Source: Eubacteriales bacterium | GTDB lineage: Bacteria; Bacillota; Clostridia; Lachnospirales; Lachnospiraceae | NCBI GenBank assembly: GCA_030536855.1 | Contig: JAUNPK010000025.1 | Location: 1 to 34,403 of the forward strand | Length of the DNA: 34,403 nucleotides | Reading direction: 5' to 3' | Shown: positions 1-34,403 of the stretch, one piece after another | Layout of the letters: each line of letters starts with the position of its first letter | Numbering within the stretch: the stretch's first letter is position 1 | Translations under genes and position numbers: made by a program | Notes under the pieces: generated by a model | What the model was told of the DNA's origin: nothing | The model's input: only the letters and a program-made list of their open reading frames with translations | The model's database searches: none

Positions 1-1
1 T

Positions 2-928
2 TCTAGCTCTTCTTCGAGTTCAGAAATTCTGGTTAAAAACGGTGGAACCTCACTTTCTGATGCTATAAAGAAAGCTAAATCAGGACAAACTATCGTAATT
101 GACGGAACAGTTAAGTCAGGAGCTGTATCTCTTCCTGCCGGTGTTAATATTTCCGGTAAGAATAACGCTACTATTGATTTTTCACAAACAAGCGGAAGTT
201 CAGGAAGAGGAATTACAATATCAGGTAACGGAAGCACACTTTCCAATATTACAGTAAAAAATGCTTCTGATAACGGAATCTATATAACAGGATCAGGTAA
301 TACATTTAAGTACGTTACATGCTGCTATAATAACGATGCAGGTTTTCAGGTAAGTAACGGCGGTGCTAATAATAAGTTTTACAATTGCTACTCTCATCAC
401 AATTGTGATGCTAAAGGTGAGAATGCAGATGGTTTTGCAGTAAAACTTCACAGCGGAGAGGGTAATTATTTTGAAAACTGTAAGGCTGAATATAACAGTG
501 ATGACGGTTGGGACTGCTATGCAGCTCACGGCGCTGTAACTCTTATTAACTGTGAAGCCAACTACAACGGATACTGTAATGGTATTTATGGAGATGGTAA
601 CGGCTTCAAAATGGGTGGTGTAGATAACAAGACTCCAGGAGTGGCAGCTCATCTTGACCCTCTTAACCATACATTAATAGGCTGTACGGCTAAAGGTAAT
701 TATGCCTGCGGTTTTGACAGAAATAATCAGAACGGTGTAGTAACAATGAAGAATTGTACAGGTGATTCCAACAAGGACAAGAATTTCAACTGGCCTTTAA
801 CAGGAAAGCCATCAGCACTGGGATACACAGTTACATTTGGCAAGGCAATCATTCAGGATTGCACGTCAATTAATGGAAAGAACAATATTGCAGGTGCTAC
901 TCTTAAAGGTACCTGCAAAGGATTTTAA
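2..928 (+). CDS. Pectate lyase, family PL9, 3' part (5' end outside window)
   Basis: The reading frame is open from base 2 to the TAA at 926-928, giving 308 residues of a right-handed parallel beta-helix protein with recurring Asn/Gly-rich turns. It begins with a serine run, which looks like an interdomain linker, so a signal peptide and perhaps another domain lie upstream. Family PL9 enzymes cleave polygalacturonate by calcium-dependent beta-elimination outside the cell. Matching landmarks are NADGF (Asp codon 428-430) and NSDDGWD (494-514), which fit the PL9 calcium site, and GNGFKMGG, whose Lys codon (608-610) fits the catalytic lysine. A short ATG-started reading from 611 would lose the active site and is not the gene. 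It is the only secreted carbohydrate-active enzyme visible, and it suggests a pectin-using gut bacterium. The family assignment is confident; the full domain layout is unknown. Confidence 0.88.
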   Translation, partial: SSSSSSSEILVKNGGTSLSDAIKKAKSGQTIVIDGTVKSGAVSLPAGVNISGKNNATIDFSQTSGSSGRGITISGNGSTLSNITVKNASDNGIYITGSGNTFKYVTCCYNNDAGFQVSNGGANNKFYNCYSHHNCDAKGENADGFAVKLHSGEGNYFENCKAEYNSDDGWDCYAAHGAVTLINCEANYNGYCNGIYGDGNGFKMGGVDNKTPGVAAHLDPLNHTLIGCTAKGNYACGFDRNNQNGVVTMKNCTGDSNKDKNFNWPLTGKPSALGYTVTFGKAIIQDCTSINGKNNIAGATLKGTCKGF

Positions 929-977
929 TCATAATAATGTATTGAATTTATAAAATTTATTAATAGTTTTAACAACA

Positions 978-1005
978 AAGGCAGTCCGCAAAAGCGGGCT
1001 GCCTT
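978..1005. terminator. Hairpin between convergent pectate lyase and pckA
   Basis: A 12-bp stem (978-989 with 994-1005, one G-T wobble) with an AAAA loop lies 49 bases after the lyase stop and 37 bases beyond the pckA stop. T-rich sequence on either side is modest. It probably serves both convergent genes. Confidence 0.7.
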
Positions 1006-1041
1006 CAAAATTTCTCTTAAAAACCGGGATTATATTAAATA

Positions 1042-2646
1042 TTAAAGCTGAGGTCCTGCTGCTACTAATGCCTTACCTGCATCGTTGCCCTCATACTTAG
1101 CAAAATTCTTATTGAATCTTGCAGCTAAATCCTTAGCCTTTGTCTCCCATTCAGAAGCATCAGCGTAAGTATCTCTTGGATCAAGAATCTTAGGATCTAC
1201 GCCAGGAAGTTCTGTAGGAACTTCGAAGTTGAACATAGGAATCTTCTTAGTTGGAGCTGAATTGATAGCACCTGAAAGAATTGCATCTATAATTCCACGA
1301 GTATCCTTAATAGAGATTCTCTTACCTGTTCCGTTCCATCCTGTGTTAACTAAGTAAGCCTTAGCTCCACTCTTCTCCATCTTCTTAACAAGTTCCTCTG
1401 CATACTTTGTAGGATGAAGTTCAAGGAAAGCCTGTCCGAAGCAAGCTGAGAATGTAGGTGTAGGTTCTGTGATTCCTCTCTCTGTACCTGCAAGCTTAGC
1501 AGTAAATCCTGAAAGGAAGTAATACTGTGTCTGCTCAGGTGTAAGAATAGATACAGGTGGAAGTACACCAAATGCATCTGCTGAAAGGAAGATAACATTC
1601 TTTGCTGCAGGAGCTGAAGAAACAGGTCTTACAATATTGTTAATATGGTTGATCGGATAAGATACACGAGTATTCTCTGTAACGCTCTTATCAGCAAAAT
1701 CAATCTTACCATTCTCATCCAATGTTACATTCTCAAGAAGAGCATTTCTCTTAATTGCATTGTAGATATCCGGCTCAGAATCCTTGTCAAGGTTAATAAC
1801 CTTTGCATAGCATCCACCTTCAAAGTTAAATACACCGTTATCATCCCAACCGTGCTCATCATCACCGATAAGAAGTCTCTTAGGATCTGTAGAAAGAGTT
1901 GTCTTACCAGTTCCTGAAAGACCGAAGAAGATAGCTGTGTTCTCACCATTCATATCTGTATTAGCTGAACAGTGCATTGAAGCTATACCCTTTAATGGGA
2001 GATAGTAGTTCATCATAGAGAACATACCCTTCTTCATCTCTCCACCATACCATGTATTAATAATAACCTGCTCATGGCTTGTTATATTAAATGCTACACA
2101 TGTCTCAGAGTTAAGACCTAACTCTTCATAATTCTCAACCTTAGCCTTTGAAGCATTGTATACTACGAAATCAGGCTCGAAGCTCTCAAGCTCCTCATCT
2201 GTTGGCTGGATAAACATATTCTTTACGAAATGTGCCTGCCAAGCAACCTCAACGATGAAACGAACTGCCATACGAGTGTCTTTGTTAGCACCGCAGAATG
2301 CATCAACAACGAAAAGTCTCTTGTTAGAAAGCTCTTTCTTAGCAATTTCCTTAACCTTAGCCCATACATCCTCTGACATTGGGTGGTTATCATTCTTATA
2401 TTCATCAGAAGTCCACCATACTGTGTCCTTAGAATTCTCGTCAACAACGATATACTTATCCTTAGGAGAACGTCCTGTGTAAATACCAGTCATTACGTTA
2501 ACTGCTCCAAGTTCGCTTTCCTTACCAACTTCATATCCTTCATTGCTTGACTTAGTCTCTTCTTCAAATAACAATTCATAAGAAGGATTGTAAACGATCT
2601 CTGTAGCGCCTGTGATACCATACTTGCTTAAATCAATGTTTGCCAT
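1042..2646 (-). CDS. pckA: Phosphoenolpyruvate carboxykinase (ATP)
   Basis: This 534-residue protein has the usual length of ATP-dependent PEP carboxykinase, which interconverts oxaloacetate plus ATP with PEP, CO2 and ADP in the cytoplasm. In anaerobic fermenters it may run toward oxaloacetate to conserve energy. Visible motifs are GRSPKDK (58-64, substrate-binding Arg), WYGGEMKKG (199-207, with metal-site Lys206), His225, the kinase-1a P-loop GLSGTGKT (242-249), GDDEHGW (261-267, metal-binding Asp) and Arg327 in NTRVSYP. All residues corresponding to the E. coli active site that I could place are present. The ATG start is preceded by AGAGG at a normal distance. The gene is monocistronic, with its own promoter upstream and convergent with the pectate lyase. 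Confidence 0.97.
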
Positions 2647-2746
2647 TTAATTAAACCTCTTTTCTTTCTATTGTAATTCCATAACAAGCTGCAAATGCAG
2701 TTTTTATGACATTTAACAGAACAGGATTTCTCCACATTCTTTTGAT

Positions 2747-2775
2747 AGTATACCCAATCGAATATAAAAAAGCAA
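2747..2775 (-). promoter_or_regulatory. Sigma-A type promoter of pckA
   Basis: On the minus strand a -35 box TTGCTT (2770-2775) and a -10 box TATACT (2747-2752) are separated by exactly 17 bases. The predicted transcript starts about 95 bases upstream of the pckA ATG, leaving a leader in which I see no recognised riboswitch. Confidence 0.7.
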
Positions 2776-2874
2776 CCTTTAAATTGTTAAGTTTTTAACC
2801 TTATGTGAATAATATTTTACATTAGAGAATATATATTTTAAATTATGTTTTGTTTACAGATCCGTTAATCCGGA

Positions 2875-4029
2875 TTACTCTATTGTTACAGTAGTTCCCA
2901 TATCACTGACTTCAATATATGTTCTGCCGTCGCTCACGTCAATCTCTGTCCCGTCCATGTATGTGTATACTGTTTTTTCTGTCCTTGAATTCTTACTCCA
3001 CTTAATAGGAACTGCATAGCCTTTTGTTATGTAATAACCTTCTCCGCTTCCTACAGTTTTAAGATCCCAGCAGTAATTATCACTCATAAATGTATGAGTG
3101 ATTTTCTGTACTATTATATTTCTTGTGTTGCACTGTTCTTTAGTTTCATGGTCAATACAAGCTTCACCATTAGCATATCTTAAATAATTGCCGCTCTCCC
3201 CATCATAAACGAATGTTGTATATTGGTAATCGCTGTAAGGAATCGTCACCTTGAAACAACTAACTGCATCGGATTTTTTCGATAAATCCGCATCACTAAC
3301 ATTATAATTAAGTAAAACTGTATTATCTGCATTGTCAGATTCTGTTTTAAAACCTTTTTCTTTTGCTGCCCTTTTTAGCCTCGCTATTGAAGTATAGGCA
3401 GTATGCTCTGTTGCCAGACTTTCAGGATTTATTCTCCAATAATATTCATCATTATAAAATCCATTAATCCAATTGATTCCCGTCTTAGCCTCATCTTCTT
3501 CAGCCCATGTGCTGGCCCCGAAATGAACAAAAATAGCATCCGATTCAAAACAGAAATCCAGGAAATTGTGTCTTGCACTCCGCACTGTTCCTACTATTAC
3601 ATCCGAATTGCTTACATTACCCGAACCAACAAGATTTTCATCTGCCTCCATGGATACTTCTTTATCTTCAATCTTGTATAACGCCAATAATCTGCAGGTA
3701 TACCCCTCCGTAGGGATTTCATAGACAATGTATGCTCTGTTTAATCCTGTCTGCACCTGAACCGCCACAGGAGTATTGTTAATTGACACGGCAAAAGGTC
3801 TCGTTTTTGAATTTACATTTATAATATCTACCTTATTGTCAACATAGACAGTTGTAGATTTCGGTTGCGTAACCTCTTCCACCTCAGTGCTTGTTTCTTC
3901 CTGTCCTTCCTCCTGATAATGTTTATTTCTGCCTGTGAAAGCAAAACATAAAACCGCTCCAATAACAAAAACCAGTACAAGTACTCCAACTATGACTATA
4001 ATTTTTTTATTTTTTATATTTATCTTCAT
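2875..4029 (-). CDS. DUF3048 (YerB-like) membrane-anchored extracytoplasmic protein
   Basis: The 384-residue protein starts with a basic stretch and one hydrophobic helix (about residues 9-31), followed by a Glu/Thr-rich linker and a soluble outside region. The start of the globular part, with SKTRPFAVSINN, a TGLNRAYIVYE segment, and VRSARHNFLDFCFESDAIFVHFG-like spacing, is typical of DUF3048, the family of B. subtilis YerB. A second half ending near the C terminus corresponds to the DUF3048 C-terminal domain. There is no lipobox Cys right after the helix, so it looks helix-anchored rather than a lipoprotein. The function of the family is not established. The start has an AGGAGG ribosome binding site. 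It is divergent from pyrC, with no obvious functional link. Confidence 0.85.
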   Translation of the reverse strand: MKINIKNKKIIVIVGVLVLVFVIGAVLCFAFTGRNKHYQEEGQEETSTEVEEVTQPKSTTVYVDNKVDIINVNSKTRPFAVSINNTPVAVQVQTGLNRAYIVYEIPTEGYTCRLLALYKIEDKEVSMEADENLVGSGNVSNSDVIVGTVRSARHNFLDFCFESDAIFVHFGASTWAEEDEAKTGINWINGFYNDEYYWRINPESLATEHTAYTSIARLKRAAKEKGFKTESDNADNTVLLNYNVSDADLSKKSDAVSCFKVTIPYSDYQYTTFVYDGESGNYLRYANGEACIDHETKEQCNTRNIIVQKITHTFMSDNYCWDLKTVGSGEGYYITKGYAVPIKWSKNSRTEKTVYTYMDGTEIDVSDGRTYIEVSDMGTTVTIE

Positions 4030-4150
4030 TCACGCCTCCTGTACACTTACAACATCATTGATATACGCTTAATGGTACTGTTCAATACAGAATAAATTCT
4101 TTTTTCACCACATTTTTAATTAATTATATATTATCCTATCTTCCCTATCT

Positions 4151-4209
4151 TTGTAAATCCATGAAAAAATGATAATATAATTTATAACAATTTATGATTC
4201 TTAAGGAGG
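4151..4209 (+). promoter_or_regulatory. Probable pyrC promoter and ribosome binding site
   Basis: A good -10 box TATAAT lies at 4176-4181; the best -35 candidate, TTGTAA (4151-4156), has a long 19-base spacer, so the promoter is only tentative. AAGGAGG at 4203-4209 sits ideally before the ATG at 4214. I see no PyrR attenuator in the short leader. Confidence 0.4.
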
Positions 4210-4213
4210 TTAT

Positions 4214-5476
4214 ATGTTACTCATTAAAAATGGACGTGTTGTTGATCCGGTAAACAACACAGACAAAATTATGGATATATTAATTGAGGGAAATATTATT
4301 GTTAAAACAGGAGATGAAATTCCCACTGAAAATGCAGAAGTTATAGATGCTTCCGGGCTTGTTGTGGCTCCGGGCCTTGTGGATGCCCATGTACATTTCA
4401 GGGACCCGGGCTTTACCTACAAAGAAGACATAGAAAGCGGCGCCAAAGCTGCTGCCAGAGGTGGTTTTACCACCGTTATATGCATGGCAAATACCAAACC
4501 TGTTACAGATAATATTGAAACTCTTAATTATATTCTGGAAAAAGGTGAAAAAACCGGGATTCACGTTCTTCAGACAGCCTCTGTGACAAAGGGGCTTAAA
4601 GGCAAAGAACTTGTTGATATGGATGAGCTTGCAAACGCCGGAGCTGCAGGTTTTACAGATGACGGCATTCCTATTATGGATGAAAATATTCTTTTAAAGG
4701 CTATGGAAAAATCAAAGGAACTTAACCTTCCCATAAGTCTCCATGAGGAAGACCCGCTGTTTATAGAGCGACCGGGTGTTAACCGTGGAAAAGTTTCACA
4801 GCAACTGAATTATGGCGGTGCATCCTGCACTGCGGAGGACATCATGGTAGCCAGGGATACTATACTGGCACTCCATACAGGTGCCTCAGTATGCATACAG
4901 CACATAAGTTCTGGCAATTCTGTTGAACTTGTCCGTACCGCTAAAAAACTTGGTGGTGATGTCCATGCCGAAGCCACACCTCACCATTTTACTCTAACAG
5001 AAGATGCTGTTTTAGAATATGGAACCAACGCAAGAATGAATCCACCTCTTAGAACAGAGCGTGACAGACAGCTTATTATTGAAGGATTAAAGGATGGAAC
5101 TATAGACATGATTGTAACCGACCATGCTCCCCACAGCAGTGAGGAGAAAGACAGGCCTTTGGAAGCTGCACCATCGGGAATAATAGGTCTTGAGACATCC
5201 CTTGCCCTTGGAATTAAATCCTTGGTTCAACCGGGACACATTACACTATTGAAACTAATGGAACTTATGAGTAAAAATCCTGCCGAATTCTATCGTCTTA
5301 CTCCCGGCAGCATCAATGAAGGTGCCACAGCAGACATTGTAATCTTCGGAGAAAATGAACTTTGGACAGCAGACCATTTTGAATCCAAAGCAAGCAACAG
5401 TCCCTTCCTTGGCTGGGAACTTCCGGGAAAGATTCATTATACCATATGCGGTGGAAAGATAGTTTATAAAGACTGA
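4214..5476 (+). CDS. pyrC: Dihydroorotase, class I
   Basis: A 420-residue zinc amidohydrolase that interconverts carbamoyl-aspartate and dihydroorotate in de novo pyrimidine synthesis. The metal ligands expected for class I bacterial enzymes are all visible: His59 and His61 in DAHVHFRDPG, Asp150 in GFTDDG, His177 in SLHEED, His230 in IQHISS and the catalytic Asp303 in VTDHAPH. Arg63 of HFRDPG and the Asn of ARMNPPL fit substrate binding. Class I enzymes of this size use Asp in place of the carboxylated Lys of class II. It is transcribed alone on the plus strand, without other pyr genes next to it, and converges on the TPM-domain gene. Confidence 0.96.
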   Translation: MLLIKNGRVVDPVNNTDKIMDILIEGNIIVKTGDEIPTENAEVIDASGLVVAPGLVDAHVHFRDPGFTYKEDIESGAKAAARGGFTTVICMANTKPVTDNIETLNYILEKGEKTGIHVLQTASVTKGLKGKELVDMDELANAGAAGFTDDGIPIMDENILLKAMEKSKELNLPISLHEEDPLFIERPGVNRGKVSQQLNYGGASCTAEDIMVARDTILALHTGASVCIQHISSGNSVELVRTAKKLGGDVHAEATPHHFTLTEDAVLEYGTNARMNPPLRTERDRQLIIEGLKDGTIDMIVTDHAPHSSEEKDRPLEAAPSGIIGLETSLALGIKSLVQPGHITLLKLMELMSKNPAEFYRLTPGSINEGATADIVIFGENELWTADHFESKASNSPFLGWELPGKIHYTICGGKIVYKD

Positions 5477-5486
5477 TTATTATAAG

Positions 5487-5529
5487 TTCAGGTGGAGGAC
5501 ACAGTTAGAAGCTGTGTCCTCCACCTGAA
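5487..5529. terminator. 18-bp perfect hairpin between convergent pyrC and TPM-domain gene
   Basis: The arms 5487-5504 and 5512-5529 are perfectly complementary over 18 bases with a 7-base loop. The right arm lies inside the coding region of the TPM-domain gene and the loop contains its stop codon (5505-5507). The other arm lies 11 bases after the pyrC stop. There is no strong T-run on either side, so a role as a bidirectional terminator is inferred from position. Confidence 0.65.
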
Positions 5530-6344
5530 GAACCTCCTGATGAATCACCGCCTCCTCCGGAAGAACCGCCCGAATAGCCGCCTCCGCCGGAGCCTCCATC
5601 ACTTTCTGTGTAAACATACTTATAAGTTCTGATACACTTTTTATCTTCAGTTAATCTAAGATGATTCTTAACATCTGCCTTGTTACTCTTAATTCTATTA
5701 CCATTAGTATTTAAGGCTCTTGCACATTTCAGGAATATGAAATTCACCATAAATCCCACAATTAATGACAGCAGAATATTATTAATTATCTGCATGGGAC
5801 GTTTTATCTTTTTTCCGTTAAGAAGGGTGTGTGCCTGATCAAAAGCCTGCACGGCACATTCATCATACCTTCCTCCCTTGGCATAAAGATATATATTGTC
5901 CGTTATGATAGTAGCCTCAGTGTTTCTTATAATGTGTCTCACATCCCCTGTACAATACATATATATCTCTCTGTTTTTCATATCGATTGTAAACATAACA
6001 ACAGGTTCTGTCTTTGATGTGCCATAATAAGACGCACACAACCTTTCACATGCAAGGGATGTATCTGATGTTCCCGGTGTACTCGTTGTGTAAAATATTA
6101 CATTTGCATTTGCTGCAACTTTTTTCATTGCTTCAAGAACCCTTAGTTTTTCTGATTCTTCTATAAGCTCTGCATCATCCCGATATATTATTTCGTATTT
6201 TTCACCAGTTATAATTTCTTCTGACGAGCTAATAGATGACTTGCTATCATCTGCCAATGCAGGGACAGAAAATATGGAAAACACAACTAATACAGTGAAA
6301 AGAAGGACACAAGGAAAAAGAATACTTTTATATGCTCTTTTCAT
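5505..6344 (-). CDS. TPM-domain membrane protein with Gly/Ser-rich tail
   Basis: I place the start at 6344, giving 279 residues, because AAAGGAGG lies 8 bases upstream and the protein then begins MKRAYKS with a clear signal peptide ending near ALA-DD. A longer reading from 6437 would lie inside the upstream gene. The central part (roughly 40-170) resembles the TPM domain (PF04536; TLP18.3/Psb32/MOLO-1), followed by a transmembrane helix, a basic linker, and a Gly/Ser tail ending SGGGHSF, the layout of YgcG-like proteins. The biochemical role is unclear; the TPM domain has been linked to phosphatase activity in plants. It overlaps the zinc-ribbon gene by 17 bases, so the two are almost certainly translationally coupled partners. 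Confidence 0.82.
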   Translation of the reverse strand: MKRAYKSILFPCVLLFTVLVVFSIFSVPALADDSKSSISSSEEIITGEKYEIIYRDDAELIEESEKLRVLEAMKKVAANANVIFYTTSTPGTSDTSLACERLCASYYGTSKTEPVVMFTIDMKNREIYMYCTGDVRHIIRNTEATIITDNIYLYAKGGRYDECAVQAFDQAHTLLNGKKIKRPMQIINNILLSLIVGFMVNFIFLKCARALNTNGNRIKSNKADVKNHLRLTEDKKCIRTYKYVYTESDGGSGGGGYSGGSSGGGGDSSGGSSGGGHSF

Positions 6345-7914
6345 TATCATGTCCTCCTTTGTAAAGTTCAAACTGTGGCAATGGTCTTGTACAGCATTTG
6401 TTATAATCCAAAATAATCTCTGCAAGTTCCGATACAATTATTAAAAATGAAATTAAAACTGCTGCATAATACCATATATCATCTACAGGATTTATGTATG
6501 ATACCGCCAGAAGCATAAGTGTACATACTACAGAAAGAATAATTGCAGCAGATGGCTTTTTGCCATTTTTAACAAGAGCTATATACTTCTTATAGTTGCG
6601 TATAAGGCTGACAGCCTGTACAACTAACGCAACAATGCACATTAAAACTCTGCTATTCAATTCAACTGTAATAAATACACTTCCAAAAATCAGAATAAAC
6701 GAAATCATAAAGAAAACAGGTATGGCTAAAATCACCAACACACCGGTTATTGCTTGATTATGAGGCATAAAAAACAATTTCCCTTTATGACGTTGCAACT
6801 TATACTCCCGTTTTATATCCCTGTCATACATTTTCCTTATATTGGAACTGTAAAAAATCCAGGCAAGCAGATTAAAGAATGCTGCTATCCCCACCATTGT
6901 TTTTGTTGTAAACATTACCCCGTCAAATATTAACATTACAAGAAATATGACAGCAGAAATAATACCCGATACAAGAAAGAACTTCCTTATATCTACCGGC
7001 AGATCACAGCTCATTTTTCCGCTTCTTCCGTTTACAACCGCATAAGCTACTCTGTCTTTATTTCTATAAGACATAAACCATACAGGCTTTAACACATCAC
7101 CTTTATGTTGAATAGTTACATTTGGTTCCTTATCAGGTTTTTTAACATCCATAGATCCTATCTTGTCCGATATGCTTTCCTTAATGTGTTTATCAGCAAC
7201 ACTCATTGCATATTCCTCGCAATCCTTTGCATCTACATCAGATAAATCCCCATAAAATCCACAAAGATATGCAGGACTGAAAGGTACACTTTGCCCTCTA
7301 TCTGAACTCTCGTTTATCAGTTCACTCTGATCATCTCTGAAAGCTTCTGATCCATCATGGGTTATGTTACTTATGGAACCTGATACATTAATGTTTATAT
7401 CCCATTCTTTTCCTGTTATCCATTTTTTATTTCCTTTTTTCTTGGTAACAGTTTCTGTACGTCCAGTGGTATGATATACGCCTTCCACTTCAGCCGTATA
7501 ATTATGATATGGCACGTAAATTCCACGAAACTCTTTGGTTCCCTCTATCTCTTTATACTCTTTCGGTACATATTTACCTTTTTTAGCATATTCATTAAAT
7601 GCCTTTGCACACTCACTCTTCTCAATCTTAAAAGGAAATATGGAAGATGGTGCGTTAACCTGGGCCGTCCTTTGTGTAAGCACGGTGGAAGCTCCACAAT
7701 AGCTGCAGAAACCTGCAATTGTAGTATTGGTGGAATACACCTCCCCACCACACTGAGGACATCTGAAAATATTGATATCGTATAGATCCTTCTCACCATC
7801 ATTTTGTTTATTGACAGCTTCCACGGAATATTTTCCGCCACAACTATCACAACTTAACTTTCCTATTTTTATATTATATTCAAGTTCTGCTCCACAATTA
7901 GGACAACCATACAT
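6328..7914 (-). CDS. Zinc-ribbon polytopic membrane protein, partner of TPM-domain protein
   Basis: The chosen ATG at 7914 gives 528 residues and follows GCAGGGG; an upstream GTG at 7944 has no good ribosome binding site. The N terminus carries two zinc ribbons: CPNCG with CDSCG, and CPQCG with CSYCG, within the first 75 residues. A soluble middle region with many aromatic and charged residues (about 80-300) follows, then pairs of transmembrane helices in the last 200 residues. Proteins with a TFIIB-like zinc ribbon followed by membrane helices are common next to TPM-domain genes in Firmicutes. No enzymatic motif is visible. It probably forms a membrane complex with the product of the overlapping downstream gene, but this is inferred from the context only. 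Confidence 0.75.
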   Translation of the reverse strand: MYGCPNCGAELEYNIKIGKLSCDSCGGKYSVEAVNKQNDGEKDLYDINIFRCPQCGGEVYSTNTTIAGFCSYCGASTVLTQRTAQVNAPSSIFPFKIEKSECAKAFNEYAKKGKYVPKEYKEIEGTKEFRGIYVPYHNYTAEVEGVYHTTGRTETVTKKKGNKKWITGKEWDININVSGSISNITHDGSEAFRDDQSELINESSDRGQSVPFSPAYLCGFYGDLSDVDAKDCEEYAMSVADKHIKESISDKIGSMDVKKPDKEPNVTIQHKGDVLKPVWFMSYRNKDRVAYAVVNGRSGKMSCDLPVDIRKFFLVSGIISAVIFLVMLIFDGVMFTTKTMVGIAAFFNLLAWIFYSSNIRKMYDRDIKREYKLQRHKGKLFFMPHNQAITGVLVILAIPVFFMISFILIFGSVFITVELNSRVLMCIVALVVQAVSLIRNYKKYIALVKNGKKPSAAIILSVVCTLMLLAVSYINPVDDIWYYAAVLISFLIIVSELAEIILDYNKCCTRPLPQFELYKGGHDNEKSI

Positions 7915-7999
7915 AGTAAACCCCTGCTTACCTTTCTGTAACACTAAATATATCTCAAATATTTCTTACATATTTCCTGCATATTTCTTACATATTTTA

Positions 8000-8812
8000 T
8001 TAATTTCTCTTTATGGGTATTTTTTTATCCATTCTGAGAATATGGTTTGATAACCAGTTTAAGAGATACTCCACAAGGTCAAGCAAATACTCATGCTGAT
8101 TCTCATCAACGCGGCCATAGTCAACCTCTCCCAGCTTATAAACAAATGCAGTATGCGCCGCTATCTGTGCCTCCTGTCCCGGGTATCCTATTTCTTCCAT
8201 ATATGCTTCTTCATCACTAAAATGCTTTACTGTATAATCCTTAAGTTCCTCAATTATGTCCATGATATCATCGTACTTATCAGGCGTAAATTCGTCATTT
8301 AACAAATCATTTGTGCGTTTTATTATTTCAAACAATTGTTTATGTTCATTATCGATAATTTCAATACCTGTCTTATATTTGTCTGTAAATGCAAAAGGAT
8401 CATCTTCGTTAATATCTATGGTAATATGTCCTATCATAAGGTCACTTGCAATAATATGCCCATAGAGCCATTTTGAAAGATATACCAGAAGTTCTTCAAC
8501 CTTTTCTTTCGCATTTTCTTCATTCAATGTTGATTCGTCATGGCTATTTATGTAATCGGTAAATTTAGCATGCTCTTTTTTCTGCCTTTCCAGTTCTTTA
8601 TCCCCAATCTTTTCCATATATGCCTCTTCATGGGCAAAATGCTGGGCTGCATATCCTTTCAACTGGGAAACCAGATCCTTAGCAACTTCAAGGACAATTT
8701 TGTCATCACTGTTTATAAGTTCCATGCCTTTGTTAATCATAGCAAAAAGTTTGCAATGTTCACCATCAATAACTTCAATTCCTGTAATACAATCCTGAGT
8801 AAATTGGTACAT
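8000..8812 (-). CDS. Bacteriohemerythrin with two tandem hemerythrin domains
   Basis: A 270-residue cytoplasmic protein made of two four-helix hemerythrin domains (about 1-130 and 140-268). Hemerythrins bind O2 at a di-iron site and in bacteria serve oxygen sensing, storage or delivery. Ligand positions in domain 1 are His19, His58, Glu62, Gln77, His81, His119 and Asp124; in domain 2 they are His157, His197, Glu201, Gln216, His220, His257 and Asp262. In both domains the residue that is normally the first His of the HxxxH pair is Gln. All other ligands are kept, so an altered di-iron site is likely. The gene lies just downstream of the chemoreceptor gene, separated by hairpins. The start has GGAGG 10 bases upstream. 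Confidence 0.9.
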   Translation of the reverse strand: MYQFTQDCITGIEVIDGEHCKLFAMINKGMELINSDDKIVLEVAKDLVSQLKGYAAQHFAHEEAYMEKIGDKELERQKKEHAKFTDYINSHDESTLNEENAKEKVEELLVYLSKWLYGHIIASDLMIGHITIDINEDDPFAFTDKYKTGIEIIDNEHKQLFEIIKRTNDLLNDEFTPDKYDDIMDIIEELKDYTVKHFSDEEAYMEEIGYPGQEAQIAAHTAFVYKLGEVDYGRVDENQHEYLLDLVEYLLNWLSNHILRMDKKIPIKRN

Positions 8813-8852
8813 AATTCATACTCCTCCCATAAATAAAATATAAGATTTTTAG

Positions 8853-8868
8853 AGCGTGCCCTAGCACG
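8853..8868 (-). other. Small GC-rich hairpin
   Basis: A perfect 6-bp stem (8853-8858 with 8863-8868) with a 4-base loop sits directly next to the larger chemoreceptor terminator, in the leader of the hemerythrin gene. It may be a second half of a tandem terminator or a leader structure. Confidence 0.4.
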
Positions 8869-8908
8869 CAAATCAAAACAGGAGGATTCGCCAAAGGCAA
8901 ATCCTCCC
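8868..8908 (-). terminator. Terminator of the chemoreceptor gene
   Basis: The stem 8881-8892 pairs with 8896-8907 (one mismatch, AAA loop). On the minus strand the hairpin is followed by a T-rich stretch, and it begins 16 bases after the chemoreceptor stop codon. Confidence 0.75.
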
Positions 8909-8923
8909 GGAATCACTAAATGA

Positions 8924-10639
8924 TTACTTGAAATAACTTACAGCTATCTGCAAATCCTCTGCAACATTAACAATATCGTTACTTGAATTCTTAAGTACTG
9001 ACATATTCTCTTCAATAATCGTTGCACTTGCAGATGTTTCCTCTGCTGCAGCCGCATTTTCCTCAGATGTGGCAGATAATGTCTCAACCGCATCACTTAT
9101 GCTGACTTTAAGAAGTTTGAGACTCTTTACCTCAGTATTTATACTTTCGGTGTTTGTTGATATATCTACAACACCGCTTAAAACAGTTTCCATTGTTCTT
9201 TGGGTCTCGACCAGTTTGCTGATTTGATGATTGGTGTTCTTACTTAATTCATCACTAAGAGATGCTGACCTTTCCACCTGACTGATTATATTAGTAATAA
9301 TATCAGTAATTCTTCTGGCTGAATCAGAACTCTCCTGAGCAAGTTTTCCAATCTCTCCCGCTACAACCGCAAAACCACGACCGGCTTCTCCGGCTCTTGC
9401 AGCTTCGATGCTGGCATTCAGACTCAAAAGATTTGTCTGGGTTGTAATCTCTTCTATGGCTTTAACTATACTGTTTATTTCTTCAACCGAATTCATGGTA
9501 TCATTGCTCTGGGTAACTATTGCCTCAACGCTGTTCTTAGTCTCCTCATTAACTCCCAGCAGCTCAATCATTGTCTCCTTTGTTTGATTTGCAACATCCG
9601 ATACAGATTTGGTTGTTTCATTCAGTTCATCTACATGCCCGGTTATCATATCAAGATTTGCGGATAATTCCTCTACACTGGCCATTAAATCAGTAGAAGT
9701 TTCTGCCTGACCTGTTGCACCCTGAGCAACATCCTCCATAGCTGACACAACATTTGAAACAGAAGAAGATGTGTCAGAGACCACTCCGTTAAGACTCTCA
9801 GAATCCTCATTAAGAATTTGACTGTTCCTCTGAATATTCTTTACTACTTCTCTTAACTCACTTGCAAGTCTATTGGCACTATCAGCCAATCCTCCCAGCT
9901 CATCTTTTTTATTAGCAGCTTTAACTTTACAGTTAATATTCAAATCGCCACTTGCCAGCACATTCAAATCTTTTACAACTAATTGGATTGACTTTACAAT
10001 CATCATACATAAAAGACTTGCCACGATTAGAATTACAATCGCTAAAATTGTTCCCACAACCACGAGATGAAGTATAAGTTCGTTGATAACCGCCTGTATC
10101 TTGCTTTCCTCAAGACCAATAAACAGGATTCCTACGACTTCATCTCCATTCTTCAATGGTTCATATGTAGCAAAATACTTGGTTCCCTGAATATCAACTC
10201 CTTCGGTAGTATATATTTGTCCTTCTTTTAAAACGGTATTAATAACTGCTTCAGAGGCCTTTGTTCCCACAATTCTCTTTCCGTTGGAATCCTTGATTGT
10301 GGTAAGATATCTTGTATCACCATAGAATATGGTCATATGAACTTCATCTCTTTCATGGATTTTATCCAACAAATCCTCTGTTAAAACAGTGTTTCCTTTA
10401 AAAACATTTCCGTTTTTCAGGGAATAATCACCATCCATCATATTGTCATAGGATTCAAGGAGAGATATGGCTATACTTGATAATTTCTCGCTATATAATG
10501 TTTTTGTACTTCTCTGACTGTTCATAATAGCTGTGATTAACAAGCTTCCATACAGTAAAAGCGTTGATATCCCAACAATAAACAACATTTTCCATAATAA
10601 GCCGCTATACTTTTTATTTTCTGTCTTGTTTTCTTCCAT
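8924..10639 (-). CDS. Methyl-accepting chemotaxis protein with extracellular Cache-like sensor
   Basis: A 571-residue transmembrane chemoreceptor: TM1 at about 14-37, a periplasm-side sensor at about 38-185 that looks like a single Cache domain (with a [21 protein letters not shown]-type end), TM2 at about 188-213, a HAMP domain, then a long coiled-coil signalling domain. The highly conserved hairpin tip is present ([20 protein letters not shown], then [16 protein letters not shown]). It should signal to CheA/CheW. No chemotaxis genes are adjacent, so it is an orphan receptor. A sequence GCCGATTA preceded by TAAA occurs near 10825-10850, but with a 13-base rather than 15-base spacer, so sigma-28 control is only a weak suggestion. 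The ligand cannot be predicted. Confidence 0.93.
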
Positions 10640-10754
10640 ACACGTCCACCTCAGTATAATAATATTTTCCTGTTCTTATGCTCCCCCCTAATAATTTACC
10701 GTCCCAAGGAAACATTGTTATTCATTTAATTTAACACAATTAACAAAATTAATC

Positions 10755-10822
10755 AATTATTATTATTGAGGTTATGAATATAATGTTATGAATATAATTA
10801 TTATTGAGATTATGAATATAAT
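10755..10822. repeat. AT-rich tandem repeat upstream of the chemoreceptor
   Basis: The 13-base core TTATGAATATAAT occurs three times (10772-10784, 10786-10798, 10810-10822), with TTATTATTGAG before the first and third. It lies between the chemoreceptor start and the end of the YibE/F gene. It may be slippage-generated or include promoter elements. Confidence 0.6.
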
Positions 10823-10840
10823 CGGCTTGTATATTAAAAT

Positions 10841-11968
10841 TTATCGGGGTCTGCGCTTCAACAAGCAGGAAGTTATAACAGCAACACACGGTACTGTAAG
10901 TATTACGCCTATACTTCCCGCAACTCCCTGCATTATCTCTATTCCAATATTGTATGAGTTTATTATCTGTCTGAAAGGAAGATCATAGGCATAATTAATT
11001 ACCAGTGTACTCACTGCACTTCCCACATAAGCAAGAATAAGCGTGTTAGACATCGTTCCCATCATATCACGTCCCACATTCATGCCACTTTTAAACAATT
11101 CCATTCGTCCAAGATCAGGCGCCTTACAGTGAATTTCATATATAGCGGATGAAACAGACATGGCAACATCCATAACTGCCCCCAGTGATGATATAAGTAT
11201 TCCGGAAAACAGCAGTCCTCCTATACGAATTTTTGTAAGCTGTCCTACGAAGGCAAGAGTCTCAATATTAGACACATTATACCCATCAATATCAGCCCAC
11301 AATCCAAACAGCCATGCACTTAGTCCTGCCAGCAGTACGCCTATTACCGTTCCTGTTATTGCACAAAATGTCTTAATTGTTGCACCACTGATAAGATACA
11401 TTGTCACAATGGTGGTTATAATTGTGATAAGCACTGCTGCCCAGAAGGGAGAATACCCCCTGTAAATCATAGGTATATAAATCATAAAAATTGACAAAAA
11501 TGTAAACACAAGTCCTGCAACAGATTTAACTCCGTTTTTCCCGCCTATAAGGCACATCAGCAAAAGAAATACAGAAACAAATATTGCTATCTGTACAACT
11601 CTGTCCTTGGAATATACAGAAACGTTCATTGTATTGCCGGAGGCACTCATATGTACGATTACACGGTCTCCCTCCTTACATACAGCCCCGAAGAGATTAC
11701 CCTCCGCACTGGTGGCATCAACAATCCGCCCCTTATAATCACCGGAAAGAAGCTTTATCCTAATATGCTGATATCCTACTCTTACTCCGTCTTCAGTGAG
11801 ATTATCTTCAACTATTTCCACTACTTTAGCATCTTCATATGTATAACCTGTTGTTGTTACTATTTCCTCCTTATCAACAACACGCAGCCGGCCTGCAGCT
11901 ATAAAAAAAACTGCAAGACCGGCTACGATTATCATAAGGCGGATAATGAATTTCTTTTTATCCGACAT
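10841..11968 (-). CDS. YibE/F-like polytopic membrane protein
   Basis: A 375-residue membrane protein of the YibE/F family (PF07907). It has one N-terminal helix (about 8-26), a soluble extracytoplasmic domain of about 90 residues, then about seven helices. A conserved-looking region reads SSLGAVMDVAMSVSSAIYEI, followed by GRDMMGTMSNTLILAYVGS, typical of the family. The function is unknown; transport has been suggested. It starts 5 bases after the stop of the phosphatase gene, with a purine-rich stretch inside that gene as the ribosome binding site, so it is very likely co-transcribed and would then share phosphate-type control. Confidence 0.85.
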   Translation of the reverse strand: MSDKKKFIIRLMIIVAGLAVFFIAAGRLRVVDKEEIVTTTGYTYEDAKVVEIVEDNLTEDGVRVGYQHIRIKLLSGDYKGRIVDATSAEGNLFGAVCKEGDRVIVHMSASGNTMNVSVYSKDRVVQIAIFVSVFLLLMCLIGGKNGVKSVAGLVFTFLSIFMIYIPMIYRGYSPFWAAVLITIITTIVTMYLISGATIKTFCAITGTVIGVLLAGLSAWLFGLWADIDGYNVSNIETLAFVGQLTKIRIGGLLFSGILISSLGAVMDVAMSVSSAIYEIHCKAPDLGRMELFKSGMNVGRDMMGTMSNTLILAYVGSAVSTLVINYAYDLPFRQIINSYNIGIEIMQGVAGSIGVILTVPCVAVITSCLLKRRPR

Positions 11969-11973
11969 TTATT

Positions 11974-14397
11974 TTATTCTGCCTTTCTTTTTCTGCCTGT
12001 TATCACTAAGAATGACAAACCTGCCAATGAGCATCCGGCAAGTGCAAACCACATTATCATTGGAAGTGCTGAATCACCTGTCTGTACATTCCCCTTCACT
12101 TCATAATATACTGCGAAAGGACTAAAGCTTTCTGCCTCAACAACTGCGCCTGCATCTGTGAGGTTAACCTGAAGTTCTTCAACCTTCTGTTCTGTCTCAT
12201 TGTAATGGAATACTCTTACACTATACTTATTTACATCTATTCCATCCTTAATCTTAAATGTGACCTGCACTTTTCCGCTCTCTAAACGGCATACATTTCC
12301 CTCCTGTGTAAGCAGTGAAATGTCATAGAAATCTATGTTATCAAGGTTCTTAACAGTTTCGTTATTCTTAAGTGCTGCCTGAACCTTGGTAAGCATATCT
12401 GAACCAAGCTTCTTAACTGATACTGAAACTTTTGATGAATCTACCAAACTGCCATCTTCAGTCTTTACTACTGCACCCTTTTCAAATATTGCTGCTGACA
12501 CTGCGTTAGCATCATCTGAAACTGCTGCCTTTGTATCTTCTACTGCTGATGAAATTGCTTCAAGTCCCTTTACTGCTTCCTGCAATGCAATAACTGCACT
12601 TGCAATATCAGCACTTGTAGACTCGTCTTTGCTGTAGATACCCTTTGCCTGTGATATAGCGTCTGATAACTCGCCTAATGACTTCTCTGTTGTATTTCCG
12701 CCATTCTTAGCAGCTTCCAATGCTGCCTCTGCCTTTTCAATCTCTGATTCAAGGGCCGATTTATCTGCCTGCTTTACAATTGTGTAAGTGGTATCAATTC
12801 CGCCGTCTGCAATAAGTTTCTCGTTAGTTGCTGCATCGTATGTGCTGACGGTCAAAGTTGTCTCTGTAATATCAATTACTGAATATGTTGGTCTCCAGCT
12901 CTGGCATCTTGCTGCAATATAGTCCTGCTGTGTACCTATAAGCTGATAGAACTTACTACCGGTTGCTGAGTTTGCCTCAAAATATACTGTACCTTCAGGG
13001 TCAACAACCTTATTGACATTCTTAGAACCTGACTTTAAGCTGTAACATAAGTTATCTGATAAATACTTAGAAAATGCATCTGATTTAGTATCGGAAGGTG
13101 CTGTTTCTTTATTATATGCTGCATGTTCCTTACCATCTGCTGATATCTGATATGTTCTTGAATATGTGTGGTCATGTCCCTGAAGAACAGCATCTATATC
13201 ATACTTATCAATAACCGGGGTAAGCTGTGTACGAAGAATCATACCGTCCGAATCTGAGTGATCATAACCTGAGCCGTAGATATCCTGGTGGAACATAACT
13301 ATCTTCCATGTAACTGACGGATTCTTCTCTGTAGCTTCCTTAATTACACTTTCATGTGTTGCAACATTATAGTTATTAGTATCAATACTTATAAATAACG
13401 TATTGCCGTATGTGAAATAATAATCTGTACCGGCTGTTGTCTTACCTGTAGTGTTAGCTTCACTTGTCTGCTTGTTAGGATAGTTAAAATGATTAGAGTA
13501 ATTTACAGATTTTGAATCATGGTTACCTATTGTTGTTGCAATAGGAAGGCTTCTAAGCACTGATGAATGAAGGAAACCTGCATACTCTATCTGCTGCTGA
13601 AGCTTCTTTGTCTCATTATCTACCTTTGTCTGATTAATCTGATCTCCTGCTGACAATATAAAACTTAAGTTAGGATTAGCCTTTACGGCATTATTCAATG
13701 TATGATACCAGTTATAAGAATCGTTCATTGCATAATATTCTAAACTTTCATACTTTCCATCTACTTCCTGGCCAGTAGATGCTCCAATCTGTGGATCTCC
13801 CACATACATAACCGAAAAACTGTCTGTTGACTGGGTCTTATAATCATAAGACTCTGACCATGCACCATTTACATAATACTGATATTTGTATGAAGTATTT
13901 TCCTTAAGGTCTGTAATTGTAACCTTACATGGAATCAGTTTATATGTAGTACTGCCCTCTATTACAGTTTCCACATCTGTTCCCTGTGTTCCTTCATATA
14001 CCTTTGACTCTCCTGTAGCTGTATTAGTGATCTTTATCTTTGGAGTCTCTTCCTTAAGAGAATACCATGCTGCATTAAGTTTTGTCTCGTTTTCTCCCGG
14101 TGTTAAAGCAATCTGACAAAAGCTGGTTCTTACATTTTCCCACTTTGATTTCCATTCTGCCCACTCTGTGCTGTTGGCATATACATTAGACTTTACATTG
14201 TGTTCCGCTGTCTCTGAATCATCATCCACGAAACACGCATCTTTTACAGCCATTACCGTATCTGATGACTCTGCTGCCGCATTGTTCCATGCTGCTCTTT
14301 TAGAACTTCTGGCCCAAGCTTGCGTAGTACCCATAGAAACACTTGCTACCATAATCGCAGCTAATGTAGTCGCTGCAATTTTTTTCATCTTTCTCAT
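11974..14397 (-). CDS. Cell-surface metallophosphoesterase, purple acid phosphatase-like
   Basis: I start the gene at 14397 (807 residues) because GGGAGG precedes this ATG and the predicted transcript begins downstream of the longer reading frame's start. A signal peptide (about 1-28, ending near TQAWA) is followed by a fibronectin-like N-terminal domain and a calcineurin-type phosphoesterase domain. Metal-site motifs are GDPQIG (Asp201), SAGDQIN (Asp252), IGNHD (Asn292, His293), FHQD (His370) and GHDHTY (His408, His410). A helical FIVAR-like spacer and a beta-rich domain follow. The C terminus has TGDSALP before a hydrophobic helix and a GRKRKAE tail, a sortase-like wall anchor without strict LPXTG. 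It probably releases phosphate from organic esters at the cell surface. Confidence 0.9.
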   Translation of the reverse strand: MRKMKKIAATTLAAIMVASVSMGTTQAWARSSKRAAWNNAAAESSDTVMAVKDACFVDDDSETAEHNVKSNVYANSTEWAEWKSKWENVRTSFCQIALTPGENETKLNAAWYSLKEETPKIKITNTATGESKVYEGTQGTDVETVIEGSTTYKLIPCKVTITDLKENTSYKYQYYVNGAWSESYDYKTQSTDSFSVMYVGDPQIGASTGQEVDGKYESLEYYAMNDSYNWYHTLNNAVKANPNLSFILSAGDQINQTKVDNETKKLQQQIEYAGFLHSSVLRSLPIATTIGNHDSKSVNYSNHFNYPNKQTSEANTTGKTTAGTDYYFTYGNTLFISIDTNNYNVATHESVIKEATEKNPSVTWKIVMFHQDIYGSGYDHSDSDGMILRTQLTPVIDKYDIDAVLQGHDHTYSRTYQISADGKEHAAYNKETAPSDTKSDAFSKYLSDNLCYSLKSGSKNVNKVVDPEGTVYFEANSATGSKFYQLIGTQQDYIAARCQSWRPTYSVIDITETTLTVSTYDAATNEKLIADGGIDTTYTIVKQADKSALESEIEKAEAALEAAKNGGNTTEKSLGELSDAISQAKGIYSKDESTSADIASAVIALQEAVKGLEAISSAVEDTKAAVSDDANAVSAAIFEKGAVVKTEDGSLVDSSKVSVSVKKLGSDMLTKVQAALKNNETVKNLDNIDFYDISLLTQEGNVCRLESGKVQVTFKIKDGIDVNKYSVRVFHYNETEQKVEELQVNLTDAGAVVEAESFSPFAVYYEVKGNVQTGDSALPMIMWFALAGCSLAGLSFLVITGRKRKAE

Positions 14398-14463
14398 TTT
14401 TTTCCTCCCAAAGTATGTGTTTTTATAATCCGTATCTGTATGAGTAATCAACGAATTGCCCAC

Positions 14464-14491
14464 AGTATAAACTTGAATAGTAAATTCACAA
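14464..14491 (-). promoter_or_regulatory. Promoter of the phosphatase operon
   Basis: On the minus strand, -35 TTGTGA (14486-14491) and -10 TATACT (14464-14469) have a 16-base spacer. Transcription would begin near 14457, about 60 bases before the chosen ATG. Confidence 0.65.
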
Positions 14492-14500
14492 TAATGGGTA

Positions 14501-14528
14501 GGTAAATATTATGTAAATATTATGAAAT
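14501..14528 (-). promoter_or_regulatory. Candidate PhoP box (three direct repeats)
   Basis: On the minus strand TTTACA (14512-14517) and TTTACC (14501-14506) are spaced 11 bases apart, with a third weaker copy, TTTCA (14523-14527), one turn further up. Hexamers of the TTWAYA type repeated every 11 bases just upstream of -35 match the known PhoP box of Bacillus. Here the regulated gene is a phosphatase, which fits. Confidence 0.5.
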
Positions 14529-14538
14529 ATGGAAATTG

Positions 14539-14781
14539 TCACTTGTATTGTTCTAAAATTTTATTTTCGTCAATTTTTCCGGCAATATAATCCTCCCAGA
14601 AGCTCTTTGACCCTGCAAATTTCAAATCCGCATCTTTATCAAATCTATCAAGGAAATTCCAAACCTTTTCATAATCTCCCTGATTCTTATAATCTATTCT
14701 CCAGAGCTCTTTGATGACACCGCCCTTACATTCTCTACATACAATGCCATTATCAGGTATTGTTCCTGAAGTAATTATCAT
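14539..14781 (-). CDS. Small hypothetical protein with CxxC, downstream of DUF6033 gene
   Basis: An 80-residue protein I do not recognise. The start at 14781 is preferred over 14790, because AAAGGG directly abuts the first ATG but is 9 bases before the second. It contains one CRECKGG pair, which alone is too little for a zinc site, and a charged, helical C-terminal half rich in aromatic residues (KVWNFLDRFD, SFWEDYIAG). There is no signal peptide. It follows the DUF6033 gene by 20 bases and so probably shares its sigma-28 type promoter, which hints at a link to motility. That is inference. Confidence 0.6.
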   Translation of the reverse strand: MIITSGTIPDNGIVCRECKGGVIKELWRIDYKNQGDYEKVWNFLDRFDKDADLKFAGSKSFWEDYIAGKIDENKILEQYK

Positions 14782-14801
14782 AAGCAACATCCCTTTCTAC
14801 T

Positions 14802-15578
14802 TTATATAGAAAAATCAAACTTCTGTCCCACCTGTTTTTCAGTATCGGTTTGAACATTATCGCTCATAAAAGATAATGACTGATCCTGTATCTTTTGCAA
14901 TAATTCTTCCATTGACGAAGCCGTTATTGTTACCGTATCAGAGTCCTCCTCTTTCCCTATCTTGTCACGTTCCTTTTCTAATCGTTCCTGATATTGTTTC
15001 TTCTGCGCCTTTCTGTCTTCAGCTTTCTTTTCTTCTTTTTTCTCAGCTGCTTTTTTCTCAATTCTGGCTTTCTGTGCTTCACCGGATTTCTTAAGTACAG
15101 CGAAATAAGAGGCGATTCCGTTATCATTAATCTGCATGCCAAAACCTTTTACATTAGCCCCGGAACTGTCAAGTTGACTCTTTAACTGAGACAGTCCACT
15201 TGCAGCATTTGCAATAATTCCCTCATACTGTTTACGAAATTTTTCATCCTCAGCCATCTTTTCAATTTTTTCTTCATCAATAAGCACAACCATTTTATTT
15301 GCATTTGCATAGCTTGCAGCCTGAGCCTTAGCCTGCTCTTTCTGGTCAGCACTTACAAGAATAAAGTCCATATTGGAAAATTTCTTCTTTAATTCATCGT
15401 AATACTTTGACGCTTTTTCACTTAATTGGGGATTTCCAATAGTCTTTCCACTCACCTTTGATTTGGTCTTAGTCTCGGTGTCCTGAATCCGGGAGTTCTT
15501 CTCACTATTGTCAGCAGAATTAACAGAGTTATTAGAGTAAGCAGACATACTGCCTACTGTTGATGATACATTATTCAT
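14802..15578 (-). CDS. DUF6033 family protein, probably in the flagellar regulon
   Basis: A 258-residue soluble protein with a Ser/Asn-rich N terminus, a central alpha/beta region (about 50-160, with YYDELKKKFSNMDFILVS and YANANKMVVLIDEEK), and a strongly charged Lys/Glu coiled-coil stretch (about 165-215). I recognise it as DUF6033-like, a family found in Lachnospiraceae; no function is established. The N terminus, with many Asn/Ser and no signal peptide, is reminiscent of proteins handled by the flagellar export apparatus, but that is a guess. AAGGAGG precedes the ATG. A near-perfect sigma-28 promoter lies about 70 bases upstream, the strongest evidence for a motility role. Confidence 0.75.
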   Translation of the reverse strand: MNNVSSTVGSMSAYSNNSVNSADNSEKNSRIQDTETKTKSKVSGKTIGNPQLSEKASKYYDELKKKFSNMDFILVSADQKEQAKAQAASYANANKMVVLIDEEKIEKMAEDEKFRKQYEGIIANAASGLSQLKSQLDSSGANVKGFGMQINDNGIASYFAVLKKSGEAQKARIEKKAAEKKEEKKAEDRKAQKKQYQERLEKERDKIGKEEDSDTVTITASSMEELLQKIQDQSLSFMSDNVQTDTEKQVGQKFDFSI

Positions 15579-15646
15579 AGTTCATTCCTCCTTGAATGTT
15601 GGTATGTCTAAATCCGTTCAGACATTATTATTTTACCTTGTTATAT

Positions 15647-15673
15647 GTATCGGCATTATATTGGTAATGTTTA
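15647..15673 (-). promoter_or_regulatory. Sigma-28 (FliA/SigD) type promoter of the DUF6033 operon
   Basis: On the minus strand TAAA (15670-15673) is followed after exactly 15 bases by GCCGATAC (15647-15654). This fits the flagellar sigma factor consensus of TAAA, 15 bases, GCCGATAW, with one difference at the last base. Confidence 0.75.
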
Positions 15674-15703
15674 ACCATAAAAAAGAATCTCTACTGCCTT
15701 CTT

Positions 15704-16132
15704 TTATATTGCAGGATGAATCCTATGATTCCATACACCACTGCATTCCTGTTCCTCCAACAGCTTCAATTCATATCCTTCCGGCAATTCCTGAATTACC
15801 TGCTCTAATTTACAAATATCAAAAATATCTTTTTCTTTTTTTATTGCATATCTTGTAACTTTTTTCGCATTATCACCATAACATTTTTCAATCAATCCGG
15901 CCCATTCATCATCCTGTGGAACCATAATAATAAAATCCTGTCCGCAGTTTTCAGGTTTGAATTTAACTAATTCTTTATCCGGTTTTCCCGCATAAAAAGC
16001 AAAATCACCCAATATTGCCATGGCCGCATTTTCTTCCGAATTAGTGTATATTTCTCCCATTATTCCTTGTAAACACGACCATATAATTATTTCATTCCAA
16101 TTTTCAAATATTGATTTTATATTTTCTTTCAA
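15704..16132 (-). pseudogene. Truncated GNAT-type acetyltransferase (N-terminal part only)
   Basis: The 142-residue product begins at a TTG codon (16132) with GGAGG 7 bases upstream. Its N-terminal sequence, with NEIIIWSCLQGIMGEIY, ILGDFAFYAGKP and FIIMVPQDDEWAGLIEKCYG, matches the N-terminal region of the GNAT_acetyltran family (PF12746), whose members run to about 250 residues. The protein stops after a divergent segment, SGVWNHRIHPAI, before the acetyl-CoA-binding domain, and I found no continuation in the other minus frames before the DUF6033 promoter. It is therefore likely a 3'-truncated remnant, although a short functional product cannot be excluded. It follows the YjbR-family gene by 52 bases. 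Confidence 0.65.
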
Positions 16133-16184
16133 TTTGTGTCCTCCACATTTTTTATGAATTAACTATGCTGCAATTACACTTTTC

Positions 16185-16553
16185 TTAAACCTCTTGCAAA
16201 ATCTGCTTCTGCACCTTCTTACTAAAACTGTTAAACACTGTTTCATACGCATGATCAATCATATTCAGCAACTCATGGTCCGGAAAATCATCCAAATAAA
16301 TAGTATTCCAATATGGTTGTTGCACAGGGGGGCAATGATATCCCCTAACCACTTTTTCCGGATATACCATGCGATAAAACTGACCTGCATCCGCTGTGCA
16401 TTTCAGCGTAATTTTATAATCATGCGGATGTGGATAAATCTGTGCAAATACTTTACCGTTCAACTTGTAGCATATTGGAACATCCCCGAATGGATAGTCC
16501 TCATATGCCTTGTGCTTGCTCATACAGTATTTTTTGATATCTTCTACTAACAT
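16185..16553 (-). CDS. MmcQ/YjbR family protein
   Basis: A complete 122-residue member of the MmcQ/YjbR family (PF04237), which has a CyaY-like fold. Typical features are YPFGDVPICYKLNGKVFAQ near the N terminus, then ITLKCTAD, and a motif around YWNTIYLDDFPDHELLNMIDHAY. These proteins are often annotated as DNA-binding, but the molecular role is not settled. The start follows AGGTGG. It probably forms a short unit with the truncated acetyltransferase gene downstream. Confidence 0.85.
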   Translation of the reverse strand: MLVEDIKKYCMSKHKAYEDYPFGDVPICYKLNGKVFAQIYPHPHDYKITLKCTADAGQFYRMVYPEKVVRGYHCPPVQQPYWNTIYLDDFPDHELLNMIDHAYETVFNSFSKKVQKQILQEV

Positions 16554-16607
16554 AATCCACCTTTATTCTATATTTTAAATGTAATCGACTTTCGCACGTG
16601 TTACACC

Positions 16608-16646
16608 CCATTCCGCAGACACCACAAATAGCCGTATGAAGTGCAC
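16608..16646. repeat. Decayed copy of the xpt leader repeat
   Basis: This stretch shares CATTCCGCAG and CACAAATAGCCGT with the xpt leader (19581-19590 and 19668-19680), but lacks the roughly 77 bases between them and about 5 bases beyond. It lies in the otherwise empty region upstream of the YjbR-family gene, suggesting a dispersed repeat family. Confidence 0.5.
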
Positions 16647-16753
16647 ACGTATTGTAGCAGGTTGTAGCTCTGGCAATTGAAGTAAGATTTACCACTAAAG
16701 ATTTTGCTGGATTTGATATTATAGAATTTCTTAATCTTTCATAAACCAGAAGA

Positions 16754-16782
16754 AGCCGCTTGCTTTTTTACGGCAAACGGCT
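16754..16782 (-). terminator. Terminator of the xpt-pbuX-ttcA operon
   Basis: The arms 16754-16763 and 16773-16782 pair over 10 bases with one mismatch. On the minus strand the hairpin is followed by TCTTCTGGTTT. It lies 30 bases after the stop of the small ORF at 16813, but 115 bases after ttcA, which supports the small ORF being part of the transcript. Confidence 0.6.
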
Positions 16783-16812
16783 ATTCCCTATTGGTAGTAG
16801 GGGATATCTATT

Positions 16813-16929
16813 TTACTTCTTATGGTTATGGTGGTTATCTATGTATGCCAAGGCAGCAAATACTACCAATAACAATGCAAGCGATTCACGAACTGCCTCA
16901 AAAAACTGGCCAATCAGGAAAATTGCCAT
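16813..16929 (-). CDS. Candidate 38-residue membrane protein overlapping the ttcA 3' end
   Basis: An ATG at 16929, inside the end of ttcA in another frame, opens a 38-residue ORF ending with TAA at 16813-16815. The product begins MAIFLIGQFFEAVRES, has one hydrophobic helix (LALLLVVFAALAYI) and ends with a His/Lys tail, NHHNHKK. The amino acid pattern is that of a real single-span protein, and the operon terminator lies immediately after it. No strong ribosome binding site is visible, so translation would rely on coupling to ttcA. It could instead be a chance frame; the family is unknown to me. Confidence 0.45.
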   Translation of the reverse strand: MAIFLIGQFFEAVRESLALLLVVFAALAYIDNHHNHKK

Positions 16930-17617
16930 TTATTATCGCATGCATAATCCTATCTTTAGCTCCCGGATTATCCTTATTGATATACTCAACAAGCTCTTTA
17001 GCATAGGCTCTTTTAGTTGAACCATCTACCGGGCAGGTATTCTTAACTATTTTTATCCCATGACCGGCAACGAAATTAGCTGCGCTCTTCTCTGGAACAT
17101 ACATCATTGGACGAATTACTGTAACACCTGCTTCCGGAAGCTCTGTAACCGGAGGAAATGCATAAAATCTTCCCTCATAAATAAGCGACATCATGGCAGT
17201 TTCTATAAAATCATCCTTATTGTGCGCGTATGCAATCTTGTTGATTCCCAGCTCATTTAAGTGCTTATACATTGCACCTTTTCTTAGCTTTGCACACAGA
17301 GAACATGGCCTTTGTTCCTTATTCTCCTCAAATACAATCCTTGCTATTTCAGTATCAACCTGCTCATAGGACACATTTAACTCCTCACAGAACTTCCTGA
17401 CTCCCGAGAAATCCATACCATCAAAGCCTATATTACAGGTTATGGCATACAAATCAAACTTCACAGGATAAAATGTTTTGAGAAGCTTCATTGCATAAAG
17501 AAGTGCTAAGGAATCCTTGCCGCCTGAAACTCCAACGGCAATTTTATCCCCTTCTTCTATCATTTTATAATCTTCAATAGCCTGTCTAATAAGGCTTAAC
17601 ATTTTCTGTTGCTGCAT
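16898..17617 (-). CDS. ttcA: TtcA-family tRNA 2-thiocytidine synthetase
   Basis: A 239-residue PP-loop ATPase. The ATP-binding motif SGGKDS is at 31-36; Cys105 and Cys108 in PCSLCAKLR and Cys195 in KNTCPVDG match the three cysteines that hold the iron-sulfur cluster in TtcA. The family activates C32 of certain tRNAs by adenylation and introduces sulfur. The protein is shorter than the E. coli enzyme, as is usual in Firmicutes, and some relatives may modify other substrates. It follows pbuX by 37 bases, in an operon whose first genes serve purine salvage; the functional link is not obvious. Confidence 0.85.
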   Translation of the reverse strand: MQQQKMLSLIRQAIEDYKMIEEGDKIAVGVSGGKDSLALLYAMKLLKTFYPVKFDLYAITCNIGFDGMDFSGVRKFCEELNVSYEQVDTEIARIVFEENKEQRPCSLCAKLRKGAMYKHLNELGINKIAYAHNKDDFIETAMMSLIYEGRFYAFPPVTELPEAGVTVIRPMMYVPEKSAANFVAGHGIKIVKNTCPVDGSTKRAYAKELVEYINKDNPGAKDRIMHAIINGNFPDWPVF

Positions 17618-17654
17618 AATCCCTCTATATCAAATCACCCCATTTTAGACACTA

Positions 17655-18971
17655 CTAATTTTCTTTATCAGACTTGTCTTTTGGTAAAAGCAGATTAAGT
17701 ATAATTGCGGTTACAAATACCAATGCAACACAATTTTCCGCAAATACCGCTCTTATGATACTTGGAAAATGTGCAAATATTTCCGGACACTGTGTAAACC
17801 CAAGTCCGATGCTAAGCGACAAAGCAACTATCGTAATGTTGCGCTGTTCATAACCACATTTGCCTATCATCTGAACACCACTTACTACGATTGTACCAAA
17901 CATCATGATTGTACAACCTCCAAGGACTGCATCCGGCAATGTTGCAAGCACGCTTCCTACTGCAGGAAAGAAGCCCGCCAATACCATAACAAAAGCCCCT
18001 GTTGCAATTGCATAACGGTTTACAACCTTTGTCATGGCAACAAGTCCTACATTCTGACTAAAGGATGTGATTGGCATGCAACCAAAAAGCGATGAAATCG
18101 AACTTATAAATCCATCACATGCTATTGAGCCCGAAGTTTCTTTTACTGTTACTTCGCGGTTAAGTCCTGATGCTGCAAGAGCTGAGGTATCTCCAATAGT
18201 TTCCGTTGCAGACACCAGGAAAATAAGTACAAATGAAAAAATCGCATTAAAGTTGAACTCTATTCCAAACGGAATGAGACGTGGCAATGATATTATCTGA
18301 ACATCCTGAAGTGCCGAGAAATCAACCATTCCCATGCAAAGTGCAAGTATATATCCGACTACCAGGCCAAATAATACAGACAACTGCTTTAAGTGGCCCT
18401 TCGCAAGAATGTTGAAAACAATACAACAAAGAAGTGTTACCGTTCCAAGTATCCAATTCTTTGCTGAACCAAAATCAGCTGAACCTGCGCCTCCACCAAA
18501 TGATGATGCTCCAACTGATAATAACGAAAAACCAATCGCTGTTACAACCGTAGCTGCGACAATAGGCGAAATAATCTTAATCCAGTACTTTGCAAAAAGA
18601 CCAAGTAAGCCTTCCACTATACCACCGACTAAAACTGCACCCATCAGGGTTGCATATCCGTACTGTACCCCGACAACACATGCAAGTGAAACAAATGTAA
18701 AACTAATTCCCATCACTATCGGAAGTCCTGAACCAACCTTCCACAAAGGAAACAGCTGTATAAATGTTCCAATTCCCGCAATTATCATTGCACTCTGAAT
18801 TATCATTGCTGTGTCTTTAGCTGCTAGTCCACACGCTGCTGCAACAATAATTACCGGTGTAATATTAGCCACAAACATGGCTAAAATATGCTGTAATCCA
18901 AATGGAAACGCCTTAAACAGATTTATTTTTCCATCAAGTGTATAAATTGCATCTAAATTATTTTTCTCCAA
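17655..18971 (-). CDS. pbuX: Xanthine permease (NCS2 family)
   Basis: A 438-residue protein with about 14 hydrophobic segments, of the nucleobase-cation symporter-2 family. Signature regions are SATETIGDTSALA and the SFSQNVGLVAMTKV segment, both parts of the substrate site in NCS2 transporters. The specificity for xanthine is inferred from its place directly after xpt, as in the xpt-pbuX operon of Bacillus. The start is a TTG at 18971, 6 bases after AAAGGA; no better ATG exists nearby. It lies 17 bases downstream of xpt. Confidence 0.88.
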   Translation of the reverse strand: MEKNNLDAIYTLDGKINLFKAFPFGLQHILAMFVANITPVIIVAAACGLAAKDTAMIIQSAMIIAGIGTFIQLFPLWKVGSGLPIVMGISFTFVSLACVVGVQYGYATLMGAVLVGGIVEGLLGLFAKYWIKIISPIVAATVVTAIGFSLLSVGASSFGGGAGSADFGSAKNWILGTVTLLCCIVFNILAKGHLKQLSVLFGLVVGYILALCMGMVDFSALQDVQIISLPRLIPFGIEFNFNAIFSFVLIFLVSATETIGDTSALAASGLNREVTVKETSGSIACDGFISSISSLFGCMPITSFSQNVGLVAMTKVVNRYAIATGAFVMVLAGFFPAVGSVLATLPDAVLGGCTIMMFGTIVVSGVQMIGKCGYEQRNITIVALSLSIGLGFTQCPEIFAHFPSIIRAVFAENCVALVFVTAIILNLLLPKDKSDKEN

Positions 18972-18988
18972 TGTTTTTCCTTTCCGAA

Positions 18989-19570
18989 TTACTGTTCTCT
19001 AAATTGTATTGTGCCGTTACTTGGGTCCATTGAGTCAACAATCGCCAGCGACTCTAACTGATAGCCCAAGTTACGAATAATCTGTCCGCCAACCTGGAAT
19101 CCCTTTTCAACTGCAATACCGATACCTTCCACCGTACCGCCAGCCATATTCACAATGGAAATCAATCCCTGGAGGGCACAACCATTTGCAAGGAAATCGT
19201 CAATAATCAGGACATGATCATCTTCACCCAGGAACTTCTTTGACACCAGAACCTGATTCTTGCATTTATGTGTAAATGATTCAACCTCTGCAACATACGT
19301 ATCACCCTCAATATTGATGCTCTTTGACTTTTTTGCAAATACAACAGGTACATTAAAATGCATTGCAACCACACATGCTATTCCAATACCTGAAGCCTCG
19401 ATTGTCAATATTTTGTTGATTTTCTTTCCTTCAAATCTTTTCTTAAATTCAGCTCCCATCTGATCGAATAACTGAATGTCCATCTGATGATTAAGGAAGC
19501 TGTCTACCTTTAAAACATTGCCTTCTTTAACAATACCATCTTTTACAATACGTTCTTCTAAAAAATTCAT
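18989..19570 (-). CDS. xpt: Xanthine phosphoribosyltransferase
   Basis: A 193-residue type I phosphoribosyltransferase that converts xanthine and PRPP to XMP. The PRPP-binding motif [10 protein letters not shown] lies at 121-130, and the N-terminal [12 protein letters not shown] is typical of Xpt. I start at the ATG at 19570, which has GGAGG with a 6-base spacer; the longer reading to 19621 runs into the structured leader. It is the first gene of xpt-pbuX-ttcA. In many Firmicutes this operon is controlled by a guanine riboswitch, which I do not find here. Confidence 0.93.
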
Positions 19571-19584
19571 CTTAATCCTCCATT

Positions 19585-19715
19585 CCGCAGGTCCTTTAGT
19601 GCCGAAGGAATCGCGAGCCAAATGTCAGATTTGGCTCTGCGGTAAGAGCTATTTGTGGTGCCTACGGCACAAATAGCCGTGTGAAAAATCAGTGCATCAG
19701 CATGATTTTTCACAC
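19585..19715 (-). repeat. Structured repeat element in the xpt leader
   Basis: Three perfect hairpins follow each other: arms 19679-19691 with 19703-19715 (13 bp), 19648-19657 with 19668-19677 (10 bp), and 19615-19623 with 19629-19637 (9 bp). A further 6-bp pairing (19585-19590 with 19637-19642) encloses the last one. The element lies between the promoter and the ribosome binding site, and a similar GGAGGA string flanks both ends. It has none of the conserved core of a purine riboswitch. A decayed relative is at 16608-16646, so a small dispersed palindromic repeat is the likeliest explanation. Confidence 0.65.
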
Positions 19716-19748
19716 TACTGTCCTCCAAAGATACATTACAATATTTTT

Positions 19749-19778
19749 ACTATAACCCGAAATAGATTGACGTTTCAA
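19749..19778 (-). promoter_or_regulatory. Promoter of the xpt operon
   Basis: On the minus strand, -35 TTGAAA (19773-19778) and -10 TATAGT (19749-19754) are separated by 18 bases. The leader to the xpt ATG is about 170 bases long. The bases between here and 19874 hold nothing else I can identify. Confidence 0.6.
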
Positions 19779-19874
19779 GGAAAAATGCTCTCTTTTCTCT
19801 TCTTTTTCTCTTTACTTTCGATTATTTCTTTTATTTGCATTTATCGGGTGAAAAAAAATCCATCAGACTTCATT

Positions 19875-20153
19875 TTATACTGAAAACTCAGTTGCAAACC
19901 GAGATGCAGTTTTGTAATCCGAGATGCATTCAAACATATCTTTTGCCCTCCGTATACGTAAACAAATTATTATTACCATGCTTAACAGCCGTTTCTCTGT
20001 TAATGCATCTTTCAATTCACGCTCATTATAATCGCGATTTACTGTTACAAAATCAAAGTTATATGGATCCTTTGTTATTTCCTGTGCCAAATCTCCTGTA
20101 TAGGATGGCAATGTCTCTTTCAAGCGACCAATAAAACCTAAGCATTTCTTCAT
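19875..20153 (-). pseudogene. Remnant of YhcG-type (DUF1016) nuclease gene
   Basis: The first 52 residues contain LPSYTGDLAQEITKDPYNFD and NRDYNERELKDALTE, a close fit to the middle of DUF1016/YhcG proteins, predicted PD-(D/E)XK nucleases of restriction and mobile-element contexts. The expected continuation (a helix followed by a GFAFVGR-type segment) is absent; the frame instead runs into unrelated sequence. Both the N-terminal part and the nuclease core are missing. It is a short relic, and it marks the start of the accessory region. Confidence 0.6.
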
Positions 20154-20210
20154 TTACTTTGATCGCAGCCTTAAATTGTATAACATTCTGCATATTGTCT
20201 AATCAAACAT

Positions 20211-22133
20211 CTAAACCAGTCTTTTTATTACATGCTTACACTTTTCTACCGGATATGGTGCATCATCTTCAGTATACACATCAACTGATTCAACAATCGC
20301 AATTTTCTCGATATTGTCTTGTCCAACTGGCACAAGCACCTCATCATATTCCTGTATCAGCTTATCATCACAGATATAGCAATATGTTTTTTCACTGCTT
20401 TCAAATGATACTTCTACAAATATATACTCACCTTCATCAACATGAATCTCATTTCTAATATCACCATCAAATCCAAGTAATTCAGGCATTTCAATAAATT
20501 CTCGCAATAACAGCGATAACGCTTCTTGCCTATATACGAGATCAGTGCATAATGAACCTCCAAAATGGAATTTCCTATCTTGCTCATTGATTATCTCAAT
20601 ATTCCAATTACCACAATCCGTGGCAAAATTCTCAATATACTTCTCTTCAAAGAAGCTGCCAATTGTTGCAAGAATATAATTCGCCTTGGTATCGGTTATA
20701 TCATGTCTTTCCATTCGAGCTTTTTCATACTTGAAATCTTCCCTATTACCCACAATATAACTGCTGAAAAATACTCTCCCATCTGAGCATATCGTAAGAT
20801 GCTGCTCTGCTTCATCCTCAGGCATTGGTGCTGGTCCATAACATAGGCAGTTACTTACCAACTTTATTCTCTTGACTCTTCCAATATGTACCGGCTCATA
20901 ATCCTCTCTTGGTAAATAGCAGCCATCCAATATTTCCTCATCGAAATCATCTAATTCCATAGACTCACGCTCGTTATGCACAGAAACATACGATGGATCT
21001 CTAAGAGCCATTGTTATCTCTTTTCCAAGAGAGTCATTGAATTGTAACTCATATGAATCAATTACCAAAACTGGAATCATCCCAATCCCCGCATAATCTG
21101 CATAGCTTTCTCTTTTTCTCTCTAAACTCATTGGTTCCCCCACAATAGGAACCTTGATTAGCAGAACTGTCTTGCCATCTCTCTCAACTGCATAATCATA
21201 AAATACATGGTCAATAATTACTCCACAGGTGTACCTGCAATCACTTTGTCTGAAAAGGATTCTGTCGATTTCACTTGTATTGATTTCCTGGTTAAATCTC
21301 TCCCCATCAATCTCAGAAATCATGCCCTTAGTTGCACAAGTCGATTCGTAAATCTCTGTAAAAGTATATCCTTTTCTATATAAATCTTTGATTCCATCCT
21401 CAACATATCCAATAAACTTACCATAGTCTTTATTATTATGATTCTCACATCTTGGAATCTGTAATCTCCGTACAGCTCCCTCATATATCTTCCAATATGC
21501 TTGGCATGGCTCTAGTCCAACGATGTAAAACAAATCTTGAAGATTTCTCGGAAGCAACTCTTCAATCAGATACATAAACTCATCTTCAAGTCTTGCAACC
21601 ATTTTTGAATCAAGAGACTTATATTCTGTATCTTTACTTTCTAAATCATAGGGGAACCCCATGTCCTTTAGCATAACAGTCTGAACTTCTGCAATTCTCT
21701 GTCCTTTCACAAAATCAACATGGAAATTTGGATATGGATTATACTCATCTATATCTTTTAAGCGATTTAAGACACGCGTCACCGTTCCCTGCTCAATCTT
21801 CGACTTCAAATATCCTTCACAGAACCTATCTGCTCTAATTATGTAAGTCAGAATTGCACATACCACTTCTTCATTCAAAATATGCAGATTAACGAAATCA
21901 AACTGCTCATCTTCAATACCAGCAGTTTCCATTATTTCTTTGTAATTCTTTACAGCAATTCCACTTTCATAGAATTCGTCCATGAACTTCATCACATTCT
22001 GATCAAACATGACGAATGGCATCTGTATTGGATCATCTACTGTTCCGCTATGTTCCTTATCAAAAAACCACGTTCCAGCTGAATAGCCCGGCTGAAATAT
22101 TTCAATATATTGGGTTAATCTATCATACTTCAT
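20211..22133 (-). CDS. Hypothetical 640-residue multidomain protein
   Basis: I do not recognise a characterised family. The protein is soluble and acidic. Residues 1-290 are mostly helical. Residues 303-360 (DHVFYDYAVERDGKTVLLIK, then a helix and MIPVLVIDSYEL) resemble the core of a PD-(D/E)XK nuclease fold, but the usual EVK is IKV, so catalysis is doubtful. Residues 420-545 contain a strand-rich part (DGRVFFSSYIVGN, FATDCGNWNIEI, FHFGGSLC) and 565-640 a small C-terminal domain (VLVPVGQDN, DDAPYPVEKCKHVI); I associate these last two with uncharacterised proteins of Lachnospiraceae. AAGGAGG stands 10 bases before the ATG. A palindrome lies 32 bases upstream. It lies among remnants of mobile genes, so a defence or mobile-element role is possible but unproven. 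Confidence 0.7.
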   Translation of the reverse strand: MKYDRLTQYIEIFQPGYSAGTWFFDKEHSGTVDDPIQMPFVMFDQNVMKFMDEFYESGIAVKNYKEIMETAGIEDEQFDFVNLHILNEEVVCAILTYIIRADRFCEGYLKSKIEQGTVTRVLNRLKDIDEYNPYPNFHVDFVKGQRIAEVQTVMLKDMGFPYDLESKDTEYKSLDSKMVARLEDEFMYLIEELLPRNLQDLFYIVGLEPCQAYWKIYEGAVRRLQIPRCENHNNKDYGKFIGYVEDGIKDLYRKGYTFTEIYESTCATKGMISEIDGERFNQEINTSEIDRILFRQSDCRYTCGVIIDHVFYDYAVERDGKTVLLIKVPIVGEPMSLERKRESYADYAGIGMIPVLVIDSYELQFNDSLGKEITMALRDPSYVSVHNERESMELDDFDEEILDGCYLPREDYEPVHIGRVKRIKLVSNCLCYGPAPMPEDEAEQHLTICSDGRVFFSSYIVGNREDFKYEKARMERHDITDTKANYILATIGSFFEEKYIENFATDCGNWNIEIINEQDRKFHFGGSLCTDLVYRQEALSLLLREFIEMPELLGFDGDIRNEIHVDEGEYIFVEVSFESSEKTYCYICDDKLIQEYDEVLVPVGQDNIEKIAIVESVDVYTEDDAPYPVEKCKHVIKRLV

Positions 22134-22164
22134 AACGGCTATTCCTCCTTCTCACATATTGCTC

Positions 22165-22189
22165 ACTTCTGGTCCATTGGACCAAAAGT
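22165..22189. promoter_or_regulatory. 25-bp imperfect palindrome upstream of the 640-residue gene
   Basis: The half-sites ACTTCTGGTCC and GGACCAAAAGT (one mismatch) flank a 3-base centre. The layout is the same as that of the palindrome at 29912-29936. It is a possible operator; no clear -10/-35 pair is visible around it. Confidence 0.5.
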
Positions 22190-22296
22190 TAATTTTCCTT
22201 AAAAATCTGATTATTAAGATCAAAATATACCCAATCGCCTTCGTTAATGTCTTTGTCATAAAGAGTTGAATCGGATATTGCATTGTTTTTTGTCAC
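22189..22296 (-). CDS. Possible 35-residue ORF after the hydrolase
   Basis: A GTG at 22296 overlaps the hydrolase stop codon (22293-22295) and opens a 35-residue frame. Its product is hydrophilic, with DKDINEGDWVYFDLNNQIF near the end, a protein-like composition. No separate ribosome binding site is seen, so coupled translation would be needed. It may equally be the 3' remnant of a deleted gene. I do not recognise it. Confidence 0.3.
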   Translation of the reverse strand: MTKNNAISDSTLYDKDINEGDWVYFDLNNQIFKEN

Positions 22297-23108
22297 CGTA
22301 TCCCCTCGACCAGCTTTGTAATGAGGCTGTTCACAAGCTCCGGCTGGTCAGTGTTAGAGTTATGTCCGGCATCTTTAATCCATTTCAAAGGAATGCCGGT
22401 GCTCTTATGCCATGCCTTGTTGTATCTAATACAGGAACCTGCCTTATCCTGTTCGCCACAGATTAATAAAGCCGGACATTTGATTTCATAAGCCAGATTC
22501 CTCTCTATCGCTTCTGCAAGTATCCTAAATCCATTCCCCGCCACCTTCGCATACCTTTTCTGGTCACCATCGTACACTAACATCATTTCACGCATCAGTT
22601 TTCTTCCGTATTCAGTTACGGCAATTCCGTCTGTTCCCGCCTTTAAGAGGGATTTCCATGGGTAATAGCGGTAAATGGGTTCCATTCTTTTCAACATCCA
22701 GATTTCCATAGACGTCATATATCGTCTTTGAAGCGGTGCAGAATCAATCGAAACAAATCCTTTCAGTTTTTCGGGATAAGCTTCCGAATATGCCTGTCCC
22801 ACATAACCTCCCATTGACTGTCCCACGATGACAGGCTTTGTAATCCCTTCCTGTTCCAAAATTCCATCCAACCACCTCGCCTTATCCATCAGGTCAAAGT
22901 CAAATGTAAAGGGCCATGAAGCGGCATGCGCTGGAGCATCCCACACGAAAACGTTGTATTTTCCTTCAAAAAACGAAATCTGTTTTTCAAACAGCCTGTG
23001 ATCCGCCGTCAGACCGGGCAGAAAAACCAAGGTGAAATCATCCGCCGAAATCATATGTACCCAATAATGGATTACGCCAAGCGGCGTTGTATATGTTTTT
23101 TCATTCAT
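22293..23108 (-). CDS. Alpha/beta hydrolase
   Basis: The start at 23108 (271 residues) follows AAAGGAG; the longer frame would overlap the acetyltransferase gene. The catalytic triad is clear: Ser98 in the nucleophile elbow VGQSMGGYVG, Asp221 in ICGEQDKAG and His249 in DAGHNSN. The oxyanion-hole segment LPGLTADHRLF fits the family. It is a cytoplasmic enzyme with no signal peptide, of the broad group that includes esterases and peptidases; the substrate cannot be deduced. It follows the GNAT gene by 32 bases, so the two are probably co-transcribed. Confidence 0.88.
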   Translation of the reverse strand: MNEKTYTTPLGVIHYWVHMISADDFTLVFLPGLTADHRLFEKQISFFEGKYNVFVWDAPAHAASWPFTFDFDLMDKARWLDGILEQEGITKPVIVGQSMGGYVGQAYSEAYPEKLKGFVSIDSAPLQRRYMTSMEIWMLKRMEPIYRYYPWKSLLKAGTDGIAVTEYGRKLMREMMLVYDGDQKRYAKVAGNGFRILAEAIERNLAYEIKCPALLICGEQDKAGSCIRYNKAWHKSTGIPLKWIKDAGHNSNTDQPELVNSLITKLVEGIR

Positions 23109-23140
23109 TGATATTCTCCTTTCGATAACCCAGCTCCTTA

Positions 23141-23671
23141 TCATTTGAGCCATATCTTTGGCCAAACTGTACCATTACTATAAAAAATAAAAAACAAAAG
23201 AAACTCCTTTTTATCGAAGTCACCATTTGTAATCATAATTTCCTGCACTACACCACTTAGTTTTATCATATAGCCTGTTTCGCTATATCCATTTTTCCTA
23301 TAAAATGCTTTGCGCCTTTTTCTTACTTCTATATCTGGCGCACTATCATTGCATGGCTCAATGGAAACCATGATCTTCTTATCAGGATATCTATTTTTTA
23401 TCTCTTTCAATATAGCACTGCCAGAACCTTTCGTGCGAAGGCTCTCATTCACTGCCAGAAACATAATAAATATCATTTTACGATTAACGGCAAAATAGAT
23501 AAATCCACATGGGATATCTCCATCATAAAAACTTAAGAATTGTGTATTCCATAACTTGGACATCAAAACCATCATGAAAAACGGCATTCTCTCGTTTTTA
23601 GGAAACGCATCGAAATAGATGCGTTTTATGTTCCTGCTTCTTAACTTTACTTTCGTAATATCAAGCTGCAT
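23141..23671 (-). CDS. GNAT family N-acetyltransferase
   Basis: A 176-residue protein whose middle (about 50-130) has the GNAT pattern: a strand ending MIFIMFLAVNESLRTKGSGS, in which the acetyl-CoA pyrophosphate loop reads RTKGSG, followed by helix ILKEIKNRY, and then IMVSIEP and RKAFYRKNGYSETG. The last 25 residues are hydrophobic and aromatic, and unusual for the family. GGAGG precedes the ATG. The substrate is unknown. It is the first gene of a pair with the hydrolase. Confidence 0.82.
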   Translation of the reverse strand: MQLDITKVKLRSRNIKRIYFDAFPKNERMPFFMMVLMSKLWNTQFLSFYDGDIPCGFIYFAVNRKMIFIMFLAVNESLRTKGSGSAILKEIKNRYPDKKIMVSIEPCNDSAPDIEVRKRRKAFYRKNGYSETGYMIKLSGVVQEIMITNGDFDKKEFLLFFIFYSNGTVWPKIWLK

Positions 23672-23706
23672 AAATCATTCCTCCAAAATAAACAATAGAT
23701 TGCACG

Positions 23707-23829
23707 TTAATTACTTTCATCTTTCTTTGCTTTTTCCCAGACAATCACAGATAAGCCAATCTGTGCGGTAATTGCGGCATTACTATAGATAACCTAGATA
23801 CCATATCGTGCCTCCAGAAATTCTAATAA
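23707..23829 (-). pseudogene. Short gene remnant with internal stop
   Basis: On the minus strand a protein-like frame reads ELLEFLEARYGI, then an in-frame TAG, then NAAITAQIGLSVIVWEKAKK and a stop at 23707. The hydrophobic pattern suggests the end of a small membrane protein, but I cannot name it. The rest of the stretch between the acetyltransferase and protease genes shows no gene. Confidence 0.35.
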
Positions 23830-23875
23830 TTCTCATGCGTATAACGCCATATTTTTAGATTACTTAAGGTTCTCT

Positions 23876-24610
23876 TCAATCCTTCCCTTCCCATCTTCTT
23901 TGATGAAGCATATATAGAAAATATGCCAGTAAAATAACAAACTGAACTGCACCCAAAATCATGTCAGACTGCATAGACCCCTCCGCACTGATAAAGGAAC
24001 AAAAATCATGCAGTGCATGCATTAAAACACAAGGAATCAGACTGTTACCCTCGATAAATATGAGTGTGAATACCATCCCATAGACAATAGCAAAGCATAT
24101 CTGAAGAATCGTTGCCAAAAGATCTGCCCCACCTGCCACGTTTAGGATATGGCTCATTCCAAAAAGAACAGATGATAATAGCATGGCTTTGATCACTCCG
24201 TACTTTAGCCACAGATTGCAAATGATTCCCCTGAAAAAGATTTCTTCCGCCATACCAATGCCAAGTGTCAAGAACAAATTGGCGAAAAGAAAGGCTGATC
24301 CTTCTTCCAAATCCACGCCAGCTACAAGAGGCGATAAAGCGATAAGTAATAGCGGTGAATAATATAGTACTCTCTTTGCTGTTCCCTTTTTCACCTTGCG
24401 AAATCCCAGCATGGAAATTCCCCGATACCTGATTATGTAATATGCCAGTGTAATCACTACAAGACTCCAAATCACAGTTCCTCTTACAATGGCGGACTGT
24501 ACCCCTTCCATCTTTGTGATCACCACAATTGCTCCCTGCACAAAGAAGAATAACAGGAGAAGCATTAACGCCACAGTCATTTTAAGCCCAACCTTATCTT
24601 TCTTTTCCAT
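23876..24610 (-). CDS. CPBP family intramembrane metalloprotease (CAAX/Abi)
   Basis: The ATG at 24610, after a GGGGGG stretch, gives 244 residues with about seven membrane segments. The family motifs are present: EEIFFRG (Glu122, Glu123, Arg127), FGMSHI (His154), and a later MHALHDF. CPBP proteases cut within the membrane and in Firmicutes are often found near bacteriocin, immunity or stress genes. It forms a unit with the small membrane protein and the GNAT-membrane fusion upstream (gaps of 21 and 18 bases). The substrate is unknown. Confidence 0.88.
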   Translation of the reverse strand: MEKKDKVGLKMTVALMLLLLFFFVQGAIVVITKMEGVQSAIVRGTVIWSLVVITLAYYIIRYRGISMLGFRKVKKGTAKRVLYYSPLLLIALSPLVAGVDLEEGSAFLFANLFLTLGIGMAEEIFFRGIICNLWLKYGVIKAMLLSSVLFGMSHILNVAGGADLLATILQICFAIVYGMVFTLIFIEGNSLIPCVLMHALHDFCSFISAEGSMQSDMILGAVQFVILLAYFLYMLHQRRWEGKD

Positions 24611-24631
24611 ATTCTTTCCCCCCAATCTGTA

Positions 24632-24778
24632 TTATTCCTTCAAATTGATGGAAACTACCAGTGTAGCATATGGAATATACGAAGCCCAGCCAAACAACCA
24701 CGGCATCGTAAAGTGCCACAGCCCCACCAACATGCTAATCGATGCACCTGTATAATACATAATCTGATAGTTTCTCAT
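24632..24778 (-). CDS. Small membrane protein, 48 residues, possibly truncated
   Basis: An ATG at 24778, with GGAGG 9 bases upstream, opens a 48-residue frame, MRNYQIMYYTGASIS..., rich in Trp and aromatic residues, with one or two membrane segments. The first 35 residues look like the N terminus of a longer polytopic Lachnospiraceae membrane protein family, and the sequence becomes unlike it after SYIP, so it may be an internally deleted relic that still has its start site. It fits tightly between the GNAT fusion and the protease gene. Confidence 0.6.
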   Translation of the reverse strand: MRNYQIMYYTGASISMLVGLWHFTMPWLFGWASYIPYATLVVSINLKE

Positions 24779-24796
24779 AATCCTTCGCCTCCAATG

Positions 24797-25465
24797 TTAT
24801 TTCTGCTTGCGGTCTCCTCGTTGCTCCAAAAGTTTTTTGCGATCTTTTTTAGCAGAGGAATCAAGTGCAGCTCCAATACTTATTCCAAAACAAAGTCCCA
24901 AAGATAAGCCAATTCCGATACTGTTAAAAGATGTGCCGAGAGCAGTACCAATGCTGATTCCAAAGAGCATATAAATTGCCGTCCAGTTTGTAAGTGGTTT
25001 CTCCAAAACAAAACGTGGACCTTCCTGACCTTCTCCATCCGGCACAAATCCACATTTCTCGAGAATGCGCTGGGAAGCTCTGTTCTCCGGTTCAGTCTCC
25101 GCTTCGATAAATACAACATTCGCATTGCCAAAAGCCCACTGTGTCATAGCTTGAACTGCTTCTGTAGTATAGCCTTTCCCCTCTTGATCTGACAGAATAC
25201 CATACCCTATTTCAACAACATTGTCTTTGACAGGTCCCTTAAAGCTGAGAGTACCAATATATGTATCATCCTTTTTCAACGTTATCTTCCAAGGTGCGTA
25301 CCATATTCTATTTTCAGGATCACGCTCGCACCCTAACAGCATTTCACTGTAAGCAGAGCACAGCTCATCTGAGTCTGATGCTTCAATCATTATTTCAATT
25401 TCTTCATCAGACATTGGCTGAATCATCATTCTTTTCGTTTTCACACATAGTTCCTTTTTCTTCAT
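24797..25465 (-). CDS. RimJ-like GNAT acetyltransferase fused to a glycine-rich membrane tail
   Basis: Residues 10-155 are a RimI/RimJ-type acetyltransferase: IGTLSFKGPV, VEIGYGILSDQEGKGYTTEA (acetyl-CoA loop Q-E-G-K-G-Y) and ENRASQRILEKCGF are classic. After RFVLEKPLTNW come two glycine-zipper-like hydrophobic segments (about 163-205, with ISIGTALGTS and GLCFGISIGAAL), then a basic tail ending DRKQK. Such a tail predicts membrane tethering or assembly, unusual for this enzyme class. AAAGGAG lies 11 bases before the ATG. It heads the unit with the small membrane protein and protease genes. Confidence 0.82.
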   Translation of the reverse strand: MKKKELCVKTKRMMIQPMSDEEIEIMIEASDSDELCSAYSEMLLGCERDPENRIWYAPWKITLKKDDTYIGTLSFKGPVKDNVVEIGYGILSDQEGKGYTTEAVQAMTQWAFGNANVVFIEAETEPENRASQRILEKCGFVPDGEGQEGPRFVLEKPLTNWTAIYMLFGISIGTALGTSFNSIGIGLSLGLCFGISIGAALDSSAKKDRKKLLEQRGDRKQK

Positions 25466-25594
25466 TACACTATAAACTCCTTTTTGTTCTTTCCATAGTC
25501 ATCCTTTATCAGTAAAATCGCATATAATTCATCCAATCAAACAATTCCTGCCACTTTAATCTATCTTCTGTCTTTGCAAATGCTGTTCTGCAGC

Positions 25595-26191
25595 TCACTT
25601 CATCCCATAGATTTCAACAAAATGTGACAGATGCACACCTATCTGCGTCCACATTTCTTCCGTCCTGTCAGGCTCTCGGTCTGCAATCTCTATCATCACT
25701 GTTATCGGTGCTACAATTTCTAAAGCAAGCAGATTGGCATCAAACCTACGAATCAGATTCTTTTCCATCATTTTTTCTAACATCAGAGCATACATTTCCT
25801 GATTTCCGGTCAACTGGTGCTTTGATGTAAGTGCCGCAATCTTTTCATTTCTATACTGCTCCTTCGCACAAAATCTTCTGACCTTTTGTATCTGAGGATC
25901 CTTCATTGTGAATCCAACTCGTCTCAGACAATCTTCCTTGAATTCATCCAGCGATTCCGGTATCTTATCCAAATTAGAGCTATTTCCGAAATTCTCATCA
26001 TATTTTTGTTCCATCATTGCAATCAGGGAATCGAGAATATCTTCCTTTCCCCTATAATGTGCATATATGGATGGACCTTTTATTCCCACAGCTTCTGCAA
26101 TTAAATCAATGGATGCCTGGTCATATCCCTTTTCTGAAAATAAATCAAGTGCTGCTAATAGTATTCTGTCCTTTGTTTTTATCCCTTCCAT
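25595..26191 (-). CDS. TetR family transcriptional regulator
   Basis: The start at 26191 (198 residues) follows GGAG; an ATG 21 bases upstream has no ribosome binding site. The N-terminal helix-turn-helix is standard: RILLAALDLFSEKGYDQAS, then IAEAVGIKGPSIYAHYRGKE. The C-terminal ligand-binding part is divergent, as is usual. Its promoter contains two copies of an operator-like sequence, so autorepression is very likely. No efflux pump or enzyme is transcribed divergently; the next gene downstream, the GNAT fusion, is on the same strand across a 129-base gap. Confidence 0.9.
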   Translation of the reverse strand: MEGIKTKDRILLAALDLFSEKGYDQASIDLIAEAVGIKGPSIYAHYRGKEDILDSLIAMMEQKYDENFGNSSNLDKIPESLDEFKEDCLRRVGFTMKDPQIQKVRRFCAKEQYRNEKIAALTSKHQLTGNQEMYALMLEKMMEKNLIRRFDANLLALEIVAPITVMIEIADREPDRTEEMWTQIGVHLSHFVEIYGMK

Positions 26192-26215
26192 TTCGTTTTC
26201 TCCAATCTTCATATA

Positions 26216-26263
26216 TCTAATATCCGTTAGGGATATTGTACCTAGTATCCGTTAGGAAGTCAA
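26216..26263 (-). promoter_or_regulatory. TetR gene promoter with two operator sites
   Basis: On the minus strand, -35 TTGACT (26258-26263) and -10 TACAAT (26235-26240) have a 17-base spacer. One 16-bp site (26241-26256) fills the spacer and a near-identical site (26216-26231) covers the expected start point. Both share TATCCGTTAGG, differ at two positions of 16, and have partial dyad symmetry; their centres are 25 bases apart. This is the layout of a repressed promoter. Confidence 0.75.
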
Positions 26264-26716
26264 TATACCATATATGAAATAAATCACAGCAACTTATAAC
26301 GAAGATGATTATGACTGCGCAGGTGCACCCATCGCATTAACTTTTGAATATGGATTGGTAAATGACTTTTTGTCAGACTGGTGTGAAATGAAAGCAAAAA
26401 ACGAGCTCGCAAATGCCCATTTTATAGGCTTTTGCGAGCTTTTGAAAATTATTCAAACTCGCCAAGTTCTGGCGAATCAAACTCTATTTCCCGTTATTTT
26501 TCTAACCTTTTTAAGTTAGAAAACTCACTATTTCTTTTTATTCACACCCTGTTTTAAAACTTTTTAGTACCAGTAAAAACAGGTTCTATCCCAGTATCCA
26601 TCGGCATTTCAGCGAATGTATCAATTTTTATTTGCATTATCTATTACTCAAATTTTTATGAGGTCTTTTAGATTTTCCATCACTCAAACCACCATGAAGC
26701 ACCTTTGCTTATTTCA
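26264..26716. other. Gene-free stretch with remnants and hairpins
   Basis: About 450 bases with no intact gene. A plus-strand frame at about 26284-26400 (containing YNEDDYDCAGAPIALTFEYG) and a minus-strand frame near 26560-26640 (IDTFAEMPMDTGIEPVFTG) read like protein fragments that I cannot assign. Three hairpins are present: 26404-26440, one around 26459-26475, and 26498-26523 (9-bp stem). It looks like a junction of decayed insertions. Confidence 0.4.
26404..26440. terminator. Strong bidirectional-looking hairpin
   Basis: The arms 26404-26413 and 26431-26440 are perfectly complementary over 10 bases, with a further GCC/GGC pairing inside, and are followed by TTTTG on the plus strand. No intact gene ends near it on either strand; it may belong to the decayed gene on the plus strand. 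Confidence 0.5.
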
Positions 26717-26998
26717 TTACAAATTAAACAAATCTGCGTGTGTTCCGGTATCAACTAAAGTCAATGTGAGAACATCATTTTCCTTCAGATAAATCAATAA
26801 CCAATCCGGCTGAATGTGACATTCCCTGAACCCCTGATATTTCCCATTTAGTTCATGGTCACGATATTTTTCTTCAAGAGGAATATCCTTCTGCAACATA
26901 GTAATAACTTTATCTAAAAGTTTCAAATCCAAGCCTCGTTTCTTTGCCAGCTTAAGACTTTTCTTAAATTTCCCGGCTAGTATTAATTCATATTGCAT
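26717..26998 (-). CDS. YafQ family mRNA-interferase toxin
   Basis: A 93-residue RelE-superfamily toxin. The residues corresponding to the E. coli YafQ active site are all present: His48 (RDHEL), His61 and Asp65 (CHIQPDWLLIY) and His87 (DTGTHADLF). Such toxins cut mRNA on the ribosome. Its start codon shares one base with the stop of the antitoxin gene, typical of coupled type II pairs, so it is probably expressed as an active module. Confidence 0.92.
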   Translation of the reverse strand: MQYELILAGKFKKSLKLAKKRGLDLKLLDKVITMLQKDIPLEEKYRDHELNGKYQGFRECHIQPDWLLIYLKENDVLTLTLVDTGTHADLFNL

Positions 26999-27267
26999 TA
27001 ATCAATATCCTCCAAAGCATCAGAAAAGCTTGCATATCTCTTTGTACTAGGATCTTTGCTGATTCTCTTTGCTTCTTCCATTGCCTCTAATACTTCCGGC
27101 TTATACTGTGGCAGTTCAACGCTAAAAGGAAGTCCTCCTCTTAATACACACTGCTTTAAGAATATATTCATTGCACCGGACATATCCATTCCTAACTGTG
27201 AGAAAAGTTCACTTGCCTGTTTCTTTAAATTTTCATCTATTCTTACTTGTGTAGGTACTGTAGCCAT
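26998..27267 (-). CDS. RelB/DinJ family antitoxin
   Basis: An 89-residue protein with an N-terminal ribbon-helix-helix part (TQVRIDENLKKQASELFSQL, then MSGAMNIFLKQCVLRGGLPF) typical of DinJ, and a charged C-terminal part that should wrap the toxin. GGAGGTGA precedes the ATG. It should bind the inverted repeat over its own promoter and repress the pair. Confidence 0.92.
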   Translation of the reverse strand: MATVPTQVRIDENLKKQASELFSQLGMDMSGAMNIFLKQCVLRGGLPFSVELPQYKPEVLEAMEEAKRISKDPSTKRYASFSDALEDID

Positions 27268-27298
27268 AAAATCACCTCCATCTTAAAATACAATACTA

Positions 27299-27352
27299 AT
27301 ATTATATGCATCTCTTATAATCATATAATATCGTTTTGATTTACATTGTCAA
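27299..27352 (-). promoter_or_regulatory. Promoter and operator of the dinJ-yafQ type pair
   Basis: On the minus strand, a perfect -35 TTGACA (27347-27352) is followed after 16 bases by TATTAT (27325-27330). A 10-bp perfect inverted repeat (27299-27308 with 27322-27331) covers the -10 box and the start region, a natural operator for the antitoxin. Confidence 0.7.
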
Positions 27353-27407
27353 TCATTTGTATTATTTTTCTTGAAATTTCATTTACAGGGTCATTTACAG
27401 GGGATTC
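27321..27407 (-). pseudogene. Relic of an AlbA_2-type regulator linker
   Basis: A minus-strand frame reads ESPVNDPVNEISRKIIQMID and stops at 27321-27323. Repeated PVN units leading into a winged-helix start are typical of the C-terminal linker of Schlafen/AlbA_2-domain regulators. Only this piece remains, and the toxin-antitoxin promoter lies inside it. Confidence 0.3.
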
Positions 27408-27497
27408 CTTCAAATTTCTCCAAATAGCAGCCGTTCTCCTACAAATTCCCCATTACATGCCTTGTAGTTTACTCTTGTGTCTTTGCAGTTTAATTCC

Positions 27498-27641
27498 TTA
27501 TCTGGCGTATGTTGCAAGCTTTTCATCCGGCACATCTGTCTCTACAGGTAATGCCATTTCTTTTGCCTCGCTGACAAGCTCATATTCATAATCATTAATC
27601 CAAATTTCCTCATCCACATACACACATTCATGAATATTATC
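27498..27641 (-). pseudogene. C-terminal gene remnant cut by the IS66 derivative
   Basis: An open minus-strand frame of 47 residues ends at 27498 and is continuous up to the left end of the IS66-like element. It contains ECVYVDEEIWINDYEYELVS and ends KLATYAR. The matching upstream part is not found on the other side of the element. The function is unknown. The stretch 27408-27497 shows no further gene. Confidence 0.4.
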
Positions 27642-27645
27642 GTAA

Positions 27646-27975
27646 GCGCTAAATAAATATGCAAAAAATCAGGCGCCATACATGATGACATATTTAGAGG
27701 ACAGCCACTGTGAGCTTTCTAATAACTTATCGGAGAATTCAATTCGCCCCGTAACAGTGGGGAGACGCAACTGGTTATTCTGTGATACAACAGATGGAGC
27801 TAATGCCAGTATGGCAGTCTATTCGTTATTAGAAACTGCAAGAGCTAATGGATTAAACCCGTATAAATATATGGAGTACATACTTGAAGCAAGGCCAGAT
27901 GGAAGGATGACAGATAAAGAACTGGAGACTTTATCACCTTGGAATGATAATGTAAAAAAGCTGTGCGAAAAGTAA
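27646..27975 (+). pseudogene. IS66 transposase, C-terminal fragment
   Basis: The frame from 27646 encodes YAKNQAPYMMTYLEDSHCEL, SNNLSENSIRPVTVGRRNWLF and GANASMAVYSLLETARANGL, ending at 27975. These are the last part of the DDE domain (with the SEN-SIRP motif holding the final acidic residue) and the IS66 C-terminal domain. About three quarters of the protein is missing, including the first two catalytic Asp residues, so it is inactive. Confidence 0.85.
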
Positions 27976-28026
27976 CTCATAGTAAATATTCGAGTAATGA
28001 CAGATTACTCATAGTAAATATTCGAG
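27975..28026. repeat. 20-bp direct repeat inside the IS66 derivative
   Basis: Two identical 20-base copies (27975-27994 and 28007-28026) lie 32 bases apart, right after the transposase fragment. Each copy has ACTC at the start and TTCGAG at the end. The role is unknown; perhaps a subterminal transposase-binding site. Confidence 0.7.
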
Positions 28027-28030
28027 AAAC

Positions 28031-28069
28031 AAAAACTGCAATCCGGAGAAATCACAGATTGCAGTTTTT
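28031..28069 (+). terminator. Rho-independent terminator of the IS66 fragment
   Basis: A 13-bp perfect stem (28031-28043 with 28057-28069) runs directly into TTTTTT on the plus strand; the A-run on the other side allows function in both directions. Confidence 0.8.
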
Positions 28070-28086
28070 TTAATATACTATTTTAT

Positions 28087-28240
28087 TTAGCGCTTACGTT
28101 CCTTCTTAAGCCTTTCCGCCTCTTCTAGTTCAAATTCAGCCCGTTCAGTCTGCAATTTTGCTGTATCCGATATCATCATCCACTTGTCAGCCTCTTTTTG
28201 AGCTGCCTCGATTTCCTTCTGTTTATCTGTGAGCTGAAAG
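28087..28240 (-). pseudogene. Coiled-coil gene remnant ending inside the IS66 repeat
   Basis: A minus-strand frame encodes a charged helical segment (FQLTDKQKEIEAAQKEADKW, later TERAEFELEEAERLKKER) whose stop codon is supplied by the right terminal repeat of the IS66 derivative. There is no start; upstream it merges with the terminator at 28242-28295. It resembles the coiled-coil part of plasmid or phage proteins, but I cannot name it. Confidence 0.4.
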
Positions 28241-28241
28241 G

Positions 28242-28295
28242 CAAAAAGAAAGGCCCCGACCCTCAGGTAACTACTATCCGAAAATCAGAGCCTTT
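28242..28295 (-). terminator. Terminator of the RNase III-like operon
   Basis: An 11-bp stem with some G-T pairs (28285-28295 with 28249-28259) is followed on the minus strand by TCTTTTT. It begins about 45 bases after the stop of the methionine-rich gene. Confidence 0.7.
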
Positions 28296-28341
28296 CGCTT
28301 CATCAGCTTAGCACATCCTAACCTACAGTAAACATGTTTAA

Positions 28342-28530
28342 TTATTCTTTGTCATCATCAAAAAGACTGCCAAATGAACTACTGCTATCCATAATATGCA
28401 TCTCTCCAGATTCCATATCCATTGCCATTCCCGAACCCATGTCCTGCATCATATGGCCTTCTGTATCCATCATCATTCCTCCACCCATATTCATGCAAAA
28501 ATCTCCGTCCGTAAAATCAAATCTGTCCAT
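28342..28530 (-). CDS. Methionine-rich 62-residue protein
   Basis: A 62-residue protein with 14 Met and many Gly, Asp and Ser residues (FCMNMGGGMMMDTEGHMMQD, then GSGMAMDMESGEMHIMD), ending in an acidic tail, FDDDKE. GGGAGG stands 7 bases before the ATG, the best evidence that it is translated. It lies 15 bases after the stop of the RNase III-like gene and before a terminator, so the two form one transcript. Met- and His-containing low-complexity sequence may bind copper or another soft metal, or be disordered and interact with its partner; neither can be shown here. I know no family for it. Confidence 0.65.
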   Translation of the reverse strand: MDRFDFTDGDFCMNMGGGMMMDTEGHMMQDMGSGMAMDMESGEMHIMDSSSSFGSLFDDDKE

Positions 28531-28545
28531 AGTAAAGCCTCCCTT

Positions 28546-29646
28546 CTATTCTACTTCGTAGTTGTCCAATACATACTGTAGCATTTCAAAAGCCACTTCT
28601 TTTTTAGCCTTTTTCTTTGAGGATGATTCCGTTTCAAAGGATGCATCAACCTCTTCAATACGGCATTTTACGTTCCAAATCGGATTACCATCAGCATCAT
28701 GTGTTTCTATGAACTCATACTTCGGAATACTAAAATATCCACGACGAGCAAGTATCTCTAATTGGTTTATTGCCATTTCTACTGTTGGTTCGTCGATTTC
28801 ATCTCGTATTTTAAACAACAGGTCGTGCTCTACCAGATATTCATAGGCTCTCTTGCACGCCTTTTTACGTGCATCGTTTCTGGACAAACCATATGCTTTA
28901 AATCTGTGAAGATCATTTCGAATCGACATCTCACAAGAATAATTCGCATTATTCAGTTCATAAGTCCCTTGTGGAATAACCTCTATTACATTCGGATCGG
29001 ATGGAGTATATAAACTATACCCCTGATCTTTATATCTAAAATAAGGAATACATCCAAATGACTCATCCCACTCATAAATCAGACGAACATAGTCAGCTTC
29101 TTCACCATTATCTACAATTGAATCCGGACGAAGCATAATCTCAACCACATTTTGGATTCTATCGTAATCATAGTTAGAATCCAAGGCAACAGCACCTAAA
29201 ATTGCTTCGAATAGATCCTCTTTTACAGATGGTTGCTCGGCCATATTCTGTTCTATGTCGCCTTTGCCCATAATCAGAAATTCTGCAAATCCCAACTCAT
29301 CAATTCTCATTGCAAGCGTTTTCTTTTCCACAAGTTTTTGCTTGATTTGAGTTAATTCACCTTCTGATTTCTCACTATGAAATTCCTCCGGTTCCTGCGG
29401 AACTCTAAATGAAATCGGAATCTTCTCCTGTACGTGGAGATCATTTCCAAACCTAGTGGTAAGGTAACGCATTGCCGCTGCACTTAAAACTGTGTCCCCA
29501 ATAAACTCTAAGACCTCATTGTTCTCACCACCATTTTCTTCCGAAAATGATTTTCTCACAAATGCCTGCCGTAATAGTTTCAGATTTTCAAACGTATATC
29601 CAATCTGATTCTGTACTACGGTTTCAAAATACTCTTTCTTTGCCAT
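28546..29646 (-). CDS. Accessory RNase III-like nuclease with two dsRNA-binding regions
   Basis: The ATG at 29646, with AAGGAG 7 bases upstream, gives 366 residues against about 230 for housekeeping RNase III. Residues 1-175 form an RNase III domain: NNEVLEFIGDTVLS provides Glu44, Glu47 and Asp51, and KEDLFEAILGA provides Asp144 and Glu147, with the same spacing as the E. coli catalytic set. An insert of about 30 residues (68-100) splits the domain. Residues about 190-275 look like a divergent dsRNA-binding domain (ending SRNDARKKACKRAYEYL), and 291-361 like a standard one (ending KKKAKKEVAFEMLQYVL). It should bind and cut double-stranded RNA. The genomic context is a defence island, not the usual rnc neighbourhood. 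Confidence 0.85.
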   Translation of the reverse strand: MAKKEYFETVVQNQIGYTFENLKLLRQAFVRKSFSEENGGENNEVLEFIGDTVLSAAAMRYLTTRFGNDLHVQEKIPISFRVPQEPEEFHSEKSEGELTQIKQKLVEKKTLAMRIDELGFAEFLIMGKGDIEQNMAEQPSVKEDLFEAILGAVALDSNYDYDRIQNVVEIMLRPDSIVDNGEEADYVRLIYEWDESFGCIPYFRYKDQGYSLYTPSDPNVIEVIPQGTYELNNANYSCEMSIRNDLHRFKAYGLSRNDARKKACKRAYEYLVEHDLLFKIRDEIDEPTVEMAINQLEILARRGYFSIPKYEFIETHDADGNPIWNVKCRIEEVDASFETESSSKKKAKKEVAFEMLQYVLDNYEVE

Positions 29647-29869
29647 AAAAAAACTCCTTTCGACAACTGAGTGTGAAAGGGGCATAATAATCTAACACAA
29701 AATAGACTACTCATAAGTTAGTAATCGTCTGTATTAGACATGGATCTTAAATTTTCTTATCTATTTTCATGTATTTACTAAAGCACACTTGCATATGCAG
29801 AAATAAATCTCGTACAAACAGAACATAAAATTTAAAAAACATCACGCCCCGATATTTGGTTACGTATGT

Positions 29870-29899
29870 ATTTTATCATGACTCCTAACATCCTGTCAC
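29870..29899 (-). promoter_or_regulatory. Likely promoter of the RNase III-like operon
   Basis: On the minus strand, GTGACA (29894-29899) and TAAAAT (29870-29875) are 18 bases apart. The leader to the ATG would be about 215 bases, long and AT-rich, so a closer promoter cannot be excluded. Confidence 0.45.
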
Positions 29900-29911
29900 T
29901 AAAAAATTGTA

Positions 29912-29936
29912 ACTTGTGGTCAGATTGACCACAAGT
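29912..29936. promoter_or_regulatory. 25-bp perfect palindrome upstream of the RNase III-like promoter
   Basis: Half-sites ACTTGTGGTCA and TGACCACAAGT flank the centre GAT. It ends 12 bases upstream of the -35 box. A close relative is at 22165-22189. Its position suggests an activator or repressor site rather than a terminator, as no T-run follows. Confidence 0.6.
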
Positions 29937-29977
29937 GTTCAGAGGCAAACACGATTATCGTTTTTTACATAAAAAAA

Positions 29978-30258
29978 GGCAAAGTGAATTATCCTCCCAA
30001 AAACAGTTTCCCAAAAATATATAAACTCTGATAATTCTGGGAAATAAGAAGATAACCTTAGATACAAAATACTCTCTAATGCCTGTATTTACAAGGTTTA
30101 TCTCCTATAATATGAAGATGAAAAAAGACCTTTTCAGGATAAATGACTTTGCCCCTGAACAGGAGTCCCAAAATGGTTCCAAACAAGGCCTTATTCATCT
30201 TCATATTCTGTTTTTGGGGATAGTCCACTTTGCCCTTTTCAGGATAAACACCTTTGCC
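29978..30258. repeat. Four copies of an 18-base motif plus inverted repeat
   Basis: Copies lie at 29978-29995 (plus orientation), 30136-30153, 30217-30234 and 30241-30258 (minus orientation). All begin GGCAAAG and have TATCC near the end; translated, each gives GK-V/G-x-YP. The second copy lies between 14-bp inverted arms (30109-30122 and 30194-30207). It may be a small dispersed repeat or binding-site cluster. Confidence 0.6.
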
Positions 30259-30457
30259 CTTTAACAATTTCCGCTATTCAAACTCCTCTTTGCCAAGTTG
30301 TTATGTGGTGTTTTTTGTTGGTTTTGGTGGTAGAAATCAGGGAGTTTTGTCTGGTTTCTACCTGTTGCGTGGATTTTTAGGGGATTGTATTGTCATTTTG
30401 TTGTCAGTAACACTCCCTCTATTACCTCTCTCATTTATAATGCAACCCTTATATATT

Positions 30458-33040
30458 TTAACTCCAAGCACCATATATTTCATTTCTCTTTTTAAATGCC
30501 TCTTTTCCACCTTCCATAATATTGACTATGTCATTATGTGTTTCCTCTGAATCTACCGTTCCGCACTTTAGCTCGATAGACTCATCATCGTTATGTTGTA
30601 CTGTGACTACTCTTTCAGCATCGCCCAAAACAGGAATATTGGCATTGTGTGTTGCAAATATAAATTGCATATCTTCTTTTTCCTTTTTAATAGTTTGTAT
30701 AAGTTCCTCATAAATCACTTGATTGTCCAAATCATCTTCTGGTTGATCAACTATTATTACATCACTGTCATGTTGAGTTAAAATAAACAATATCAAGGCT
30801 GATGCTCTTTGTCCAAGAGAATGCTTACTCAATAGTTTTCCATGATAAGTTATATTGATTTTATCAGGTGTATCTTCAATAACCATCTCTTTATAGTTAT
30901 CTGCAATTTTGGCTGCGACCTTTGCATAAATAATATCTGTACAATATTGTTTTATCCGCTCTCCGTCATGTAAATAATATTCTTCAATAATTGCTGCTAA
31001 GTCAGTAAAATCGTTACTCATCTCTGCGTACTTTACTTCGGATAACCCCGTTCCTTTAAAAAATGTCATTAATTTATCTTTAAGAACATCTTTTTCACCT
31101 TTGAATTCAATATTTACCGCAAGTTGATCTTGCTGCTGATTAATTTCCTTAGTTGCATTTTGATAAGCAATAAAGGTTTTTCTCAAATTCTCGTTTCGAA
31201 CATCAAATCCCTTTTGAATGGATAAACATATACTCTCTTTCGTCTTTAAACACTCTTTCAGTTTTGCAATTTTTTCATTATTTTCTGCCAACTTCTTTTT
31301 ATATGTAACATAACTATCTGCATCTAATTGTTCATCATTTATTTCACGTTTAATCTCTGCAAATTCATCTTTTAGAGAATCTATCTTCTGCATTAATTCT
31401 TCTTTAACAGAACAAATTCCTGCCAAAGATTTTTTTAACATCTCTATATTTTGCTTTACTGAATCGATTCCTTCATTCGTTTGCGTGATAAAAGGCGCTA
31501 ATTTCTCAAAAATTTCACTATTATATTGAGAAACATGGCTTTGTAACGAAAGAAGTTCCCTTCCATCTTTTGAACAGGCTTCTTCCAATGATTGAATCAT
31601 TTCTTTAACCCATTCAGAAAGTGTTTCTAACTTTATTAAATCAACATTACAGGAAGTCTGTTTTTTTAATTTCTCATCTAATCCTTTTTCTTGATATATT
31701 TTCAACTTATGTTCTAAAGTTGCATTCTCCGTAGTTAGATCGGCAATTTGCTCTGGAATATCACTCAATGTCCTCAACTTATCAATATCGTCAATCAATT
31801 GTTTTTGGATATCAACAATCTCTCTTTTCATATCAGGAACTTTATCACCAATTATTTTATTAAGAAGTTCATATTCATAACCTTTACGAGTTAGTGCTAA
31901 ATCTTTTTGTCCAAAATACAACGCATTTTTAAGAACAGATTCTACAGGAATATTTAATATATTACCATTCCCGTCATACAATGTGCTTCTCTCTCCATAT
32001 ATTCTTTTTAATACATATTTTTTGTTAAACTTATCAACTATCTCTAATTCAATTTGCCCACCAGAACCAAGCACTGCTTTTACCAACTCATTTTTATATT
32101 TTTCATCTTGTGCCGGTTCTTTATTTAGCGCATAGCGAAGAACTTCCAACACAGAGGATTTTCCACTTCCTCTAATTCCAATCAGTGTATTAAGCTCATG
32201 TGATGGAGAAAAAATCTGATTATCTAATTTCCCACCAACACATTTCATTTTATTAATATATCCGTGACTTATAACTGGTTTCTCATCAAAAACTCGATTA
32301 TTATAATCCATAAGAGCATATTTTACAGCTCCGTAGGAAGCTTCACCAATCTTAATATAGTTCTTTTTATCTCCTTTTCCTATCTCCTCTATTGTTTTGG
32401 GATCTGACCCTTCAAGAAATGCAATATCATATCCCATCCAATCATGCACTTTCTTGATCTTATCCCTGGTACGCACCTTCTGGAATCCCAATACTCTTCT
32501 TTTAAATGCAACATCAGAAGCAAGCTTTTCAATTAATGAGCCTCCACATTCCTCCCAAAATCCTTTTTTTTGCTCAACATGCGCACACACAATGAAATAG
32601 TCCTTGTTCTGCTTGTCCAATTCATTAATAACAGTCAACAAATCCTTTTCTGTACAAGTATTTTCATTTCCGGGATCATCTATGCCTAAAAACAACGCAT
32701 TAACCATTCTTGAAATATGGTCTATTCCATTACATATCCACTCAACTGGATTGAATACTACTAACATATGTACTGAACTTGCGCCTTCTTTTACGGATAA
32801 CTCTACTCCCGGCAAAATGAATATACCATTTCTATTTGCAGCTTTTTTTAACGCTTTATATTGTTCATAATCAAATTTATTATGGTTGGTTATAACTCCA
32901 ACCTCAATACCTTCAGACTTCAATTTATCAACATAGCTGGAAATAAATTTGTCAGACTCACCATTATACTTAAATTCTTTATCACTCACTGTATGCAAAT
33001 GACAATCAAACCTTAAAATCTCCGAACCATTCTCAAACAT
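30458..33040 (-). CDS. TrlF-type protein: PHP domain fused to SMC-like ATPase
   Basis: I start at 33040 (860 residues), where AAAGG stands 7 bases before the ATG; 33079 lacks a site. Residues 8-260 form a PHP phosphoesterase domain with metal-site motifs CHLH (His14, His16), TNHN (His53), GVELS (Glu80) and His91. Walker A is GIRGSGKS (288-295). A long coiled coil covers about 390-690. Near the end are an ABC-signature-like SLGQRASAL, Walker B IIVDQPEDDLDN, and a switch His in FATHNANIPV. This architecture is that of TrlF-family AAA-like ATPases, predicted to act in RNA repair or conflict systems. It follows the DpnII gene by 116 bases, so it may be an add-on to the restriction system. Confidence 0.88.
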   Translation of the reverse strand: MFENGSEILRFDCHLHTVSDKEFKYNGESDKFISSYVDKLKSEGIEVGVITNHNKFDYEQYKALKKAANRNGIFILPGVELSVKEGASSVHMLVVFNPVEWICNGIDHISRMVNALFLGIDDPGNENTCTEKDLLTVINELDKQNKDYFIVCAHVEQKKGFWEECGGSLIEKLASDVAFKRRVLGFQKVRTRDKIKKVHDWMGYDIAFLEGSDPKTIEEIGKGDKKNYIKIGEASYGAVKYALMDYNNRVFDEKPVISHGYINKMKCVGGKLDNQIFSPSHELNTLIGIRGSGKSSVLEVLRYALNKEPAQDEKYKNELVKAVLGSGGQIELEIVDKFNKKYVLKRIYGERSTLYDGNGNILNIPVESVLKNALYFGQKDLALTRKGYEYELLNKIIGDKVPDMKREIVDIQKQLIDDIDKLRTLSDIPEQIADLTTENATLEHKLKIYQEKGLDEKLKKQTSCNVDLIKLETLSEWVKEMIQSLEEACSKDGRELLSLQSHVSQYNSEIFEKLAPFITQTNEGIDSVKQNIEMLKKSLAGICSVKEELMQKIDSLKDEFAEIKREINDEQLDADSYVTYKKKLAENNEKIAKLKECLKTKESICLSIQKGFDVRNENLRKTFIAYQNATKEINQQQDQLAVNIEFKGEKDVLKDKLMTFFKGTGLSEVKYAEMSNDFTDLAAIIEEYYLHDGERIKQYCTDIIYAKVAAKIADNYKEMVIEDTPDKINITYHGKLLSKHSLGQRASALILFILTQHDSDVIIVDQPEDDLDNQVIYEELIQTIKKEKEDMQFIFATHNANIPVLGDAERVVTVQHNDDESIELKCGTVDSEETHNDIVNIMEGGKEAFKKRNEIYGAWS

Positions 33041-33156
33041 ATTTCTACCTTTCCTTGCTATAATATTATTTTCGTCCATGTTTTATAACTATCATATATT
33101 TATATATACATTTTAAAGTTTATGGAAACACACTTCCACTGACTCCATATGCTCAA

Positions 33157-34020
33157 TTATAAAAACACTTTTTCCATAACCCCATTCTCCATATCATCAA
33201 TACTATAAATCGTATCCATGACCTCGAATGTCTCTCTCAGATTTCCTCTTGCACTCTTCCAGCCAATTCCATCTGTAAACCATACAAATGTAAATCCCTC
33301 AATAGTGTCCGCTTCTTGTGCAAGCATTTTATAGCTCCTTGCAGTTTCATTTAGTTTTGAGCCACCGCCGCCATAGAAATTGGTTTCAATACCATAAATC
33401 ATCTTATCCGTCTTGATTACAAAATCAAATCTCTTAGCAGCTTTTCCCTGATTAGAAAGTGCAGATAAATCAATGTCCCACTTTTTCTCAATGTCCTTAA
33501 GGTACATTTCCTTGAAGTAATTTACATCCTTTTCAAATCCTGCTGCCACAATGTACTTTTCAACCAAATCTTCCATCTGGTGACCGCCACGATTCTTACG
33601 ACCATTAGAGTCCAATCCGGTTTCAATACCCAAAGCATAATCCACAAGATTATTTACCAAATGATTTGCAATCATATCAAATAATCCGGTCTTACGCATA
33701 AATACCTTGTACTGCTCCACGCTGTAATTCATCTGCTTGAAATTATATAAGAACGCACCTTCTTCATCCTGTGCATATATTTCATTACCTCTCACCGCAA
33801 GAAGTAATGGAACGCATTGCAATGTTTCTGGATACTTTGTCACTATCTTCTCAAAATCTTCTTCAATATTTTTTGAACCAATCAAGGAATTTAAGATGTT
33901 TAATTCCACCTTGATTTCATCTACATTTCTTACGACCTTTTCAAAGTCAATATAGTAATCATAACTTGATATACTCGGTCTGAACTTACTCAACCATTCA
34001 TCAAAATCTCTTTTTGTCAT
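33157..34020 (-). CDS. DpnII-type restriction endonuclease (predicted GATC)
   Basis: A 287-residue protein with the features of the DpnII/MboI endonuclease family: an N-terminal part around YDYYIDFEKVVRNVDEIKVE and LNSLIGSKNIEEDFEKIV, followed by a nuclease core. The core reads AKRFDFVIKTDKMIYGIETN with FYGGGGSKLNETARSYK after it, holding the acidic residues expected of a PD-(D/E)XK site. The family cleaves GATC when it lacks adenine methylation. The start overlaps the methyltransferase gene by 20 bases, as in the dpnM-dpnA-dpnB layout, so the two are translationally coupled. Confidence 0.92.
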   Translation of the reverse strand: MTKRDFDEWLSKFRPSISSYDYYIDFEKVVRNVDEIKVELNILNSLIGSKNIEEDFEKIVTKYPETLQCVPLLLAVRGNEIYAQDEEGAFLYNFKQMNYSVEQYKVFMRKTGLFDMIANHLVNNLVDYALGIETGLDSNGRKNRGGHQMEDLVEKYIVAAGFEKDVNYFKEMYLKDIEKKWDIDLSALSNQGKAAKRFDFVIKTDKMIYGIETNFYGGGGSKLNETARSYKMLAQEADTIEGFTFVWFTDGIGWKSARGNLRETFEVMDTIYSIDDMENGVMEKVFL

Positions 34021-34403
34021 TCGCTACCTTCTCCATTCTTTTCTTGGATATCTCCAAGTATTCTTCGCTCACATCTATTCCAATAAACTTCCGCCCAAAT
34101 CGTACCGCCTCTACTCCGGTAGTTCCTGATCCACAAAAAGGATCCAAGATAACTTGTCCTTCCTCCGTCGATGCCAGTACAATTTTTTCAAGCAAATATT
34201 CCGGTTTCTGCGTAGGGTGCTTACCTTCTGTTTTCTCCGAAGGTTTCGTCAATGCTCCTGTCCACACATCCTTCATCTGCTTTCCACCGTTCATTTCTTT
34301 CATTTTCTGATAATCAAAAAAATGCCGAGACTTCTTTTCATTCTTCCTTGCCCATAAAATGGTTTCCGTAGAATGCGTGAAGCATCGACATGCTAAGTTT
34401 GGT
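34001..34403 (-). CDS. DpnA-type adenine-specific DNA methyltransferase, 3' part
   Basis: The frame is open to the window edge, giving 133 codons of the C-terminal half of a beta-class N6-adenine methyltransferase. HPTQKPEYLLEKI and the AdoMet-binding LDPFCGSGTTGVEA followed by GRKFIGIDVSEEYLEI are diagnostic; THSTETILWA and GGKQMKDVW match the DpnA side of the family. The catalytic DPPY motif must lie outside the window. DpnA-type enzymes can methylate single-stranded GATC, protecting incoming DNA; a second, DpnM-type methyltransferase is expected further upstream. Confidence 0.9.
   Translation of the reverse strand, partial: PNLACRCFTHSTETILWARKNEKKSRHFFDYQKMKEMNGGKQMKDVWTGALTKPSEKTEGKHPTQKPEYLLEKIVLASTEEGQVILDPFCGSGTTGVEAVRFGRKFIGIDVSEEYLEISKKRMEKVANDKKRF

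What the first reader, a model, noticed from the sequence alone, without database searches (positions are those of the whole stretch)
28342..34403. Candidate composite defence island: DpnII restriction, TrlF ATPase and a dedicated RNase III
A GATC restriction-modification system, a PHP-SMC TrlF-type ATPase and an extra RNase III with two dsRNA-binding regions lie on one strand in about 6 kb, next to a toxin-antitoxin pair and an IS66 relic. TrlF has been linked by comparative genomics to RNA repair and conflict. A double-stranded-RNA nuclease beside it suggests a two-layer system that acts on invading DNA and on phage or damaged RNA. The whole is an inference from context; the single parts are well supported.
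Basis: partly seen in the sequence, partly recalled or inferred. Interest (0 to 1): 0.8.

Follow-up and report, generated by a model that had tools for sequence, protein, structure and literature searches.

The report
Accessory RNase III with structured leader RNA
What looked like one composite anti-phage system is a neighbourhood of independent genes, and one of them, an extra enzyme that cuts double-stranded RNA, recurs in other genomes together with a folded RNA that matches no catalogued family and probably acts as its own on/off switch.

Summary
The parts are real: partial methylase, DpnII, full-length TrlF, and an extra RNase III with two predicted dsRNA-binding domains. The proposed TrlF-RNase III pairing is not conserved. 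Of 299 genomes of the family, 8 hold TrlF and 8 this RNase III; only this genome holds both. No TrlF or DpnII relative was found in the other RNase III loci fetched, some of them short.

What is conserved is a ~180-nt leader RNA (29674-29854, minus) before the RNase III gene, folding into a three-way junction. On 19 loci 92.5% of pair cells are standard pairs and 40 of 63 pairs change on both sides (20.0 in shuffles). Rfam has no match to it. It occurs in 7 of the 299 genomes, all among the 8 with the RNase III. Its closing stem overlaps a hairpin that masks the ribosome-binding site in 19 of 19 loci.

Best reading: a mobile accessory RNase III whose leader is its own substrate and feedback switch. 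A defence role is plausible from context, untested.

The parts
29870..29899 (-). promoter-like site GTGACA-18-TAAAAT preceded by TG, just upstream of the leader RNA
   Evidence: 10 of 12 matches; 15 such sites found in the region against 8.3 in shuffles, so weak alone. -10-like boxes are visible upstream of the leader in the relatives printed (read by eye, not counted).
29674..29854 (-). structured leader RNA: three-way junction of closing stem P1, arm A and arm B
   Evidence: no Rfam match in the window stretch or in six relatives' loci at this place
29840..29850 (-). 5' strand of closing stem P1; pairs with 29679-29689
   Evidence: helix 1, 94.7% of cells paired on 19 loci; coordinates derived by me from the alignment
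29745..29837 (-). arm A: long interrupted stem with the near-invariant tip UAUGNAAGUG
   Evidence: Exceptions to the tip seen: L013 and L018 (UAUGAAAGUA), L025 (UGUGAAAAUG).
29690..29739 (-). arm B: second long stem with a 3-nt bulge on its 3' side
29653..29683 (-). switch hairpin: masks the ribosome-binding site (AAGGAG 29654-29659), shares nucleotides with the 3' strand of P1, followed by seven T (29647-29653)
28546..29646 (-). accessory RNase III, 366 aa: nuclease domain plus two dsRNA-binding domains
   Evidence: (E47, D51, D144, E147 invariant in 14 sequences; their role as catalytic residues is recalled from E. coli RNase III)
28342..28530 (-). small acidic, Met-rich 62-aa ORF directly downstream; a homologue lies at the same place in L012, and an unrelated-looking small acidic ORF follows the gene in L013, L016, L018 and L049
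29912..29936 (-). terminator-like hairpin between trlF and the RNase III unit
   Evidence: 11 pairs; 3 such sites found in the region against 1.4 in shuffles; fold -15.8 kcal/mol
30131..30259 (-). remnant with 24-nt repeats in the trlF-RNase III gap (an insertion-sequence end by look only)
   Evidence: families D1, D2, pairs I1, I2
30458..33079 (-). TrlF family ATPase: independent neighbour, not part of the RNase III unit
33157..34020 (-). DpnII-family endonuclease: independent neighbour
34001..34402 (-). C-terminal part of an adenine-type DNA methylase, cut by the contig end

Best explanation
The region is a neighbourhood of separate tenants. One is a self-contained mobile unit: its own promoter, a ~180-nt three-way-junction RNA, a switch hairpin over the ribosome-binding site, and an RNase III with two dsRNA-binding domains. 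Proposed mechanism (inferred): the two long arms of the leader are the enzyme's own substrate. While the leader is whole, P1 forms, takes nucleotides from the switch hairpin and favours translation (in most members perhaps also read-through of a terminator-like hairpin). When enough enzyme is present it cuts the arms, the 5' strand of P1 is lost, the hairpin closes and synthesis stops. Foreign double-stranded RNA, such as phage RNA, would draw the enzyme away from the leader and raise its synthesis. Shown here: the anatomy, covariation, cis linkage, overlapping pairings and patchy spread. Inferred: cleavage, the direction of the switch, and a defence role. TrlF and DpnII act on their own.
For: Covariation: 40 of 63 pairs with both-side changes (shuffles 20.0 +- 2.4), 92.5% of cells paired (slid controls 43.9-49.9%) on 19 loci, 5 of them not used for the model. 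Linkage: model R1 hits 7 of 299 family genomes, all among the 8 with the RNase III; of 14 RNase III genomes 12 have one sense copy, placed just upstream of the gene, the other hits being the antisense of the same place. In 23 distinct loci of the core family R1 hits the same place at E <= 3e-6 in 19 and weakly (E 0.0025-0.18) in 4. Switch: ribosome-binding-site hairpin in 19 of 19, sharing 1-7 nt with P1; own arms pair better than swapped arms (-8.97 against -5.92 kcal/mol, 0 of 10,000 permutations, 15 distinct pairs). Predicted site accessibility falls from 0.28 to 0.11 on loss of the 5' part; higher in the whole leader in 17 of 19. In 5 relatives' leaders (L014-L017, L046) identity to the window is 0.86-0.88 where the coding DNA has 0.62-0.63 and sequence further upstream 0.50-0.56. 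Active-site positions invariant in 14 sequences. Autoregulation by cleavage of its own mRNA is known for RNase III of E. coli, Streptomyces and S. aureus (passages of PMC3386247).
Against: No experiment. The ribosome-binding site is predicted mostly paired even in the whole leader (0.28 free on average; below 0.1 in L022, L023 and L025; L016 goes the other way, L013 is level), so the ON state may need more than P1. The U-tract is missing in L023, L024, L048 and L049. In distant members the leader is no more conserved than the coding DNA (0.57-0.64 against 0.57-0.62). Loci are related, so shuffle and permutation results are not independent trials. The housekeeping RNase III might be what cuts the leader. 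Two divergent relatives (L010, L027; 27-30% identity) lack the RNA. Defence is inferred from neighbours alone.
Confidence: 0.6

Rival explanations
1. The leader RNA is also a product in its own right: the terminator-like hairpin releases it as a small RNA that holds the RNase III inactive, as in type III toxin-antitoxin systems. Infection or loss of the RNA frees the nuclease, which degrades cellular or phage RNA.
For: Order RNA, terminator-like hairpin, ribonuclease gene. U-tract (at least 6 T in 8) directly behind the hairpin in 15 of 19 against 10 of 209 other genes with a ribosome-binding site in the same loci; 11 of the 15 belong to one closely related group. Single cis copy, patchy and mobile. 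In type III systems the RNA precedes the toxin gene, a terminator lies between, and the toxin itself cuts the RNA (passages of PMC5086642).
Against: No tandem repeats in the leader. The nuclease is RNase III, not a ToxN fold. Four members lack the U-tract. Toxicity is unknown.
Confidence: 0.2
2. TrlF, DpnII and the RNase III form one composite defence system acting on invading DNA and RNA.
For: Same strand within about 6 kb; defence-type families near both TrlF and RNase III elsewhere.
Against: Only the window's genome has both of TrlF and RNase III among 299; no TrlF or DpnII relative in the other RNase III loci and no RNase III in 7 TrlF loci; terminator-like hairpin, promoter-like site and repeat remnant between them.
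Confidence: 0.04
3. The cassette is a prophage or island gene that serves the mobile element (regulation or processing of its own transcripts, or removal of dsRNA that would trigger host defence) rather than defending the host.
For: Members on five distinct viral contigs (L038, L039, L040, L041, L044), in four of them directly behind two recombinase-like ORFs and in L038 two small ORFs further on (Resolvase and Recombinase Pfam hits in 10 and 9 of 148 neighbours).
Against: Other members sit near restriction or other defence-type genes with no recombinase seen near them in my listing, such as L047 and L017.
Confidence: 0.16

Closest known systems
RNase III autoregulation (E. coli rncO, Streptomyces absB, S. 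aureus rnc)
   Same: An RNase III whose own mRNA carries double-stranded RNA that the enzyme is thought to cut (passages of PMC3386247; the rncO paper itself is not held).
   Different: Here the leader is a ~180-nt three-way junction with strong covariation and a ribosome-binding-site switch hairpin, and it belongs to an accessory, mobile enzyme with two dsRNA-binding domains. In S. aureus the cut lies in the coding sequence.
Type III toxin-antitoxin systems (ToxIN, CptIN, TenpIN)
   Same: RNA gene, terminator-like hairpin, then a ribonuclease gene; patchy and linked to mobile DNA.
   Different: No tandem RNA repeats; RNase III fold instead of ToxN fold; hairpin overlaps the ribosome-binding site.
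Ordinary bacterial RNase III (TIGR02191)
   Same: Nuclease domain, active-site positions and a dsRNA-binding domain; best solved matches are E. coli and Aquifex RNase III.
   Different: Scores 123.4 bits, below the equivalog cut-off of 166.25; a second dsRNA-binding domain; a separate RNase III ORF exists in the genome.
TrlF family ATPase (NF045780) and DpnII restriction
   Same: Neighbours in the window that meet their family models.
   Different: Not linked to the RNase III in other genomes.

Membership tests
Bacterial RNase III | RNase III nuclease domain with conserved acidic active site | tested here: met
   PF00636 E 2.5e-14; E47, D51, D144, E147 invariant in 14 (catalytic role recalled); fold matches 7r97, E 1.6e-10
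Bacterial RNase III | Equivalog model TIGR02191 above its cut-off | tested here: not met
   123.4 bits against 166.25; so a divergent relative, not the housekeeping equivalog
RNase III autoregulation of the rncO kind | Conserved base-paired element in the enzyme's own mRNA | tested here: met
RNase III autoregulation of the rncO kind | The enzyme cuts its own mRNA and thereby lowers its synthesis | not testable with these tools
   needs a cleavage assay and a reporter
Type III toxin-antitoxin | Tandem repeats in the antitoxin RNA | tested here: not met
   no repeat family inside 29674-29854 among those listed (the 20 largest of 53 direct families are shown)
Type III toxin-antitoxin | Rho-independent terminator between RNA and toxin gene | tested here: inconclusive
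   hairpin plus U-tract in 15 of 19; it also overlaps the ribosome-binding site; the consensus scan of the window did not list it
Type III toxin-antitoxin | ToxN/CptN/TenpN toxin | tested here: not met
   RNase III fold; no Pfam hit to such a toxin among the families listed for this protein
Conserved TrlF-RNase III system | Pairing in unrelated genomes | tested here: not met
   both in 1 of 299 genomes, the window's own
TrlF family | NF045780 above its cut-off over the full length | tested here: met
   503.8 bits against 350, profile 1-944 of 944
Any Rfam 15 family | Match of the leader to a covariance model | tested here: not met
   no match with E up to 1 in window 24000-34403; in L004-L009 three matches, none of them at the leader

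The most novel reading that the evidence does not exclude
A new kind of RNA-protein conflict unit: a mobile RNase III guarded by its own three-way-junction RNA, which serves at once as decoy substrate, attenuator and sensor, so that any rival double-stranded RNA (for example phage RNA) releases and amplifies the nuclease. That would be a bacterial dsRNA sensor with built-in feedback.
Probability: 0.22. Interest if true: 0.86.

Novelty: new variant of a known kind. Interest (0 to 1): 0.6.

Why it matters
If true, it adds an RNA family absent from Rfam 15, tied to one enzyme family, and offers a simple design for sensing double-stranded RNA in bacteria: the nuclease's own mRNA is the reporter of how busy the nuclease is. 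It also shows that shared location in an island, as between TrlF and this RNase III, can mislead, while conservation of non-coding sequence points to the true unit.

Tried and rejected
Composite TrlF-DpnII-RNase III system: rejected on co-occurrence.

Known RNA family: none in Rfam. tRNA or tmRNA in the window: none.

RNA without the enzyme: a DNA pattern for the arm A tip found 19 viral stretches, none with the RNA (best R1 match E 0.68 on 19 of 19). The pattern was too narrow: it missed the viral loci L038-L044 found by protein. The leader DNA has no match in the phage or plasmid collections.

Wider spread of the enzyme: 11 of 392 genomes of the order, all in one family; 1 of 348 of the phylum, the window's own. 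Weak nuclease-domain matches in 9 phage records, none covering 80% of the query, and in 30 plasmid records, one of which (Ruminococcus albus, L027) covers 83% at 30% identity and lacks the RNA.

Leader more conserved than the protein everywhere: true for near relatives only.

Defence context: 148 neighbour proteins (at least 120 aa, within 5 kb; 154 found, the window's 6 left out) match 194 PADLOC families at E <= 1e-15, against 26 families for 134 proteins of random places in some of the same genomes (169 found, 35 left out to stay under the size limit). The tool counts families, not proteins, and many families describe one methylase, so this overstates the contrast. The random places were few and came from five genomes, while the neighbours also include viral contigs.

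Papers: no paper on TrlF, none on such an RNA, and among the 15 of 116 papers listed for an extra RNase III none looked bacterial by its title (listing only). Searches gave listings; I read passages of PMC3386247, PMC5086642 and PMC10503654 only. Most subscription papers are not held, so novelty in print is not shown.
Full report
1. The observation. The four genes are present on the minus strand and meet their family models, apart from the RNase III, which falls below the equivalog cut-off, and the methylase, which is cut by the contig end. The window equals contig C46 of a 2.4 Mb, 54-contig genome. Another RNase III-like ORF, of 253 aa, lies on contig C36, so the one here is extra. AlphaFold2 on 14 relatives predicts a nuclease domain and two full dsRNA-binding folds (pLDDT 84.9, pTM 0.70); the best solved match by fold is E. 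coli RNase III 7r97 (E 1.6e-10).

2. The same 299 genomes of the family were searched for both genes. The RNase III is in 8 (E <= 1e-20) and TrlF in 8 (E <= 1e-40; 7 over the family cut-off). Only the window's genome is in both lists; about 0.2 would be expected by chance. A blastp search of the ORFs in the RNase III loci found TrlF and DpnII in the window only; several of these loci are short, so some neighbours could be missed. In 7 loci around TrlF from other genomes, tblastn at E 1e-3 finds no RNase III, DpnII or methylase relative. TrlF there has other company: BrxL and PglZ in L110, SspB- and SspC-type genes in L107. TrlF is thus a defence-island gene with changing partners, and the RNase III is not one of them.

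3. Between the two genes. The gap of about 770 nt holds a remnant with 24-nt repeats (30131-30259), a terminator-like hairpin (29936-29912) and a promoter-like site (29899-29870). Such sites also arise by chance (terminators 3 found, 1.4 in shuffles; promoters 15 found, 8.3 in shuffles), but the promoter-like site sits right before the conserved leader, as do -10-like boxes in the relatives I printed (read by eye).

4. The leader RNA. Upstream DNA of the relatives showed a block far more alike than anything further upstream. In L014-L017 and L046 the leader is 0.86-0.88 identical to the window's, the coding DNA 0.62-0.63, the sequence further upstream 0.50-0.56; in distant members the leader is not more alike than the coding DNA. 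Single-sequence folds agree on a closing stem P1 and two long arms. On 14 loci 91.5% of cells pair, with 23 pairs changed on both sides against 12.2 in shuffles. On 19 loci, 5 of them not used for the model, 92.5% of cells pair, with 40 of 63 pairs changed on both sides (20.0 +- 2.4 in shuffles; none of 500 shuffles as high), and slid controls pair in 43.9-49.9% of cells. The second alignment was fitted to the model, so it leans to the structure; the loci are related, so these are not independent trials. In the first alignment arm B of L021-L023 is misaligned. The tip of arm A reads UAUGNAAGUG in most members; L013, L018 and L025 depart from it.

5. Linkage. Model R1 hits 7 of the 299 genomes, all among the 8 with the RNase III (strict filters, so weak copies elsewhere could be lost). 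In 14 genomes with the RNase III, 12 have one sense copy just upstream of the gene, and the other hits are the antisense of the same place; the two without are G563, whose gene starts at a contig edge, and G063, a divergent relative. Over 23 distinct loci of the core family the model hits the right place at E <= 3e-6 in 19 and at E 0.0025 to 0.18 in four viral loci (L039, L041, L044, L040), whose folds look alike by eye. Of the other sources, L042, L043 and L045 duplicate L038 and L015 and hit likewise; L010 and L027 (divergent), L019 (fragment), L020 and L026 (ordinary RNase III) and L050 (contig edge) have no hit. No Rfam family matches.

6. The switch. Directly after P1 a hairpin masks the ribosome-binding site in 19 of 19 loci and shares 1 to 7 nucleotides with the 3' strand of P1; own arms pair better than swapped arms (-8.97 against -5.92 kcal/mol; 15 distinct arm pairs; 0 of 10,000 permutations). 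The predicted chance that the site is free falls from 0.28 in the whole leader to 0.11 when the part 5' of the arm A tip is gone, and is higher in the whole leader in 17 of 19. The site is therefore mostly paired even in the whole leader, which speaks against a simple ON state. In 15 of 19 loci at least 6 of 8 bases behind the site are T, against 10 of 209 other genes with such a site in the same loci; 11 of the 15 are close relatives, and L023, L024, L048 and L049 lack the tract. The hairpin may thus also act as a terminator.

7. Spread and company. The RNase III is in 11 of 392 genomes of the order, all in one family, and in 1 of 348 of the phylum, the window's own. It also sits on five distinct viral contigs, in four of them directly behind two recombinase-like ORFs (Resolvase and Recombinase Pfam hits in 10 and 9 of 148 neighbours). 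Elsewhere it lies within a few kb of a type I restriction subunit (L011), a HamB-like helicase (L015), a C5 methylase and an AIPR/AbiU-like gene (L017), or an Eco47II-type restriction pair (L047). This fits a mobile accessory gene and makes defence plausible; it does not show it.

8. Mechanism. Best reading: the arms of the leader are the enzyme's own substrate; the whole leader favours synthesis through P1; cutting removes the 5' strand of P1, closes the hairpin and stops synthesis; competing double-stranded RNA reverses this. The anatomy, covariation, linkage and overlapping pairings are shown; cleavage, the direction of the switch and the biological role are inferred. RNase III autoregulation is known in E. 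coli, Streptomyces and S. aureus (passages of PMC3386247). The order RNA, terminator-like hairpin, ribonuclease also recalls type III toxin-antitoxin systems (passages of PMC5086642), but tandem repeats and a ToxN fold are absent.

9. Verdict. The composite system is not supported; the island is ordinary in kind. The structured RNA fixed to an accessory RNase III is the finding of interest. I found no print record of it, within the limits of the searches named and of an open-access library.

Noticed in passing
window 27641-28098: A 458-nt IS66 remnant with perfect 17-nt inverted ends and only the C-terminal part of the transposase: a possible non-autonomous element.
   Followed up: partly
window 30131-30259: Three 24-nt repeat copies and matching inverted pairs between trlF and the RNase III; they look like the end of an insertion sequence.
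   Followed up: no
window 28342-28530; L012 1743-1931; L049 9082-9285; L016 11161-11331: Small acidic ORFs directly after the RNase III, of at least two unrelated-looking sequence types; candidates for inhibitors or dsRNA mimics.
   Followed up: partly
L016, L046, L049: Macro-domain and ADP-ribosylglycohydrolase-like genes recur near the RNase III (Macro in 4 and ADP_ribosyl_GH in 3 of 148 neighbours; places read by eye).
   Followed up: no
L010; L027 9545-11065: A longer, divergent RNase III branch with an N-terminal extension and no such leader RNA; one copy on a Ruminococcus albus plasmid. L010 has a different strong hairpin upstream.
   Followed up: partly
L110 7331-16183; L107 117-10144: TrlF relatives next to BrxL and PglZ genes and next to SspB- and SspC-type genes, which hints that TrlF is a frequent add-on to modification-based defence.
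   Followed up: partly
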